Shown here in pieces: positions 1 through 64,000 of a stretch of DNA of 64,000 nt (positions within the stretch are counted from its first letter, which is position 1; each line of letters opens with the position of its first letter). The position numbers and the translations under genes are program-made. The stretch covers positions 1-64,000 of the forward strand of contig NZ_RDQG01000025.1 in assembly GCF_003697815.1 (NCBI RefSeq), given 5' to 3'. A model generated the notes under the pieces. That model searched no databases, was not told the DNA's origin, and saw only the letters and a program-made list of their open reading frames with translations. The DNA comes from Halalkalicoccus subterraneus. Lineage in GTDB: Archaea > Halobacteriota > Halobacteria > Halobacteriales > Halalkalicoccaceae.

Positions 1-1029
1 GTCGGGTTTGGGGAAGTTGACGATCTCGTCGAAGCGTCGCCACGCGGCGGCGTCGAGCTGATCGGGGTGGTTGGTCGCGCCGATCAACAGCACGTCGTCC
101 TGGATCAGGCTCACCTCGTCGATCGATTTCAGGAGCGTGTTGACCGCGCGCTTGATCGCGGCGTGCTCGTCGCTGCGACGCGTCTTGGCGACGAAGTCGA
201 ACTCGTCGATGAAGAGGATACACGGCGAGAGGCGTTTCGCGACCTCGAAGACCTTATCGACGTTTTTGGCCGTTTCGCCCAGATACTGGCTGGTGATCAT
301 CGAGAGTTTGACCTCCACGAACGGCAGGTCCAGATCGTGAGCCAGCGCCCGCGAGGTGGTCGTCTTCCCGGTTCCCGGCGGGCCGACGAAGAGGAGTTTG
401 CCGATCTCGCGCAGGCCGATCTCCGCGAGGTAGTCGCGGTGCTCGATGGCCTTGACGATCTTCTCGATCTCGGCTTCCTGCTGGCCGGTCAACACGAGGT
501 CCTCGAGGGTCATCTCGATCTCCTCGGGCGCGCGGATGTCGACGAGGTCGAGCATCTCCGCTTCCTCCTCGTCGTCGGGATCGAAGTACGTCTCGAGGAG
601 GTTGTCGATCCAGACCCGGTCGGCCCGGATGGGGCGAGCGTTCTCGCGGGCGCGCTCGTAGTCGACCGGAACGTCGATCTCGCGGTCCTCGTAGAAGCCG
701 GAAAGCGTCGGGTTGTTCGCCAGTCGCTCCTCGTCGGCCCGTTTCGCGAACCAGTCGGCGGCCAGATCGGGATCCGACAGCGAGATCCCGCCGGAGAACT
801 CCTCGCGCGTGGTAAAGAGGAGGTCCGAGACCGCCTCCCACGGCTCGGCCACCTCGGTCGCCTCGCGCGCGATCCCCTCGGTCACCGTGAGCGGTCGCTC
901 GATCGATCCACCCTCCCAGAACACCTTACGGTAGTCGGCAGGGAGGTCGTTCTCGTCGAAGCGCTGGTCGGTGCTGTAAGCGTGTGCCGTCAGCAGGAAC
1001 TCGACCACCGGAAGCGCCGAATTGCTCAT
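1..1029 (-). CDS. AAA-family ATPase, single AAA module (3' end cut by window edge)
   Basis: The reading frame starts at ATG 1029 on the minus strand and runs off the left edge, so about 343 residues are present and the C-terminus is missing. An N-terminal region of about 190 residues of unknown fold precedes one AAA module. That module shows Walker A (GPPGTGKTT), Walker B (ILFIDEFDF) and a sensor-type stretch (LLIGATNHPDQLD). The family uses ATP hydrolysis to remodel or unfold proteins; the substrate cannot be told from sequence. It is divergent from the regulator at 1157. A proteasomal or Cdc48-like role is possible, but only one AAA domain is visible and no partner gene lies here. Confidence 0.85.
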   Translation of the reverse strand, partial: MSNSALPVVEFLLTAHAYSTDQRFDENDLPADYRKVFWEGGSIERPLTVTEGIAREATEVAEPWEAVSDLLFTTREEFSGGISLSDPDLAADWFAKRADEERLANNPTLSGFYEDREIDVPVDYERARENARPIRADRVWIDNLLETYFDPDDEEEAEMLDLVDIRAPEEIEMTLEDLVLTGQQEAEIEKIVKAIEHRDYLAEIGLREIGKLLFVGPPGTGKTTTSRALAHDLDLPFVEVKLSMITSQYLGETAKNVDKVFEVAKRLSPCILFIDEFDFVAKTRRSDEHAAIKRAVNTLLKSIDEVSLIQDDVLLIGATNHPDQLDAAAWRRFDEIVNFPKPD

Positions 1030-1125
1030 TCCTAGTAGGGTTACCGGCCCAGATTCTTAACGCCATCGACCCGTCTCCGCTGGTTTCCGCGGCTGATCCC
1101 CGCGAACGACTCGTGCCGTACACAG

Positions 1126-1132
1126 ATTTATG
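1126..1132 (+). promoter_or_regulatory. TATA box of the FilR1-like regulator gene
   Basis: ATTTATG is centred about 28 nt before ATG 1157, the spacing expected for a leaderless haloarchaeal transcript. A second AT-rich run (TTTATATTA, about 1140) is too close to the ATG to serve that start. Confidence 0.45.
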
Positions 1133-1156
1133 TCGTTTGGTTTATATTAGTACACT

Positions 1157-1945
1157 ATGAGCTCCGCCGCGAGCGACCTCCTCGATACCCTCTCTCGACG
1201 CCGGACGGTGATCAGCCGTCTCGGCGACGAGGCGCTCGACAAGCCCGCCCTCACCGAGCGGGTCGACGTCTCGCGCCAGACGGTCAACCGGGCGCTCCGG
1301 GAGCTCGAAACGATCGGGGTCGTCGAGCGGGTGAACGGGAACTACCGGCTGACGCTGTTCGGGCGGCTCGCACTTGCGGAGTTCGAGTCGCTGCTCGCTC
1401 GCTACGACCGGCTCCGTTCGATGCGCGACCTGCTCGAGTATCTCCCGCCGGACACCGAGTTCGACAGCGAGGCGTTCGCGGACGCCGAGGTCACGTACGC
1501 CGACCCACCCGTACCCCACGAGCCGATCCGGGAGTTCGAGGAGCTGGTCGAGGGCGCCCGGACGGTCGTGGGGTACTCGCCGGTCTCGTTCCCGCAGTAC
1601 GTCACGGTGTTCCACCGCCAGAGTACGGGGACCGACACGGAGATCGAACTCTACCTCGACGCCGCGCTGGTCCGTTCGCTCCACCGGGAGTACGAGACGG
1701 AATTTCGCGAGACGCTCGCGGAGCCCAATTTCGCGCTGTACCAGCTCGAAGAGCCGTTCTGCCCGAACATGGGGATCGCCGTCTTCGACGGGACGACGGT
1801 CTGGGTCGGCGTCTACGACGACTCGGGGAACCTGCGGGGGACGCTCATCACCGACGCCGACCGGGCGGTGCGGTGGGCGCGCAACAGCCTGACCGAGTGT
1901 CGGACGCTCGGACGAGCGGTGTCGCTCGACTCGGACGGGGAGTGA
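1157..1945 (+). CDS. Winged-helix transcriptional regulator, FilR1-like
   Basis: 262 residues. The first ~75 residues form a winged helix-turn-helix; the recognition region reads VSRQTVNRALRELE. Residues ~120-255 match the pattern of the methanogenesis regulator FilR1 middle domain that is common in haloarchaeal MarR-like regulators (VVGYSPVSFPQY, LYLDAALVRSL). It is a cytoplasmic DNA-binding protein with unknown ligand and targets. It lies upstream of, and in the same direction as, the thiolase gene (63-nt gap to the thiolase ATG), which makes lipid or acyl-CoA metabolism a possible target. That last point is inference only. Confidence 0.85.
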   Translation: MSSAASDLLDTLSRRRTVISRLGDEALDKPALTERVDVSRQTVNRALRELETIGVVERVNGNYRLTLFGRLALAEFESLLARYDRLRSMRDLLEYLPPDTEFDSEAFADAEVTYADPPVPHEPIREFEELVEGARTVVGYSPVSFPQYVTVFHRQSTGTDTEIELYLDAALVRSLHREYETEFRETLAEPNFALYQLEEPFCPNMGIAVFDGTTVWVGVYDDSGNLRGTLITDADRAVRWARNSLTECRTLGRAVSLDSDGE

Positions 1946-2008
1946 ACTCCTCGTGTACTGCTGGCAGTTGTGACGCCGTTTAAGTCTCCGCCGCCCGAAG
2001 CGGGTACA

Positions 2009-3151
2009 ATGTCATCGGACACCACTCCCGTGATCGTGCAGGCGTTCCGAACCCCACAGGGTAAACAGGACGGCGCGCTCGCGGACGTGCGCAGCGAGGA
2101 CCTCTCGATCCCGCTGATCGACGAGATCCTCGCCGAGACCGGACTGAGCGGCGAGGAGATCGACGACCTGATGTGGGGCTGTGCCCAGCAGCGCACCGAG
2201 CAGGACAACAACGTCGCGCGCGTGATCGCGCTGCTCTCGGAACTGGGCGAGGGCGTCCCGGCGACGACGATCAACCGCTGGTGTGCCTCCTCGATGCAGG
2301 CGATCATCTCCGCCTCCGACGCCATCCGCGCCGGCCAGCGCGACGCGATCATCGCCGGCGGCGTCGAGTCGATGAGCCGCGTACCGATGGACGGCCAGTC
2401 CTACCAGCACCTCCACCCCGAACTGGCGGACCACTACAACGTCGGGGAACTGGAGATGGGAATGACCGCGGAGAAGGTCGCCGAGGAGTTCGACGTCTCC
2501 CGGGAGGAACAGGACGAGTACGCACTGCGGAGCCATCAGCGGGCGGCGGCGGCGACCGACGAGGGTCGCTTCGACGACCAGATCGTCCCCATCGAAACGG
2601 ACGACGGCACCGTCAGCGTTGACGAGGGGATCCGCCACGACACCGACATGGAGACCCTCGCGGGGCTCCCGACGGTGTTCAAGGGTGACGGGACGGTCAC
2701 GCCCGGCAACGCCTCCCAGATCTCCGACGGCGCGGCCGCCACGCTCGTCACGAGCCGCGGGTTCGCCGAGGACCACGGCCTGGAGGTGCTGGCGGAGGTC
2801 GGTTCGAACAACGTTGCCGGCGTCGACCCCACCGTGATGGGAATCGGACCCGTCCCGGCGACCGAGGGTCTGCTCGAACGGACTGGTCGCTCGATCGAGG
2901 AGTACGATCTGGTCGAGCTCAACGAGGCGTTCGCGAGCCAGACGCTCTACAGCCAGCACGAACTGGGGGTTCCCGACGAGAAGTTCAACGTCAACGGCGG
3001 GGCGATCGCGGTCGGCCACCCGCTTGGCGCAAGCGGCGCCCGCCTCCCGGTGACGCTGGTCCACGAACTGATCGAGCGCGATGCGGATCGCGGGCTGGCG
3101 ACGCTCTGTGTCGGATTCGGACAGGGCGCGGCCATCGAGTTCTCGCGATAG
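2009..3151 (+). CDS. Thiolase family protein (acetyl-CoA C-acyltransferase)
   Basis: 380 residues from ATG 2009; an earlier in-frame start at 1970 would add residues that do not look coding. The thiolase hallmarks are present in order: nucleophilic cysteine in NRWCASSMQA (about residue 90), NEAFASQ, GHPLGASGAR and the C-terminal CVGFGQGAA with the second catalytic cysteine. The family condenses or cleaves beta-ketoacyl-CoA. It faces an acyl-CoA synthetase gene across a short convergent gap (3151/3185), which fits acyl-CoA breakdown. Biosynthetic acetoacetyl-CoA thiolase activity cannot be excluded. Confidence 0.93.
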   Translation: MSSDTTPVIVQAFRTPQGKQDGALADVRSEDLSIPLIDEILAETGLSGEEIDDLMWGCAQQRTEQDNNVARVIALLSELGEGVPATTINRWCASSMQAIISASDAIRAGQRDAIIAGGVESMSRVPMDGQSYQHLHPELADHYNVGELEMGMTAEKVAEEFDVSREEQDEYALRSHQRAAAATDEGRFDDQIVPIETDDGTVSVDEGIRHDTDMETLAGLPTVFKGDGTVTPGNASQISDGAAATLVTSRGFAEDHGLEVLAEVGSNNVAGVDPTVMGIGPVPATEGLLERTGRSIEEYDLVELNEAFASQTLYSQHELGVPDEKFNVNGGAIAVGHPLGASGARLPVTLVHELIERDADRGLATLCVGFGQGAAIEFSR

Positions 3152-3184
3152 GCCCGAATCCGACGGCTCGATGGACGGTTGAGA

Positions 3185-4855
3185 CTACTCCCCGAACTCC
3201 GACTGTTCCTGCTCTCGAAGCTCGATCCGGCGGATCTTCCCGCTGGAGGTCTTGGGGAGTTCCTCGACGAACTCCACCCGTCGAGGATACTTGTAGGGAG
3301 CCGTCTCCTCCTTCGTGAACTCCTGGATTTCTCTCTCTAACTCCTCGCTTCCCTCGTAGCCCTCCGCGAGAACGACGTAGGCTTTCACGACGTTGCCCCG
3401 CTCCTCGTGGGGACTCTCGACCGCCGCCGCCTCCGCGACCGCCTCGTGAGAGACGAGCGCGTCCTCGACCTCGAAGGGACCGATCCGATACCCTGCCGAG
3501 ATGATGATGTCGTCGGCCCGCCCCTCGAAGAAGAAGTATCCGTCCTCGTCGCGACTCGCCAGATCGCCGGTCCGGTAGTACTCGCCGTGGAAGGTCCGCT
3601 CGTCAAGGCGGGGCTTTTCATAGTATCCGTCGAAGACACCCGGACAGTCGACCGGAACGGCGACCTCGCCGATCTCGCCGTCGTCGACCTCTTCTTCCTC
3701 CTGCGTGTCGATGATCGTCGTCCCCATGCCCGGCGCGGGTTTGCCCATGCTGCCGGGCTTGACCTCGATCCCGGGGTGGTTCGTGACGAGCGCCACGGTC
3801 TCGGTCTGGCCGTAGCCGTCTCGCGGCGTCACGTCGAAGGCCTCCTGGATCTCCTCGATCGGTTCTCTGTTCAATGGCTCGCCCGCCGAGAGAGCGTCGG
3901 TGAGTTCGAGTTCGTACGCCGAGAGGTCGGCCTGCGTGAACATCCGATACTGGGTCGGGACCGCACACAGCCGGGTGACGCCCTCCTGTTCTATCAGCGA
4001 GAGAAATCTTTCAGAAGCGAACTCGCCGTCGTAGATGAGCTGGGTCGCGCCCGCGGTGAGCGCCACGCCGACGGGGCTCCAGAACCACTTGGCCCACCCC
4101 GTTCCCGTGGTCGCCCACAGCAGTTCGGATTCGAGGTCCGTCTCCTCGTCGATCCCCCACCAGTAGGGGCCGTTGACACGCGAAAAACAGTGCATCCAGC
4201 GGTGTTTGTGGAGGACGGGTTTGGGTTTCCCAGTGGTACCGGAGGTGTAGTTGATCGTCATCGGGTCCTCGGCACCCAGATCTGGCCCGTCGAACTCGTT
4301 CGAACCGTCGTCGACGAGGTCGGCGTACTCGTACCAGCCGTCGGGCCGTTCCTCGGTGTCAACCCCCTCCTCACGGCCCTCGGGCGGTCGGCGCGCGCCC
4401 CCAACGACGATCACCCGTTCTATCGGGGTGTCCTCGACGACGGGTTCGACCATCTCGATCAGCGACTCGTGACAGACGATCGTCCCCGCGCCACAGTCCT
4501 CGGCACGAAACGCGATGTCCTTGGGTTTGAGCATCGCCGAACAGGGAACGAGCACCGCGCCCGCCGCGAGCGCACCTAGTTGAACCGAGAAGACGTTCGG
4601 GTGGCGCGGCAGGAGGTGCATCACGCGGTCACCCGTCCCGACGCCGAGATCCGAAAGGGCGTTCCCGAACCGGTTCATGTCGGCGAGGAGCTCGCCGTAG
4701 GTGCGCTCGTTGCGCCCCCCGGAGGCGCTGATGAAGGCGATCGCCGTCCGCTCGCCGAACGCCTCTGCGTGCCCGCGGATCACGTCGGGCAGGTTGTAGT
4801 CGTCGGGAATCTCCCACTCGAACGCCGCGACCTCCTCCTCGTAATCGAGTGCCAT
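3185..4855 (-). CDS. AMP-forming acyl-CoA synthetase, medium-chain (ACSM) type
   Basis: 556 residues from ATG 4855; an upstream ATG at 4876 is possible but less likely. ANL-superfamily motifs are complete: INYTSGTTGKPKP (phosphate-binding loop), DGYGQTETVAL, YRTGDLASRD, the hinge ADDIIISAGYRIGP and the catalytic lysine in LPKTSSGKIRR near the C-terminus. It would activate a carboxylic acid with ATP and CoA, giving acyl-CoA and AMP. A TATA-like CATTTATCG sits upstream on the minus strand, so it probably has its own promoter and is not simply read through from the aldehyde oxidoreductase gene 60 bp upstream. Confidence 0.93.
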   Translation of the reverse strand: MALDYEEEVAAFEWEIPDDYNLPDVIRGHAEAFGERTAIAFISASGGRNERTYGELLADMNRFGNALSDLGVGTGDRVMHLLPRHPNVFSVQLGALAAGAVLVPCSAMLKPKDIAFRAEDCGAGTIVCHESLIEMVEPVVEDTPIERVIVVGGARRPPEGREEGVDTEERPDGWYEYADLVDDGSNEFDGPDLGAEDPMTINYTSGTTGKPKPVLHKHRWMHCFSRVNGPYWWGIDEETDLESELLWATTGTGWAKWFWSPVGVALTAGATQLIYDGEFASERFLSLIEQEGVTRLCAVPTQYRMFTQADLSAYELELTDALSAGEPLNREPIEEIQEAFDVTPRDGYGQTETVALVTNHPGIEVKPGSMGKPAPGMGTTIIDTQEEEEVDDGEIGEVAVPVDCPGVFDGYYEKPRLDERTFHGEYYRTGDLASRDEDGYFFFEGRADDIIISAGYRIGPFEVEDALVSHEAVAEAAAVESPHEERGNVVKAYVVLAEGYEGSEELEREIQEFTKEETAPYKYPRRVEFVEELPKTSSGKIRRIELREQEQSEFGE

Positions 4856-4915
4856 ACATCCCCATCCGAATCCCACACGATAAATGGTTGCACCGCCGAG
4901 CGATCTGCTCCGCGG

Positions 4916-6583
4916 TCAGTCGTCCGCGGAAGCGGCCGAAACGGTGCCGTCATCGTTCCAGCCCCGAACCGCATAGTACTCCGAGAGGGCGTCCTCGAAC
5001 CCCTCCAACTGCTCGGCGTAGGGAAGGGTATCGTCCGCACGGTCGAACCCGCGGCGATTGTTGAACTCGCGTTCTATCTCGACGACGCGCGCGCCGACCT
5101 CGAGCAGGTCCTCGTGGTCGGCCGAAAACAGCGCCTCATACCTGTCGGGGTTCATGATCCCCCGAGAGAACCGACAGACGATCCCACAGTCCTCCAGCGC
5201 GCGAGCGTTCTCCTGCCGGACGACCGCCTCGGGTTTCCCCTCGAAGCCGCCCTGCGGGAAGGCGTCGTCCTTCCCCACCAGCGGGTACTCCCACGCGTAA
5301 AACGTCGAATACATGTGGTCCGCGCCGCGGTTCGCGACCGCGTAGGCCAGCCCCTGGCCGTGCAGCGTCCGGCCCTCGTGGCCCGCAAACGAGAGGTGCT
5401 TGACCGTCCAGTTTCCGACGCCGAGCTCCTTGTGGGCGCGGCTGATTCCCTCGGCGAGCGTGTCGCCGATCCCCTCCCGGCGGGCGATCTTTTCGACCGT
5501 CTCGTGGATCAGTTCGGCGTCGCCAAAGGCGTCCTCGCTCGCGAGATAGCCTGCCACGGTGTTGCCACACGAGATGGTGTCAAGGCCGAGTTCGTCACAG
5601 AGCTCGTTCGACTGCATCACGTCGACGATGTCGTCGATCGCGCAGTTCGAGCCGAAGGCCATCACCGTCTCGAACTCGGGGCCCTCGGTTTCGACGCCGC
5701 GCTCCTCGTCCTTGGTCGGGAGCTTGCAGGCGAAGGCACACGCCGAACAGGTGCCCTTCTTGAACTTCTTCTCCTCGACGCGATCCCCGTTGATCCCCTC
5801 CGCGTCCTCGAACTGTTGCTCGGAGAAATACCGGGTCGGGAGGCCGTTGACCTCGTTGGCGAGGTCCGTTACTGACGTCGTTCCCTGCCGCTTCATGATG
5901 TGATCGGTGGTCGCGGCCTCGCGGTGGACGTCGTTCTGGACGTCGGGGATCTCGATCTCGGGATGGGAATCGCCGTCGAAGGTGATCGCCTTGACGTTCT
6001 TCGAGCCCAGCACCGCCCCGAGTCCGCCCCGGCCGAACGCCCGCGATTCGGTGGTCATGATCGAGGCGAACTTCACCAGGTTCTCGCCGGCGGGCCCGAT
6101 CGCGACCGCGTGTTCCTCGTTCAGGTCGCGCTCGTGTTCTACGTATTCGGTCACCTCGGAGACGAGCGCGCCCTCTAGATCGGGGACCGGATCGAACTCG
6201 ACGCCCTCGTCGGTGACGTGGATCGCGACCGGTTCGTCGCTCTCTCCTATGAGTTCGATCGCGCCGTAGCCCGTCCCGGCGAGGTTGCGCGAGACGAACC
6301 CGCCGGCGTTCGAGGAGACGAGTCCCCCCGTGAGCGGCGAGAGCGCGGTCGCGTTCGTCCGGCCCGTGTAGCTCATCCGGCTGGCCTGCATCGGGCCGGT
6401 GGTGAAGTACAAGCGGTTTTCCGGTCCCAGCGGATCGGCATCGAAGGGAACCCGCTCGAAGGCGAGTTTCGTCCCGACGCCGCGCCCGCCGATGAAGCTC
6501 GAAAGAACGTCGTCGATGTCCTCCGTGTCGTGACTGCGCTCCCCGAGATCGATCGAGCACAGCGGTCCGTCTGCGTGAAGCAT
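4916..6583 (-). CDS. aor: Aldehyde ferredoxin oxidoreductase (tungsten/molybdopterin)
   Basis: 555 residues. The N-terminal AOR domain has the expected glycine-rich start (FIGGRGVGTKLAFE) and the pterin-binding SRAFGRGGLGAVLGSKN. The 4Fe-4S ligands CSACAFAC (about residue 280) and a late cysteine in CGIVCRF match the CxxCxxxC...C pattern of Pyrococcus AOR. The family oxidises aldehydes to acids with ferredoxin as acceptor and a tungsten-bispterin cofactor. The next gene downstream is an acyl-CoA synthetase, so aldehyde to acid to acyl-CoA is a plausible route. The aldehyde specificity is not readable. Confidence 0.93.
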   Translation of the reverse strand: MLHADGPLCSIDLGERSHDTEDIDDVLSSFIGGRGVGTKLAFERVPFDADPLGPENRLYFTTGPMQASRMSYTGRTNATALSPLTGGLVSSNAGGFVSRNLAGTGYGAIELIGESDEPVAIHVTDEGVEFDPVPDLEGALVSEVTEYVEHERDLNEEHAVAIGPAGENLVKFASIMTTESRAFGRGGLGAVLGSKNVKAITFDGDSHPEIEIPDVQNDVHREAATTDHIMKRQGTTSVTDLANEVNGLPTRYFSEQQFEDAEGINGDRVEEKKFKKGTCSACAFACKLPTKDEERGVETEGPEFETVMAFGSNCAIDDIVDVMQSNELCDELGLDTISCGNTVAGYLASEDAFGDAELIHETVEKIARREGIGDTLAEGISRAHKELGVGNWTVKHLSFAGHEGRTLHGQGLAYAVANRGADHMYSTFYAWEYPLVGKDDAFPQGGFEGKPEAVVRQENARALEDCGIVCRFSRGIMNPDRYEALFSADHEDLLEVGARVVEIEREFNNRRGFDRADDTLPYAEQLEGFEDALSEYYAVRGWNDDGTVSAASADD

Positions 6584-6626
6584 GATACGGGGTTCGGAAC
6601 CCGCATCAATAAAGCTGCGCGCCCGA

Positions 6627-8060
6627 TCACTCGACGGTCGGTTCCGAGGCGGTATCCGCGAGCCAGCGTTCGAGTTTCTCGCGCGGCGGCGGACCGGTCA
6701 GAAGCCCCACGCCGATGAAGAGGACGAGACTCGTCGCCAGCCCGTAGACGATCGGACGGTTCGAGGCGAACCCGTAGGCCGCCATGCTCGCGACGACGAC
6801 GACCGACCCGCCGATGATCGCCGAGAGCGCCCCCTGCCAGGTCGCGCCCTTCCAGAAAAAGGCGCCCAGAATCGGCACGAAGACCGCGCCCGTCAGCAGG
6901 TTGTACGCGAGCGTCAGGGCGTTGACCACGTCCCCGATGAGGACGGCGGCCCCGATCGAGATCGCCCCCAGCACGACGATCCCGACCCGGGAGGTGGCGG
7001 TGTAGCGCTTCTCGCTGGCGTCGGGGTCGATGAAGCGTCGGTAGACGTCGTTCGTAAACAGCGTGCTCGAAGCGAGCAGTGCCGAATCGGCGGTCGACAT
7101 CATCGCGGAGATGAAGCCAGCGAGGATCAACCCGGAGAGACCGACCGGGACGGTTTCGAGGACCATCGTCGGCAGCGCGAGGTCGGGGTTCTCGATCGCC
7201 GGGAACAGCACGAGCGCGATCATGCCCAAGAGGGCGGTTGCGATGCCGTAGACGACCGCATAGGCGCCGGTCGCGACGTTCCCGACCCGTGCCGTGCGGG
7301 GGCTGTCGGCGGTGAAGACCCGCTGCCAGATGTCCTGGCCGATCATGATCCCGAGGAAGTAGAGGAGGAAGTAGGTGAACACCGTTCCCCACCCGATCCC
7401 GCCGGGGCTGAAGTAGGAGGGGTCGAGCTCCGCCTGCAGGCCGGAGATCCCGCCGACCTCGATGAGGCCGAGCGGCAGGGCGAGCGCGAAGACCCCGACG
7501 GTCATCACCAGCCACTGGAGGAAGTCGGTGATCGTCACCGAGAGCATCCCCCCCATGGCCGTGTAGGCGACGACGATGACACCCGCGAGGACGGTCATCT
7601 CCGTGATCCCGTACCCCGAAAGCGCGCTCAGGACGGTCCCGATCGAGATCACCTGCGTGATGGCGATCGTCAGCGCGTAGACGCCCGCGACGGCCGCACC
7701 GACGGTCCCCGAATAGGCATCGAAGCGGCGTTCGAGCACCTCGCCCAGCGTGTAGGCTTTCAGGTTCGCGAGCTGGGTCGAGATCAGTAGGCCGACCGCG
7801 GCGACGCCCAGTCCGAGCCAGACGACGAGCCACGCGCCCGAGATCCCGTACTGGTAGCCCAGCCCGCCGCCGCCGATCGTCGAGGCCCCACCCAGAATGA
7901 CCGCCGACATGACCGGCACGTACATCCACAGCGGGATGTTCCGTCCGGCGACGAGGTACTCCTCCAGGGACTCCGAGCGGCGATAGCCCCAGTAGCCGAT
8001 CCCGAGCATTCCGAGGAGATAGAGAACGATGACTCCGCCGTCGATTGGCGACGCAACCAT
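6627..8060 (-). CDS. Sodium:solute symporter (SSS) family transporter
   Basis: 477 residues from ATG 8060. The longer frame upstream runs into the divergent promoter region and is not credible. About 13 hydrophobic segments are visible, and the N-terminal SSS signature follows the first helix (SESLEEYLVAGRNIPLW). The sodium-site region near helix 8 reads LAGFISAMMSTADS. The substrate is unknown; proline, pantothenate-type and organic-acid transporters all belong to this family. It is divergent from the agmatinase-like gene (8199) with a 138-bp shared upstream region, which leaves amine or guanidino-compound uptake as a possibility. Confidence 0.9.
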   Translation of the reverse strand: MVASPIDGGVIVLYLLGMLGIGYWGYRRSESLEEYLVAGRNIPLWMYVPVMSAVILGGASTIGGGGLGYQYGISGAWLVVWLGLGVAAVGLLISTQLANLKAYTLGEVLERRFDAYSGTVGAAVAGVYALTIAITQVISIGTVLSALSGYGITEMTVLAGVIVVAYTAMGGMLSVTITDFLQWLVMTVGVFALALPLGLIEVGGISGLQAELDPSYFSPGGIGWGTVFTYFLLYFLGIMIGQDIWQRVFTADSPRTARVGNVATGAYAVVYGIATALLGMIALVLFPAIENPDLALPTMVLETVPVGLSGLILAGFISAMMSTADSALLASSTLFTNDVYRRFIDPDASEKRYTATSRVGIVVLGAISIGAAVLIGDVVNALTLAYNLLTGAVFVPILGAFFWKGATWQGALSAIIGGSVVVVASMAAYGFASNRPIVYGLATSLVLFIGVGLLTGPPPREKLERWLADTASEPTVE

Positions 8061-8198
8061 GGCTCGACTGCCCCTTCCGGGGGTATAGGTGCTACGATCC
8101 CACAGCGTTTCTGCAATCCGGCTGACGAACGGCCAGTTTCCAACCGATTTCGGCGCGATCACGGAACGCATAAGCGCCTGCTCCTCGCGCGTCGAGGT

Positions 8199-9215
8199 AT
8201 GACCGAAAACAGCGAGAGCTCGCCCGCCGCCCGATTCCGCGAGCGAGTACCCGAATCGAGCGTCGAACTCGCGTACGCGGGACTCAACACCTTTCTCAAG
8301 GGCGACCCGCGCGACGTCGAGGACCTCTCCGAGAGCGACGTCGGCGTGCTGGGCGCGCCCTACGACTCGGCGGTGAGCAACCGCCCCGGGACGCGCTACG
8401 GCCCCGAGGCCATCCGGCAGGCCAGCGGGTGGTGGGCCTATCTGTCGGGCTACAAGGGCGGGCTGACGAACATGGGCACGGGAGCGCAAGTGGATTTCTC
8501 GAAGCTCTCGGTCGCCGACTGCGGCGATATACCCGTTTTCCCGATGGACCGCGAGACGACCGCCGAGAGCATCACCGCCCACGTCGCGACGGTCGCCCAG
8601 CGAGCGTTTCCCGTATTACTGGGCGGGGACCACTACTGTACCTATCCCGCCGTCCGGGGGTTCGCCGAGGGGATCGACGCCGATTCGGTGGGACTGGTTC
8701 AGATCGACGCCCACACCGATACCGTCGCCGAGAGTGCGGTCTTCGGCGAGCATTTTCACGGATCGAGTACCCACCACATCGCCGATTCGGAGTTCGCGGA
8801 GTACGAAACCGTCAGTCAGGTCGGGATCCGGGGCTACGAGAGCCCCGACTTCTTCGACTTTGCCGACGAAGTTGGACTAAACCTCTTTACGATGAACGAG
8901 GTGCGCGAGGAGGGGATCGAGAGTGTGGTCGAGCGGGCAGTCGCGGCCGCGGCCGATGGCACTGACGCGGTCTACGTCACCTTCGACATCGACGCGGTCG
9001 ATCCGTCCGTGGCCCCCGGCACCGGCACCCCCGTTCCGGGCGGGCTCTCGGCCGAGGAGGCGCTGACGACGATGGACGTATTGGGGGCCAGTGAGGCGGT
9101 GGGCGCGGTCGACCTGATGGAGGTCGCGCCGACCTACGACCCCACCGAGGGGACCTCGCGGCTGGGCGCCTATCTGTTGGTCCGCTTTTTGGAGCAGGCC
9201 TTCGCTGTCGAGTAG
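8199..9215 (+). CDS. speB: Agmatinase/arginase-family ureohydrolase
   Basis: 338 residues. All binuclear manganese ligands are in place: GGDH (142-145), DAHTD (170-174) and DIDAVD (263-268). The family hydrolyses agmatine, arginine or a related guanidino compound to urea plus an amine. The insertion before H(145) and the GEHFHGSSTHH loop (184-193) fit agmatinase-like members better than classical arginases. A divergent SSS transporter lies upstream. Agmatine is the usual annotation in haloarchaea, but guanidinobutyrate or another substrate is possible. Confidence 0.9.
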   Translation: MTENSESSPAARFRERVPESSVELAYAGLNTFLKGDPRDVEDLSESDVGVLGAPYDSAVSNRPGTRYGPEAIRQASGWWAYLSGYKGGLTNMGTGAQVDFSKLSVADCGDIPVFPMDRETTAESITAHVATVAQRAFPVLLGGDHYCTYPAVRGFAEGIDADSVGLVQIDAHTDTVAESAVFGEHFHGSSTHHIADSEFAEYETVSQVGIRGYESPDFFDFADEVGLNLFTMNEVREEGIESVVERAVAAAADGTDAVYVTFDIDAVDPSVAPGTGTPVPGGLSAEEALTTMDVLGASEAVGAVDLMEVAPTYDPTEGTSRLGAYLLVRFLEQAFAVE

Positions 9216-9440
9216 GGCCGACCGTTGGTCCCACCGTCCGTGGGGTAGGGTCTCCGATTGCTCTAGCGCTCTCGCACCAACTCGAGCGTGCACGACTATC
9301 GGATACGGGAGCTATCCGTGTGCCGACCCGACGACCGACGATGCGACCGGCGGACGGGACGAATCGCCGTCAGCCACAGGCAGTACCCTACTAGGAAGGT
9401 AATAATCTGATACATCGGCCGTGCGTACCTCGACCGACCC

Positions 9441-10463
9441 GTGTTCAGGAACTACCTCCGGGACGGCGATGGCGGACTGATCGACGACGAACAGCGTCGG
9501 GCCGGGAGGGAGATCCAACGCCGGACCGGACCGACGTTCCACGTGGCGACGCGGCTGTTGCCGCCCCGATATCGCGAGGCGACCTACGTACTCTACGGCT
9601 TCTTCCGGATCGCCGACGACGTCGTCGATACGACCGCGGAAGTGGATCCGAGCGCTCAGCGGGCCGAACTGGATCGGATCCGTACCGCGGTGCTCGGCGA
9701 CCGAGAAGTCGAGGAACCCGTCCTGCGTGCGGTCCGGGCCCTCCGCCGTGAACACGACATCCCTCCCGAGGAGATCGACGTCTTCCTCGACGCGATGGAG
9801 CGCGACGTCTCCGAGACGCGCTACGAGACCTACGAGACCTACGAGGAACTGGAGACGTACCTGCGCGGGTCGGCGGTGGCCGTGGCGTACATGATGCTCG
9901 CGGTACTGGACCCTGCCGATCGCGAGGCGGCGCGACCCCACGCGAAGGCGCTCGGCGAAGCCTTCCAACTGACCAACTTCCTTCGGGACGTCAAAGAGGA
10001 CATCGACGAGTACGGCCGGGTCTACCTCCCCCGTCGGACGCTTCAGGCCCACGGGGTGAGCGAGGACGACCTCGCGTCCGGGCGGTTCTCGTCGGGGTTC
10101 GCCGCCGCGATGCGGACCGAACTCGAGCGGGCCGAACGGCTCTACAGAGAGGGGGTCGCCGGCATCCGATACCTCCCGGAGGACTCTCAGTTCGCCATCC
10201 TGCTGTCGGCCGTCCTCTACGCGGAACACCACCGCCTCATCAGGGCCAACGGCTGGGACGTACTCTCTACGCGGCCGGAACTCGGGAGGATGACGCGGCT
10301 GAAACTGGTGGTTGAGACCTGGTGGCGCTGGCGCCGCGATCCGGATCCCGAGGCGGTGTTTTACGCCGTCAGTGCGGTTTCGGAACCGTCGGAAGCGGCG
10401 ATACCGGAATCGACGACGAACGACGAACGCCGTCCGGACGGAAACCGGCTCCCATCCCGGTAG
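9441..10463 (+). CDS. crtB: Phytoene/squalene synthase family protein
   Basis: 340 residues from GTG 9441. The two aspartate-rich motifs of head-to-head prenyl synthases are present: IADDVVDTTAE (about residues 58-67) and NFLRDVKEDIDEYGRVYLP (about 180-198). The enzyme joins two C20 (phytoene) or C15 (squalene) diphosphates. In haloarchaea the C20 product feeds C50 bacterioruberin carotenoids and retinal, the C15 product squalene and menaquinone-related lipids. No other carotenoid gene is adjacent. The C-terminal ~25 residues are low-complexity, and the frame continues past the stop into a possible relic (see 10464). Confidence 0.9.
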   Translation: MFRNYLRDGDGGLIDDEQRRAGREIQRRTGPTFHVATRLLPPRYREATYVLYGFFRIADDVVDTTAEVDPSAQRAELDRIRTAVLGDREVEEPVLRAVRALRREHDIPPEEIDVFLDAMERDVSETRYETYETYEELETYLRGSAVAVAYMMLAVLDPADREAARPHAKALGEAFQLTNFLRDVKEDIDEYGRVYLPRRTLQAHGVSEDDLASGRFSSGFAAAMRTELERAERLYREGVAGIRYLPEDSQFAILLSAVLYAEHHRLIRANGWDVLSTRPELGRMTRLKLVVETWWRWRRDPDPEAVFYAVSAVSEPSEAAIPESTTNDERRPDGNRLPSR

Positions 10464-10657
10464 AGCGCGGGAGGAACGAAAGCGGGCGCAGGCCGAGATC
10501 GACGCAGCGGGCGTTACACCTCCGGACTGGATGGCGAGAAAACCCGGTTCGTCTGCGAGGACCACCGGGAGGGGAATTCCGGCTGATAACCGTCGACTAC
10601 TTCGAGAGCGTGGTCGAGGTCTACGACGAGTTAGCGGAGGAGGAGCCGAAACCGTAG
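10464..10657 (+). other. Gene-free stretch with a possible decayed small ORF
   Basis: Between the crtB stop and 10657 no intact gene is visible. In the crtB frame the translation continues with a protein-like tail (DGEKTRFVCEDHREGNSG, then TGA near 10580). In another frame a second protein-like tail follows (VDYFESVVEVYDELAEEEP, stop at 10657). Two coding-like fragments in different frames next to each other suggest a small frameshifted gene. Neither has a credible start, so this is weak evidence. Confidence 0.2.
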
Positions 10658-10701
10658 GCGGTAGGTCAAGTGGTGCATCCGCGAGCGAACAACGTGAGCG
10701 A

Positions 10702-10726
10702 GCGGCTTTTTGGAGGAGGTTTTTGC
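10702..10726 (-). repeat. Copy 1 of a 25-nt intergenic repeat core
   Basis: Read on the minus strand, the 25 nt contain CCTCCTCCAAAAAGCCGC preceded by GCAAAAA. This matches 22824-22848 with a single C/T difference. It lies in the gene-free segment 10658-10788 beside a GAGCG-rich run (10681-10701). Its function is unknown. Confidence 0.7.
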
Positions 10727-10788
10727 GGCGAGTGGTGCCCGCAGCACGCCGGAGGCGTGCGAGGAAACCCGAACCGGAAAAAGGTCCG

Positions 10789-11190
10789 TCAGAAGACGCT
10801 GTCGGCGGTCGCCGCACCGACGACGCTGAACACCGCGCCGATGCAGACCGCGCGCACGCCGACGCCCCAGCCGGCGTCGAACGCATCGGGCGCATCGAAG
10901 AGCAGGGCCAAGAGGACGACGGAGCCGAACGCGACCGCCATGAGCGAGACGAACCGAAGTGGGACGCCCGCCACGTCGTCCTCGCTTTCGGGATCGCGAT
11001 CCCGGTCGGCTGTATAGAGCGCGCCGTAGCCGATCAGAGCGACGATCACGACCGTGGCGACCGCCTGCCACCAGCTCATGCTGGCCGCGAGCGTCCACAC
11101 CTCCTCGGTGACGACGAACGGGCCCGCGAGCAGGAAGCCGCCGACGACCTGCTGGGCGACGTCCGAGAGGCGGAACCGTGGGCGGCGCAT
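10789..11190 (-). CDS. DUF2391-type small integral membrane protein
   Basis: 133 residues from ATG 11190; longer starts enter the antiporter gene. Four hydrophobic segments are visible, and the first helix region (GGFLLAGPFVVTEEVWTL) resembles the DUF2391/TIGR02587 membrane family. Its function is unknown. It lies 47 bp downstream of the CPA1 antiporter on the same strand, so the two are probably co-transcribed and may act together at the membrane. Confidence 0.75.
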   Translation of the reverse strand: MRRPRFRLSDVAQQVVGGFLLAGPFVVTEEVWTLAASMSWWQAVATVVIVALIGYGALYTADRDRDPESEDDVAGVPLRFVSLMAVAFGSVVLLALLFDAPDAFDAGWGVGVRAVCIGAVFSVVGAATADSVF

Positions 11191-11237
11191 ACCGTGGGTC
11201 ACCGGTCGAACCTCTCGGTCCTTTCGATCCGATCCGG

Positions 11238-13157
11238 TCAGTCGTGGGGGTGGAACCGGTCGACGGCTTCCCTGACGGCGTCGCGCTGGCCGAGGAACGT
11301 GACGTGATCGCCCTCCTTGACGGTGACGTCGGCGGCGGGGACGAGGGTTTCGCCGTTGCGGCTGATCAGCGCGAGCTGGCACCGGTCGGGGATACTGTCC
11401 TCGAGTTCGGCGATGGTCCGTCCGACGGTCTCCTCGGAGGTAACCACGATCTCCTGAACGTCGCCCGACCGACCCAGTTCGGTCATCCAGTTCGACAGCG
11501 CGGGCCGTTCGATGGCGTTATCGATCGCCCATGCCGTCGCGTCGGTCGAGGAGATCGTCCGCACGCCCAACTCCTCGAGCGGTTCGACGTTGCTCGGGTC
11601 GTTGACCCGGGCGATGACGTCCTCGACGTCGAAGCTCGTGCGTGCGAGTTGCGAGACCAGTAGGTTCGTGTCGTCGTCGCCCGTCGCCGCGACGACGATC
11701 TTCGCGTTTTCGATCCCGGCGCTTCGAAGCACGTCCGTATCGGTGCCATCACCCTCCTTGACGGTGAAACCGGCCGAACGAGAGGACTCGATGATGTCCG
11801 GGTCCTCCTCGATGACGATGACGTCCTCGCCGCGCTCGTCGAGGCGTTCGGCGAGCGATCGACCGACCTTGCCCGAACCGACGATGAGTACGCGCATGGG
11901 AAGGATGTCGAGGCGCTCGGCGATCCATCTTGCGGGTCCGCCCTGGAGGACGACCGTGGTGACGATCACCATGAAGACCGTTCCGGCGAGGATGTTCGAC
12001 TGTTCGATCAGCGCCGGACGTCCCTGCTGGGTCGCGATGTGCTGGAGTTCGAGGGCGAACAGCGTCGCGATCGCGGCGGGGATGATCCCCCGCGGGCCGA
12101 CCGCGCTGACGAACAGTTTCTCCCTGAACGAGAGACCGGTTCGGACCGTCGAGAGGAAGACCAGAAGCGGGCGCAACACGAGCGCCACGATGAGCACGAC
12201 GGCGACGCCGGCGAGCCCCATCGACAGCAGGGTGTCGATCTCGATCAACGCCGCCAGCGCGATGAAGATGAAGGAGAGCACGATCAGTCGGATCGTGCCC
12301 TTGAACTCCTCGATCTCCTCGCGGTAGGGCAACTCGACGTTGCCCAGCACGACCCCGGCGGTCGCGACCGCGGCGACGCCGGCCTCGGTGGCGATCGTGT
12401 TCGCGACGCTGTAGGCGACCAACGCGCCGGCGAAGGTGATCAGGCGGGCGTTCTCGGGGGCGTTGCCCGACGAGAGGTCGACGTGGGTGAGGACGTACCA
12501 CAGGAGTCCCGCGACGACGAGGCCGATCCCGATCCCCACTGCCAGCCGTTGGCTGAAACCGACCAAGAAGTTCCGGGGATCGATCTGCTGGGCGGTGACG
12601 GCCTTGAAGATGACGGCCGCCAGGATCGCCGCGGTCACGTCGTTGACGATCCCCTCGGTCTCGAGTGCGGCCCCGACGGGCCGGCGAACCGGGACGATCT
12701 CGAGGATGGGCGTGATGACGGTCGGCCCCGTCGCGATCAGCAGCGCCCCGACGACGAGCGCGATGCCGAGATCCGCTCCGAGGAGATAGTACACCGCGGC
12801 GGCCGTACCCAGAAACGAGATCAGCGCGCCGACGGTGATCAGGCGTACGGCGGCCACGGGGGACTGGCGCAGTTTGTCGACGTGGAGGTGAAAGGCCCCC
12901 TCGAAGACGATGATCGCGACGCTGAGCCCGACGATCGTCGACAGCGAGCCCCCGAAGGCGTCCTGCGTGACGACCCCGAGCACCTTCGGCCCGAGGACGA
13001 TCCCCGAGATGATGAGAAACAGCACGCTCGGCACCCGATACCGATCGGCGAGCACCTGCGAGAGCACCCCGAGCGCGACGATCGAGGCGACGATCAGCAG
13101 CATGTTCGGCTCGAAACTGAACGGGGGGAGTGGGAGGGAAAACGACGACCCGGTCAT
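11238..13157 (-). CDS. CPA1/NhaP-type cation:proton antiporter with C-terminal RCK (TrkA) domain
   Basis: 639 residues. Residues ~15-400 contain about 12-13 membrane helices with the CPA1 aspartate pair region (ETEGIVNDVTAA). A Rossmann TrkA-N domain starts near residue 410 (VLIVGSGKVGRSLAERL) and a TrkA-C domain fills the last ~85 residues. It would exchange Na+ or K+ for protons, with the RCK part sensing NAD(H) or another ligand. This fits ion homeostasis in a halophile. The DUF2391 gene follows 47 bp downstream. Confidence 0.92.
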   Translation of the reverse strand: MTGSSFSLPLPPFSFEPNMLLIVASIVALGVLSQVLADRYRVPSVLFLIISGIVLGPKVLGVVTQDAFGGSLSTIVGLSVAIIVFEGAFHLHVDKLRQSPVAAVRLITVGALISFLGTAAAVYYLLGADLGIALVVGALLIATGPTVITPILEIVPVRRPVGAALETEGIVNDVTAAILAAVIFKAVTAQQIDPRNFLVGFSQRLAVGIGIGLVVAGLLWYVLTHVDLSSGNAPENARLITFAGALVAYSVANTIATEAGVAAVATAGVVLGNVELPYREEIEEFKGTIRLIVLSFIFIALAALIEIDTLLSMGLAGVAVVLIVALVLRPLLVFLSTVRTGLSFREKLFVSAVGPRGIIPAAIATLFALELQHIATQQGRPALIEQSNILAGTVFMVIVTTVVLQGGPARWIAERLDILPMRVLIVGSGKVGRSLAERLDERGEDVIVIEEDPDIIESSRSAGFTVKEGDGTDTDVLRSAGIENAKIVVAATGDDDTNLLVSQLARTSFDVEDVIARVNDPSNVEPLEELGVRTISSTDATAWAIDNAIERPALSNWMTELGRSGDVQEIVVTSEETVGRTIAELEDSIPDRCQLALISRNGETLVPAADVTVKEGDHVTFLGQRDAVREAVDRFHPHD

Positions 13158-13273
13158 TGGAACTCGATAGCTGCCGCTACCGCTCCGGTACGCTGGCCAA
13201 CGAGGTTCGCGGAGACTGTCATGTGGTGCGGCCTACGGAACCCGTCCCGATAAAGCGCTCCCTTGAGTGCGAT

Positions 13274-15268
13274 CTACTCGGCGTAGATCGCCTCGACGTC
13301 GTCGGCGAAGCGTTCGAGGATGTTCCGGCGTTTCTTCTTCATCGTCGGCGTCAGCATGCCGTTGTCCTCGGTGAACTCCTCGGGGACGAGGCGAAACTGC
13401 TTGATTCGCTCGTGGGACTCGAAGTTCCCGTTCACGCGCTCGACTTCCCGGTCGATCCGTTCGCGCACCCGGTCGTCCCGACAGATCTCGCGCTCGGAAT
13501 CGGGGAGGGAAATCCCTTCTTTCGCGGCCCACTCGCGGAGCCTCTCGACACTCGGAACGACCAGCGCGGAGATGAACTTCCGGCCGTCACCCATCACGAA
13601 ACACTGCTCGACGACCTCGCTGGCGGCGAAGGCGTCCTCTAGCGGTCCGGGCGCGACGTTCTTCCCCGTCGAGAGCACGATGATCTGTTTCGCGCGCTCG
13701 CGAAAGACGATGTAGTCGTCCGGACGGATCTCGACGACGTCGCCGGTGCGGAACCACCGTCCGGAGGGCGAGCCCTCCGACTCCCCGCTCGCGGTACTCG
13801 CGGGGACGTCTTCGGTGAAGGATTCGCCGGTCGCCTCCTCGTTTCGCCAGTAGCCACGGGTGACGTTCGGTCCCCTGACCAAGAGTTCGCCGACTTCACC
13901 GTTGACCTCGCGGCGCTGGGCCTCGCCGACGACCGACTCGTCGACCCGGACCTCCACGTCGGGAAGCGGCGGGCCGATGGTGCCGATCTCGGGGGCTTCG
14001 ATCGGGTTGACGGAGATCACGGGCGAGGTCTCGGTCAGCCCGTAGCCTTCGAGGATGGGCATCCCCATCCCGTGATACAGCGCACAGAGCTCCGTCGAGA
14101 GGCTGCCCCCGCCGCTGATGAGGAACTCTATCTCGCCGCCGAGTGCCTCCTTGACCTGCCCGAAGACCAGCCGGTCGGCGAGCGCCTGTTTCCCCTTGAG
14201 AACGGGTCCCGGCGAGGCGCTCCGGTGGTACTCCTTTCCCACCTCGACGGCCCACTCGAAGATCCGCCGTTTGACGTCGGACTCGCTGGCCTGCGATCGG
14301 ATCGCGTCGTAGATCTTCTCGTAGACCCGCGGGACGCTCGTGGCCGTCGTAGGTCGCACTGCTTGAAAGTCCTCCTGGAGGGTGTCGGGGCTTTCGGCAT
14401 ACGCCACCGCCGCCCCGCTCGCGAACATCAGGAAATGCCCGGCGGTCCGTTCGAGGACGTGTGCCAGCGGCAGGAACGAGACCGTCCGCGTGTCGGTGTC
14501 GATGGCGGGCAGGTCCTTCGCCTCCTTGTCGGGTCGCGGGCCGAAGCGCCTGCGACACTGGTTGACGTTCGCCCGGAGATTTGCGTGGGTGAGTTCGACG
14601 CCCTTCGGCTGGCCCGTCGTCCCCGAGGTGTAGATCAGCGTCGCGAGGTCCTCGGGTTCGGTCGCGTCGATCCAGCCCTCGTAGGCCTCGTGGTCGAACA
14701 CCGCCGCGCCCCGGTCGTGGAGCTCCGCGATCGTCAGGACGTCCTCGCGCCCAGCATAGCCCTCGATGTCGTCCATCACGACGATAAACGAGAGGTCGAG
14801 TTCGTCCTCGACGGCCAGCACCCGTTCGAGGCGCTCCTCGCTTCCGACGACGACGCCCGCCGCGCCGGCGTCGGAGAGGAGATACTCGACCTGGTTGGGC
14901 GAGGAGCCCGCGTAGACGGTCGTGACGACCGCGCCGGCGGCGAGCAGGCCGAAGTCGGCCTGGGCCCATTCCATGCGGGTGTCCGCGAAGATCCCCACGC
15001 GGTCGCCGGCCTCGATACCCAGTTCTCGAAACCCGGCCGCGAGGTTCCTGACGACATCGGCCATCCCGCCGTAGGTCAGCGTCGCGAACTCGCCGTCGGG
15101 GGCCGCGGGGACGACAGCCGGCGCCAGCGACCGGTCGTAGACGCCGCCCTTGTAGCGCTGGGCGACGTGCGCTTCGTTCCGGTCGACGGTCTCCTCGAAC
15201 AGTCGAGCGAGCGTCGACCCGCCGATGACCGCGTCGGTGTACTGCCATTCGGCCTCGCGCCAGTGCAT
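13274..15268 (-). CDS. Long-chain acyl-CoA synthetase, FadD15-like AMP-forming
   Basis: 664 residues. The adenylation motifs are LIYTSGTTGQPKGVELTH, EGYGLTETSPVIS, WFRTGD and IIVLSTGKNVAPGPLED. The C-terminus (NGMLTPTMKKKRRNI) has the form usual in long-chain ligases in place of the PKTSSGK type at 3185. The family activates long-chain fatty acids to acyl-CoA and is often membrane-associated. The gene is flanked by the antiporter downstream and the AEC permease upstream, all on the minus strand, with gaps of 116 and 76 bp. No operon partner is evident. Confidence 0.92.
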   Translation of the reverse strand: MHWREAEWQYTDAVIGGSTLARLFEETVDRNEAHVAQRYKGGVYDRSLAPAVVPAAPDGEFATLTYGGMADVVRNLAAGFRELGIEAGDRVGIFADTRMEWAQADFGLLAAGAVVTTVYAGSSPNQVEYLLSDAGAAGVVVGSEERLERVLAVEDELDLSFIVVMDDIEGYAGREDVLTIAELHDRGAAVFDHEAYEGWIDATEPEDLATLIYTSGTTGQPKGVELTHANLRANVNQCRRRFGPRPDKEAKDLPAIDTDTRTVSFLPLAHVLERTAGHFLMFASGAAVAYAESPDTLQEDFQAVRPTTATSVPRVYEKIYDAIRSQASESDVKRRIFEWAVEVGKEYHRSASPGPVLKGKQALADRLVFGQVKEALGGEIEFLISGGGSLSTELCALYHGMGMPILEGYGLTETSPVISVNPIEAPEIGTIGPPLPDVEVRVDESVVGEAQRREVNGEVGELLVRGPNVTRGYWRNEEATGESFTEDVPASTASGESEGSPSGRWFRTGDVVEIRPDDYIVFRERAKQIIVLSTGKNVAPGPLEDAFAASEVVEQCFVMGDGRKFISALVVPSVERLREWAAKEGISLPDSEREICRDDRVRERIDREVERVNGNFESHERIKQFRLVPEEFTEDNGMLTPTMKKKRRNILERFADDVEAIYAE

Positions 15269-15344
15269 GGCGCGTGGCTACCCGACACAGCACGAAAAGG
15301 ATGCCGCCAACGCGACACATCGATCGTGGAGTTTATTCGCCACG

Positions 15345-16253
15345 TCACCCGACCAGCGCGATGAGGACGAACAGCGTCGCGACCGAGACGAGCGTCGTCC
15401 CAAAGACGTTCAGCGAGGCGAACGCCCGGTCGCCACCGAGTTCGCCAGCGAAGACGTACGTCGAGACTGCCGTCGGCGTCCCGAGCATCACGACGCTTGC
15501 GGTGAACGTCGCGGGATCGACCGACAGCGCCGAGAAGACGATCCACGCCAGAAGCGGCATACAGCCGATCTTCAGCGCGATCACCGACCCCGTCGCGACC
15601 GGATCGAGCGAGGCGGCGTCGACCTGCAGGGACGCCCCGACACACAGCAACGCGAGGGGCAACGCGAGCGAGCCGACGGCGTCGAGGCCGACCGCGACGC
15701 CAGCAGGAACCGCGACCCCCGAGGAGCCGACCGCAAGGCCGGCCAACAGCGAGAGCAGGACGGGGTTTCTCACGAGTTCGGCTACCTCTCGCTTGATGGC
15801 GGCGTCGGCGTCGTTCATCCCGACGAGGATCGCCACCGTCAGGGGCACCTGGACTAGCGAGACCACCCCGAGGACCACGCTCGCGACCGCGGTCACGTCG
15901 GCGCCGAAGGTCGACGCGACCAGCGGCAGGCCCAGATACCCGAGATTCGAGTGATAGGACTGGACGACCGCGACGCTCCGGCGGGCACTCGATGATCGGT
16001 TCCGGTGGACGACCCAGGCGAGCGTCGCCGTCGAGAACAGGACGACCAACAGCCCGCCCAGCAGTCGCGCCGAGAGCAACTCGCCGATCGCTCGGTCGTA
16101 GGTCGAGACGAAGATCAGCGCCGGGAGCGCGCCGTAGTAGGCCGCGGCGTTGAGCCGGGCGGTCCGGGCGTCGTCGAGGACGCCCGCCGAGCGGAGTCCG
16201 GCCCCGACGAGCAGGAGTGCCAACAGCGCCGCCAACCGGAGGAAAAGCGCCAT
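15345..16253 (-). CDS. AEC (auxin efflux carrier) family permease
   Basis: 302 residues with about ten hydrophobic segments split into two halves by a charged central stretch (MNDADAAIKREVAELVRNP). This is the AEC/BASS-like inverted-repeat architecture, and the C-terminal half has the expected MLGTPTAVSTYVFA helix. Members export or import organic acids or amino-acid derivatives; the substrate is unknown here. It starts 27 bp downstream of the metallo-hydrolase stop (16281) on the same strand, so co-transcription with that gene is likely. Confidence 0.85.
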   Translation of the reverse strand: MALFLRLAALLALLLVGAGLRSAGVLDDARTARLNAAAYYGALPALIFVSTYDRAIGELLSARLLGGLLVVLFSTATLAWVVHRNRSSSARRSVAVVQSYHSNLGYLGLPLVASTFGADVTAVASVVLGVVSLVQVPLTVAILVGMNDADAAIKREVAELVRNPVLLSLLAGLAVGSSGVAVPAGVAVGLDAVGSLALPLALLCVGASLQVDAASLDPVATGSVIALKIGCMPLLAWIVFSALSVDPATFTASVVMLGTPTAVSTYVFAGELGGDRAFASLNVFGTTLVSVATLFVLIALVG

Positions 16254-16280
16254 TCGGACCGTCTAACGTACCAATACCTT

Positions 16281-17198
16281 TTACCGTTCCGGCTCCGCCG
16301 ACGCGTCCAGATAGCCCAGCACGCCCCGCGTGTTCAGGCGCTCCTCGGCGCGGGCCTTGCGCTCGCCCCAGACCGCAACCATCTCCGTATTCTCGACGAA
16401 ATAATCGATCACCGCCTCGTCGTCGTCCAGTTCCGCGCGTTTCTCCTCGACCGCCTCGACCCACTCGGTGAGGACCTCCTTGTAGGTGTCGAGCAGTTCG
16501 TCGCTGGCGGGGGCGGGCCCGAAGTGGCCGAACAACAACAGTTCCGGATCGAGCGAGCGGATCGTCTCGACGTCGGCGAGACAGGCTTCGAGATCGAAGT
16601 TCGCCGGCGGGGAGGTCTGGCGCACGGTTTCCAATTGGGGCACCCAAATACCCGCCGCATCGCCGGTCGCGACGACCTCGGCGTCGGGATCGTGATAGAT
16701 CACCTGATGGGGCGCGTGGCCGGGGGCGTGATACACCTCCAGACTCCGGTTCCCGAGGTCGATCGTATCACCCTCCGAGAGCTCGGTGATCCGCTCCTCG
16801 GGGACGGGTTTCGGCTCGTCGTAGTACTTCCATTGGTCCTCGACGGCCGCTTTGGTTCCCGCGATCAGCCGGGTGGGATCGACGAGGTGGGGTGCGCCGA
16901 TCTCGTGAACGTGGACCTCGGCGTTGGGACATTCGGCGGCGAGGTAGCCCGCCCCGCCGGCGTGGTCGAGGTGGACGTGAGTGGGTGCGATGACCGCGAG
17001 GTCCTCGGGAGCGATCCCGATCTCGCCCATCGCTTCGAGAACGAACTCGTAATTCGTTCCGATTCCGGTGTCGATCACCGCGGGCCGGTCGGCGTCGACG
17101 ATGTAGACCGCGCCGTAGCGCTCGGTGTCGTACATGCCGGTGTCGAGGTAGTAGTACTCGGGGGAGCCATCCACGGGGTAGTAGTCACCGATTGCCAT
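16281..17198 (-). CDS. MBL-fold metallo-hydrolase
   Basis: 305 residues from ATG 17198; the longer frame overlaps the serS 5' end and is a shadow. The metallo-beta-lactamase metal site is THVHLDHAGG (about residues 80-89). Further ligands are likely in YHAPGHAPHQ, VATGDAAG and LFGHFGP. The C-terminal ~60 residues are helical and charged. The family covers glyoxalase II-like hydrolases, lactonases and others. It precedes the AEC permease by 27 bp, so the pair may handle one organic acid or ester. It is divergent from serS. Confidence 0.88.
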   Translation of the reverse strand: MAIGDYYPVDGSPEYYYLDTGMYDTERYGAVYIVDADRPAVIDTGIGTNYEFVLEAMGEIGIAPEDLAVIAPTHVHLDHAGGAGYLAAECPNAEVHVHEIGAPHLVDPTRLIAGTKAAVEDQWKYYDEPKPVPEERITELSEGDTIDLGNRSLEVYHAPGHAPHQVIYHDPDAEVVATGDAAGIWVPQLETVRQTSPPANFDLEACLADVETIRSLDPELLLFGHFGPAPASDELLDTYKEVLTEWVEAVEEKRAELDDDEAVIDYFVENTEMVAVWGERKARAEERLNTRGVLGYLDASAEPER

Positions 17199-17292
17199 AC
17201 TCGATTCGGGAGTCGAGGGGTAATAGGGATTGGTCATCCGGCGACGGAGGCCGATACGCTCTTTTCCCCCCGGCGCTGAAGCGGGGACAAGA

Positions 17293-18672
17293 ATGCTCGA
17301 CCGTTCGATTCTCCGCGAGGACCCCGAGACGGTGCGGTGGGCGCTCGACGCCAAGGGCGTCGACGTCGACTTCGACGAGGTCCTCGCGGTCGACGAGGAG
17401 TGGCGCGAACTGAAAGCCGAGGGCGACTCGCTTCGCCACGAGCGAAACGAGGTCAGCAGCGAGATCGGCGAGCTCAAACGGGAGGGGAAGGAGGAGGAGG
17501 CACAGGAAGCGATCGAGCGATCGAGCGAACTGAAAGCCGAACTGCAGGAGATCGAGGAACACGCCGACGAACTCGAAGCGCGCTTCGAGGAGGCGCTTTT
17601 GGAGCTCCCACAGATCCCCCACGAATCGGTGCCCGTCGGCGAGGACGAGGACGACAACGAGGAGCGCTACCGCGAGGGCTTTTCGGACCTGCGCGAACTC
17701 CCCGACGAGGTCGTCCCCCACTACGACATCGGCGAGGAGATGGACCTGCTCGACTTCGAGCGCGGCGCGAAGGTGACCGGCGGGGGCTATCAGTTCGTCA
17801 AGGGCGACGGCGCCCGGCTCGAACACGCGCTGATCCAGTTCATGCTCTCGGTCCACCGCGAGCAGGGCTACACCGACGTCGTCCCGCCGATTCCGGTAAA
17901 CAGCGCCTCGATGCGCGGGACCGGCCAGCTCCCGAAGTTCGCCGAGGACGCCTACCGCGTGGGGGCCCGCCAGGACGACGCATACGACGACGACGACCTC
18001 TGGCTGCTTCCCACGGCCGAGGTCCCGGTGACGAACATGTACCGCGACGAGATCCTGCTCGACGAGGACCTCCCGCTGAAACACCAGGCGTTCACCCCGA
18101 ACTTCCGCCGCGAGGCCGGCGAGCACGGCACCGAGACGCGGGGCTACGTTCGCGTTCACCAGTTCCACAAGGTCGAACTCGTCAACTTCGTCCGACCCGA
18201 GGAGAGCTACGACCGCCTGGAGAGGCTCCTGAACGAGGCCGAGGAGGTCCTGAAGCGTCTGGAACTGCCCTACCGCGTGCTCGACATGTGCACCGGCGAC
18301 ATGGGCTTCACGCAGGCCAAGAAGTACGACGTCGAGGTGTGGGCACCGGGCGACGACATGGAGGGCGGCCCCGAGGAGGGCGGGCGCTGGCTCGAGGTTT
18401 CGTCGGTCTCGAACTTCGAGGAGTTCCAGGCCCGCCGGGCAGGCATTCGGTTCCGGCCCGAGCACCACGAGTCCGCCCAGTACCTCCACACGCTCAACGG
18501 TTCCGGAGTAGCCGTCCCGCGCGTGATGGTCGCCATTCTGGAGTACTACCAGAACGACGACGGCTCTATCACTGTTCCCGAGGCGCTTCGCTCCTACATG
18601 GGCGGTCAGGAGCGCATCGAGGGCCACGACCCGGTCGGCGAGAGCGCGCTGGGAACGGGCGACGGGGAGTGA
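17293..18672 (+). CDS. serS: Serine--tRNA ligase
   Basis: 459 residues from ATG 17293. The N-terminal ~110 residues form the tRNA-binding antiparallel coiled coil, rich in Glu, Lys and Arg. The class II catalytic core follows, with motif 2 in FRREAGEHGTETRGYVR and motif 3 near the C-terminus (GVAVPRVMVAILE). The TAEVPVTNMY stretch is the serine-binding signature. The enzyme charges tRNA-Ser in the cytoplasm. It is of the common bacterial/eukaryal type, not the rare methanogen type, and the length is normal. Confidence 0.97.
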   Translation: MLDRSILREDPETVRWALDAKGVDVDFDEVLAVDEEWRELKAEGDSLRHERNEVSSEIGELKREGKEEEAQEAIERSSELKAELQEIEEHADELEARFEEALLELPQIPHESVPVGEDEDDNEERYREGFSDLRELPDEVVPHYDIGEEMDLLDFERGAKVTGGGYQFVKGDGARLEHALIQFMLSVHREQGYTDVVPPIPVNSASMRGTGQLPKFAEDAYRVGARQDDAYDDDDLWLLPTAEVPVTNMYRDEILLDEDLPLKHQAFTPNFRREAGEHGTETRGYVRVHQFHKVELVNFVRPEESYDRLERLLNEAEEVLKRLELPYRVLDMCTGDMGFTQAKKYDVEVWAPGDDMEGGPEEGGRWLEVSSVSNFEEFQARRAGIRFRPEHHESAQYLHTLNGSGVAVPRVMVAILEYYQNDDGSITVPEALRSYMGGQERIEGHDPVGESALGTGDGE

Positions 18673-18733
18673 ACTACCGGCCAAACCGGTCCCGACGCGG
18701 ACGTATTTGGTCCTCCGGTCGGTGACCCGGCAC

Positions 18734-19882
18734 ATGGAGCGCCGTACCCGCTGGACGGTCGCGATCTTCGCCTTCGTCGCGCTCGACGCCGCGAGCCTCC
18801 AGATCCGCGGCGCGCTCCTCCCGCAGTTCGAGGCGGCCTTCGACGTCTCGCCGGGTCTGTTGGGCCTCGTTGCCCCCGCCGGCACGGCCGGCTTCTTCCT
18901 CACCGTCCTCGTCGTGGGACTGGCCGCCGGCCGGATCCGGGTCCACAGGACGCTGCTGCTCGGCGTCCTCAGTGCGGGCGCGTTCCTGCTCCCGATGAGC
19001 GGCGCGCCCGTCTACCCGCTCTTTCTGGGTGCGCTGGTGCTCCACGGGATCTCGCTGGGCGGCGTGCGCGCGCTCGACCGCGCGCTGTTGAGCCACCTCT
19101 ACCCCGACCGGCGCGGCCGAATCTTCACGCTGCACTCGCTGGCGTGGGCGCTCGGGGCGGTCTCGGGGCCGGTGTTGGCGGCGCTCGTGATCAGCGTCGC
19201 CGACTGGCGGGCCGTCTTCGTTCTCCTGGGGCTCGGGTTCCTCCCGGTCGCGCTCTCGATCCGGGGGCTCTCGCTGCCCGACCGGATGGAGAACGAGCGC
19301 CCGATCTCGCTGGACGGCGCGGCCGATCTGATCCGCGAGCCCACGATCCTCGGGATGACGGGTGCGCTGTTGCTGGTCGGCGGGATCGAGGGCGCGGTGT
19401 TTACCTGGCTACCCTACTACGCCGGAACGTCGCTGCCCGCCTCGCTCGCGCCGCTGGCCCTCTCCGCATACTTGCTCGCGTACGTCCCCGGGCGGGTGAC
19501 CTACACCGTTCTTGCCGAGCGGATCGGCTACGCGCCCCTCTCGCTGGCCCTGATCCTGCCGGCGATCCCCGCGATGTACGTCGCGTTCGTCCTGACCGAG
19601 GGCTACGCGATGCTCGCGGCGGTGTTCGTCCTCGGGCTGTTCATGTCTGGGCAGTTCCCCCTCCTCTCGGCGGTCGGCGTCGAGGCCGCAAGCGAGTACA
19701 GTGGTCCGGTAAACGCGATCTCCACCAGTGCGACCTACGTCGGGATGGCCGTCGTTCCCACCGTCATGGGCGTGATCACGGGCGCCTACGGGATCGGAAC
19801 GGCGATGGGCGTTCCGGTGGTGCTCGTCGTCGGGGCGAGCGTGCTGATCGGGGCAACGTGGCGCGCCACTCAGCGAGTGTAG
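18734..19882 (+). CDS. MFS transporter
   Basis: 382 residues from ATG 18734; an upstream TTG at 18707 is possible. Twelve hydrophobic segments are visible. The loop 2-3 signature is degenerate, but a basic loop (GRIRVHRT) sits in the right place and the central loop follows LSLPDRMENERPI. Substrate and direction are unknown. It starts 61 bp after serS on the same strand, with no TATA evident between. The 3' end overlaps the convergent SnoaL-like gene by 13 bp. Confidence 0.87.
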   Translation: MERRTRWTVAIFAFVALDAASLQIRGALLPQFEAAFDVSPGLLGLVAPAGTAGFFLTVLVVGLAAGRIRVHRTLLLGVLSAGAFLLPMSGAPVYPLFLGALVLHGISLGGVRALDRALLSHLYPDRRGRIFTLHSLAWALGAVSGPVLAALVISVADWRAVFVLLGLGFLPVALSIRGLSLPDRMENERPISLDGAADLIREPTILGMTGALLLVGGIEGAVFTWLPYYAGTSLPASLAPLALSAYLLAYVPGRVTYTVLAERIGYAPLSLALILPAIPAMYVAFVLTEGYAMLAAVFVLGLFMSGQFPLLSAVGVEAASEYSGPVNAISTSATYVGMAVVPTVMGVITGAYGIGTAMGVPVVLVVGASVLIGATWRATQRV

Positions 19883-20187
19883 GTGTGGACCGTGACGACC
19901 CCCGCAGTCGAGAACTCGAAGACGTCGACGAAGCCGAAGAGCGCCTCGCCCTCGCTATCGAGGAGTCTTCCCCGAACCGCGACGCCCTCCTCGGCCTCGT
20001 AGACGGTGTCGAGCTCGTGGGTGGTGTCTTTCATGGGGCGGTCCTCGCGCATGAACGCTACGAACGCCTCGCGGCCCTCGATGGTGCGATCGGGGCGGTA
20101 GTGGGTGAAGTCGGGGTCGAGCAACTCAGTGAGGGCGTCGTAGGCGTGCGAGTCGATCGCGCGGTAGTACTCGTGGGCGGCGTCCAT
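19870..20187 (-). CDS. SnoaL/NTF2-like fold small protein
   Basis: 105 residues from ATG 20187. It has the cone-shaped NTF2-like pattern: an N-terminal helix ([20 protein letters not shown]), then [20 protein letters not shown] and four to five beta strands ending in GVVTVHTYT. Family members are ketosteroid isomerase-like enzymes or binding proteins; no catalytic assignment is safe. The gene overlaps the end of the MFS gene and is divergent from the Tsr3-like gene 76 bp away. Confidence 0.8.
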
Positions 20188-20263
20188 GGTCGACCCTCGT
20201 CGAGCCGCCAAAAGAACGTTCGGGACGGGAGGCTTTTGGCTCCCGACCGTCTCCCCTCCGTCA

Positions 20264-20770
20264 GTGCAGCTTCACGTCCGCTACGAGGGCGACGACGACC
20301 CCGAGAAGTGCACGGCCCGGAAGCTCGCGCGCTTCGATCTGGTCGAACTCCACCGCTCGGATCGCGCAACACCGTACGGAATCGTGCTCAACCCCCACGC
20401 CGAGCGGGCGCTCTCGCCCGCGGATCGCGAACGAAGCGACCGGCTGGTCGCGCTGGATTGCTCGTGGGAGAGCGCGGGCGAGGCGCTCTTTTCGATGGCC
20501 GGTGAACACCGCGCGCTGCCGTATCTGGTCGCTGCCAATCCGGTGAACTTCGGTCGGCCGTTTCGCCTCACCACCGTCGAGGCGCTCGCGGCCGGGTCGG
20601 TCATCCTCGGCGAGCGCGAACATGCCGAATCGATCCTCTCGAAGTTCCGCTGGGGACACACCTTTCTGGAACTCAACGAGGAGCCACTCCGGCGATACGC
20701 CGCCTGTGAGGACTCGAGCGAGATCGTGGCGGTTCAGGGCGAGTACCTCGATCGCGGAAGCGAGTCGTGA
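20264..20770 (+). CDS. tsr3: Tsr3-like 16S rRNA acp3-transferase (DUF367)
   Basis: 168 residues from GTG 20264, chosen because the conserved region begins at once ([20 protein letters not shown]). Further Tsr3/DUF367 signatures are [29 protein letters not shown] and [15 protein letters not shown]. The family transfers the aminocarboxypropyl group of SAM onto a methylated pseudouridine of small-subunit rRNA late in ribosome maturation. The gene stands alone between divergent and transporter genes, and its length is normal for archaea. Confidence 0.92.
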
Positions 20771-20890
20771 CACTTGGAATCCGTTTTGATCCCGATTCAA
20801 GCGTTCATACAGGAGTCTGGACTCCGCGAATCGACGGTCGTTACGAAGACTATTTTTCTTCAAACAGCAAAATAGAACGTGGTAGTAATG

Positions 20891-20922
20891 TTTATACGAC
20901 TTCAGTCGGTTGGTAGACCAAC
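20891..20922 (+). promoter_or_regulatory. TATA box and 14-nt palindrome before the DUF3311/SSS pair
   Basis: TTTATACG (20891-20898) lies about 29 nt before ATG 20924, consistent with a leaderless start. At 20909-20922 the sequence GTTGGT-AG-ACCAAC is a perfect inverted repeat ending one base before the ATG. It covers the predicted transcription start, a typical place for a repressor site. Confidence 0.5.
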
Positions 20923-20923
20923 A

Positions 20924-21136
20924 ATGGTCTCGGATGCCGAGCGGTATGCGTGGGGAACCGTATTCCTCTCGTTGATCGTCTTCGCGGTTCCGTGGTTTCT
21001 CTGGGGCGACGCGCGAGTGATCGCCGGGCTGCCGGTCTGGCTGTGGTGGCACGTCGGCTGGATGGGACTGGCTTCGATCGCGTTCTGGCTGTTCTCCCGC
21101 CGGGCGTGGGGCCTCTGGATCGAGGGAACGCCATGA
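20924..21136 (+). CDS. DUF3311-type small membrane partner of an SSS transporter
   Basis: 70 residues with two hydrophobic helices (TVFLSLIVFAVPWFLWG and VGWMGLASIAFWLF). Small two-helix proteins of the DUF3311 type are typically encoded just before sodium:solute symporters. Here the stop codon overlaps the symporter start (ATGA at 21133-21136), which shows translational coupling. It is probably an auxiliary subunit of the transporter. The start was chosen from the TATA spacing. Confidence 0.88.
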   Translation: MVSDAERYAWGTVFLSLIVFAVPWFLWGDARVIAGLPVWLWWHVGWMGLASIAFWLFSRRAWGLWIEGTP

Positions 21137-22593
21137 GCCTCGCGCTCCAACTGGGAATCGTCGTCGGCTACCTGGTTCTCGCACTCCTGATCGGGATCGC
21201 GGCCTACCGCTTGACCGACCGGACCGCCGAGGACTACTACCTCGCGAGCCGAACCCTCGGAACCGTCGTCCTCCTCTTTACGACGTTCGCGACCCTGCTG
21301 TCGGCGTTCACCTTCTTCGCCGGCCCCAACACCGCCTACTGGGAAGGCCCCGAGTGGATCCTCGTCATGGGCGTGATGGACGGAATCATCTTCGCCGTCC
21401 TGTGGTATCTCGTGGGCTACAAACAGTGGCTCATCGGCCAGGAGCGGGGCTATCTCACCCTCGGGGAGATGCTCGGGGATCGATTCGGCTCCCCGCGTCT
21501 GCGCGCGCTCGTCGCCGGAATCAGTCTCTTCTGGCTCTTTCCATACGTAATGCTCCAGCAGATGGGCGCGGGGACGGCGCTCGAGGCGCTGACCGACGGC
21601 GCGATGCCCTACTGGGCCGGCGCGGGGTTGATCACCGTCTTCATGATCGTCTACGTCGTGCTCGCGGGGATGCGCGGGGTCGCCTGGACGGACACGCTTC
21701 AGGGCGCGTTCATGCTCGTGACGGTCTGGGCGGCCCTGCTCTGGATCCTGAGCTCGGTCGGCGGGCCCGCCGCGGCGACGGCCGGACTCACCACCGATCC
21801 CGACTTCCTCGCGCTCGGGGACGACTACTACACCCCGGCGTTCATCGTCACGCAGGCCGTCTCGATCGCCTTCGGGGTGGCGATGTTTCCCCAAGTGAAC
21901 CAGCGTTTCTTTGTCGCCCGCTCGGAGACGGTGCTCAAGCGCACCTTCGCCCTCTGGCCGGTCCTCGTGCTCGCCCTCTTCGTCCCTGCCTTCATGCTCG
22001 GGGCGTGGGCTCGCGGGCTCGGAGTCGAAGCCGAACCGGGCGCGAACGTCCTCCCCCTGCTGCTCGCGGAGTACACCCCCGTGTGGTTCGCCGCGCTCGT
22101 CATCGCCGGGGCGGTCGCCGCGATGATGTCCTCTTCGGATTCGATGTTGTTGTCGGGCTCCTCCTATTTCACGCGCGACATCTATCGTCCCTTCGTGAAC
22201 CCCGCGGCGAGCGAGCGCCGCGAGGACCTGCTGGGGCGTGCCGGCGTGGTCGTCTTCGCGACCGGGTCCTTCCTCGCGAGCCTGCTCCAGCCCGCGAGCC
22301 TCCTCGAAGTCGGGTCGACGGCCTTCGGCGGGTTCGCCCAGCTCGCGCTGCCCGTGTTGGTCGCACTCTACTGGACGGAGACGACCCGTACGGGGGTCGC
22401 CACCGGGATCGTCGGCTCGCAGGCACTCTATCTCGCGAGCGTCTTCCTCCCGTTCGTTCCGGGCGCCGTCGGCGGCTGGGGGACCTCGCTGTTCGGGATG
22501 GGACTCGGGCTGGTCCTCACGGTCGGGGTTTCGTGGCTCACGACGCCGGCCGCGGGCGAGCGCCGGGCGATCTACTTCGAGTTCGCGGACTGA
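21133..22593 (+). CDS. Sodium:solute symporter (SSS) family transporter
   Basis: 486 residues, about 13 helices, starting in the ATGA overlap with the DUF3311 gene. It has the SSS signature after helix 1 (TDRTAEDYYLASRTLGT) and the sodium-site segment AGAVAAMMSSSDSMLLS. It is coupled to a small membrane protein, unlike the SSS gene at 6627. The substrate is unknown; members with a DUF3311 partner are often annotated as organic-acid or pantothenate-type permeases. An operator-like palindrome lies just upstream of the operon. Confidence 0.92.
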   Translation: MSLALQLGIVVGYLVLALLIGIAAYRLTDRTAEDYYLASRTLGTVVLLFTTFATLLSAFTFFAGPNTAYWEGPEWILVMGVMDGIIFAVLWYLVGYKQWLIGQERGYLTLGEMLGDRFGSPRLRALVAGISLFWLFPYVMLQQMGAGTALEALTDGAMPYWAGAGLITVFMIVYVVLAGMRGVAWTDTLQGAFMLVTVWAALLWILSSVGGPAAATAGLTTDPDFLALGDDYYTPAFIVTQAVSIAFGVAMFPQVNQRFFVARSETVLKRTFALWPVLVLALFVPAFMLGAWARGLGVEAEPGANVLPLLLAEYTPVWFAALVIAGAVAAMMSSSDSMLLSGSSYFTRDIYRPFVNPAASERREDLLGRAGVVVFATGSFLASLLQPASLLEVGSTAFGGFAQLALPVLVALYWTETTRTGVATGIVGSQALYLASVFLPFVPGAVGGWGTSLFGMGLGLVLTVGVSWLTTPAAGERRAIYFEFAD

Positions 22594-22627
22594 GAAGCCT
22601 TAACTACGCCGACGAGAAAACGGGGAT

Positions 22628-22777
22628 ATGGCATCATTCGAGACGGCGGAACGCCGAACGCTCGCGAAGATGATCTGTATGAAGTGCAACGCGCGCAACC
22701 CGCAGGGCGCCGACCGCTGTCGAAAGTGCGGCTACGGCAACCTGCGCCCGAAGGCCAAGGAGCGCCGTTCGGTCTAA
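22628..22777 (+). CDS. rpl40e: 50S ribosomal protein L40e
   Basis: 49 residues, [15 protein letters not shown] then the zinc ribbon: Cys17, Cys20, Cys31 and Cys34 in two CxxC pairs. The C-terminus is basic ([11 protein letters not shown]). Length and motif match archaeal L40e exactly. It begins 34 bp after the SSS gene; a run of T (22784-22788) downstream may terminate transcription. Confidence 0.96.
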
Positions 22778-22799
22778 GCACGGACCTTTTTACTCCTCG

Positions 22800-22867
22800 G
22801 GTGCGCTTCGCGCACCTCTCGAAGCAAAAATCTCCTCCAAAAAGCCGCGAGCGCTCTGCGCTCGCGG
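22800..22867 (+). repeat. Copy 2 of the intergenic repeat core, between two hairpins
   Basis: The core 22824-22848 matches 10702-10726 (opposite strand) with one mismatch. Here it is framed by two perfect hairpins: GGTGCGC-ttc-GCGCACC (22800-22816) and CCGCGAGCG-ctctg-CGCTCGCGG (22845-22867). It lies between L40e and the tRNA-Leu gene in a 181-bp gap without genes. Confidence 0.7.
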
Positions 22868-22958
22868 TCCGCTACCGCGACGGTATAGCTTGAGTAACTA
22901 CTGGGAGCGGATCCGGGACCGAAACGCACTTTTGAGCGACGGAGAGAGGACAGTACGC

Positions 22959-23043
22959 GCGAGGGTGGCTGAGCTTGGCCAAAAGTGGCGGGCTTAAGAC
23001 CCGCTCCCGTAGGGGTTCGAGGGTTCAAATCCCTTCCCTCGCA
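22959..23043 (+). tRNA. tRNA-Leu (anticodon UAA)
   Basis: About 85 nt. The acceptor arm GCGAGGG pairs with CCCTCGC near the 3' end, followed by discriminator A. The anticodon arm is GCGGG-CTTAAGA-CCCGC, giving anticodon TAA. A long variable arm follows (CTCCCGTAGGGG), as expected for a class II leucine tRNA, then the T arm with GGTTCAAATCC. CCA is not encoded, and no intron is seen. Confidence 0.95.
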
Positions 23044-23089
23044 TTCTTGCAGGCATGTCGTCCATATTCCGGGAGCCCCTACCGCCGCC

Positions 23090-23305
23090 ATGCTCCCGCT
23101 GCAGGCCGAAGGCTCGGATATCCTCGTCGGCGTGTTCGTCCTCCTGTTGCTCGCCGGCTCGACGGGCTACTGGACCTACATCGACGGGACGAATCGCGGC
23201 GTCGACCGCGCGCCGTGGTGGGGTGCGGGCGTCTTCTGGGGTCTCGTCCTCGGCATGCTGCCCGGACTGGTCGCGCTCGCAGTCTATCTGCGAAGGCGGC
23301 CCTGA
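23090..23305 (+). CDS. Small membrane protein, unknown function
   Basis: 71 residues from ATG 23090: two hydrophobic helices (LVGVFVLLLLAGSTGYW and FWGLVLGMLPGLVALAVYL) separated by a short polar loop with DGTNRGVDRAPWW, ending in RRRP. A weak AT-rich box (CCATATTCC, about 23062) has leaderless spacing. Similar two-helix proteins are common in haloarchaea without an assigned role. It follows tRNA-Leu by 46 bp. Confidence 0.7.
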   Translation: MLPLQAEGSDILVGVFVLLLLAGSTGYWTYIDGTNRGVDRAPWWGAGVFWGLVLGMLPGLVALAVYLRRRP

Positions 23306-23380
23306 CCCGCAGGTCGCAGACGCGGGGGGTTGACGAGAAAAAGCGGCAGGTGATGCGTTTCTATCCCGGTTCGACTCGCC

Positions 23381-23638
23381 TCAACTGCGCGCGGTCGTAT
23401 AGAGGACGGGGCCGATGACGATCAGCGCGAGCCCGAACATCTTGTACGGAAGCGGCGAGAGGTTGCTCGGGGCGAGCAAGAACACCACTCCGAAGAGGAC
23501 GACGTTCAACGAGAGCAGTTTCTTCGAGAGCGCGAACGATCCGAGCACCGCGAGGACGAACACAGCGATCAGCACCTGCCCCAAGTTATAGGCCTGGATA
23601 ATATCGTCCAAGAGCTGGAGCGGGACGAACTCGATCAT
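23381..23638 (-). CDS. Small membrane protein, unknown function
   Basis: 85 residues from ATG 23638, with three hydrophobic segments (VLIAVFVLAVLGSFAL, LNVVLFGVVFLLA, MFGLALIVIGPVLY). On the minus strand a TTAAAG box near 23668 gives leaderless spacing and supports this start over the longer one. It sits 22 bp downstream of the next minus-strand membrane gene, so the two may be co-transcribed. Confidence 0.7.
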   Translation of the reverse strand: MIEFVPLQLLDDIIQAYNLGQVLIAVFVLAVLGSFALSKKLLSLNVVLFGVVFLLAPSNLSPLPYKMFGLALIVIGPVLYTTARS

Positions 23639-23660
23639 GCTACCGGGTACTCGAAGGGAT

Positions 23661-23900
23661 TCAATCTTTAACCTTCCGTTCCGCCTCCTCGGGATCACGT
23701 TCGGGACCCTTGAAATCGAGCGGCCGAAGCCAGCCGTACCAGATCACGCCGATCATCATCCCGAACCCGAGCGTCCAGACGATCCGGCCGAGCATCTGCT
23801 GGCCCAGCACGACCGAGAGGACGTAGTTCATCACGCCGGGAACGACGACCCCCGTGACCAACACGAGGACGAACGCCGACTTGCCCGAGAGCGTTGCCAT
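23661..23900 (-). CDS. Small membrane protein, unknown function
   Basis: 79 residues: two hydrophobic helices (AFVLVLVTGVVVPGVMNYVL and GRIVWTLGFGMMIGVIWYGW), then a soluble charged tail (RDPEEAERKVKD). No enzyme motif is present. It is the upstream member of a likely two-gene minus-strand unit with 23381-23638. Confidence 0.72.
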   Translation of the reverse strand: MATLSGKSAFVLVLVTGVVVPGVMNYVLSVVLGQQMLGRIVWTLGFGMMIGVIWYGWLRPLDFKGPERDPEEAERKVKD

Positions 23901-24135
23901 GTGCCCGCTAGCGCCCCGAGGCCCCTCAATCGCTCGGTTCGGAGCTCGAAGCCGCCCCCGCCGCGAAATCGGTCGTCACACCCGACCAGCCGTAGGCCCC
24001 GTTGGCGACGACACGGCGGACTGAGGGGAGAGACGGTTCAGCATACCGATTCGGTCGATCACCAGTAGGGGGAACGTCCAGAGCGGTCCGAACGAACTCC
24101 GAGGGTATATGGCTCCGTCCGACCAACCGCCGTCG

Positions 24136-24321
24136 ATGTCACTTCAGACCCTCCTCGGCTTCTATCGCGCCCATTGGCTGTCGCTAACGCTCGGGCTGGT
24201 GATCACGGCGCTGTACCTGACGAGCGCGCTTATCAACGAGGACTACGACTACGCGCTCGCGGGCGTGGTCCTGGTGGTTTTCGGGGTGGGTTGGCTCTGG
24301 CGGCGCCACGAGTCGGCGTAG
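24136..24321 (+). CDS. Small two-helix membrane protein
   Basis: 61 residues from ATG 24136. The alternative ATG at 24109 falls inside the TATA-like GGTATATGG (24104-24112), which is spaced correctly for 24136, so the shorter form is preferred. Two hydrophobic helices (LTLGLVITALYLTSALI and ALAGVVLVVFGVGWLW) surround the acidic loop NEDYDY. The function is unknown. Confidence 0.68.
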   Translation: MSLQTLLGFYRAHWLSLTLGLVITALYLTSALINEDYDYALAGVVLVVFGVGWLWRRHESA

Positions 24322-24352
24322 CTGTTTTGTACACCGTTGCAGAAGACGAACC

Positions 24353-24523
24353 ATGCGATCGACAGCGGCGATCAGGGAGCGGATCACGGAGCTGGAATCG
24401 TTCTACGACGAACAGGACCCCCCGTCCTCGCCGATGGAGGACGAACAGGAGGCCGTCCTGTTGCGGGCGATCGAGGAACTGGAGTGGGTGCTCGAAGAGC
24501 GCGAGGACCCGCCCCGTCACTGA
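24353..24523 (+). CDS. Small acidic protein, unknown function
   Basis: 56 residues, mostly helical and acidic: [20 protein letters not shown], then an acidic helix containing [15 protein letters not shown]. It has no membrane helix. It lies 31 bp after the previous small gene, and its stop overlaps the convergent msrB gene by 7 bp. Codon use (GC-rich third positions) looks coding. Confidence 0.6.
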
Positions 24524-24918
24524 GCGTCCGCGTCGAACTCGAGGGCCGCGGAGTTGATGCAGTAGCGCTCGCCGGTGGGCTCGGGGCCGTCCTCGAAGAC
24601 GTGACCCAGATGCCCCTCACACTCCGCACAGACGACCTCGACCCGGTTCATCCCGTGGCTGGTGTCCTCGCGGAACTCGACGGCTCCCTCCTCGGCGTCC
24701 GAAAAGCTCGGCCAGCCACAGCCGTGCTGGAACTTTTCCTCCGAGGAGAACAGCACGGAGCCACAGCCGCCACATCGGTAGGTACCGTCCTCGAACAGGT
24801 CGACGTACTCGCCCGAGAAGGGCCGTTCGGTTCCCGCCTCACGCAGGACGCGGTACTGGTCGTCGCTCAGTTTCTCTCGCCATTCCTCGTCGCCGGTCGG
24901 CGTCTCGGACTGTTCCAT
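24517..24918 (-). CDS. msrB: Peptide-methionine (R)-S-oxide reductase
   Basis: 133 residues. MsrB zinc ligands are Cys49/Cys52 (CGGC) and Cys97/Cys100 (CAEC), and the catalytic cysteine is Cys120 in [10 protein letters not shown]. The HGCGWPSF and [11 protein letters not shown] stretches are family signatures. It repairs methionine-R-sulfoxide in oxidised proteins. Length and residues are normal. It is convergent with the small gene at 24353. Confidence 0.97.
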
Positions 24919-25096
24919 GGTCGAACTACGGGTCGACGGAGGAAAAACCTGTCCGGGTCAGCCCCTCGTCTGACTCCTGTCGGACGGCCATCGGTGACGA
25001 TCCGAAACAGAGATACGCCCGCGAAGTCGCCCTGAAACCCGATTTTCGTTGGATAAACCGTCACGGATCGTATCGAACGTGGACTGCGAGATGAAA

Positions 25097-25105
25097 GACA
25101 TAAGT
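25097..25105 (+). promoter_or_regulatory. TATA box of the nucleotidyltransferase-glmS operon
   Basis: ACATAAGTG is centred about 28 nt before ATG 25130, as expected for a leaderless transcript. This argues against the longer in-frame TTG start at 25049. Confidence 0.45.
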
Positions 25106-25129
25106 GTCAGACCGGCGATTCAGTACTGC

Positions 25130-26317
25130 ATGGACTCGATGTCTGCGGTCGTCCTCGCTGCGGGGGAAGGGGTACGACTGCGCCCGCTGACGCGCCATCG
25201 GCCCAAGCCGATGCTACCCGCGGCGAACAAGCCGATTCTCGCGTACGTCTTGGACGGCCTGATCGAGGCCGGCGTCAGCGACATCACGGTCGTCGTCGGC
25301 TACGGACGGACCCGCGTGCAGGATCACTTCGGACCCACCTACAGGAACGTTCCGCTGACCTACGTCAGACAGCGAAAACAGCTCGGTTCGGGCCACGCGC
25401 TGCTGTCGGTCGAGCAGCGCTTCGAGGACGAGGAGCCGTTCCTGGTCGTCTACGGCGACCAGATCCTCGATTCGGGGATCGTCAGGGCGGTCATGGAGGA
25501 GACGACCGGAGACGCCGCGGCGACGATCGGGGTGCTCGATCACAACCGCGTCGAGCACTACGGTGGCGTGATCATGGACGACGGGCGGGCCGTCGAACTC
25601 GTCGAGCGCCCGAGCGACGAACGCAAATACCGCCTCAACGCCGGGGTGTACGGCTTCCGTTCGGACATCTTCGAGGCGATCCGGAACGCCGATCCCCGCG
25701 AGGGCGAGCACTCGCTGATCGACGCGCTGTCGTGGCTCATCGAGTCAGAGGCCACGGTCCGCGGGACGATCACCGACGGGCTGTGGGTCGACGCGACCTA
25801 CCCCTGGGACCTGCTCGACGTGATCCGGGACCTGACGGAGGCGGGCCTGCTGGGTGCGAGCCGCGAGGAGCGCATCGACGACAGCGCGAGCGTCCACGAG
25901 ACGGCGGTCGTCCGCGACCCGGTCGTCATCGGGCCAGACACCGAGGTCGGTCCCGGCGCTGTGCTTGGACCGTACACCAGCCTCGGCGAGAACGTCACCG
26001 TCGAGTCGGGGGCGGTCGTCGAGGAGTCGCTGATCGACTCGGACACCCGGGTCGGGCCGAACGCGACGCTCGTCGACTGCATCACCGGACAGGGCGTCTC
26101 CATCGGTCCGGCGAGTACGGTCCCCGGCGGGCCCGGCGACGTCCGGATCGGCGACCGGGTCTTCGAGCGCGAGCGACTCGGCGCGGTGATCGCCGACCGG
26201 GTGCGGGTCGGCGGCGGGGCGGTGTTCGAGCCCGGAACGATGGTCGGATTCGACGCCACCGTCCGGACGGGCGCGCGGATCGACGGACCGATCGCCGAGG
26301 GAACGGAGGTGCGATAA
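25130..26317 (+). CDS. Bifunctional sugar-1-phosphate nucleotidylyltransferase/acyltransferase (GlmU-like)
   Basis: 395 residues. The N-terminal ~230 residues are a nucleotidyltransferase with LAAGEGVRLRPLTRHRPKPM and the metal-site region VYGDQIL. Residues ~255-390 carry hexapeptide repeats of a left-handed beta-helix acyltransferase (VVIGPDTEVGPGAVLGPY). Enzymes of this type make UDP-GlcNAc or related UDP-sugars. The glmS start lies 2 bp after the stop, so the two genes form one amino-sugar precursor operon. A second start at 25139 is possible. Confidence 0.92.
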   Translation: MDSMSAVVLAAGEGVRLRPLTRHRPKPMLPAANKPILAYVLDGLIEAGVSDITVVVGYGRTRVQDHFGPTYRNVPLTYVRQRKQLGSGHALLSVEQRFEDEEPFLVVYGDQILDSGIVRAVMEETTGDAAATIGVLDHNRVEHYGGVIMDDGRAVELVERPSDERKYRLNAGVYGFRSDIFEAIRNADPREGEHSLIDALSWLIESEATVRGTITDGLWVDATYPWDLLDVIRDLTEAGLLGASREERIDDSASVHETAVVRDPVVIGPDTEVGPGAVLGPYTSLGENVTVESGAVVEESLIDSDTRVGPNATLVDCITGQGVSIGPASTVPGGPGDVRIGDRVFERERLGAVIADRVRVGGGAVFEPGTMVGFDATVRTGARIDGPIAEGTEVR

Positions 26318-26319
26318 CC

Positions 26320-28122
26320 GTGTGTGGAATCATCGGCTATGCCGGCGGCGGCCGCAACCAGGAGGTCCTCGACGTCCTTCTAACGGGTCTGTCGGGGCTC
26401 GAATACCGGGGCTACGACTCGGCAGGGATCGCGCTCGCCGACGAGGCGGTGTCGGTCTACAAACGCGAGGGCGAGCTCGAGAACCTCGAAGCCCTGCTGA
26501 AGGAGACGGACGTCCCGAGCACGCCCGTGGGGATCGGCCACACCCGCTGGAGCACGCACGGCCCGCCCTCGGACCGCAACGCCCACCCCCACACCGACGA
26601 CGGGGCGACCGTCGCGGTCGTCCACAACGGCATCATCGAGAACTACGAACGGCTCCGCGAGGAGCTCTCGGAGCTTGGCTGTACCTTCGAGAGCGACACC
26701 GACACCGAGGTCGTCCCGCACCTGATCCGCCACTACGTCGACGAAGGCCTCGACGAGGAGGGCGCCTTCCGCAAGGCGGTCTCGAAACTGGAGGGCAGTT
26801 ACGCGATCGCGGCCGTCTTCCGGGGATCGGAGACGATCTACGCCACCCGACAGGACTCCCCGCTCGTCCTCGGGCTGGGCGAGGGCGGCAACTACCTCGC
26901 GAGCGACGTGCCCGCCTTCATCCAGTACACCGACCGGGTGATCTACCTCGAGGACGGCCAGTTCGCCGTGCTCACCGACGACGAGATCACCGTCACCGAC
27001 GGCGACGGGCAGGTGCTCGAACCGCCGGTCAAGCGGATCGAGTGGGACGCGGAGGACGCCGGCAAGAGTGGCTACGACCACTACATGCTCAAGGAGATCA
27101 ACGAGCAGCCCCGCTCGCTGCGCCAGTGTCTCCGGGGGCGGGTCGACGAGCTCGAAGGTGACGTCACCACCGAGGAGCTCGACGAACTGCCCGAACCGGC
27201 CCGGGTGCAGTTCGTCGCCTGCGGGACCTCCTATCACGCCGCGCTGTATGGCGAACTCACCCTTCGAGAGCGGGGCGTCAAGGCCCAGACGTTCATGGCC
27301 AGCGAGTACGACCGCGCGTCGGTCCCCATCGACGACGAGACGCTCGTCATCGGCGTCACCCAGAGCGGCGAGACTGCCGATACCCTGCGGGCGCTCAGAC
27401 AGGCCGAACGGGCGGGAGCGACGACGCTCGCGGTGACCAACGTCGTCGGCTCCTCGGCCTCCCGGGAGTGCGATTACACGATGTACATCCGGGCGGGCCC
27501 CGAGATCGGGGTCGCGGCGACGAAGACGTTCGCGAGCCAGCAGACAGCCCTGACGCTGCTCGCGGACGCCATCCGGGACGCCGAGCACCGTGAACTGCTG
27601 GGCGCGTTGCGTGACCTCCCCGATCACGTCCAGTCGATCCTCGACGGGTCGAACGCCCGCGAGATCGCCGCCGAGTACGAAAACGCCGGGGCGTACTTCT
27701 TCATCGGCCGGGGTTACAACTACCCGGTCGCGCTCGAAGGTGCGCTGAAGATGAAGGAGATCACCTACAAACACGCCGAGGGGTTCGCGGCGGGCGAGCT
27801 CAAACACGGTCCGCTGGCCTTGGTGACGGAGGAAACCCCGATCTTCGCCGTGGTGACCGGCGACGACGAACGGGCGACGAAAACCATCGGCAACGTCAAG
27901 GAAGTCGAGGCCCGCGGCGCGCCCGTCGTCGCCGTCACCGACGGCCAGTCGGACGTCGAGCGCTACGCGGATCACGTCCTCTCGGTGCCCGAAACCCACG
28001 ACAGGGTGGGCCCGATCCTCGCGAACGTCCAGCTCCAGCTGGTGTCCTATTGGCTCGCGAACCGCCTCGACCGCTCGATCGACAAACCGCGCAACCTCGC
28101 GAAGAGCGTCACCGTCGAGTAG
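26320..28122 (+). CDS. glmS: Glutamine--fructose-6-phosphate aminotransferase (isomerizing)
   Basis: 600 residues from GTG 26320, which places the nucleophilic cysteine directly after the initiator (CGIIGYAGG), as processing requires. The class II glutamine amidotransferase domain runs to ~220 and includes HTRWSTHGPPSDRNAHPH. Two SIS domains follow (CGTSYHA and TQSGETADT in the first). The C-terminal LAKSVTVE is the conserved tail. It makes glucosamine-6-phosphate from fructose-6-phosphate and glutamine, feeding the enzyme encoded just upstream and ultimately cell-surface glycans. Confidence 0.97.
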   Translation: MCGIIGYAGGGRNQEVLDVLLTGLSGLEYRGYDSAGIALADEAVSVYKREGELENLEALLKETDVPSTPVGIGHTRWSTHGPPSDRNAHPHTDDGATVAVVHNGIIENYERLREELSELGCTFESDTDTEVVPHLIRHYVDEGLDEEGAFRKAVSKLEGSYAIAAVFRGSETIYATRQDSPLVLGLGEGGNYLASDVPAFIQYTDRVIYLEDGQFAVLTDDEITVTDGDGQVLEPPVKRIEWDAEDAGKSGYDHYMLKEINEQPRSLRQCLRGRVDELEGDVTTEELDELPEPARVQFVACGTSYHAALYGELTLRERGVKAQTFMASEYDRASVPIDDETLVIGVTQSGETADTLRALRQAERAGATTLAVTNVVGSSASRECDYTMYIRAGPEIGVAATKTFASQQTALTLLADAIRDAEHRELLGALRDLPDHVQSILDGSNAREIAAEYENAGAYFFIGRGYNYPVALEGALKMKEITYKHAEGFAAGELKHGPLALVTEETPIFAVVTGDDERATKTIGNVKEVEARGAPVVAVTDGQSDVERYADHVLSVPETHDRVGPILANVQLQLVSYWLANRLDRSIDKPRNLAKSVTVE

Positions 28123-28128
28123 CCCGAT

Positions 28129-28527
28129 TCAGTCGCGTCGTGTATCGTTCTTCGAAGGCCACCCGAACAGCGCGAGCACCACGTAGCATACGCCAATAAC
28201 GCGCGTCGCCGGAACGACCCAGGGCTTCCACTCGGGGCGTCCGTCCTCGTAGATCAGCGGCGTCCAGTACTCCAGATACCCGTCGGGCGAGAGCGCGGCC
28301 ATCAACCCGTACCAGCCGAGCGCAGCCCGAATCGGACCCGAGAACGCCCGTGGTTTGGCGAGCACCGCGAGAAAGAGCAGTCCTTCGAGGCGGGCGACGG
28401 GAATCACCCAGCGTTTGAGCGAACAGTCCTCGGGGTTTTCGAGGGCGTATCCCTCCCAGAACTCGATGAACCGACGGGGAACGAGCAGTTCGACGAGGCC
28501 GAAGACCGCGAGCAGTCGTTTTATCAT
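28129..28527 (-). CDS. Membrane protein, unknown function
   Basis: 132 residues from ATG 28527, with three to four hydrophobic segments and charged loops (RRFIEFWEGYALENPEDC, EDGRPEWKPW). A perfect 7-bp inverted repeat TCATGTG-9-CACATGA (28524-28546) spans the start codon and could control it. The gene is convergent with glmS (6 bp gap). No family was recognised. Confidence 0.65.
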   Translation of the reverse strand: MIKRLLAVFGLVELLVPRRFIEFWEGYALENPEDCSLKRWVIPVARLEGLLFLAVLAKPRAFSGPIRAALGWYGLMAALSPDGYLEYWTPLIYEDGRPEWKPWVVPATRVIGVCYVVLALFGWPSKNDTRRD

Positions 28528-28689
28528 GTGAACTACTACCACATGAGATGACAAGAAGCCACGCCCGTTTCTCGCCGTCTGGAAGGGTCCCGTAGAAACT
28601 ATCGACACTACATCCCCGGAATTTTCGTTCCGTTCGTAGTAATTATCACACCAGCAACACTAAACGCACGGGGTGGGTAGACCGCGCCG

Positions 28690-29256
28690 ATGTGGCCGTG
28701 GGAACACGCGGCGTTCGCGTACGTCTGTTATTCGGCGCTGACGCGCCGGCGGCTCGATGCCCCACCCGGTGGCGTCGCGACGCTCTTGGTAGTGTTCGCG
28801 AGTCAGTTGCCCGACCTGATCGACAAGCCACTGGCGTGGTCCTTCGGGGTGGTCCACTCGGGACGGATGCTCGCACACGCTCCGATCGTGGTGGTGCCGC
28901 TGTGTCTCGGCGTCTACTGGTACGCCGCGCGTCGAGAAAGGGCGGAGTGCGGCGTCGCCTTCGGGTTGGGGTATCTCTCACATATCGCAACCGACGCACT
29001 CCAGTCGCTTCTCGTCGGCGAGTACGCCTACGTGCGATTCTTGCTCTGGCCGCTGCTTTCGGTCCCGGTCGACTCGCAATCAGGCGTCTTTGCCGAGTTG
29101 GGCGGGTTCAGTCTCACCCCCTCGCCGGCGCTCGTCGTCTCGGCGTTCGTGGGACTGGCGGTCGCCGGCCTGTGGATCAGGGACGGAACGCCCGGAACCG
29201 ACGTGCTCTACCGGGGCCTTCGAGCGCTCGCTAGGGTGGTGGGCGGACAGTCGTAA
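28690..29256 (+). CDS. Membrane-bound metal-dependent hydrolase, DUF457/YdjM-like
   Basis: 188 residues with four to five helices. The DUF457 hallmarks are the N-terminal HAAFAYVCY, the acidic SQLPDLIDK, the histidine in GRMLAHAPI and GYLSHIATDAL near residue 100. Proteins of this family are membrane hydrolases of uncertain substrate, the best-studied relative being E. coli YdjM (LexA-regulated). The 3' end of a related gene lies at 63870. The neighbouring eut operon has its own control region, so linkage is doubtful. Confidence 0.82.
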   Translation: MWPWEHAAFAYVCYSALTRRRLDAPPGGVATLLVVFASQLPDLIDKPLAWSFGVVHSGRMLAHAPIVVVPLCLGVYWYAARRERAECGVAFGLGYLSHIATDALQSLLVGEYAYVRFLLWPLLSVPVDSQSGVFAELGGFSLTPSPALVVSAFVGLAVAGLWIRDGTPGTDVLYRGLRALARVVGGQS

Positions 29257-29307
29257 GGACAGACACACGTAGTTCCGGTGGAGATCAGCCCGAACAACCC
29301 AACTCCG

Positions 29308-29350
29308 GTTGTCGTACGACAACCTTGTTTTGTTAACAGTCAACAAGGTT
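29308..29350 (+). promoter_or_regulatory. Palindromic control region of the eut operon
   Basis: Three nested symmetric elements precede eutB: the perfect 16-bp palindrome GTTGTCGTACGACAAC (29308-29323); an inverted repeat AACCTTGTT-12-AACAAGGTT (29321-29329 and 29342-29350); and TGTTAACA (29331-29338) in its loop. The right arm overlaps the only weak TATA-like stretch (GTTAAG, ~29348) at leaderless distance from ATG 29378. This looks like operator DNA; the regulator is unknown. Confidence 0.6.
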
Positions 29351-29377
29351 AAGCTATCCAGCGGGGCTAGAGGGGAT

Positions 29378-30730
29378 ATGGCGACTGTTTCAGGGTTCGA
29401 GGAGGAGTACGATTCCCTCCGGGCGCTGCTGGCGAAGGCCAACGAGCGAAAGACGGGCGACGAACTGGCGGGGATCGCGGCCGACTCCGACGCCGAGCGG
29501 GTCGCGGCCAAAAAGACGCTCAGCCGCGTGACGCTTCGCGAACTCCGGGAGAACCCGGTCGTCCCCTACGAGGAGGACGAGGTGACGCGGGTGATCCAGG
29601 ACGCCGTCCGCGAGCCGATTTATGAACGAATCGCCGAGTGGTCCGTCGCCGATTTCCGGGAGTTCCTCGTCGACTCCTCGACGACCGACCGCGAGATCCG
29701 GGCGATTCGCGAGGGACTGACCAGCGAGATGATCGCTGCGGTGACGAAGCTCATGTCGAACATGGACCTGGCGCTCGTCTCCTCGCGGATGACGATCACC
29801 GCACGCTGTAACACCACCATCGGTGAGCCCGGCACCCTCTCGTTCAGGTTGCAGCCCAACGACCCCGCCGATAATATCGAGAACGTCCTCGATTCGACCC
29901 GCGAGGGGCTCTCGTACGGGGCGGGCGATGCGGTGATCGGGATCAACCCCGTCGTCGACAGCGCGGAGAACACGGCGGCGATCCTCGAAGCGACCCACGG
30001 GTTCATCGAGGAGTGGGAGATACCGACGCAGAACTGCTGTCTCTCGCACGTCACTACGCAGATGGAGGCGGTCCGGGAGGGCGCGCCCGCAGACATGCTG
30101 TTCCAGAGCCTCGCGGGCACCGAGGCCGGAAACGACGAATTCGGAGTCAGCGTCGACCTGCTCGACGAGGCCGACGAACTGGCCCACCGGCGCTGTAGCT
30201 CCGCGGGACCGAACGTCTGGTACTTCGAAACGGGCCAGGGCGCGGAGCTATCGGGCGACGCCCACGAGGGGGTCGATCAGGTCACGCTCGAATCGCGCTG
30301 TTACGGGCTCGCGAAGCGCTACGATCCGTTCTTGCTCAACACGGTGGTGGGCTTCATCGGTCCCGAGTACCTCTACGACGGCCACCAGGTCATTCGGGCA
30401 GGGTTGGAGGACGTCTTCATGGGCAAGTTGCATGGAATCCCGATGGGGATCGACGCCTGCTACACCAACCACATGGAGGCCGACCAGAACGACGTCGAGA
30501 CGCTGGCGATCACGCTCGCGGCGGCCGGCTCGAACTACTTCATCACCGTTCCGATGGGCGACGACGTGATGCTCAACTACCAGTCCAACAGCTACCACGA
30601 TGCGGCGACGCTCCGCGAGCTGTTCGACCGCGAGCCCATCGAGCCCTTCGGCGAGTGGCTCGACGAGATGGGGATCACGGAGAACGGGCGACTGACCGAG
30701 CGAGCCGGCGATCCGACGGTGTTCGCGTGA
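29378..30730 (+). CDS. eutB: Ethanolamine ammonia-lyase, large (alpha) subunit
   Basis: 450 residues, the normal EutB length. Recognisable EutB segments include LMSNMDLALVSSRM, IGEPGTLSFRLQPNDP, GDAVIGINPV, NCCLSHVTTQMEA and MGIDACYTNHMEADQND. With EutC it forms the adenosylcobalamin-dependent lyase that converts ethanolamine to acetaldehyde and ammonia. The start at 29378 follows the palindromic region. The eutC start lies 2 bp after the stop, and eutA follows. No eut shell, permease or acetaldehyde dehydrogenase gene is in this window. Horizontal acquisition from bacteria is plausible, but the codon use looks haloarchaeal. Confidence 0.95.
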   Translation: MATVSGFEEEYDSLRALLAKANERKTGDELAGIAADSDAERVAAKKTLSRVTLRELRENPVVPYEEDEVTRVIQDAVREPIYERIAEWSVADFREFLVDSSTTDREIRAIREGLTSEMIAAVTKLMSNMDLALVSSRMTITARCNTTIGEPGTLSFRLQPNDPADNIENVLDSTREGLSYGAGDAVIGINPVVDSAENTAAILEATHGFIEEWEIPTQNCCLSHVTTQMEAVREGAPADMLFQSLAGTEAGNDEFGVSVDLLDEADELAHRRCSSAGPNVWYFETGQGAELSGDAHEGVDQVTLESRCYGLAKRYDPFLLNTVVGFIGPEYLYDGHQVIRAGLEDVFMGKLHGIPMGIDACYTNHMEADQNDVETLAITLAAAGSNYFITVPMGDDVMLNYQSNSYHDAATLRELFDREPIEPFGEWLDEMGITENGRLTERAGDPTVFA

Positions 30731-30732
30731 AC

Positions 30733-31493
30733 ATGAGCGACGATCATGAGGAAGACCGGATCGACGGGCCGCAGGATGCTGGCCTGCTTGAACGGATCAC
30801 GGATCGGAACCCATCGCGTCTGGGGGTCGGGCGGGCCGGATCGCGCCCGCGAACCGACACGCTGCTCGAGTTCCGCGCCGATCACGGGATCGCCCGTGAC
30901 GCGGTGCTCACCACGTCGATCCGTCGTTCGCCGAGGAGCACGGCATGGTGGCGATCAGCACGCTGGTCAGGGACAAAGAGGAGTTCCTCGCGAACCCGGA
31001 TCGGGGCCGGGAGATCTCCGAAGAAACCGCCGACCGGCTCCGCGAGGAGTGCGAGGTCGGCCCGCAGGTCCAGTTGATCGTCGCCGACGGACTGAGTTCG
31101 ACGGCCGTCGAGCGAAACGTTCCCGAGCTGTTGCCCGTCCTGCTCGACGGGCTGGCCGATCGCGACCTGCGGGTCGGCACCCCCGTGTTCGTCGAGTATG
31201 GCCGCGTTGACGCCATGGACGCGATCGGCGAGGAGCTCGACGCGGACTGTTGTGTGATCCTCATCGGCGAGCGCCCCGGGCTCGCGAGCGCCGAGAGCCT
31301 GAGCGCATACTCGGTCTACGGACCCGAACGCGGGGGGCCGACGGCGAAGAAGTCCGTGATCTCGAACATCCATGAAGGAGGGCTGCCGCCGATCGAGGCC
31401 GGGGCCCAGCTCGTCGGCCTGATCGCGGAGATGTGTGAGCGCGAACGCAGCGGGATCGACCTGCGCGAAGACGACCGGGAGTTCGTCGCCTGA
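30733..31493 (+). pseudogene. eutC: Ethanolamine ammonia-lyase, small subunit, frameshifted
   Basis: EutC is present in two frames. From ATG 30733 the first ~61 residues match its N-terminus (LLERITDRNPSRLGVGRAG, TLLEFRADHGIARDAVL). From 30915 another frame continues the protein (VDPSFAEEHGMVAIST, VADGLSSTAVERN, VGTPVFVEYGRVDAMD, ILIGERPGLASAESLSAYS, VISNIHEGGLPPIEAGA). The 761-bp span is one nucleotide short of 254 codons, the normal EutC size, and the break lies at 30910-30915. Everything else is intact, including the cobalamin-region motifs. It is either a recent inactivating deletion or a sequencing error in the GC-rich read. Confidence 0.88.
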
Positions 31494-31499
31494 GTCGCG

Positions 31500-32891
31500 A
31501 TGAGTGAACACCGGCTGACGAGCGTCGGGATCGACGTCGGCACCACGACGACGCAGGTCGTCGTGAGCGAACTGGAGGTTCGAACCCCCGCTGGTGAGGG
31601 GAAACTGGAGATCGTCTCATGCGAGATCAGGTATCGCGGGGCGATCCACGAGACGCCGCTTTCGGACTCGGAGACGGTCGATATCGACGCGGTCGCGGGG
31701 ATCGTCGAGGGGGAATTCGCCGCTGCGGGGGTCGAGCGAAGCGGGATCGACACCGGGGCGGTGATCGTCACCGGCGAAACCGCCCGAACGGAGAACGCAG
31801 AACCGCTGGTCCACCGGATCGCGAGCGAGGGCGGCGAGTTCGTCGCGGCGGCGGCCGGACCCGCCCTCGAGGCGATCCTCGCGGGCCGGGGGTCGGGGGC
31901 GGCGACGCGGGCGAGAGAGCACGGGGAGGTCGTCGCGAACGCCGATGTCGGTGGCGGGACGACCAACATCGCGCTGTTCGATCCCGAGGGCGTACTCGAT
32001 ACGCGCTGTCTCGACGTCGGCGGGCGGCTCGTCCGGTTCGATTCGGTGGGGGCGATCGCGAGCGTTTCGGAGCCTATACGGGAACTGGCCGACGGTCTGG
32101 GGATCGCGCTCGAACTCGGTCAGGAGCCCTCAGCGAAGGACCTCGACCGGCTGACGGACGCGATGGCAGACTACGTGCTCGATGCGGTGACCGGCCCGCC
32201 GTTTAGCGATCGAACCGAATCGCTCTCGATCGGAGCACTTCCGACGGACCCCGTGAGAATCGACGCGGTCGCCTTCACCGGCGGCGTGGGCCGGCTCGTC
32301 CGCTCCGAGCCCGTCTCACCGACCGAATACGGCGACATCGGGCCGACGCTCGCGGCGTCGATCCGCGAGCGGGCGGCCGAAGCTCCGGTGGTCGACCTCG
32401 AAGAGACGATCCGGGCGACCGTCATCGGGGCGGGGACGCGAACGACTGAACTCAGCGGCCGAACCGTCGATATCGACGCGTCGGTGCTCCCGCTTCGGAA
32501 CCTCCCGGTCGTGAGCGTCGCCGAGCTGGGGGAAAATCCCGAGAATCGGCTTCGAGCCGTCCGCACGGAGGCAACGGAACGCTACGGGTCCGACCCGGTC
32601 GTGCTCGCGATAGAGGACGTCGGCTCGCTCACGTACGACCGGCTCACCGAGGTCGCGGCGGCGATCGCCCGCGCGTGGATCGACGAGGCCGGCGAGACCG
32701 ACCCGGTCTGCGTACTCACCCGACAGAACTGCGCGAAGGCGCTCGGACAGGCGTTGGGACGCCGGTGTGAGGGACGGGCGCTCGTCGTCATCGACGAGGT
32801 CGGCGCTACTGAGGGAGAGTACCTCGATATCGGCCGGCCGGTAGACGGGAGCGAGACCGTCCCCGTCGTGGTGAAGACGCTCGCGTTCTGA
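31500..32891 (+). CDS. eutA: Ethanolamine ammonia-lyase reactivating factor
   Basis: 463 residues, close to bacterial EutA. It has the ASKHA nucleotide-binding fold: an N-terminal phosphate loop (VGIDVGTTTTQVVVSE), the second loop in ANADVGGGTTNIALFD (about residues 141-156) and FTGGVGRL. EutA exchanges damaged cobalamin out of the lyase using ATP. The start follows the eutC stop by 6 bp, so eutB-eutC-eutA is one transcription unit. Its presence next to eutB shows a true B12-dependent lyase system and not a stray homologue. Confidence 0.93.
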   Translation: MSEHRLTSVGIDVGTTTTQVVVSELEVRTPAGEGKLEIVSCEIRYRGAIHETPLSDSETVDIDAVAGIVEGEFAAAGVERSGIDTGAVIVTGETARTENAEPLVHRIASEGGEFVAAAAGPALEAILAGRGSGAATRAREHGEVVANADVGGGTTNIALFDPEGVLDTRCLDVGGRLVRFDSVGAIASVSEPIRELADGLGIALELGQEPSAKDLDRLTDAMADYVLDAVTGPPFSDRTESLSIGALPTDPVRIDAVAFTGGVGRLVRSEPVSPTEYGDIGPTLAASIRERAAEAPVVDLEETIRATVIGAGTRTTELSGRTVDIDASVLPLRNLPVVSVAELGENPENRLRAVRTEATERYGSDPVVLAIEDVGSLTYDRLTEVAAAIARAWIDEAGETDPVCVLTRQNCAKALGQALGRRCEGRALVVIDEVGATEGEYLDIGRPVDGSETVPVVVKTLAF

Positions 32892-32944
32892 GAGAGCCCC
32901 TTGCAGGGGGCAGTTATTAGTATCGTGGCGAGCCATGGCAGGAC

Positions 32945-33079
32945 ATGGTTCGAGTCTCCTCGATCGTGATGCTCGTCGGCGTCGCACTGTTGTTCGTCCC
33001 GATCCCGCCGATCGCGACGATCGCCGGCGTGCTCGTAATCCTCGCGGGCGCGCTGTTGCGGGTGTTGGCCGGCAAGTAA
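32945..33079 (+). CDS. Tiny hydrophobic protein, unknown function
   Basis: 44 residues from ATG 32945: one long or two short hydrophobic helices (SSIVMLVGVALLFVPIPPIA and IAGVLVILAGALLRVLAG) with a PIPP turn. It has no family match that I recognise. It stands 53 bp after eutA and converges with 33088-33432. Its reading frame is uniformly GC-rich at third positions, which supports coding. Confidence 0.55.
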   Translation: MVRVSSIVMLVGVALLFVPIPPIATIAGVLVILAGALLRVLAGK

Positions 33080-33087
33080 CGCCGGCG

Positions 33088-33432
33088 CTACACCGTCGAG
33101 GTGCTGTAATCAAGGTCGACCGGCCCGTCCCGGATCGTCACGTCCAGGCCCTCGATCCCCTCGAGGTCGACCTCGTGACCACAGGGGGTAAACCGGACGG
33201 CGACGCGATAATCCCGGAGGACCGAACGCCGACAGCCTTCGCTTTCGTACTCGGTCGCATCGACCGGGGGCGGGCCGACGATCGCCTCGCAGACCGCCGC
33301 ATTCTCGCAGTGCGGACAGCGCTCGATGCCCGACAGTCGTGTCTCGATCCGTGGGCGCTCGCGCTCGGCAACGGCTCCCGAGAGTTCGTGGCTCAGACGG
33401 TTCAGGTTCACTATCAACCCGTATACGCTCAT
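33088..33432 (-). CDS. Hypothetical protein with CPHC zinc-binding motif
   Basis: 114 residues. The N-terminal ~40 residues look helical; a CPHCENAAVC segment follows (about residues 39-48), and a later C-G-H (FTPCGHEVDL) could complete a zinc site. The C-terminus is beta-rich and acidic. No enzyme or DNA-binding assignment is safe. Its promoter region contains a perfect inverted repeat (33442-33461), so its expression may be controlled. Confidence 0.65.
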   Translation of the reverse strand: MSVYGLIVNLNRLSHELSGAVAERERPRIETRLSGIERCPHCENAAVCEAIVGPPPVDATEYESEGCRRSVLRDYRVAVRFTPCGHEVDLEGIEGLDVTIRDGPVDLDYSTSTV

Positions 33433-33441
33433 CGTACATAG

Positions 33442-33461
33442 TATAGTGAAGTGACACTATA
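33442..33461 (-). promoter_or_regulatory. Inverted repeat over the promoter of the CPHC protein gene
   Basis: TATAGTG-AAGTGA-CACTATA is a perfect 7-bp inverted repeat with a 6-bp spacer. It starts 10 bp upstream of the minus-strand ATG at 33432. The adjoining AT-rich run (TATATAATTATA, 33458-33469) is the likely TATA box, so a protein bound here would cover the promoter. Confidence 0.5.
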
Positions 33462-33511
33462 TAATTATACCTAAAACGACAGGTATATTATGTGACTGAT
33501 GGTTCGATCGC

Positions 33512-33883
33512 TCAGTAAAAGACGCCCTGATCGCTGCGCTTGATTTTCGGGGGTTTCAGGTGGGTGAGAGCGCCGCCGGTGATAGCGCGGCGGACGCGGT
33601 CGGCGAAACCGGCGCGTTCCTCGTCGAGACAGGCGAGTTTCGAGTCCGAGTCGTACTCGATGGCCCGACAGTCCGCCAGGACCGGGAGGTCGCGATTCGA
33701 GAGTGCGTCTTCGGTCGCTTCGAGTGCACAGCCGACTCGTGGGCCGACGTAGTCGGCCAGTTCCCGAACGTCCGCAGGATATCGACACGTCCGAAGGTAT
33801 CTGAGCGCGTACCACCGCCGTCTGTTCGCTTGCTGTCCGACGGAACGGAGGTTCACGTCGGTGCTGAGAGCAGGTATCGACAT
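33512..33883 (-). CDS. DUF7344-like winged-helix protein
   Basis: 123 residues from ATG 33883 (an ATG at 33904 would add seven residues). The core (QANRRRWYALRYLRTCR, then VRELADYVGP, LPVLADCRAIEYDSDSKL) follows the haloarchaeal DUF7344 winged-helix pattern of 'RRRxxLRYL ... L..L...G.IEYD'. Such proteins are probable DNA-binding regulators. The acidic wing and the late stretch ending SDQGVFY are not informative. It is divergent from the Tat lipoprotein gene at 33976, a possible target. Confidence 0.7.
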   Translation of the reverse strand: MSIPALSTDVNLRSVGQQANRRRWYALRYLRTCRYPADVRELADYVGPRVGCALEATEDALSNRDLPVLADCRAIEYDSDSKLACLDEERAGFADRVRRAITGGALTHLKPPKIKRSDQGVFY

Positions 33884-33975
33884 ATGCAGATAATGTACGT
33901 CCAACTACACATAGTACTACCTCTCATGTGCAAGTGTGTTAAATAGCATCGGATCCCATATTTCGAAACGGGGAC

Positions 33976-35334
33976 GTGGATACCGATCGTAACGGGGCCC
34001 GAACAGGGGAAGAGAGAGACGGGCGGCATGAGTCCCGAGGTGGTTCCTCGGGAATCGACAGCGACCGGAGGCGGTTCATTCGACTCGGCGGCGCGACCGC
34101 GGTCGCGCTGGCCGGCTGTACCGACGCCGGCTCCGAGCCCAACGCGACCGTCGGCGGTCCGGCGATCACGATACGCGAGGCGACAGTCAGCGACGAGTCG
34201 ATCACCACCGACGACGAGCTCGAAATCGTCGGCACGCTCGAAAACGACGGTGACGAGCGGGGGACCTACCACGTGGAACTCCGGGTCGACGACGTGATCG
34301 TCGAGACGGAGGCGGTGAGCGTCGACCCGGGTGCGCGCGATCAGGTGACGTTTTCCGGGTCGTTCAGTTCGCCCGGCGAGTACGAGGTCCGGTTGAACGA
34401 CGTGCACGCGGGCACCGTCGAGGTCGAACTGCCGCCTCCGGAGTTCGAGCTGGTCGGGACCACGGTCGAGGAGACGCGAGTCGCCGTCGGCGAGGCGGTG
34501 GCGGTCGAGGCGACCGTCGCGAACGTCGGCGGCCGAGAGGGATCGATCACGATCGAGCTCCAGGTGGACGGGCGGCCCAACGACACCGAGGAGCTGACGA
34601 TCGCGGCGGGGGCGGAGGAATCCGTCCGGTTCACCCCCACCTTCGAGTCGCCGGGCAGCTACGACCTCGCGATCAACGGGATCGCGGTCGACACCGTGGT
34701 CGTCGATCGACCGGCGGCCTTCGAGATCGTCGGGACCGAACTGGAATTGGAGACGGTCGCCGTCGGCGAGACGGTCGCGGTCCGCGCGCACATCGAGAAC
34801 GTCGGCGGGCGGACCGGGACGGTGACGGCGACGCTCCGGGCGGACGGAGAGACGGTCGACACCCGCGAGGGACCGATCGAGCCCGGCGAGGTCGTTCCGG
34901 CACGGTTCTCGGTCGGTTTCGACGACCGGGGCGCCCGAACGCTTCGCGTCGTCGCCACGGGCCGGGATCCGGCCGCCGGTCCCGGCGGCAACGACGACGC
35001 GCGCGTGGGGCGGCTCTACGTGCTCGGTTGCTCGACGGTCGTCAGCGAGACGGTCACGGTCGGGAACCGCTCCTCGCAGACCTACGAGTTCGACCTGAAC
35101 GCGCGCGCCGAGGTGACGGTCGCGACGGCGACGCGGTCGGGCGTCGATCCGACGCTCAGCGTCGTCGGTCCTCCGGGGGCGATGGTTGAGGGCGTGAGCG
35201 GCGGCGAGATCCGGCGGTCGGTCACGATCCCGCAGAGTGGCCGGTACGAGATCCGCCTCGGAAACGATTCGTACCTCCCGTGGCAGGACGGGCGGTGGGC
35301 GATCGAGATCGAGGTCTGTACGTGGGCGGACTAA
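33976..35334 (+). CDS. Tat-exported lipoprotein with CARDB-like repeats
   Basis: 452 residues from GTG 33976. A Tat signal with a lipobox lies unusually far in, near residues 31-49 (DRRRFIRLGGATAVALAGC), after a polar 30-residue extension. Three tandem beta-sandwich repeats of about 85-90 residues follow, each with the CARDB-type pattern VxVGExVxVxAxVxNVGGRxG and GSYDLxI. The last ~100 residues form a different beta domain (SSQTYEFDLNARAEVTV, WAIEIEVCTW). The protein is expected on the outer membrane face as an adhesion or binding module. No enzyme site is seen. Confidence 0.85.
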   Translation: MDTDRNGARTGEERDGRHESRGGSSGIDSDRRRFIRLGGATAVALAGCTDAGSEPNATVGGPAITIREATVSDESITTDDELEIVGTLENDGDERGTYHVELRVDDVIVETEAVSVDPGARDQVTFSGSFSSPGEYEVRLNDVHAGTVEVELPPPEFELVGTTVEETRVAVGEAVAVEATVANVGGREGSITIELQVDGRPNDTEELTIAAGAEESVRFTPTFESPGSYDLAINGIAVDTVVVDRPAAFEIVGTELELETVAVGETVAVRAHIENVGGRTGTVTATLRADGETVDTREGPIEPGEVVPARFSVGFDDRGARTLRVVATGRDPAAGPGGNDDARVGRLYVLGCSTVVSETVTVGNRSSQTYEFDLNARAEVTVATATRSGVDPTLSVVGPPGAMVEGVSGGEIRRSVTIPQSGRYEIRLGNDSYLPWQDGRWAIEIEVCTWAD

Positions 35335-35372
35335 CCGAAGCAGCCTTGGTCGGAGACTGCACCTACTGAGAG

Positions 35373-36083
35373 ATGGGACCGATCCCCACGGAGACGCTCG
35401 AAGAAGAGACGACGGTGCTCGCGTTCGACCTCTGGGATACGCTGCTCGACCGCGAATCGACGCTCGTTCCGGCACTGGGCGAACTCCTCGACGCACACGA
35501 CAGCGACTACGAACCGAGGGTCCTCCTGCGGCGGTATCTGGCGATGCATTTCCGCGATTCGATGATCGACTCGCTGATCCCCGGTCCGCACACCCCGTTC
35601 AAGGAGATCAGCCGGCGTGCCCTCGCCTATCGCCTCGAAGGGCTCGGACTGGACGTCTCCGATGGCGAGGTGCGTGCGGTCATCCGGCAGTGGAAGGAAC
35701 TCCAGCCGTATCCCGACGTCGACGGGGCGCTCGCCCGTCTCGGTGAACGGTACACGCTGGTCGGGCTCTCGAACGGCGATCCGGACATGCTCGAAGCGGT
35801 GCGACCGAACTTCGAAACCGATCTCGACGGCGTCATCTCAGTGGCCGAGGCCGGCGCCTACAAACCACACCGTGCGTCGTACGACCTCTGCTGTCAGCGC
35901 TTCGACGCGGCGCCACACGAGGTCCTGTTCGTGACGGCACACACCTTCGACCTCGTGGGGGCGAAAGCGATCGGGATGCGCGGGGCGTTCCTCAACCGCC
36001 ACGAGAACCCGTTCGGCGGCTGGATCCACCGGCCGGACCTCGTCGTCGATGACACGGACGGACTGGCCGACGCGCTGTGTTGA
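35373..36083 (+). CDS. HAD-superfamily hydrolase, haloacid dehalogenase type II-like
   Basis: 236 residues. HAD motif I is VLAFDLWDTLLD (nucleophile Asp about residue 20), motif II LVGLSNGD, motif III lysine in AYKPHRASY and motif IV FVTAHTFDLVGAKAIGM. The spacing and the FDxxDTL form match L-2-haloacid dehalogenases rather than phosphoserine-type phosphatases. The true substrate in haloarchaea is unknown and could be a phosphate ester. It starts 38 bp after the lipoprotein gene. Confidence 0.85.
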   Translation: MGPIPTETLEEETTVLAFDLWDTLLDRESTLVPALGELLDAHDSDYEPRVLLRRYLAMHFRDSMIDSLIPGPHTPFKEISRRALAYRLEGLGLDVSDGEVRAVIRQWKELQPYPDVDGALARLGERYTLVGLSNGDPDMLEAVRPNFETDLDGVISVAEAGAYKPHRASYDLCCQRFDAAPHEVLFVTAHTFDLVGAKAIGMRGAFLNRHENPFGGWIHRPDLVVDDTDGLADALC

Positions 36084-36126
36084 GCTCGTCCGCGACGTTT
36101 TACCCGTCGGTGTTCTACGGACGGGG

Positions 36127-36462
36127 ATGGCCGATCCGATAGCGATACTCACCGATGTGCAACCGCAAGACCGCGTTCAGCTGACGCTGTTGAACGGCGA
36201 GCGGATCGACGGTGTCGCCCACCCGGTCGACGTCGAGCCTGAACGCCGACTGCGAATCGAACTCCGGACCGGGGACGAGGATCACGCGATCCGGTACGAC
36301 GTCCGCTCCACGACCGACGACGGGGACTGGGCGACGCCGACCGCCAGACGCTACGACGTGAAACACGACGAGGGCGAATGGATCGTGATGGGAGACGTGA
36401 AAGAAGCGACCGTGCTCGAACACGCGAGCGATCGGGAGGAGCGGTCGAACGAGCACCTCTAA
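36127..36462 (+). CDS. Conserved-looking hypothetical protein
   Basis: 111 residues from ATG 36127. The sequence is beta-rich with a first half that resembles a small barrel (DRVQLTLLNGERIDGVAHPV, EPERRLRIELRTGDEDH) and an acidic tail. No motif that I can tie to a family is present. It begins 43 bp after the HAD gene on the same strand. Confidence 0.6.
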   Translation: MADPIAILTDVQPQDRVQLTLLNGERIDGVAHPVDVEPERRLRIELRTGDEDHAIRYDVRSTTDDGDWATPTARRYDVKHDEGEWIVMGDVKEATVLEHASDREERSNEHL

Positions 36463-36584
36463 GACAGTCTCCGCGGTTCAGCGATACAATCTGTCTCGCC
36501 GGCTCACTGAAGCACTCGAAGCTTGCGGGGTCATGGTATGTAGTGACTACCACTGGGCGCGTACGAGCAAATACGTGAACAGGC

Positions 36585-36800
36585 ATGAGCCAATCGAGAC
36601 CACAAGCGTCTAGCCTCGCGGAAGTCCTCGACCGAATTCTCGATAAGGGTGTCGTCATCGACATCTGGATCCGCGTCTCGCTTGTCGGGATCGAGATCCT
36701 CACCATCGAGGCCCGCGTCGTGATCGCGTCCGTCGATACCTTCCTGCACTACGCGAGGGAGATCTCGAAGATCGAACAGGCCGAGGAAGAAGGGACTTAG
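36585..36800 (+). CDS. gvpA: Gas vesicle structural protein GvpA (solitary copy)
   Basis: 71 residues with the almost invariant GvpA core: [20 protein letters not shown], then [20 protein letters not shown] and [18 protein letters not shown]. It lacks part of the alanine-rich C-terminal tail of Halobacterium GvpA (76-79 residues). GvpA forms the ribbed wall of the gas vesicle. None of the assembly genes (gvpF-M, N, O) is within the window; the neighbours are a hypothetical protein and aglF. No strong TATA box is visible at leaderless distance. It may be an isolated paralogue or a relic still in frame. Confidence 0.9.
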
Positions 36801-36909
36801 ACGCCCTCGACGACATCGAAATCAGATCGCAAACGTCCCAGTAAGCTACCGACCGCTTCGGTCACGGTGTTCTCCGCTCCTTTCGTCGAAAACAGTCCTC
36901 CGGCGCGTT

Positions 36910-37644
36910 TCAGTCGTTCTGAGCGACCGTTTTGGCCTCCTGGAGGCGCTTTTCGGCCTCGTCGCGGTCCTCCGGGTAGCCCACGTCGATCCGCCAGCCG
37001 TCCAGCCCGATCGCGTCGATCGTTCTCCCGGAGCGGATGAGGAGGTCGATCGCCTCGCTGATCTCGTATTCGCCCCGGTTCGAGGGCTGAACGAGCTGGC
37101 AGGCGTGGAAGATCGCCGGCGAAAAGGTGTAAAAGCCGGTCATCACCAGATTGGTCGGCGGGTCCTCGGGCTTCTCGATCACTTCCGTGATCTCCCCGAA
37201 GTCGTTCGTATCACAGACCCCGTATCGCGAGGCCTCTTCGTACGGGACTTCCTCGACGAGGAACGCCGCGTCGGTGCGCTCTTCTTGCTGTCGGCGGACG
37301 ACGTCGGCGAGGTTCGCGTTGAAGATGTTGTCACCGAGCATCAGCATGAAGTCGTCGTCGATGTGCTCTTCGACGCTCAACAGGGCGTGGGCCAGCCCCA
37401 GCTGCTCGCGCTGGTGTGTGTAGGTGATCGGGATGTCACGATAGGAGTCACCGAAGTGCTCGATGATGTGTTCTTTCATGTACCCGACCACGACCACGAA
37501 CTCCTCGGCGCCGAGTTCGGCCAACCGGTCGAAACAGTGGGCGACCAACGGTTTGCCGTCGACCTCGACCATCGCTTTGGGTTTGTCCTCGGTCAGCGGT
37601 CGCAGTCTCGTCCCCTTTCCTGCAGCCAGCACTACGGCTTTCAT
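36910..37644 (-). CDS. aglF: Sugar-1-phosphate nucleotidylyltransferase, AglF-like
   Basis: 244 residues from ATG 37644, positioned by a TATA box. The nucleotide-binding loop is VVLAAGKGTRLRPLTEDKPK, the metal site MLMLGDNIFNAN, and a sugar-site segment reads EVPYEEASRYGV. Its size and sequence type match haloarchaeal AglF (glucose-1-phosphate uridylyltransferase) rather than RmlA. The product UDP-glucose would feed the UDP-glucose dehydrogenase at 60192, giving UDP-glucuronate for N-glycans or surface polysaccharides. It probably belongs functionally to the glycan island starting at 42.4 kb. Confidence 0.85.
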   Translation of the reverse strand: MKAVVLAAGKGTRLRPLTEDKPKAMVEVDGKPLVAHCFDRLAELGAEEFVVVVGYMKEHIIEHFGDSYRDIPITYTHQREQLGLAHALLSVEEHIDDDFMLMLGDNIFNANLADVVRRQQEERTDAAFLVEEVPYEEASRYGVCDTNDFGEITEVIEKPEDPPTNLVMTGFYTFSPAIFHACQLVQPSNRGEYEISEAIDLLIRSGRTIDAIGLDGWRIDVGYPEDRDEAEKRLQEAKTVAQND

Positions 37645-37667
37645 GATATTGACAGTCGCTATCCAAT

Positions 37668-37679
37668 CTTTAAATAATT
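37668..37679 (-). promoter_or_regulatory. TATA box of the aglF gene
   Basis: Minus-strand AATTATTTAAAG is centred about 28 nt upstream of ATG 37644, one of the best TATA-like sites in the window. Confidence 0.55.
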
Positions 37680-37756
37680 TGTGTCTCAATAGATTGTACG
37701 AACTGCCGGAAGGTTATTTTAGACGGAGCGTCCCCCGCGAACAGCGGCCGGTACTC

Positions 37757-39064
37757 CTATTCCCAGTTGTAGAGGGCGTCCCGGAAGATCGCCTCGACGT
37801 CCTCCTTTTCGACGGGGCGGGGATTGCAGCGAAGCAGGCGCTGTTGGGTTTCGACGGTCTGGGTCGCGAGCCAGTCGAGATCGCTCTCGTCGATTCCGGC
37901 CAGCTCTGCGAGGCCACTCGGGAGGACGTTCAGGTCGCGCTGGAGCCGAACGTACTCTCCCTTCAGACGGTCGGCGGCCTCACGAGTGTTCAGCCCCGTG
38001 GTGTCGACGCCGAACATGCGCGCGAGTTCGACGAAACGCTCGGGGTCGCTCGCGGCGTTATAATCAAGGGTACTCGCCGGGGTGAGCACCGCGATCGTCT
38101 CGCCGTGATAGGTGTGATATCGGTTACCGACCGGGTAGGCCATCGCGTGACAGAGGCTCGCGCCGGCGGTAAGTCCGGAGATCGCGCCCATCAGCGCGCC
38201 CTGAAGCATGTTCTCGCGAGCCTCGAGGTCGTCGCCGTTGTGGACCGCCCGGCGAACATTGGACGAGAGGAGTTCGATCGCCTTCTCGCTGAACATCTCC
38301 GTGACGGGAGTACGTCCGGCATAGACGGGCCGGCTCGTGGGGTCTTCGGCCCGAAGCAGGCTGTCGTACGAGTGGGTCGTGTAGCCCTCGATGGCGTGGC
38401 CAAGCGCGTCCATCGCGGTTTTGGCGGTCTGCTCGGGCGGGAGCGTCGTCGTCAGCGTCGGATCCAGCACGGCGGCGTCGGCCCGGATGTGATCGCTCGA
38501 GATCCCCTCCTTGACCTCCTTTTCCTCGACGGAGAAGATGGCGACGGGCGAGATCTCCGCGCCCGTGCCCGCCGTGGTCGGCATGAGCACCAGTGGCGGG
38601 CCTGACTCGGTGATCGACTCGCCGCTACCCGTGGGCTCGGCGATGTAATCGAGCACCTCGCCGCCGTTCGCGATTACCGTCCGGGCGGCTTTCGCGGTGT
38701 CCATGCAACTACCCCCGCCGAGGCCGACGTAGAAGTCATAGCCCGCCTCGCCGCGCTCGTCGCGGATGAAGGAGAGACACTCGTCGACGTCCTCGGTCGA
38801 GGGCTCGCGCGCGGAGCCGTCGTAGACGTCGACCTCGTAGGCGTCGAGTTGCTCGCGCACTCGGTCGGCGTGACCCAACGAAACGAGGGTCTCGTCGGTG
38901 ACGAGTAGGCCGTGAGCGCCGGGTTCGACGCCGAGATCGGCGAACTGGAAGTCGAGTTCCTCGACGGCGTCGCGTCCGAACCGGATTCGAGGCATCTCGA
39001 GTTCCCAGACCGTCTCGGGGGTCTGGGTGTGGTCGGGCGCCGAGACGGAACGTTCGTAGCCCAC
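37757..39064 (-). CDS. Iron-containing alcohol dehydrogenase, HOT/4-hydroxybutyrate dehydrogenase-like
   Basis: 435 residues from GTG 39064, directly adjacent to the stop of the lactonase-like gene (39065). The NAD-binding GLGGGSCMDTAKA, the metal-ligand segments MDALGHAIEGY and LCHAMAYPVG, and the late RYHTYHGE are type III ADH features. The length and the ~24-residue N-terminal lead resemble hydroxyacid-oxoacid transhydrogenases. These oxidise 4-hydroxybutyrate to succinic semialdehyde. The zero-gap pairing with a lactonase suggests a gamma-butyrolactone/4-hydroxybutyrate pathway (inference). Confidence 0.9.
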   Translation of the reverse strand: MGYERSVSAPDHTQTPETVWELEMPRIRFGRDAVEELDFQFADLGVEPGAHGLLVTDETLVSLGHADRVREQLDAYEVDVYDGSAREPSTEDVDECLSFIRDERGEAGYDFYVGLGGGSCMDTAKAARTVIANGGEVLDYIAEPTGSGESITESGPPLVLMPTTAGTGAEISPVAIFSVEEKEVKEGISSDHIRADAAVLDPTLTTTLPPEQTAKTAMDALGHAIEGYTTHSYDSLLRAEDPTSRPVYAGRTPVTEMFSEKAIELLSSNVRRAVHNGDDLEARENMLQGALMGAISGLTAGASLCHAMAYPVGNRYHTYHGETIAVLTPASTLDYNAASDPERFVELARMFGVDTTGLNTREAADRLKGEYVRLQRDLNVLPSGLAELAGIDESDLDWLATQTVETQQRLLRCNPRPVEKEDVEAIFRDALYNWE

Positions 39065-39862
39065 TCAGTCCCACCCCGAGAGCGACTCGTACTGCTCGGA
39101 ATCGTGCCCGTAGACGACCTCGGCGTCGTGGCGTCGTTCGAGCTCCTTGATCTCCTGGAGGGTCTCGAACCAGTGGCGGTGGCTCCAGAGCAGACCCGCC
39201 CCGAGGGGGACTCCGTCCTCGTAGTTTTCTGCTCTATATATCTCGTCGCCGGCGAATATCAGCGACCGGTCCTCGAGGTGGATCATCGTTCCAGTCAGAC
39301 CGGGCGTGTGACCCGGGAAACGGATGAATTCGACGTCCTCGAAGTGCGTCTCGTGGTCCCGATGGAGCACCTCCCAGTTGAGGTCGTGGTCGAAGTCCTC
39401 GAGGATGTAGGCGGCGCTTCCCTGCTCGGTCTTCGCGCTGTAGTAGGCGAACTTGATCTCCTCTTCGTGGACGAACACCGGCACGTCCGTCCCGTCGAAG
39501 TGGTGAAGACCGCCGGCGTGATCCAGATGGAGATGCGTCTGGAAGACGTAGTCGATGTCGTCGAGTCCATAGCCGGCGCTCTCTAGATCGCTTTCGAGGT
39601 CGTGTTCGTCGGCGTCGTGGGGGTAAAAGGCCTGTTTCAGCCCCTCGGGCCAGTGGCCGTCGAGGGCGTCCTCGTGGTTGCCGGTGTCCCAGAGGATCGT
39701 CCCCTCAGGGTGGTCGATCACGAGGTTGTACACGGGAATCTCCGTGTACTCGGTCTCGGGGTTCGGCTCGTCATGGGTGCCGAGCGTGTGGCCCTCGAGC
39801 ATGTAGTTCTGATCGCACAGCAACCCGCCCCGATGGATCACGTCGATGGTTGCATCAACCAT
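39065..39862 (-). CDS. MBL-fold lactonase-like protein (AHL/gamma-butyrolactone lactonase family)
   Basis: 265 residues. The lactonase-type metallo site is QTHLHLDHAGGLHHF (about residues 107-121), and GHTPGLTGTM, IFAGDEIYRA and VYGHDSEQ carry further ligands. The N-terminal region with LVIDHPEGTILWDTG matches the N-acyl-homoserine lactonase (AttM/BlcC) group. The reaction is likely opening of a gamma-lactone ring. The iron ADH starts at the next base after the stop, as one operon. In Agrobacterium the equivalent neighbours BlcC and BlcB work in gamma-butyrolactone breakdown; whether quorum signals are the target here is open. Confidence 0.85.
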   Translation of the reverse strand: MVDATIDVIHRGGLLCDQNYMLEGHTLGTHDEPNPETEYTEIPVYNLVIDHPEGTILWDTGNHEDALDGHWPEGLKQAFYPHDADEHDLESDLESAGYGLDDIDYVFQTHLHLDHAGGLHHFDGTDVPVFVHEEEIKFAYYSAKTEQGSAAYILEDFDHDLNWEVLHRDHETHFEDVEFIRFPGHTPGLTGTMIHLEDRSLIFAGDEIYRAENYEDGVPLGAGLLWSHRHWFETLQEIKELERRHDAEVVYGHDSEQYESLSGWD

Positions 39863-39932
39863 ATCGAACGGTCGTTCAGGTCCTCCATCAATCTATGCAT
39901 ACGACGTGTCGGTGACACCTCCCACGGCCGTA

Positions 39933-40976
39933 TCAGGTGGCGATGTGGAGACGAAACCCGTCGCCATCGTCGGGCTCTGCGATCGAGAGTTCCCAGCCAT
40001 GTGCGTCCGCGATGGCCGATAGAACCGTCGCGGCGCTATCGTCGTTATCGGGATCAACGAACGCCCGTCGAAGCGTCCGATACTCGTCGGCGGCTACGTC
40101 GGGGCCGTCGACCGTGATCAGAACGCCCGACTCGTTCGCGTCGACACGGATGGATGATTCCGCTCCCAGATGTGTGATCGTGTGCTCGAAGAGGACCTCG
40201 AAAAACAGCGCCAGCAGCGACGGATCGGCGCGGACATGCCGGTCGGCTTCGACCGTCAGCGACGCCGGTTCGGAGCCGACTGCCTCCCACGCGTCCGTCG
40301 TGGCGTCCCGGATCGACACCTCGACGAGCGACCTAAGCCCGCGCCCGGCGCGAGCGACGGCGACGAGTTCGTCGACCAACGTACTCGCGCGCCCGATCGC
40401 GCTGTCGACCCGGTCGAGATGCTCGTCGTTTCCGGTCTCACGCCCGAGGATCGCGTACTCGCGGGCCACCATGAGCGGGTTTCGGAGGTCGTGCGAGAGG
40501 GTTGCTCTGACCGATTCGAGACAGCGGTTTTTCGTCCGCAGGCGCTCGCCGGCGTCGCGGTCCGGGTCGGATGGACTCGTTGTGCAGGGCGCCGTTTCGT
40601 GGGCGCTCGCCTCACTCCGATACTCCACTGCCCGATCCAACAGCGACACGACGTGGCCCGGTGCGGTCCGAAGAACCGCCTTCTCGATCCAGCCGTCGAC
40701 CAGGGGATCGAGCGACGTCGGAACGCTGGCGACGCTATCGAGCGCGTCGACGACCCCGAGTACCGGGAGTTCCGGTCGTTCGGTTCGTAGTCGACGAACG
40801 ACTGTCCCCTCGTTCGATTCGAGCGTCGCCGCGTCGTAGAGCACCGTCTCGAACGGCTCGTCGGCCACTCGTGGGTCGTCGAGTCGCTCCGCTGTCGAGA
40901 GGTGTGCGCCGGTTCGCTTGAGCGCGTCGACGACCTCGTCGGCGAGTGGCTCCGTCGTGAGATACCGGATACGCAT
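39933..40976 (-). CDS. Sensor histidine kinase
   Basis: 347 residues, no membrane helix. The first ~115 residues look like a receiver-like or atypical sensor domain (VLYDAATLES, TERPELPVLGVVDALD). The dimerisation/phosphoacceptor motif is LSHDLRNPL with His162. The ATPase domain follows (residues ~215-345) but its N and G boxes are degenerate: the N-box region FFEVLFEHTITH lacks the canonical asparagines. It is probably a soluble haloarchaeal kinase of uncertain activity, divergent from a response regulator 129 bp away. Confidence 0.85.
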   Translation of the reverse strand: MRIRYLTTEPLADEVVDALKRTGAHLSTAERLDDPRVADEPFETVLYDAATLESNEGTVVRRLRTERPELPVLGVVDALDSVASVPTSLDPLVDGWIEKAVLRTAPGHVVSLLDRAVEYRSEASAHETAPCTTSPSDPDRDAGERLRTKNRCLESVRATLSHDLRNPLMVAREYAILGRETGNDEHLDRVDSAIGRASTLVDELVAVARAGRGLRSLVEVSIRDATTDAWEAVGSEPASLTVEADRHVRADPSLLALFFEVLFEHTITHLGAESSIRVDANESGVLITVDGPDVAADEYRTLRRAFVDPDNDDSAATVLSAIADAHGWELSIAEPDDGDGFRLHIAT

Positions 40977-41105
40977 CGATCATCGAGGAGATGGGAACGA
41001 ACACATGTAGTTATCACCACACCAATACGTCGAGCGGGACGGTTAGGGTCAACCTTTTTCTGTTTGAATCATTTGCTTTTTATCACGTTACGTCGTAACT
41101 GGACT

Positions 41106-41510
41106 ATGACTGATACGGATTCGGCGCGGATCCACGTTCTCTGCGTCGACGACGAGCTCGACAGCGCCGATCTAACGGCGCTGTGTCTCGAGCGAATCGA
41201 CGACCGATTCGTCGTCGAGACGGCACTGAGCGCCGAAGCGGGCTACGAGTACCTCGAGGAAACCGGGGTCGATTGCGTCGTGAGCGACTACAAGATGCCC
41301 GACGTGGACGGGATCACCTTCTTCGAGCTGGTCCAGGACGAGTACCCTGAACTACCGTTTATCCTCTTTACGGGCCGGGGATCGGCGAGCGTCGCCGACG
41401 ACGCGCGCTCGCGCGGCGTGACCGAGTACCTCGAAAAGGACACGGAAGACCGATATCGAGTGCTGGCCGACCAGATCAGGAGCGCGGTCGAGAAACACCG
41501 CTCCTCGTAG
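41106..41510 (+). CDS. Single-domain response regulator
   Basis: 134 residues from ATG 41106, with TATA CTTTTTATC at 41076-41084 giving leaderless spacing. Receiver residues are the acidic pair Asp15/Asp16, the phosphoacceptor Asp61 in VVSDYKMPDVDG, the Thr in LFTGRGS and the Lys in EYLEKDTE. There is no output domain, so it would act by protein contact. It is divergent from the histidine kinase and convergent with a Bat-type regulator (10 bp). Confidence 0.92.
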   Translation: MTDTDSARIHVLCVDDELDSADLTALCLERIDDRFVVETALSAEAGYEYLEETGVDCVVSDYKMPDVDGITFFELVQDEYPELPFILFTGRGSASVADDARSRGVTEYLEKDTEDRYRVLADQIRSAVEKHRSS

Positions 41511-41520
41511 GAAGGGGTCG

Positions 41521-42174
41521 TTACCGGAGCGGTTGCTCTTGGGCGATTACCGCCTGCTTGATGAGCGCCTCGACGCCGCGTCTGATCCGCTGGGAAAGCG
41601 CGCTGTCGCTGATCCCTAGCTCGTCGGCGAGCGCGGCCTGGCTGATCCGGCGCGGGATCTGGAAGTACCCCGAACGGTAGGCTGTCGTGAGCGTGTCGCG
41701 TTGGACCGGCGAGAGCGACGCCGTTGGCTCGTCGATCGGGGAGTGGTGGATCCGGCGGAGCGTCACGGGAGTCCCCGATTCGGTGAGCGCGACGTTGAAC
41801 CGTGAGAGCTCTTCATGCGTCGAAAACCGAAGGCGAAAATCCCAACTTTCGGCGAGGCCCTGTGCGGCGAGGATCGTCGCGTCGGCCTCCAGGAGCGCGT
41901 CGACGAGTTCGTTCTCGGCCGACGACCACTGGATCTCGAACAGCGTTTCCGATTCGACCGTCATGACGACGCTTACCCGATCGATCCGCGGATGGTCCCC
42001 GAGCGCCGAGCGGATCTCCTCGGAATCGCTCGTTTCGATCCACAACAGCGGCATAACGGACTCCCGAAGCGGGACGACGCCTTCGAGTTCGATCCCCACC
42101 TCGGGAAACGACTGGAGAACGCTTCCGACCGGAAGCGACGCGGCCGGCAAGGTGATATCGGCGATTACGGTCAT
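41521..42174 (-). CDS. Bat-type HTH_10 transcriptional regulator
   Basis: 217 residues. Residues ~1-150 form the Bat-type ligand-binding half (LPAASLPVGSVLQSFPEVGI, LLWIETSDSEE, FRLRFSTHEELSRF). The C-terminal ~60 residues are the HTH_10 domain of bacterioopsin activator proteins (QRDTLTTAYRSGYFQIPRRI, ADELGISDSALSQRIRRG). It is a cytoplasmic DNA-binding regulator. Its upstream region (42175-42399) is shared with the GT2 gene that opens the glycan island and contains two identical palindromes. A second protein of the same design lies at 61824. Confidence 0.9.
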   Translation of the reverse strand: MTVIADITLPAASLPVGSVLQSFPEVGIELEGVVPLRESVMPLLWIETSDSEEIRSALGDHPRIDRVSVVMTVESETLFEIQWSSAENELVDALLEADATILAAQGLAESWDFRLRFSTHEELSRFNVALTESGTPVTLRRIHHSPIDEPTASLSPVQRDTLTTAYRSGYFQIPRRISQAALADELGISDSALSQRIRRGVEALIKQAVIAQEQPLR

Positions 42175-42264
42175 AGATACGGGAGAGTACCGCGACGACT
42201 ACCGACATCGCGGAGGGCGGATATCAGAATATCGTATCGAACCGACAAAAAGACATCGGCTTCG

Positions 42265-42320
42265 TTCGATATCGAAGGTGCGAGTTCGGAAAGAGGCGAC
42301 GAAAGACCTTCGATATCGAA
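42265..42320. promoter_or_regulatory. Two identical 12-bp palindromes, TTCGATATCGAA
   Basis: Perfect palindromes lie at 42265-42276 and 42309-42320, 44 bp apart centre to centre (about four helical turns). The second extends to CCTTCGATATCGAAGG. They sit between the divergent Bat-type regulator gene and the first gene of the glycan island. This is the arrangement of paired operator sites. Confidence 0.6.
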
Positions 42321-42399
42321 GGCGATACGACTAAACACCGGGGTCGAGGCTGAAGGCAACGGATCAGTGGGAATACTGCATACAATAGGATGACACATC

Positions 42400-43713
42400 A
42401 TGCAGTCATCACCGAGGAGGGGAGGAGCAGTAGAGGAGCCGGAGTGGGGCGAAGACGGGTCACCGATCGGTTTGATCGCGACACACACCAACAAATCGGA
42501 GCTCATACAGGCGATCCTGTCGGCAAAGCGGCACGGAAGCGACGTGGCAGTTACCCACGTCGAGTCCGACGAACCGGAGGGGGTCGAAATCGCGCGGATG
42601 ATGGGTGCACGGATCCTACGTAGCGCCGCGTTCGACGGGAAGCCCGAAGCGGGCAACGGGACGGCGCCGAAGGCGACCGCGACCAAGGACGTCCCGCCGG
42701 TAACCGAGTTCGTCGATCCGGCGACGATCACCGACCAACAGGGGACTGTCGAACCCGCCCGGTTGGAAAAACCGGAACCCGTCTTCGAGATGGGCGAGGA
42801 CGCCGAACAGTCGACGGTCGTCGTGGGAATTCCGGCGTACAACGAGGCAGGCTCCATTGCGAACGTCGTCGGAACGGCCGCCGAGTACGGCGATAGCGTC
42901 CTCGTCGTCGACGATGGAAGTCGAGACGAGACCACGAGAGAGGCCGGCAAAGCCGGAGCGACGGTCATCGAACACGAGTACAACAAGGGGTACGGCACCG
43001 CGCTCAAGACGCTCTTTCGAGCGGCCGACCGGAAGGGTGCCGATCACCTCGTGATCCTCGACGCCGACGCCCAGCACGACTCACGGGATATCCCCCGGCT
43101 CGTCGCGAAACAGCGCGAAACCGGCGCCGACATCGTCATCGGAAGTCGGTTTATCGACGGGGCGACCACCGAGTTCCCGCTGTACCGTCGAGTCGGGCTG
43201 TCGATCGTCAACGCGCTCACCAACCTCAGCATGGGGACCGTCCGGCCGAGTGCACGCATCACCGATACGCAAAGCGGCTTTCGAGCCTACAACCGACGAG
43301 CCATCGCAGGATTGGCCGATGACGACACCATCGGGACGCAGATGGCCGCCAGCACGGACATCCTCTATCACGCCCACAAGAACGGATACGAGGTCGAAGA
43401 AGTCGGAATATCGGTGCGCTACGACGTCGAGAACGCGAACAGCGCCGATCCGATTTCACACGGGTATGACCTAGTGAACAACATCACAACGACCGTACAG
43501 AACACCCATCCACTTATCAGTCTGGGTATGCCGGGATTCGTCGGTGTGCTGTCAGGGGTCAGTGGTACTTACTGGCTCATCTCCGAGTACCTCACCACGG
43601 GATCGCTCTCGTTTCTCGTTACGACCCTATCCGCCCTGTTCTTGCTTGGCGGTTTCTTCTTCTGTATCGCTGCGGTCATCCTCCATACGATACGGATCTC
43701 TAAGGCGAGATAG
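42400..43713 (+). CDS. Family 2 glycosyltransferase with extra N-terminal domain and two C-terminal helices
   Basis: 437 residues. Residues ~20-75 form a separate small domain (GLIATHTNKSELIQAILSAK, ARMMGARIL) joined by a ~60-residue linker. The GT2 domain begins near 140 (TVVVGIPAYNEAGSIANV) with DDGSRDET and the DxD-type ILDADAQHDSRDI. Two hydrophobic helices end the protein, as in polyprenyl-phosphate sugar transferases. A likely role is to charge a dolichyl phosphate with a sugar for surface glycans. The gene opens the 42.4-61.5 kb island. Confidence 0.88.
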   Translation: MQSSPRRGGAVEEPEWGEDGSPIGLIATHTNKSELIQAILSAKRHGSDVAVTHVESDEPEGVEIARMMGARILRSAAFDGKPEAGNGTAPKATATKDVPPVTEFVDPATITDQQGTVEPARLEKPEPVFEMGEDAEQSTVVVGIPAYNEAGSIANVVGTAAEYGDSVLVVDDGSRDETTREAGKAGATVIEHEYNKGYGTALKTLFRAADRKGADHLVILDADAQHDSRDIPRLVAKQRETGADIVIGSRFIDGATTEFPLYRRVGLSIVNALTNLSMGTVRPSARITDTQSGFRAYNRRAIAGLADDDTIGTQMAASTDILYHAHKNGYEVEEVGISVRYDVENANSADPISHGYDLVNNITTTVQNTHPLISLGMPGFVGVLSGVSGTYWLISEYLTTGSLSFLVTTLSALFLLGGFFFCIAAVILHTIRISKAR

Positions 43714-43865
43714 GTCCGATCCAAAGGCCCCCTCCGTTCCGTCCGCCAGTCGTAACCTGGTTGCAGTGATCATGGCCCGATACGCTATTCTACCGGTTAA
43801 GTGACTGCTGAAGCGGATCGCTAGTAAACGATACTAATATCACGGTCGTTCACAGTTCGTTTCAT

Positions 43866-44783
43866 ATGGGTGGTAAGAAACGGAGTGGCTCATCCGATGG
43901 ACCCGGAAACGTCCTGTCGTTCGATCTCGAACACTGGCATTCGGCGACCCTGCTAACGGACGAACTAACCGACGCCAAGGATCGTATCGAGACGTCAGTC
44001 GAGATCGTTCTCGATATACTCGCAGAACACGAAACGACAGCGACGTTCTTCGTCGTCGGCGAGATAGCTAGGGAGTATCCTGCGTTGATCACTCGAATCG
44101 CCGATGACGGCCACGAAATAGCGTCTCACGGACACACTCATACTCCGCTGTTCGAACTTACGCAGGCGTCGTTCACCGAGGAGCTCGATGCGAGTGCCGA
44201 AGCGATCGAGTCGGTGACCGGCCACCGTCCTCTCGGGTTTCGGGCACCGAACTTCTCGGTGACACCGCGAACCCAATGGGCGTTCGATGCGCTTCTCGAA
44301 ACGGGGTATCGGTATGACTCCAGCGTGTTCCCGGTCAAGACCCCGATGTATGGGGTCGGAAACGCACCGGTTCACCCGTACTGGGTCGATCGTAACTCCC
44401 CCTTCGAGGACAGTCGATCGGTCACTGCCGATGACCTGCTCGAATTTCCACCCGCCGTGTTTCATCCTCGGTTCCGTGTTCCGGTCGCTGGAGGGTTTTA
44501 CGGTCGGATCCTTCCGACGTGGGTGATATCAAGAGGGATCAGGAACCTCAACCGTCGAGGGATTCCCGCGACGCTCTACTTCCATCCGTGGGAATTCAAC
44601 CCCGACGTACAAACCGCCGAACCGACCTTCCACAAGCGCTTCATCAGCTTCCACAATCTCGATCAGACTCGCGAGACGCTCGAAACGTTGCTCTCCTCAC
44701 ACGAGTTCGGGACGTGTCACCAGTTACTCGAGAGATATACAGGGAATGCAGGGCCGGTACCGTCCCCTCGGAAGGAGAGGTGA
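43866..44783 (+). CDS. Polysaccharide deacetylase, PEP-CTERM/EPS-locus type
   Basis: 305 residues, with TATA-like ATACTAATATC at 43831-43841 giving leaderless spacing. NodB-fold motifs: LSFDLEHWHS (catalytic Asp), GHEIASHGHTHTPLF (metal His pair), GFRAPNFSVTP and TLYFHPWEF. The C-terminal half resembles the extension (DUF3473-like) found in deacetylases of bacterial exopolysaccharide loci. The enzyme would remove N-acetyl groups from a sugar polymer or lipid-linked sugar. No signal peptide is visible, which suggests action at the cytoplasmic side. Confidence 0.87.
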   Translation: MGGKKRSGSSDGPGNVLSFDLEHWHSATLLTDELTDAKDRIETSVEIVLDILAEHETTATFFVVGEIAREYPALITRIADDGHEIASHGHTHTPLFELTQASFTEELDASAEAIESVTGHRPLGFRAPNFSVTPRTQWAFDALLETGYRYDSSVFPVKTPMYGVGNAPVHPYWVDRNSPFEDSRSVTADDLLEFPPAVFHPRFRVPVAGGFYGRILPTWVISRGIRNLNRRGIPATLYFHPWEFNPDVQTAEPTFHKRFISFHNLDQTRETLETLLSSHEFGTCHQLLERYTGNAGPVPSPRKER

Positions 44784-44959
44784 CGGGTAACAAACGGTCA
44801 CGGCTCGTACGCAGAAAGGAGGCACCGACTGCTGCGTCACTGACAACAGTTCACCATCCACCGGACGGCAGCGGCCAGCGATACAGCAGCTAGTCGAGAC
44901 GGATGGTGAAAACGGGGGGACGACCACTCGAATGTAAGTCAACCGACACAGTTACATCG

Positions 44960-45763
44960 ATGATGGCCCTGAGAACCGGTATGTTCGGGGGAGAGAAGGG
45001 TCGACGGTTGGTGGATCGAGCGTTTCGATCCACACTCAAGGGTCGTTACCGCCCCACTGGGGTTCGTTGTCCGATCGTCCTCTATCATGGTATCGGCGAA
45101 TCGGGCGGTCCGTGGACAGTCACGCCGGCACGGTTTCGCCGACAGATCGAGTGGCTCTCCGAAACGTTCGACCTCCTGACTGTGAGCGAGGCCATCGAGC
45201 AGTGGAAACAGGGCTCGCTTCCGCCCGATCCGGCCGTCGTGACCTTCGACGATGGGTTCCAATCGACGATCGAGACGGCATTGCCGATCCTCGAGAGTCA
45301 CGGCGTCGAGGCGACTCACTACGTCGTCCCGGGACTACTGGGCGAGCGGTTCGAAGGATCGCGGGTCATGGACCGCGATAGTGTCATCGATCTCAGCGAG
45401 TCCGGTCACGAGATCGGAGCACACACCATGACTCATCCGGATCTGACGACGGTCGGCCGGGAAATCGCCCGGCGCGAGATCGTCGAATCACGGGAGTCCA
45501 TCGAAGCGATTACGGGCGACAACCCGCGCAGTTTCGCCTATCCCTACGGTGCATTCGACGACGACATAGCCCAGTTGGTCCGGGAGGCGGGCTACGAGAG
45601 TGCGACCACGGTGATCGGCTCGGACGTCGTCGATTTCGCTGCACCGATGTCCCTTCCGCGGATCACCATTATGCGTGAACACGACCGTCAGACGAGTAGG
45701 GACATGATCGACGGGGATCGGCGATGGCAGCACCTCATTCGGGACGTGGTCCCGATCCGATAA
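44960..45763 (+). CDS. Polysaccharide deacetylase family protein
   Basis: 267 residues from ATG 44960; an in-frame ATG at 44903 would add 19 less convincing residues. The catalytic core has VTFDDGFQSTIE, the metal site GHEIGAHTMTHPDL and RSFAYPYGAFDDD. A conserved entry strand is CPIVLYHGIGE. This is the second, shorter deacetylase of the island and of a different subtype (PgdA-like) from the preceding gene, so two different steps are likely. There is no signal peptide. Confidence 0.85.
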   Translation: MMALRTGMFGGEKGRRLVDRAFRSTLKGRYRPTGVRCPIVLYHGIGESGGPWTVTPARFRRQIEWLSETFDLLTVSEAIEQWKQGSLPPDPAVVTFDDGFQSTIETALPILESHGVEATHYVVPGLLGERFEGSRVMDRDSVIDLSESGHEIGAHTMTHPDLTTVGREIARREIVESRESIEAITGDNPRSFAYPYGAFDDDIAQLVREAGYESATTVIGSDVVDFAAPMSLPRITIMREHDRQTSRDMIDGDRRWQHLIRDVVPIR

Positions 45764-45905
45764 CCGGTGGTGTGAATCGATTCGAACCGACGAAGTCGTC
45801 CCGCTAATTACTGCGGTTTGATCTCGGTTCGGATCGTTTCCGGTCAGAACACTCGTCAGCGACGGTTCGGGACCCTTATGTAGGACAGGCTATATCTATA
45901 GTCCA

Positions 45906-47006
45906 ATGGGGAGTGCTATTGAGACCGCGAATCCACAGTCCTTCGATCGACCGGGGGTTTTCGATCGGATCGCGGAGTTCTACGAGTATCAGGGGATCCC
46001 GTCCGCTACAGAGGTCTACATGGTCCTCGATACGGACGGCTACAACACGTACGCGTTTCGCCCGGAATCTCGGGCGATCGAGTGGCTCGTCGATCGGCTC
46101 GGCGGTGGCGGCTGGAAGAGTCGCCTCGGGACCACGATACTCGAGACCACTGCCGCTGTTCCAGGGCTCCTGCCGTTCGTTCCTCTGATCCGGTCGGAAT
46201 ACGCCACCGTCGCCGCCGAGAACCCGTTCGACGTGGCGGTCGTCGGTGACCGAATCACGTTATTGCAGTTGGACAACCGACACGTATCTACGATCGCCAT
46301 CGACGATCCGGACAAGCTCCGAAACGAGATCGAACACCGACAACGGCTCCCTGATTCGATCAACACGCCACCGATTATCGAACACGATAGCGAGTATCCC
46401 TATATCATCGAGCGGTATCTCAATGGGCGGGAACTCATCGATCCAGTCGAGGAGTGGAAGGCGCTGTTTGATGCGCTCAACCAGCTTACCGCCCTCTACG
46501 AGAACGACCGACACCGCGTCGCGACGACTGACGTCGTTCGAGAACTCGAAGGAGCGCTGGCGACCGAGGACGAGACGAACGGAACTACGCGTGCAGGGCT
46601 ACAGCTCCTCGACGACCTCGACTTGCCGTCGTCACTCTATCGGGGCCCGATCCACGGCGACCTCCACGCCAGAAACCTCTTCATCAATGACGCGGTGTAC
46701 ATCCTTGATTGGGAGGACGTACGGATGGATTACCTCCTCGACGATCTCTTCAGACCGTTCGTCATCCACCAGTACGACATCCCTCTCCACCAGTTGTTCG
46801 TTCAGATGATACACGGGCGGGGAGAGGGCGGCCGCATCATGGCCGACTACGCCCGGGAGATCGGGCCGATCGCCTACGGCGACTCGGAGACGTATTCGGG
46901 GCTTCCGCTGTTTTACCTCCTCTCCCTGCTCGCTGACGGCGGCGAGAACGGATCGCTTCGCCCGCCGTGTCGTGAACTCCTTTCGGGGATCGTTTCGTCG
47001 TACTGA
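45906..47006 (+). CDS. APH-fold phosphotransferase
   Basis: 366 residues. The C-terminal half has the aminoglycoside-phosphotransferase catalytic loop GPIHGDLHARNLFI and the metal-binding VYILDWEDVRMDYL. The N-terminal lobe is divergent (ENPFDVAVVGDRITLLQLDN) with ERYLNGRELI as a hinge. Members phosphorylate small molecules or sugars. In a polysaccharide locus a sugar or lipid-linked sugar is the likeliest substrate, not an antibiotic (inference). TATA-like TTATGTAGG precedes it at about 45876. Confidence 0.8.
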   Translation: MGSAIETANPQSFDRPGVFDRIAEFYEYQGIPSATEVYMVLDTDGYNTYAFRPESRAIEWLVDRLGGGGWKSRLGTTILETTAAVPGLLPFVPLIRSEYATVAAENPFDVAVVGDRITLLQLDNRHVSTIAIDDPDKLRNEIEHRQRLPDSINTPPIIEHDSEYPYIIERYLNGRELIDPVEEWKALFDALNQLTALYENDRHRVATTDVVRELEGALATEDETNGTTRAGLQLLDDLDLPSSLYRGPIHGDLHARNLFINDAVYILDWEDVRMDYLLDDLFRPFVIHQYDIPLHQLFVQMIHGRGEGGRIMADYAREIGPIAYGDSETYSGLPLFYLLSLLADGGENGSLRPPCRELLSGIVSSY

Positions 47007-47145
47007 TGATCACCGCCTCGAAGGCATCCGTATCGGTCGCAAGCGATCAGTGAGTAGTTGCATACTCTCGTATCGATAAAATCACTCCGTACACACCTGT
47101 AATAGAACTGAGAATATATATCGCAGGACGTAGTAGATCAGACGA

Positions 47146-48573
47146 ATGGATCTGTCCCGTTCAGCATTGAAACTCTTTCTCGCGAAAGGCGGCAACGCGG
47201 TCGTTTTCTTCGCCGGGATCACAGTCTTCGCCCGTGAATTAGGGGCAAGCCAGATAGGGATCTTCTTCCTGTTTCAAACGGTACTCGGACTGCTGACGAT
47301 CGTTGCCGACGGTGGGATCCGCGGCGCGCTCGAGAAACGACTGAGCGAGGGGCAACGGGCAGACAGAATGCTAGCGACCGCGATTACGATCAAACTCGTT
47401 ACCGTCTCCGGAGCCGTGGGAGTGATCCTTCTGGCCCGGCCATACCTCAACCAGTATCTCGGCGGCGAATACACGGTCTTCCTCGTCGTTGCACTCGTCG
47501 TTCAGGAGTTCGCGGACCTGTTCATTCAGGCTGTGCGCGGCGAACTCCGTGTTGGGGAAACCGCTATCATCGAGTTCGCCCGCGAGACGGTATGGGTTAC
47601 GAGTGGACTGGTGTTGGTGTCGGCTGGATACGGGGTTGTCGGATTGATCTATGGGCTCATCCTGGGTTCAGCGACGGCCGCCTGTTGGGCGTTCTTCAAA
47701 CTGGAAACGAACGTCGGTCGACCAGCCGAACTATCGGCGTGGTCGCTGTACGACTACGCGAAGTACTACTTCCTCTCGTCAGTGAGTGGCAAGGTCTATC
47801 AATGGATGGACGTAGCGATCATCGGGCTGTTTCTGACCTACGCGGACGTCGGAGCCTACGAGGTAGCCTGGGAGGTGACGTTGTTGGTGTTGTTAGTCAG
47901 TAAGACGCTCTCAGTCACACTGTTCCCGCAGATGAGCCAGTGGAGCGCCGAAGCCGCGACCTCTCGGATCGAGGCCGTTGTCCCCAACGCGCTCGGAGTC
48001 GCGCTGTTCCTCTCGATCCCCGCGTTCGTCGGGGTGTTCGTGCTGAACTACGAGATCCTCGCTGTAGTCTTCGGTTCGGAGTACACCATCGCGGCGGGCG
48101 TCCTCGTGGTGTTGATGGTCGAGAAGGTATTTCAATCGGCCAATGACGTTCTGGGGAGCACGCTTCGGGGCATCGATCGCGTGGATCTGGTCGCACGGGC
48201 GGTCGTCGTAACGATCGCGATAAATCTCGTCCTCAACGTCGTCCTCGTTCTTTCCATCGGACTACTGGGAGCGGCGATCGCGACGACGAGTGCAGCCATA
48301 GTTCAGACGCTTCTCAATGCACGATATCTCTCACGGAACATCACGCTTCGAATACCCTATCATCTGATCGTGTGGTGTTTTGTCGGTGCGATTGGAATGG
48401 GACTGATCGTCTCAGGGGTACAGATGATCCTCCCGTTCGAGGGATTCGTCTTACTGGCGATCTGTATCGGCGTCGGTGTCGTGAGTTACCTGCTGTTTTC
48501 GGTCATTATACCGTCCCTCCGCAGGGAGGTTATCGTACCGGGTGCACGAATGCTCGTCTCGATATTCGGCTAG
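47146..48573 (+). CDS. Oligosaccharide flippase, MATE/Wzx-like (MOP superfamily)
   Basis: 475 residues, about 14 hydrophobic helices over the whole length, the topology of PST/Wzx exporters. It starts with KLFLAKGGNAVVFFAGITVF; a central segment LTYADVGAYEVAWEVTLLVL and FVLNYEILAVVFGSEY are typical. It has a good TATA box (AATATATATC, 47113-47122) at leaderless distance. It would flip a lipid-linked oligosaccharide across the membrane, comparable to AglR or Agl15 in Haloferax. It lies between the kinase and a large membrane protein of the island. Confidence 0.9.
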   Translation: MDLSRSALKLFLAKGGNAVVFFAGITVFARELGASQIGIFFLFQTVLGLLTIVADGGIRGALEKRLSEGQRADRMLATAITIKLVTVSGAVGVILLARPYLNQYLGGEYTVFLVVALVVQEFADLFIQAVRGELRVGETAIIEFARETVWVTSGLVLVSAGYGVVGLIYGLILGSATAACWAFFKLETNVGRPAELSAWSLYDYAKYYFLSSVSGKVYQWMDVAIIGLFLTYADVGAYEVAWEVTLLVLLVSKTLSVTLFPQMSQWSAEAATSRIEAVVPNALGVALFLSIPAFVGVFVLNYEILAVVFGSEYTIAAGVLVVLMVEKVFQSANDVLGSTLRGIDRVDLVARAVVVTIAINLVLNVVLVLSIGLLGAAIATTSAAIVQTLLNARYLSRNITLRIPYHLIVWCFVGAIGMGLIVSGVQMILPFEGFVLLAICIGVGVVSYLLFSVIIPSLRREVIVPGARMLVSIFG

Positions 48574-48635
48574 CTCGATGGCCGTATGGTGTTAGTTCCG
48601 TTATAGTTATACGCATCTGATCGGTTTCTATAAAT

Positions 48636-50861
48636 ATGTCATCGGGGGGGAGATCGGTTCGACGAACGCAGTCTGAGACGAACACACGGACGGTCGTCGA
48701 TAGCTCCCAGTCATCTCATAGGGTACGTCTTCACCGGCGCTCGATCGCTCTGGTAGTCGGCTGTCTTCTCATCGCGTTCTGGGCCAGCGTCGGGGGCAGT
48801 CCATCCGGTGTTGAAACCTCCTTGTTACGGGCGATCTTGGGTGTCGCACTGTTACTCGCGCCCGGGTTCATGCTCCTCCTATTGATCGACAACCGTATCG
48901 ACCGTATCGGGGAGCTGTCGTTGTACGTCGCGGGATTCAGCTTGACGATTCTCGCCGGCGTGAGCGTCGTAGGAAGCCTCGCGTATCCTGTACTCGGCAT
49001 CCCCGATCCACTCTCCTTTCGTCCGATCGCTCTCACGGTCAGCGGGATAGTCATAGCATTGACCGTCGTCTCGTACTGGCGCGATCGAAGTCTCGTTCTC
49101 CGTGTTCCGTCGTTCACGACACAGGATACCGCAATCGGCGCGTTCCTGCTCTGTTTACCGGCACTTGCGGCGCTGGCAGCCCATCGTATGAACGCCGTGG
49201 GGAGCAGCCGGCTGATGTATGCGTTTCTCCTCCTGGTCGCAGTCGTCGTACTCGTCTCGATCAGGGAAGTTCCGCCGAAGCTCTATCCGTTCGCAGTGTT
49301 CACCGTCGCGGCGGGAATCGTCCTCCATCGCAACCTGATCACCGGCGCGGTCGTTGGATCGGATATCCAGGTGAACTACTTCTTTGTCGAGTTGGTGCTC
49401 GAAAACGGGGCGTGGGAGCCGGGGATGGCCGATGTGTACTCATCCATTCCGGTCGTCGGGGCGGTGCCGGCCGTCTACTCGATAGTGACCGGCATCAGTA
49501 CCGCGCTGGTCTTCAAGGTGCTCTACTCGCTGCTGTTTGCGCTCGCTCCGGTCGCCATCTACTACACCTTCGCGGACGTCTTCGGGAGAGACGTGGCCTT
49601 CGCCGGAGCGTACTTCTTCGTCTTTTACTTCCGGACGTTCAACGGCACACCGGGTAAAACACGCATTGCTCAGCTGTTCATGATACTGGTGGTCCTCACG
49701 ATGATCACCGACCGGGACCGGCTCCCCGGCAAGGAGTGGGTGGGGGCCGTCTTCGGGATCGGACTGATCCTGTCGCACTACACTACCACCTACATCTTCG
49801 TCATCTCGCTCGCGGTTGCTTACGTCCTGGGACGGATCTACAAGGCATATTCGGGCGATGACGTCGGACTACGTATCACCGGGATCTACGCGGTCGCGTT
49901 CGGCGGTGCGGCGGTCGCCTGGTACGCCGCCACGACCCCGGGGATGCTCCAGAACGTGGCCGGCGTCCTCGTGGGTATCCCGGTCGAAATCTACGCGGTC
50001 CTCTCGGGCGAGAGTATCCACCGTTCGGGGGCGAGTGCCGTCGAATCACAGTCCGGAATCGCCTACACGGCCACGCTCCTGCTCCACATGGGTCTGATGG
50101 CGCTTGCGGGGGTCGGCGTCCTCTCGCAAGTGTTCGTGCGGCTGTTTTCGACAGACAAACCGCGGTCAAACGAGGCGATCAAATTGGCTGTGCTCGCGAT
50201 CCCCATGCTGCTGTTCCTGGCTGCGTCGTACTTCATCAGCGGTAATCTCGGAGCCGATCGGGTATACCAGATCGTTCTCACGGTGCTCGCAGCCTTCATG
50301 CCGGTGGGTTACCTCGCGCTCACGGGCCTCATCAACGTTGTCCGCGACGTCGACATTCCCGTCTGGCGGCCGATTCTCGCGGCTCTGGCCGTCCTCATGT
50401 TGCTCAATACTGGTGTCGCCTACAACGCGATCGGGGAGCCGGTTACCTCCGATATCTCGCTCGATTCGGACACCCATTCGCTTGCCTACACGGATGCGGA
50501 GATCAATGGCGGGGAATGGATCGACGGGACCAGCACCGCTGGACCGGTGATCTACACCGACAGCTACACCGGCGAGATGTTCCGATCGATCTTCCCGGAG
50601 AACTACTCGAACGCGAGCGTGAGGCAGGTGAAGGTCGACTGGCAGCCCGGCATCGAGTTCTCGGAAGGCTACGTCTACGTCCGTGATCGGTCCATCGTTG
50701 ACGCCGATGAGTACGAGGGGACCGTTCCCCAGTACTACCTCACGGAATCGGAACGGACGGCCATCGAACAGTCAACGAACAAAGTGTACACCAGCGGCGA
50801 ATCCGACGTGTTCCGGTATGACGGATCGGATAGCCAGCAGTTCGGACGGGAGGACACGTAG
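48636..50861 (+). CDS. Large multi-pass membrane protein, DUF2206-like
   Basis: 741 residues: about 50 polar residues, then 14 or more helices to ~600, then an extracytoplasmic domain of ~130 residues (ISLDSDTHSLAYTDAEINGG, SDVFRYDGSDSQQF). The pattern FFVELVLENGAWEP and the FNGTPGKTRIAQ loop after a helix resemble GT-C/DUF2206 proteins of archaeal glycan loci. A role as lipid-linked sugar transferase or polymerase is likely but not shown by motifs. Its stop touches the convergent beta-helix gene (50861/50862). Confidence 0.8.
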   Translation: MSSGGRSVRRTQSETNTRTVVDSSQSSHRVRLHRRSIALVVGCLLIAFWASVGGSPSGVETSLLRAILGVALLLAPGFMLLLLIDNRIDRIGELSLYVAGFSLTILAGVSVVGSLAYPVLGIPDPLSFRPIALTVSGIVIALTVVSYWRDRSLVLRVPSFTTQDTAIGAFLLCLPALAALAAHRMNAVGSSRLMYAFLLLVAVVVLVSIREVPPKLYPFAVFTVAAGIVLHRNLITGAVVGSDIQVNYFFVELVLENGAWEPGMADVYSSIPVVGAVPAVYSIVTGISTALVFKVLYSLLFALAPVAIYYTFADVFGRDVAFAGAYFFVFYFRTFNGTPGKTRIAQLFMILVVLTMITDRDRLPGKEWVGAVFGIGLILSHYTTTYIFVISLAVAYVLGRIYKAYSGDDVGLRITGIYAVAFGGAAVAWYAATTPGMLQNVAGVLVGIPVEIYAVLSGESIHRSGASAVESQSGIAYTATLLLHMGLMALAGVGVLSQVFVRLFSTDKPRSNEAIKLAVLAIPMLLFLAASYFISGNLGADRVYQIVLTVLAAFMPVGYLALTGLINVVRDVDIPVWRPILAALAVLMLLNTGVAYNAIGEPVTSDISLDSDTHSLAYTDAEINGGEWIDGTSTAGPVIYTDSYTGEMFRSIFPENYSNASVRQVKVDWQPGIEFSEGYVYVRDRSIVDADEYEGTVPQYYLTESERTAIEQSTNKVYTSGESDVFRYDGSDSQQFGREDT

Positions 50862-52139
50862 CTACGCGATCCGGTACATCCCCTGGCGCGCTTTCATCCA
50901 GAGACTGTTGTCATCGACGTTCTCGACGGTTTGATAGGTGAAGTACCGATCCGCAGTCGGCGTCCCTTCGACGCCCGCTGCCTCCACGACCCCAGTCACG
51001 CCCTCCCCCTCGAAGTAGCGGGTGGCGTTGGGACCAACCAAGGATCGATCGAAAACGTCGATGGTCGATCCTTCAACCGCCGTACTGGCGGCCTCGTCCG
51101 ACGAGTAGCCCTCGATCTGGTTGTACGCAATAACGCTGTTGACCAGCTCCGAGCCGACGTCAAGCACGATCCCGTCTGCTCCGGAAGGGACTTGTACGAG
51201 GTTCTGCGAGACGATCGAGCGTCCGCTGGCGGTTATCTCGATGCCCGCCCGGCTGGAATCACCCTCGATCCGATTGTTCACGAGGCGGACTGCGGGAGCA
51301 TCGATCCGAACACCGACGGTCGAACCTGATGCCGGATGGGTGTAGGTGTGATTTAGTGAGACGATTGCACTCTCCTCTTGAACGGCGATCTCGGTGTCGA
51401 ACCCCGCGACGATGTTGTTTATCACCTTCGCATCGTTCATGTTCTCGATCCGGATTCCGACGCTCTCGCCGTCCGCTCCGGTCGTCGAAATGACGCGGTT
51501 GAAATTGATCCGCGGCTCGGTACTGCGCTCGTCGGGAGCGCAGTTGATCCCGTAGCGTGTCGCGAACAGGTCCGTATGCGATACACGACTCGAGTACCCA
51601 CCCATACTGATCGCATCACCACCGTCTCCGGTGTTGACGAGTGCAATCCCGGATACCTGAACGTCGTTTTCCATCGTCTCAAGCAGCGGTCCCTCCGTTT
51701 CGGCGCGCAGACCATCGCCACCGATGGTATCGAGCGACTGCCGGTAGACCCCGCTCCCGAACAGGATGGTGTTCTGTGGGATGGTAATCGGGGTTTCCCC
51801 GGTGACGTCGATCTCACCGACGACCCGCACGATCGATTCGTTTTCGAGCGCTTGCTGGAGGTCGGATGCCGATGCGCCGCCGTTTTCCTCGTCCCCATTA
51901 TCCTCGCCGATAACGCCCCCACCGTTCGAGCCGTCCCTCCCGACCAGCGTCGAAATACCGTATCCGGCAACGCCACCGGCTGCCATCGCCATCGCCTCCC
52001 GTCGCGGGACGCCCTCGTCGATCAAATCAGGAACCCGTCCCGAAGCGTGTTGGTCCAGTAGTTCGGTCAGCCGTTCGTCGATCCGACGATCGACGAGGCG
52101 TTCTAACCGCTCAGGCGTCATCCCCTCCTCTCGCTCCAT
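50862..52139 (-). CDS. Right-handed beta-helix protein with internal Tat-like segment
   Basis: 425 residues. An N-terminal charged helix (MTPERLERLVDRRIDERLTE) precedes a Tat-like stretch (VPRREAMAMAAGGVAGYGIS, about residues 44-63). A glycine/asparagine linker leads into repeated short strands of a parallel beta-helix (IRIENMNDAKVINNIVAG, IDAPAVRLVNNRIEG, ITASGRSIVSQNLVQV), the pectate-lyase/carbohydrate-binding fold. It probably acts outside the cell on, or as part of, the surface polysaccharide: epimerase, lyase or adhesin. It is the first minus-strand gene of the island. Confidence 0.82.
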   Translation of the reverse strand: MEREEGMTPERLERLVDRRIDERLTELLDQHASGRVPDLIDEGVPRREAMAMAAGGVAGYGISTLVGRDGSNGGGVIGEDNGDEENGGASASDLQQALENESIVRVVGEIDVTGETPITIPQNTILFGSGVYRQSLDTIGGDGLRAETEGPLLETMENDVQVSGIALVNTGDGGDAISMGGYSSRVSHTDLFATRYGINCAPDERSTEPRINFNRVISTTGADGESVGIRIENMNDAKVINNIVAGFDTEIAVQEESAIVSLNHTYTHPASGSTVGVRIDAPAVRLVNNRIEGDSSRAGIEITASGRSIVSQNLVQVPSGADGIVLDVGSELVNSVIAYNQIEGYSSDEAASTAVEGSTIDVFDRSLVGPNATRYFEGEGVTGVVEAAGVEGTPTADRYFTYQTVENVDDNSLWMKARQGMYRIA

Positions 52140-52367
52140 ACAGCGGCCTTCGTCCCGCCCGGATAAATATATTGTCTAAATGATACCAGTACTGTCGGTG
52201 GAGACGAAAGTGTATCCGGTTCATCGGGCGAATCGTGTTATATGATCACGATCATCATATGAGAGTCGGATCAGTATCTCTCCATCGGACAATAGCCGAT
52301 GGATTAACCGATCGGAACGTCGTAGTGACTGTCATATTTATATCAATTGCTGCGGTAGTTCGGGACG
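52140..52367. other. Divergent intergenic region between beta-helix and DUF1616 genes
   Basis: 228 bp without a gene. It is AT-rich, with likely promoters for both sides. At 52242-52255 lies a perfect inverted repeat ATGATC-AC-GATCAT. TCATATTTATATC (52331-52343) gives a TATA box about 30 nt before ATG 52368. Confidence 0.5.
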
Positions 52368-53351
52368 ATGCAAGACATCGTCGAGGAGCACGTCGGTTCG
52401 TCCTCGCTTTGGCAGGTTCCGGCCGATCTGATTGCCGTCGGACTGTGTGTGGTGGTCGTTTCTCTGACGGCGCTCCCGGTGGTCGAAGGGACTCCCTTTC
52501 GAACGGTAGTCCGGGTAGGATTCGTCGGGTTCGTGCCGGGCTACGCCCTCGTCGCTGCACTGTTTCCGCATGCAGCGACCGCTTCCGGCGCGGAGACAGC
52601 CCGGTTTCAGATCGGCCGCTTGGAACGGGCGGCGGTATCAATCGCCGCGAGTTGTGGGCTCTTATTGCTAGTCGGGAGGGGACTGTCCCTCCTCTCCGTC
52701 GCCGGGTCTTCAGTGGTGATCGGGATCCTCGGCGCGCTGACGATCGCCTTCGCCGCCATTGGAACGTTCCGTCGACTCGCTCTTCCGCCCGCCGAACGGT
52801 TCGGCCGTTCAGTCGAGTCGTGGCTCGACGATCTCGACTCCCGCCGACCGGTACGCTCAGGTGGACTACTCTCGTCGATCGTGATCGGTTTAGTGGTGCT
52901 ATTCGTACTCAGCAGTGTCGCCTACGCGATGGTACCGGTACAGCCCAACGGCCATACCGAACTCTATCTCCTTCAAGACGGGGGGGACGGGCCCGTCTCA
53001 GAGGAGTATCCCGACGAGCTCACGGTCGGTGAGGAGCAATCGTTGATCGTCGGGGTCGGGAACGAGGAAGGAACGCAGACCTCCTACACCGTCGTCGTGC
53101 AGTTACAGGAAATCGAGACCGACGGCTCGCAAACCTCCGTCCAGTCGGTGAGCGAACTCGATCGGTTCGATGTCACGCTCAGGGACGGCGAGACCGTCGA
53201 GAACGAGCACGTCGTCACTCCCGACCGAGCCGGGGAGAACCTCCGGTTGACCTATCTACTCTACACCGGGGAGCCCCCAGACTCGCCCGACGGAAGCGAA
53301 GCCTACCGCAGCGCCTACATCTGGGTCGACGTCACCGAATCCGAGGGATAG
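52368..53351 (+). CDS. DUF1616-type membrane protein with extracytoplasmic domain
   Basis: 327 residues. Residues ~20-190 contain five hydrophobic helices (TVVRVGFVGFVPGYALVAAL matches the start of DUF1616), followed by a beta-rich outer domain (NEEGTQTSYTVVVQLQEIET, AGENLRLTYLLYTGE). DUF1616 proteins are archaeal and repeatedly found in surface-glycan loci, with unknown activity. It starts 228 bp from the divergent beta-helix gene, and a GT2 gene follows 50 bp downstream. Confidence 0.85.
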   Translation: MQDIVEEHVGSSSLWQVPADLIAVGLCVVVVSLTALPVVEGTPFRTVVRVGFVGFVPGYALVAALFPHAATASGAETARFQIGRLERAAVSIAASCGLLLLVGRGLSLLSVAGSSVVIGILGALTIAFAAIGTFRRLALPPAERFGRSVESWLDDLDSRRPVRSGGLLSSIVIGLVVLFVLSSVAYAMVPVQPNGHTELYLLQDGGDGPVSEEYPDELTVGEEQSLIVGVGNEEGTQTSYTVVVQLQEIETDGSQTSVQSVSELDRFDVTLRDGETVENEHVVTPDRAGENLRLTYLLYTGEPPDSPDGSEAYRSAYIWVDVTESEG

Positions 53352-53401
53352 CCGTCGGTCGGGACGCAATAGTGAAGTGCACTCGCAGTGACAATACGAT
53401 C

Positions 53402-54208
53402 ATGCCGAGGACGGATCCGGACCCGACGGTTTCGGTGGTCATTCCGTACAGTCCGGAACACACGCCCGAGCGGATGTTAACGGAGGCGAAGCGCTCGATC
53501 GACGAACAGGCTGTCCCAACGGAACCCATCGTCGTCGAGGATCCCGAAGGAAGCGGTCCGGCGGCGACCCGCAATCGCGGCATCGAGCGCGCCTCCACGC
53601 GCTACGTCGCCTTTCTCGACGCCGACGATCTCTGGAAGCCGGACAAACTCGAACGCCAACTGGAACAAATGAAGCGGACGGGTGCGGGCCTCTGTCTCGA
53701 TGGCGACCCCTCGATGTCACGTGACGACTTCTTCTACGAACTGTTCGTCGGCGACCTCAACGAGGTGATGTCCTCGATCGTCCTCGACACCGAGCAGGTC
53801 GACGTGCGCTTCGAGGAGACGCTCGGTCGATGGGAGGACCACCTGTTCGCGCTCGAGGCTGCACGGGCGGGCGTCTGTCTCTGTCGCGAGACGTTCACCG
53901 TCCGATACCACGAGGCCAGCATGTCCGCGGATCGGATCGACGCGACCCACTACCTGACCGAGGGCAAGAAGTACGTCTCCTTGGCCAGCGATCGAGTTCC
54001 CGAAGTCAGGCCCTTTACGTACGTCTTCTACCGGCAGATGTACTTTGCAATGGGATACTACCTCCACCAGGACGAGGAGTACCGGCATGCGATGACGTAC
54101 TTCGTTCGGTCGCTCCAGATCGGTATCTCGCCGCTGCCAGTCGTCGGTTTACTCGGGAGTACTGTCTTTCATCTCTTTTTCGATGTGTTGCTCGGATCGA
54201 ACCAGTGA
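53402..54208 (+). CDS. Family 2 glycosyltransferase
   Basis: 268 residues from ATG 53402 (GTG 53372 is possible). GT-A fold motifs: SVVIPYSPEHTPERM, GPAATRNRGIERASTRYVAF and the metal-binding LDADDLW. A later GRWEDHLFALEAARAG supplies the acceptor-side acidic residues. There is no membrane helix except a weak hydrophobic C-terminus (VVGLLGSTVFHLFFDVLL). It would add one sugar to a growing lipid-linked chain. Confidence 0.9.
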   Translation: MPRTDPDPTVSVVIPYSPEHTPERMLTEAKRSIDEQAVPTEPIVVEDPEGSGPAATRNRGIERASTRYVAFLDADDLWKPDKLERQLEQMKRTGAGLCLDGDPSMSRDDFFYELFVGDLNEVMSSIVLDTEQVDVRFEETLGRWEDHLFALEAARAGVCLCRETFTVRYHEASMSADRIDATHYLTEGKKYVSLASDRVPEVRPFTYVFYRQMYFAMGYYLHQDEEYRHAMTYFVRSLQIGISPLPVVGLLGSTVFHLFFDVLLGSNQ

Positions 54209-54323
54209 GTGTGTCGGTGTTCGGACCAACGACGGCATATAAATCATATAATTTTTTCAATTAATGCATATGTAGATGAATTATTCAGTAGACTATAATT
54301 GTCAGTACACCGTAATACAAGTG

Positions 54324-55484
54324 ATGAAAATCGCATATATACTCTCGCAAAACAGCGGTGGGCTTCCCCATTATGCCGCTCAACTCTCGAATGCGGTCGC
54401 CAAACACGCCGACGTAACGGTACTCAAAGCCGAAGAGACGACCGCTGATGACGTCTTCACCGAGGACGTTCGGGTTCTCAATACGTTCAAGTCAATGAAC
54501 ATCTCGTTGCCGGAATTGCGCAAGTTCAACTTCGATATCCGACGCAATCTGAAGGCACTTGCGTCCTATAAGAACCTGCGGCTGATCGAAACGATCGATC
54601 CCGACATCGTTCACGATCCAACGGGCCTGTTTCCCCAAGTGAAATTCTACGCGAACCGCTACCGACTCGACGAGAAATACCCCTTCATAGTGACACATCA
54701 CGAGATATCGGTCGAGCGAGTCCCCCTCTCGCGCCCGCCGGACGCCCTCGAAGGGATCGTCGATGCGTTGATCTCCGATCTCGACATTCGGCATTCGATC
54801 GTCCACACCGAGAACCAGCGGACGGTCCTTCGAAACCGCATCCCGGACTCGGAGGCGGTATCGGTTATTCCGCATGGAGTCAACGATATGTTCGGTGATT
54901 ACGACTACGAGGAGTTGCCCGAGGAGGACCACACCGTGCTCTTTTTCGGACACATCATCCCTGCGAAGGGGATCGATACGCTGGTGAAAGCGATTCCGCT
55001 CGTCCGCAAGCAGGTGCCCGACGTCACCCTCGTCATCGCCGGCAACGGGCGGCTGGGTAAACGCTCGCGTGAGATCATCGACCGGCATCCCGAGAACTTC
55101 GAGGTTCACGACCACTTCATCCCGAACGATCGGGTCGGGGAGTTCTTCTCGCGGGCCGCACTCGTCGCCGTCCCCTACAGACGACAGAAGGGCGGAACGA
55201 AGGGACACAGCGGTACGCTCGCGACCGCGTTCTCCTTCGGCAAGCCCGTCGTCGCATCGACCGCAGGGGAGTTCTCGAAACTGGTGGGCGAATCAGGCTG
55301 TGGCGAGGTCGTTCCGCCGGAGAACCCGGAGGCGCTTGCCGGAGTGATCGCGGACCTGCTCGAAAATCCCGAGAAACGGGCCCGAATGAGCGAGCAGAGT
55401 ACGAAACAGGCCGAACGCCTCTCGTGGAATACGATCGCCGAACGGTATCTCGATCTCTACGAGGACGTCCTCGACGAGCACTGA
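54324..55484 (+). CDS. Family 4 glycosyltransferase (GT-B)
   Basis: 386 residues from ATG 54324; the longer start at 54276 lies in an AT-rich promoter-like segment. The N-terminal Rossmann domain starts MKIAYILSQNSGGLPHYAA. The C-terminal donor domain has VLFFGHIIPAKGIDTLVKAI, VTLVIAGNGRLG and the family-4 region HSGTLATAFSFGKPVVAST, in which the usual catalytic Glu pair is not obvious. The protein should be cytoplasmic and membrane-associated. It is convergent, with no gap, with the FemAB-like gene. Confidence 0.9.
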   Translation: MKIAYILSQNSGGLPHYAAQLSNAVAKHADVTVLKAEETTADDVFTEDVRVLNTFKSMNISLPELRKFNFDIRRNLKALASYKNLRLIETIDPDIVHDPTGLFPQVKFYANRYRLDEKYPFIVTHHEISVERVPLSRPPDALEGIVDALISDLDIRHSIVHTENQRTVLRNRIPDSEAVSVIPHGVNDMFGDYDYEELPEEDHTVLFFGHIIPAKGIDTLVKAIPLVRKQVPDVTLVIAGNGRLGKRSREIIDRHPENFEVHDHFIPNDRVGEFFSRAALVAVPYRRQKGGTKGHSGTLATAFSFGKPVVASTAGEFSKLVGESGCGEVVPPENPEALAGVIADLLENPEKRARMSEQSTKQAERLSWNTIAERYLDLYEDVLDEH

Positions 55485-56516
55485 TCAAAGACTGATGTTG
55501 CGCCGGATCGGTGGGCCGATCAGCTCCGTGACCTTCAACGGGAGGCGCTCCCAGACGTCCTTGAGGCGGTCGTACTTCTCGTCGTCAGGATCCGGAAGCG
55601 TCGTCGATTCGTCCGGAAAGTAGTGGTAGTCATCGAACCGGATCTTTGTACCGCCCCAGCTCTTCTTGAAGTTATAGACGCCGGTCTCCTCGCGAGTTCG
55701 CCCGAGCGTGTACGTATCGTAGCCCGCCTCGCAGGCGTGCTCGATACCGTTCCACAGCAGGAAACTCCCGCCTTGCAGGTCACGGTACTCGTAATCGGTG
55801 ATCCCACCCCAGTCGAAACAGCGGTCCCCGTACAGGAAGCGGATCTGACCGTTGATTAGGTGACCGTCCATGAGTGCGAGTTCGACCACCATGTGCTCGC
55901 CGAGAGCGTCCCAGAGACGGACGAAAAACGAGAACGAATGGGGGGGACTACCGAAATCTCGCATGTTCTCCAGATAGAGGTCGTAGTACCGCCGTAGATC
56001 CGTCTTCGAGGTCGCCCGCCGATACTCGACTCCGTTCTTTCGAGCCTTCCGGATATGGGTACGGTTCGAGCCGTCGAGCGAGTCCCACACCGCCTCCGCG
56101 CCGTCCGTCAACGGAATCTCGAACGTGACGAACCGGTTTTCCTTCTCGAAGCCGGGCGGATCGCCGAGGTCCCGCCCCCGAAGGCTGACGAACTCGACAC
56201 CGAGTTCGTCGGCGAGGTCACGAACCGGTTCGAGCAGGAGGTGAATGGCGTCTTCGGGTGTGTCCCGAGCGCTCACGACCGATCCATACGCACTGTATGG
56301 CATCGAAACGAGTTGATCACCGAACAATCGACTCCTCATGTAGACGAGGGGAAGACAGGCGAGCAACTCCCCGTTCTCTTCGACCCCGAGGAAGTAGGTC
56401 CGGTGACCACAGGACTCACACAGTTTTCCCCACGCCCAACTGTCGAACACCGGTCCGCCGTTTCCTTCCACGAACGTTTCCCATCGATCCGTATCTGTCA
56501 CTCTAACGACCTTCAT
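55485..56516 (-). CDS. FemAB-like GNAT-fold acyltransferase
   Basis: 343 residues. It has the double-GNAT pattern of FemAB-related proteins: NGGPVFDSWAWGKLCESCGH at the start, LGVEFVSLRGRDL, a lysine-rich core (SNRTHIRKARKNGVEYRRAT) and the C-terminal GGSFLLWNGIEHACEAGYDT with the stretch GVYNFKKSWGGTKI. In bacteria relatives transfer aminoacyl groups to peptidoglycan precursors or occur in PEP-CTERM exopolysaccharide loci. There is no peptidoglycan in haloarchaea, so modification of a sugar polymer by an amino-acid or acyl group is the likely role. Confidence 0.85.
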   Translation of the reverse strand: MKVVRVTDTDRWETFVEGNGGPVFDSWAWGKLCESCGHRTYFLGVEENGELLACLPLVYMRSRLFGDQLVSMPYSAYGSVVSARDTPEDAIHLLLEPVRDLADELGVEFVSLRGRDLGDPPGFEKENRFVTFEIPLTDGAEAVWDSLDGSNRTHIRKARKNGVEYRRATSKTDLRRYYDLYLENMRDFGSPPHSFSFFVRLWDALGEHMVVELALMDGHLINGQIRFLYGDRCFDWGGITDYEYRDLQGGSFLLWNGIEHACEAGYDTYTLGRTREETGVYNFKKSWGGTKIRFDDYHYFPDESTTLPDPDDEKYDRLKDVWERLPLKVTELIGPPIRRNISL

Positions 56517-56583
56517 CGTCTTTGGAATGTACTGTCCTCGTATAAATACGCTATTGTTGTCAGTTCTCTCATCAGTCTCTCCA

Positions 56584-57474
56584 TCAGGTCAGCGTCTGAA
56601 GCCCGTCTTCAAGCGTGATCGTCGGCTCGTACCCCAGCCGACTACGAGCCTTCTCGGTTTTCGCACAACTACGGTCAATATCCCCGGTTCGACCCTCGAT
56701 GTGGACGATCTCCGAGTCCGAGCCGGTGACGCTTTTGATCGTGTGGGCGAGTTCGGTTATCGTGACGGTTTTGCCCGTGGCGACGTTGTAGGCTTCGCCG
56801 ACCGCGTCGGTCTCCATCGCTCGGAGATTCGCCTGCACGACGTCCGAGACGTGGACGAAATCCCGCGTCTGAGTCCCGTCACCGTGGACCGTGATCGGTT
56901 CGTCGTTTCGTGCCTGTTCGAGAAACGTGCTGATGACGCCGCTGTAGTCGCCGGCCGTCTGTCGCGGGCCGTAGACGTTGAAATATCGGAGCGCGACCGT
57001 CGGCAGGTCGTAGAGGTCGTTGTAGACGCGGGCGTACTGGTCGATGCTCAGTTTCTCGACGCCGTAGGGCGATTCGGGTGTTTTCGGTGCCGATTCCTCG
57101 ATCGGCACCGACTCGGGCTGGCCGTAGATCGCCGCGCTCGAAGCGAGAACACACCGAGTGTCGTGTTGCCGTGCGGCCTCCAGCAGCGAGAGGGTCCCGT
57201 CGACGTTGACCGCGTGACTTCCGATCGGGTCCTCGATCGAGCGGTCGACGCTGACGCTCGCGGCCTCGTGGAAGACCACGTCGGCGGTCCCAACGGCCTT
57301 TTTGAGACGGCGCTCGTCACGGATGTTCCCCTCAATAACGGTCGCGGAGGAATGGACGTTCGAACGACGGCCGCTCGAGAAGTCATCGAGGACGGCGACG
57401 TCGTGCTCCGTGGCGAGCGCGTCGACAAGGTGGCTCCCGATGAACCCGGCTCCCCCAGTAACAAGTACGTTCAC
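56584..57474 (-). CDS. NAD-dependent nucleotide-sugar epimerase/dehydratase (GalE-like SDR)
   Basis: 296 residues from GTG 57474. The extended-SDR NAD site is VLVTGGAGFIGSHLVDAL, the catalytic triad SSAAIYGQ and YGVEKLSIDQYAR (YxxxK), and the sugar site RYFNVYGPRQTA. It would make UDP-galactose or a related epimer for the nearby transferases. It lies between the FemAB-like gene (67 bp) and the interrupted GT2 on the minus strand. Confidence 0.92.
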   Translation of the reverse strand: MNVLVTGGAGFIGSHLVDALATEHDVAVLDDFSSGRRSNVHSSATVIEGNIRDERRLKKAVGTADVVFHEAASVSVDRSIEDPIGSHAVNVDGTLSLLEAARQHDTRCVLASSAAIYGQPESVPIEESAPKTPESPYGVEKLSIDQYARVYNDLYDLPTVALRYFNVYGPRQTAGDYSGVISTFLEQARNDEPITVHGDGTQTRDFVHVSDVVQANLRAMETDAVGEAYNVATGKTVTITELAHTIKSVTGSDSEIVHIEGRTGDIDRSCAKTEKARSRLGYEPTITLEDGLQTLT

Positions 57475-57642
57475 GGACGGATAATAACGTCAGCAAAGAA
57501 AAAACTATGTATTGTTGATGGATATGTACTGAACTGGTGTTGAAAAATCATACTCTTGGTATTAAACTAACAGTATCGGATGAGGACACCGGGCGAACCA
57601 ACAGCGGCCGACACGTCCAGAAACGATCCGGGTTTTGAGCCG

Positions 57643-58887
57643 TCAGTCGTCGAAGACGGTCGTAACGAACACGTCGTCGTCCTCGCGGACGAGCCGCTCG
57701 GTTCCGTCGTGATCGGTGAGATCGCCCGCCGCGAGTTCCTCGTGGCGCTGTTCGATCACTTCGGGGGCGACCTTCTCGGTCACCTCGAACGTCGCGACCG
57801 GGCTGACGATACCCCACAGCGCCCCGATCGAATGGGCCACGAACGCGATCGGCGTCGCGACGACGAAGACGGGCCACAGGATCGGGTGTTTGCGGTAGCC
57901 GAGCAGACCGACACCCATGTAGACGAACAGCATGCCGAACAGTGCCAGCGAGATCGGACGGTACCACCCCATCGTCGGGACCGTCGCCGGGAACAGCGCC
58001 GCAGCGAACACGAGAAGCGGGACCAGCGGCGAGAACGCCCACGCGATGATGCGGGTGAAATACAGCGGCCGGTATCGCAGCGGGAGCAGCCCGCCGTCGG
58101 CGAGCGTCCCGGAGATCCAGCGACGGCGCTGTCTGATCATCGCCCGGATGGAAGGGGGTGCCTGGTTTCTGAACCGCGAGTCGACGACGGCAAAGGAGAT
58201 CGACTCGGCGTCGGCCGCACGCCAGATGAAGTTCGTGTCCTCGGTGATCGTCGAGACGTCCCAGGTCACCCGCTCTTCGAGGGAGGCACGGACCGCGACG
58301 CCGCCGCCCCACGCGTACAGCGGGTATCGCAGCCGGTGAAAGCCGAACTGCTCGAACTGGTAGCCGACGCGAAACACCTCACAGAGATACGTCACCCGCG
58401 AGCCGGTGTAGATCGGCTTCTCGGTGAACTGGATCACGTCCGCGTCGGGAAGCCCCGAAAAGCCGGCCATAACGGTGTCCTCGTCCAGATACAGCACGTA
58501 CTCCCTGCTGCAGGGGACCGTTTGACGCGCCCACTCGACGGCCCGACCCTTGTTAGTTGCGTCACACTCGAACCCGTCGGGGACGACGTGGACGGCGGCC
58601 CCGTCGATCGAGATCGGCGCCTCGGCGATCACGTGGACGTCATCGATGGCCTCAGGGACGGCGTTGACGGTCGCCTGGACCACGGACTCGGCGTCGATAG
58701 TCAGGATCCGCACCTGGATCTCATCGAACCCTCACTCGGCCTCGTCGGGATCGACGGCATACCCGCGCGCGAGGACGACCGTCTCGACGAGCCACCAGAC
58801 CGCAGAGAGCCCGTACAGCGCCAGCGCGATCCACAGCGAGAGGACGACCAACGCGAGGACCGGAGCCCCGAGGAAGAAATCAGTCAT
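57643..58887 (-). pseudogene. Membrane GT2 (processive synthase type) interrupted by an in-frame TGA
   Basis: From ATG 58887 the frame encodes a membrane-spanning start (FLGAPVLALVVLSLWIALAL, then VWWLVETVVLARGYAVD), stops at TGA 58732-58734, and continues in the same frame for 362 codons. The rest has VRILTIDAESVVQATVNAVP, DxD in YLDEDTVM, the acidic TEDTNFIW, the QRRRW motif of processive synthases, and four further helices. The product would be a ~414-residue enzyme. A GTG at 58713 could restart the cytoplasmic part without the anchor. A single C-to-T change (CGA to TGA) would explain the break; so would a read error. Confidence 0.75.
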
Positions 58888-58911
58888 TAACGTGACGTGT
58901 TAGTTTCGATC

Positions 58912-58920
58912 TATATAAAA
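58912..58920 (+). promoter_or_regulatory. Strong TATA-like box in the GT2/GH26 divergent region
   Basis: TATATAAAA lies between the minus-strand ATG 58887 and the plus-strand ATG 59020. It could serve the GH26 gene with a leader of about 80 nt, or, read in the other direction (TTTTATATA), the GT2 gene with leaderless spacing of about 29 nt. Confidence 0.45.
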
Positions 58921-59019
58921 ATTCGTGTGGGCTTCGAGGAGGATCGTCGCCCGGTGAACGGACCGACGGGGAGACACCCTTTTGAGGCGAGATCCCGTCG
59001 GGGCGGACAACGTCGATCG

Positions 59020-60114
59020 ATGTGGAGTTCCCGGCGGCGCGCGCTTCGGACGATGGGGATCGTCGCAAGCAGCGGCCTCGCCGGCTGTCAGGGGTTCGGG
59101 CGGGATCACAGGATGCTCGTCGGCGTCTTCCCCGGCGAAGGGGACCCCCAAGAGCAGATCCGCTCGCTCGGCCGTCACGAGGAGTGGCTCTCGATGCGGC
59201 CCCCAGTCGTGACGCTGTTTACCGGGACGGACCTCACTGAGCGATGGACCCGCGAGCGGATCGAGCGGGCGATGACCGCCGTCTGGGAACGTGGACAGAT
59301 CCCCCTGCTCACGTGGGAGCCGTTCGTGTCGGACGGCCCAGAGGGTCCCCTCGAACGGCGAATCCACGAGGGACGCTACGACGGCCTGCTCGGAGAGTGG
59401 ACGGACCTGCTCGAGTCGTGGGTCTTTTCCGGCGACCAGCGGCGGCGCTTTTACTTCCGACCAGCCCACGAGATGAACGGCGACTGGTATCCGTGGGCGA
59501 CCGTCCACCCCGACGCCACTCCGGAAGACTACGTGCGGATGTGGCGGACGCTCCACGATCGGCTGGGCGAGACGGCCCTGAAGCCGACGCACGTTCAGTG
59601 GATCTGGTCGCCCAACTGGGAGGACGTCGGCGGCCACGCCGCCGAGGAGTACTACCCCGGCGACGAGTACGTCGACTGGCTCGGCGTCGACGGCTACAAC
59701 TGGGGGGCCAGCCAGGAGTGGTCCACGTGGCGATCAGCCCGGGAGGTCTTCGAGCCGATGATCGACCGGTTGCGGGCGCTCGCCGGCAACGACGCCCCGC
59801 TTTCGATCCCCGAATACGGGAGTTCCTCGGCGGTCGAAGGCGGGTTCGACCCCGAGCGAAAGGACGAGTGGATCGCCGAGACGTTCGACTTCTTCGCCGA
59901 CGCGGACGTCCGGATGGCGAACTGGTTCGACTTCGACAAGGAGACGGACTGGGCGGTGTTCGACGGCGTGCGCGGGACGGCGACCGTACGGATCGACGGC
60001 GAGGACCGGCCGACGTACGACGGCTACCGGAACGCAGTCACGGAGTCGATCGACACGACCGAGCCCGAGGACCCGCGGGTGCTCACCGACGACCAGTTCG
60101 CGGGTCGGCGGTAG
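59020..60114 (+). CDS. Tat lipoprotein glycoside hydrolase, GH26 (mannanase-like)
   Basis: 364 residues from ATG 59020, which gives a compact Tat signal and lipobox (SSRRRALRTMG ... SSGLAGC, Cys23). The acid/base Glu151 is in FRPAHEMNGDWYPW and the nucleophile Glu265 in LSIPEYGSSS; VDWLGVDGYNW is another GH26 feature. The enzyme would cleave beta-1,4-mannan-like or other beta-glucans outside the cell while anchored by lipid. It is divergent from the interrupted processive GT2, the usual layout of polymer synthase plus trimming hydrolase. Confidence 0.88.
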   Translation: MWSSRRRALRTMGIVASSGLAGCQGFGRDHRMLVGVFPGEGDPQEQIRSLGRHEEWLSMRPPVVTLFTGTDLTERWTRERIERAMTAVWERGQIPLLTWEPFVSDGPEGPLERRIHEGRYDGLLGEWTDLLESWVFSGDQRRRFYFRPAHEMNGDWYPWATVHPDATPEDYVRMWRTLHDRLGETALKPTHVQWIWSPNWEDVGGHAAEEYYPGDEYVDWLGVDGYNWGASQEWSTWRSAREVFEPMIDRLRALAGNDAPLSIPEYGSSSAVEGGFDPERKDEWIAETFDFFADADVRMANWFDFDKETDWAVFDGVRGTATVRIDGEDRPTYDGYRNAVTESIDTTEPEDPRVLTDDQFAGRR

Positions 60115-60191
60115 TCGGCATTCTCCTTCGAGGTGGTGATCTGAATGGCGTATCCAAATACTGATTACAATCAAGGAAGAGGACCATCACA

Positions 60192-61484
60192 ATGAACATC
60201 GCAGTCGTCGGCAGCGGCTACGTCGGGACGACGATCGCCGCCTGTTTCGCCGATCTGGGCCATCAGGTGACGGCGCTCGACATCGACGAGGAGGTCGTCG
60301 AGCGGCTCAACAGGGGGGAGGCACCGATACACGAACCGGGGCTGGAGGAACTCCTCGAGGAGTACGCCGGCAAACGTCTGCAAGCGACCACCGACTACGA
60401 AGCGATTCGGGAGTGTGACGTGATCTTCCTCGCGTTGCCGACGCCTTCTCGGGAGGACGGATCGATCGACGCTTCAATCATCGAAACGGGGGCGCGCTCG
60501 GTCGGAAAAGCGCTCGCGGGCGGCGATCGCGAACACCTCGTCGTCGTCAAGAGTACGGTCATTCCCGGAACCACGGAGGAAACGCTGATCCCGGCGATCG
60601 AGGACGGCGCCGGCGAGGCCGTCGGCGAGCGGATCCGGATCGGGATGAACCCCGAGTTCCTCCGGGAGGGCTCGGCGGTGACGGACTTCCTCGAACCGGA
60701 CAAGGTGGTGCTCGGCGCCGCCGACGAGTGGGGCCGCGAGCGGCTCTTCGAGGTGTTCGAGCCCCTGATCGAGCGGGCCGACCCGGCCGTCGTCGAGGCC
60801 ACGATCCGGGAGGCGGAGATGATCAAGTACGCGAACAACGCGTTTCTGGCCTCGAAGATCAGCCTGATCAACGAGATCGGGAACATCTGCAAGGAGTTCG
60901 GGATCGACGCCTATCGGGTCGCCGACGCGATCGGGCTCGACGACCGAATCGGCGAGCAGTTCCTCCGCTCGGGCGTCGGCTGGGGTGGCTCGTGTTTCCC
61001 CAAGGACGTCGATGCCCTGCGCGCTGCGGCCCGGCAGGTCGGCTACGAGCCCGAACTGCTCGATTCAGTCGTCGCAGTCAACGACCACCAACCCGAGCGG
61101 ATGCTCGAACTGCTCGATCGACACGTCGACGTCGAGGGCGCGCGGATCGCCGTCCTCGGGCTGGCGTTCAAACCCGGCACCGACGACATCCGCAACTCGC
61201 GGGCGATCCCCGTCATTGAAGGGCTGGCAGAACGCGGGGCCGAGGTCGTCGCCTACGACCCGGTCGCGACCGGGAACATGCGCGAACGGTTCCCCGAGGT
61301 CGAGTACGCCGACTCAGCCGCCGAGGCGCTGTCGGACGCCGACGGCACGCTCGTCGTGACCGACTGGGACGAGTTCGCCGCCCTCGAAGAGGCGTTCGAG
61401 ACGATGGCCACGCCGGTCGTCATCGACGGCCGGCGGATCGTCGAGCCGACCCCGGCGATCACCTACGAGGGGCTGACCTGGTAA
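60192..61484 (+). CDS. aglM: UDP-glucose 6-dehydrogenase
   Basis: 430 residues. The NAD site is MNIAVVGSGYVGTTIA, the catalytic cysteine Cys268 is in GVGWGGSCFPKDVDA, and the third domain has VLGLAFKPGTDDIRNSRAI. The family oxidises UDP-glucose to UDP-glucuronate (AglM in Haloferax, used for N-glycans). The substrate would come from the AglF-like enzyme at 36910. The length is normal and its own promoter is likely (ATCCAAATACTG before 60192). Confidence 0.94.
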   Translation: MNIAVVGSGYVGTTIAACFADLGHQVTALDIDEEVVERLNRGEAPIHEPGLEELLEEYAGKRLQATTDYEAIRECDVIFLALPTPSREDGSIDASIIETGARSVGKALAGGDREHLVVVKSTVIPGTTEETLIPAIEDGAGEAVGERIRIGMNPEFLREGSAVTDFLEPDKVVLGAADEWGRERLFEVFEPLIERADPAVVEATIREAEMIKYANNAFLASKISLINEIGNICKEFGIDAYRVADAIGLDDRIGEQFLRSGVGWGGSCFPKDVDALRAAARQVGYEPELLDSVVAVNDHQPERMLELLDRHVDVEGARIAVLGLAFKPGTDDIRNSRAIPVIEGLAERGAEVVAYDPVATGNMRERFPEVEYADSAAEALSDADGTLVVTDWDEFAALEEAFETMATPVVIDGRRIVEPTPAITYEGLTW

Positions 61485-61525
61485 GCGCCGGTAGAGAAAT
61501 GTAATTGGTTGTAAATTCTGAATGG

Positions 61526-61536
61526 AATATAAATAG
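61526..61536 (+). promoter_or_regulatory. TATA box upstream of the small zinc-finger gene
   Basis: AATATAAATAG is a very good TATA box. The transcript would start near 61556-61560, giving a short leader of about 30 nt before GTG 61590. Confidence 0.5.
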
Positions 61537-61589
61537 CGGCGGGGTTCGCAAGTGAAGGGATCATAGGGATCGCGTTCATACTCGTAGGG

Positions 61590-61763
61590 GTGGGTCGAGA
61601 GTACGTCTGCACGGAGTGTAAGTGGTCGGCGCGGGAAGGGACGATCGACTCGCGCTCGCCGATGGAACGGGCGATCGATCACCACATCGAATCCGACCAC
61701 CACGTCGAGCGGGTCGGGAACGTGGCCGACTTCCGCGTGCGGGGATCGAGGTTTCACAGGTAG
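61590..61763 (+). CDS. Small zinc-finger protein, C2H2-like
   Basis: 57 residues from GTG 61590: YVCTECKWSAREGTI, then AIDHHIESDHHVERV, a CxxC plus two His-rich turns that could bind one zinc. Only the GTG start keeps the cysteine pair. Small zinc-finger proteins of this size are common in haloarchaea and may act in regulation; no target is apparent. It lies between aglM and the second Bat-type regulator. Confidence 0.7.
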   Translation: MGREYVCTECKWSAREGTIDSRSPMERAIDHHIESDHHVERVGNVADFRVRGSRFHR

Positions 61764-61823
61764 GGACCACAGCGAACCCGCGCCAACGAGGTCTATATCC
61801 GTCTTCGGGTACAACCGGGGCCC

Positions 61824-62486
61824 ATGGCTACTATCGCCGAAATTCGTATCCCGGCAGACGAATTCGCACTGAGTTATACGCTCGATACGCTCGACGAGGT
61901 CAACTTCGAGATCGAGCGGATCGTTGCCCACGATCCCGAGCACATCATGCCGTACGTCTGGTCGACGGGCGCGGATCCCGACACGCTCGAAGCGACGCTG
62001 GAGGACGATCCCAGCATCGACACGGTCGAGCAGATCGCCGACCTGGGCGAAGAAGCGCTCTACCAGATGGAGTGGATCGACTCCATCGAGACGCTGATCC
62101 ACATCCTCATCGAGGAGGAGGGGACGATCCTCGCGTCCGAGGGACGACAGGACGGCTGGTTCATACGGATCCTCTTTCCCGACCGGGATGCCCTCTCGCG
62201 GACCTACGATTTCTGCGAGGAGAACGACCTCTCGATCGACATCCAGCGGATCTACAACGTCGACCGGGGCAAGCAGGGCCGGTTCGGGCTGACCGACGAG
62301 CAGGAGAACACGATCGCGGCGGCCTACGAGTACGGCTACTACGACGTCCCGCGGAACGTCTCGCTGTCGGACTTCGCGAGCGAACTCGACATCTCACATC
62401 AGGCACTCTCCGAACGGCTGCGTCGCGGGCATAAGACCCTGGTCGAGAACACAGTCATCGTCGGCCGGGGCGGCGAGGAGGGATGA
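61824..62486 (+). CDS. Bat-type HTH_10 transcriptional regulator
   Basis: 220 residues. The N-terminal ~145 residues are the Bat-type sensing half (FALSYTLDTLDEVNFEIERI, EDDPSIDTVEQI, GWFIRILFPDRDALSR). The C-terminal HTH_10 is TIAAAYEYGYYDVPRNVSL, then ASELDISHQALSERLRRGH. It is a paralogue of the regulator at 41521 with the same layout. The pair stands on opposite sides of the glycan island, so one or both may control it (inference). Confidence 0.9.
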   Translation: MATIAEIRIPADEFALSYTLDTLDEVNFEIERIVAHDPEHIMPYVWSTGADPDTLEATLEDDPSIDTVEQIADLGEEALYQMEWIDSIETLIHILIEEEGTILASEGRQDGWFIRILFPDRDALSRTYDFCEENDLSIDIQRIYNVDRGKQGRFGLTDEQENTIAAAYEYGYYDVPRNVSLSDFASELDISHQALSERLRRGHKTLVENTVIVGRGGEEG

Positions 62487-62696
62487 GGACCGTCCGGATG
62501 GTGATCGACCGAACGGGCAAACGGCCATTTAAGTGGTTCTCGCGATAAGGAGTAGATACGACGGGAAGCCCGGTTCTGCCGACGGTGTCACAGCGTTCAG
62601 CCGTGGCTCTCGCCCTCGAATCCGGGATCGACTTCGTCCAGTCGCCGTGACAGGTGGTCGAGGGATTGAACTACGGTCGGCTCCAACGGGACGGCA

Positions 62697-63458
62697 ATGG
62701 GCTCCGACGCCGACCCCGAACCCGAACCGTCCGCGGAACACGGGTGGGAAAGCGGGTTCGACGGCGCGGAGTGGATCGATACCCGGTCGGGATCGGGATC
62801 GTTGACGCGCGCGGAAGCACAGCGGGACGGACTCGTCCGCCGCTGGGACGTCCTGACGCCGAGCGCGACGATCATCGGGCGCGCCGACTCGCCCGAAAAC
62901 GACCTCTCGGAGAACGTCCGGCGACTCCACGACGAACAACACCCGGCGACGAAGGGCCATAGCACCCGCACGCACTACCTCGACCGACTGCGAACGACCC
63001 ATGCACTCTGTAACGCGCTCGATCTCACGCCCTGGCAGCGCGACCGTGCCCTCGGCGTGATGGAGGACCTCGACCTCACCGCCTTCGGGAGCCAGCGGGC
63101 GATCCCGAAGGTCGCGCTCGTGGTGATCCGCCATATCGTCGACGTCGAACGCCGGAGCTACCTCGGGCTGGACGACCTCGACGCGAGGGCGATCACCGAA
63201 TCGCGCCTCGAGGAGCTGTTCGGCCAGTACAAGGCAAACGACATCACTGACGAGCCGGCGTTCCGCCGACTCGCGGCCCAGCACGACCTCGATACGACGA
63301 GCCTCAACCGGCTCAGGCGCACGTTGAAGACGCAACTCGGGGAAGGGATCGGCGCGACTCCCTACGGCCGCAACCCGCATCGAGATCCCAACCTGCCGAG
63401 CGTGCGGGACGCGAACGAGACGCCGGACGAACCCAACGAACGAAACCCAAACGAGTAG
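62697..63458 (+). CDS. Haloarchaeal protein resembling the RNA polymerase 'epsilon' subunit
   Basis: 253 residues from ATG 62697. After an acidic, disordered ~65 residues comes a highly conserved-looking helical core: ENVRRLHDEQHPATKGHSTR, THALCNALDLTPWQRDRALG, DLTAFGSQRAIPKVALVVIR and DLDTTSLNRLRRTL. I recognise this from haloarchaeal proteins labelled DNA-directed RNA polymerase subunit epsilon; the helical pattern also resembles cyclin-like folds of TFB. The biochemical role is uncertain. The Asn/Pro-rich tail (EPNERNPNE) is unstructured. Confidence 0.6.
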   Translation: MGSDADPEPEPSAEHGWESGFDGAEWIDTRSGSGSLTRAEAQRDGLVRRWDVLTPSATIIGRADSPENDLSENVRRLHDEQHPATKGHSTRTHYLDRLRTTHALCNALDLTPWQRDRALGVMEDLDLTAFGSQRAIPKVALVVIRHIVDVERRSYLGLDDLDARAITESRLEELFGQYKANDITDEPAFRRLAAQHDLDTTSLNRLRRTLKTQLGEGIGATPYGRNPHRDPNLPSVRDANETPDEPNERNPNE

Positions 63459-63869
63459 CGCCCGTCAAACGAACGGCATTCGGCGACCCGGTGCGGTGTT
63501 GCAGACCGCTCCAATGGCAGGGGAACCGTTCAAGCGCGAACGGGATCGAATTCGTCCGTCATCCCTCGAAATCGTCTTCAACGGCGTTAGATGCGTCGGC
63601 CCAGCGACCCCGCTCATCGCGAAGTGAGAAACGTGTGATGGCCGCGGCGGGCCAGGACGGACAGTCCGGGCTCGCCACGGCCATAAAGTGGGAGCGGGCC
63701 GTTCGGTGGGTGGTTCGGACCCGAACGGCCTGAGCCATGGAAGTTGACAACCACAATACCCTCATACTGTACCACCCGGAGGGTACCGTAACCGACGGAG
63801 CGTTGTTGTATAGTTATTGATGCGTTAACCGATTTCGGATCGGGTCACGGGTGGAGTGAGGGAATCGCA
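63459..63869. other. Gene-free region, no supported feature
   Basis: 411 bp. Frames of 68-80 residues in both directions have unlikely compositions for this organism (basic, Ser/Arg-rich). A 27-codon frame at 63737-63820 (MEVDNHNTLILYHPEG) is possible but unsupported. TGTATAGTTATTG near 63807-63819 is AT-rich and may be a promoter. Confidence 0.4.
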
Positions 63870-64000
63870 TCACCCCGATCGCTCGTCGAGCAGCCGAACG
63901 ATCCCCGCGACAGCGCCCGCAACGAGTGCCGGCCAGCGGTCGGTACTCAGGTAGAGGCTCGGCGTCGGCGGCGCGTACTGGGTCAGCGGCCAGAGGATCG
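63870..64000 (-). CDS. C-terminal end of a DUF457-like membrane protein (cut by window edge)
   Basis: The last ~43 residues are visible: ILWPLTQYAPPTPSLYL, then WPALVAGAVAGIVRLLDE and the stop at 63870-63872. The LWPL-type segment and the terminal helix resemble the end of DUF457/YdjM metal-dependent hydrolases such as the gene at 28690. The start and active site lie outside the window. Confidence 0.55.
   Translation of the reverse strand, partial: ILWPLTQYAPPTPSLYLSTDRWPALVAGAVAGIVRLLDERSG

Follow-up and report, generated by a model that had tools for sequence, protein, structure and literature searches.

Which function could require a lactonase and an iron-containing alcohol dehydrogenase to be encoded without a single intervening base in a haloarchaeon? 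The question is raised by a locus of Halalkalicoccus subterraneus that lies in a stretch of 64,000 nucleotides at the start of contig NZ_RDQG01000025.1, hereafter referred to as the window. A previous interpretation, drawn from the DNA letters and called here the sequence-only reading, had proposed that the two proteins take part in lactone breakdown, by analogy with the Blc pathway of Agrobacterium, or in the quenching of a lactone signal.

Organisation and conservation of the gene pair

Both genes are located on the minus strand. The first encodes an AiiA-like lactonase of the metallo-beta-lactamase fold (39065..39862, 265 aa, ATG start; Pfam PF00753), and the second a HOT-like iron-containing alcohol dehydrogenase (37757..39064, 435 aa, GTG start; Pfam PF00465 and PF25137), with a gap of zero and in a common reading frame. 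Read from the sequence, the junction (39062..39067, minus strand) consists of the lactonase TGA at 39067-39065 and, directly after it, the dehydrogenase GTG at 39064-39062, just as the sequence-only reading had described it. The GTG start is supported by the N-terminus of the dehydrogenase, in which residues Y3, R5, S6, S8, A9, P16, E17, V19 and W20 are invariant in the 18 sequences aligned. A histidine-kinase-like gene (39933-40976) is found 70 bases upstream of the pair, and a nucleotidyltransferase gene (36910-37689) downstream. In particular, the stretch just upstream (39933-42174) encodes the histidine-kinase-domain protein, a response-regulator-like ORF on the opposite strand and a BAT/HTH_10 regulator. 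The nucleotidyltransferase, together with a family 2 glycosyltransferase, a polysaccharide-deacetylase-like ORF and a flippase-like ORF (36910-37689 and 42400-48573), suggests that the pair is surrounded by a surface polysaccharide region.

To assess conservation, 293 genomes belonging to the order were sampled. The dehydrogenase clade is represented in 54 of them, and 43 of these 54 carry the lactonase gene immediately upstream in the same orientation, at a distance of 2-20 bases between matched ends, the junctions showing zero gap, short overlaps or short gaps. The genera involved include Halalkalicoccus (the closest named relative of the dehydrogenase, with 88% identity, belongs to Halalkalicoccus paucihalophilus), Haladaptatus, Natronorubrum, Natronococcus, Halorubrum, Natrialba and Halogeometricum, among others, and the pair is carried by plasmids in Haladaptatus, Halobacterium and Natronococcus. 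The flanking genes vary by lineage, with a ribosomal-protein region in Natrialbaceae and SerA in Halorubrum, for example, and therefore it is the pair itself that represents the conserved unit. In addition, the distance matrices of the two proteins are correlated (0.85, a value reached in none of 2000 permutations), a co-divergence to be taken as support for an interaction and not as proof of it, since shared genome descent contributes to the correlation. The gene pair is old, and the pairing is far beyond chance.

The association is not universal. In ten of the 54 genomes the dehydrogenase has no adjoining lactonase, and in some of these it is part of catabolic clusters with a thiolase or the E1 component of a 2-oxoacid dehydrogenase; three other genomes encode a close lactonase and no such dehydrogenase. 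At one locus (L152:4025-5907, contig C34 of genome G155) both genes are in pieces, possibly as a pseudogene pair or through an assembly error. Neither the TctA-like gene that precedes the pair in Natrialbaceae nor the SerA gene of Halorubrum was accepted as a functional partner, both being judged lineage-specific chromosomal neighbours; at locus L141, TctA and the dehydrogenase are kept and the lactonase is missing. Some relatives have transporters of short-chain acids or solutes upstream, which speaks for a catabolic unit: Natronococcus occultus has one for short-chain fatty acids and Halolamina an SSF symporter, and in Halococcus dombrowskii the lactonase adjoins a lactate permease. An acyl-CoA ligase lineage with members 70-82% identical accompanies the lactonase and the dehydrogenase in Halorientalis, Halospeciosus and Halegenticoccus. 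This ligase lineage recurs with the lactonase family at loci L077, L099, L106 and L039, the first three of which also contain the HOT-like dehydrogenase. Finally, in genome G069 (L150:2891-4885) a lactonase 70% identical to that of the window is placed directly behind an alcohol dehydrogenase of the zinc type, not of the iron type, as if one dehydrogenase type might have been swapped for the other; an amidohydrolase and a DUF59-like gene occupy the opposite strand.

Features of the two enzymes

The lactonase is a member of the metallo-beta-lactamase superfamily (Lactamase_B, PF00753, E 2e-23), and its best homologue of solved structure is AaL (6CGY, 146 bits, E 1.4e-41), with GcL also among the best. 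The metal ligands H110, H112, D114 and H115 (HxHxDH), H185, D206 and H253, as well as the catalytic tyrosine Y209, three residues past the bridging D206, are invariant in the 43 pair members. Among NCBIfam equivalogs it is nearest to the AhlS, AttM and AiiA lactonases; all scores fall under the respective cut-off (AhlS, 162 bits for a cut-off of 475; AttM/BlcC, 107 for 390; AiiA, 102 for 375) and, as they do so by a wide margin, the substrate cannot be read from the sequence. AaL, known from structures 6CGY, 6CGZ and 6CH0, hydrolyses gamma-butyrolactone with a kcat/KM of 1.4e5, prefers C4-homoserine lactone about tenfold and accepts delta-lactones too (PMC6062542). The predicted fold and reaction type of the window enzyme are thus well supported. 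The H. subterraneus genome also encodes a second member of this lactonase family that stands alone (57% identity; contig C22, 50189-50980; locus L136:8178-8981, minus strand), with neither a dehydrogenase nor an acyl-CoA ligase adjoining it; such lone relatives are common in the order. Within the limits of the papers searchable, no published haloarchaeal AiiA-like lactonase was found.

The dehydrogenase matches Fe-ADH (E 2e-38) and ADH_Fe_C (E 4e-36) in Pfam, contains all four metal ligands (D219, H223, H306 and H320), which are invariant in the 43 pair members, and displays the NAD motif GGGS at residues 116-119. Two insertions are common to all hydroxyacid-oxoacid transhydrogenase (HOT) proteins (PMC5125639). 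As applied here for HOT (cd08190), insertion 1 separates helices 5 and 6 and is about 19 residues long, and insertion 2, of 13 residues, separates helices 8 and 9. When aligned with HOT, BlcB and FucO, the window enzyme shows insertion 1 at residues ~233-252 (~38309..38368, minus strand), with the sequence YDSLLRAEDPTSRPVYAGRT. This element is found in all pair-clade members and HOTs aligned and is absent in BlcB and FucO; its residues R238, R245 and Y248 are invariant in 43 sequences, and its Arg/Pro/Tyr/Gly pattern is common to the window enzyme and the HOTs. Insertion 2, in the same alignment, is absent from the window clade. Both insertions occur in the HOT-annotated proteins of Deinococcus and Mycobacterium, neither of them in BlcB or FucO. 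Judged by this alignment, the dehydrogenase is classed here as HOT-like and not as a HOT, one defining insertion being present and the other missing. The phrase "HOT-like iron ADH" of the sequence-only reading is in this sense right, and a strict HOT assignment does not hold.

In a tree of 22 rows the pair clade is supported at 100/100 and is separate from BlcB, from both of these HOTs and from a second clade of haloarchaeal enzymes; the tree is small and midpoint-rooted, and its deeper relations are unsure because of long branches. A tyrosine corresponding to human Tyr334 replaces His267 of FucO; it was weighed as evidence of HOT identity and discarded, since BlcB shares it and it does not discriminate. 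The second haloarchaeal clade (L127, L154 and L158), annotated as HOT and 40-45% identical, lacks insertion 2 as well; its genes have sugar-acid and histidinol-dehydrogenase-like neighbours. Relatives of the window dehydrogenase are likewise annotated publicly as "hydroxyacid-oxoacid transhydrogenase", a name that automatic annotation seems to give loosely to enzymes without a defining insertion. Structure predictions of the two proteins were poor (mean pLDDT 62 and 52, from shallow alignments), and the models were left unused.

A predicted catabolic route and its alternatives

Ring opening by AiiA-like lactonases and alcohol oxidation by iron alcohol dehydrogenases are established knowledge, and both reactions are predicted here on the basis of family membership and intact active sites. 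On balance, we consider it probable that the pair forms a co-translated catabolic unit, which would convert gamma-butyrolactone, or a close gamma-lactone, to 4-hydroxybutyrate and then to succinate. Specifically, the lactonase, given its family and active site, would hydrolyse a small gamma-lactone, likeliest gamma-butyrolactone, to the corresponding 4-hydroxy acid, that is, 4-hydroxybutyrate. The HOT-like dehydrogenase would oxidise the terminal hydroxyl to yield succinate semialdehyde, with the electrons passing to NAD+ or directly to 2-oxoglutarate as in HOT. Lastly, a succinate-semialdehyde dehydrogenase encoded elsewhere in the genome would provide succinate for the citric acid cycle. The choice of this specific substrate is based on the succinate-semialdehyde dehydrogenase partner and on the Blc analogy.

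Evidence for such a partner comes from two relatives. On plasmid pSTJ001 of Halobacterium hubeiense, the genes follow one another in the order lactonase, dehydrogenase, succinate-semialdehyde dehydrogenase, and a matching three-gene set, with a third gene 87% identical, is found in Halolamina salifodinae. By gene content, these two loci are a complete Blc-like set. The third protein best matches succinic-semialdehyde dehydrogenase models (NF006915, 604 bits, under the cut-off of 730). In most pair loci this gene is not adjoining. The sequence-only reading had remarked that a BlcA-like dehydrogenase is not in the window, and indeed none was found beside the pair or among the window genes examined. 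It had also advised a search for a succinic semialdehyde dehydrogenase in the rest of the genome, which returned a homologue with 68% identity on contig C47, with no obvious lactone cluster around it; all matches in the genome lie on contigs other than that of the pair. The proposal of lactone breakdown on the Blc model is consequently strengthened by the conserved pair, the third gene in two relatives and the homologue in the genome itself; lactone breakdown is likely, and gamma-butyrolactone is a plausible substrate.

It is known that Haloferax mediterranei, when fed gamma-butyrolactone, incorporates 4-hydroxybutyrate units into its polymer (PMC3880725), and therefore a haloarchaeon can open the gamma-butyrolactone ring in culture. 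The H. subterraneus genome encodes a PHA synthase as well as FAD/Fe-S homologues of D-2-hydroxyglutarate dehydrogenase; a lactate permease adjoins at least one of these homologues, which could instead act on lactate; in view of these genes, other fates of 4-hydroxybutyrate are possible. A more specific version of the route, in which an independently assembled pathway would include an NAD-free alcohol step, with hydride transfer to 2-oxoglutarate and reoxidation of D-2-hydroxyglutarate by a respiratory FAD/Fe-S dehydrogenase, is regarded as doubtful.

Among the alternatives, the one that survives best is that the chemistry is alike and the lactone is a different one. The substrate could be another gamma- or delta-lactone or a sugar-acid lactone (2-hydroxyglutarate lactone or a gamma-lactone with substituents, for example). 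Aldehyde dehydrogenases of various kinds, or acyl-CoA ligases, could then catalyse the third step. This reading, which we hold to be possible at clearly less than even chance, is in line with the broad range of AiiA-like lactonases, exemplified by the delta-lactones taken by AaL, and with the diversity of substrates in the dehydrogenase family, including the sister haloarchaeal HOT-annotated clade found among sugar-acid genes. It would also accommodate the acyl-CoA ligase at the Halorientalis, Halospeciosus and Halegenticoccus loci, which the gamma-butyrolactone route does not need and which counts against that route. However, the only aldehyde dehydrogenase found right behind the pair is nearest to succinate-semialdehyde dehydrogenase models (NF006915, below cut-off).

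It appears unlikely that the pair has a signalling role, in which N-acyl homoserine lactones would be destroyed by the lactonase and the opened product degraded by the dehydrogenase, assisted by the ligase at those loci that have one, as in the bacterial qsd operon. In favour of such a role, the closest lactonases of known function act in quorum quenching, the linked acyl-CoA ligase is reminiscent of the combination of QsdA and QsdC (PMC6262395), and Natronococcus occultus, a species that figures in the homoserine-lactone literature, has the pair on a plasmid. Nevertheless, quenching alone needs neither an alcohol dehydrogenase nor a succinate-semialdehyde dehydrogenase, and a study of haloarchaeal signals reported no measurable homoserine lactone and took either a modified compound or a diketopiperazine to be responsible for the activity (PMC10223598). 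A search for LuxI-type synthases (PF00765) in 98 genomes gave no match and gave none in the control genomes either, so that it does not demonstrate absence. For the quenching role put forward by the sequence-only reading, we found nothing positive beyond the known activity of the lactonase family. As to the possibility that the two genes are chance or historical neighbours of unrelated functions, as the genomes holding one gene without the other might suggest, it is very improbable and strongly disfavoured by the tight spacing and the co-divergence over many genera in varied surroundings, plasmids included.

If the gamma-butyrolactone route is correct, haloarchaea own a dedicated gamma-lactone catabolic module, spread over genera and onto plasmids, and the pair becomes a candidate answer for a Haloferax-like conversion of gamma-butyrolactone to 4-hydroxybutyrate, of relevance to bioplastic production. 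Moreover, haloarchaeal annotations as "N-acyl homoserine lactonase" would then probably denote carbon metabolism and not signal quenching. The conserved lactonase-dehydrogenase pair of haloarchaea is apparently undescribed in the literature searched.

Comparison with known lactone-degrading systems

The window lactonase resembles AaL, GcL and AhlS in its HxHxDH motif, further metal ligands and catalytic tyrosine, and aligns with them over nearly the full length, but it is a distant match, under the family cut-offs, and sits in a catabolic gene pair. As for HOT (ADHFE1, cd08190), the dehydrogenase has in common with it the iron-ADH family, the four metal ligands, insertion 1 and the tyrosine at the position of human Tyr334, whereas it lacks the 13-residue insertion 2 and falls outside the clade of the Deinococcus and Mycobacterium HOTs.

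At the level of gene organisation, two bacterial systems can be compared. In the qsd operon of Rhodococcus, the lactonase QsdA is combined with the acyl-CoA ligase QsdC, a combination also found in some haloarchaeal loci; by contrast, the window and most pair loci have a dehydrogenase and no adjoining ligase. The loci that combine lactonase and ligase therefore keep both a broader lactone catabolism and homoserine-lactone catabolism alive as rivals.

The closest parallel to the overall chemistry proposed here is offered by BlcABC (attKLM) of Agrobacterium, which serves gamma-butyrolactone catabolism (PMC5924552). Both systems combine a metallo-lactonase and an iron alcohol dehydrogenase in one co-directional unit, to which a succinate-semialdehyde dehydrogenase is added in two relatives of the window, and both are frequently located on plasmids. 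On the other hand, the haloarchaeal gene order is reversed, with the lactonase first, and in the window the succinate-semialdehyde dehydrogenase does not adjoin the pair. No IclR-type BlcR was found among the four neighbour genes scanned, which include the histidine kinase and the BAT/HTH_10 regulator. Identity to the Blc proteins amounts to 29% for the lactonase, 32% for the dehydrogenase and 37% for the succinate-semialdehyde dehydrogenase of the H. subterraneus genome. The sequence-only reading had likened the dehydrogenase to BlcB: an iron alcohol dehydrogenase does lie next to the lactonase, but at 32% identity it is a remote relative and not a BlcB orthologue, and it belongs to a different branch, with the HOT-type insertion 1 that is missing in BlcB. 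From these sequence comparisons, the haloarchaeal module was probably assembled independently of blcABC.
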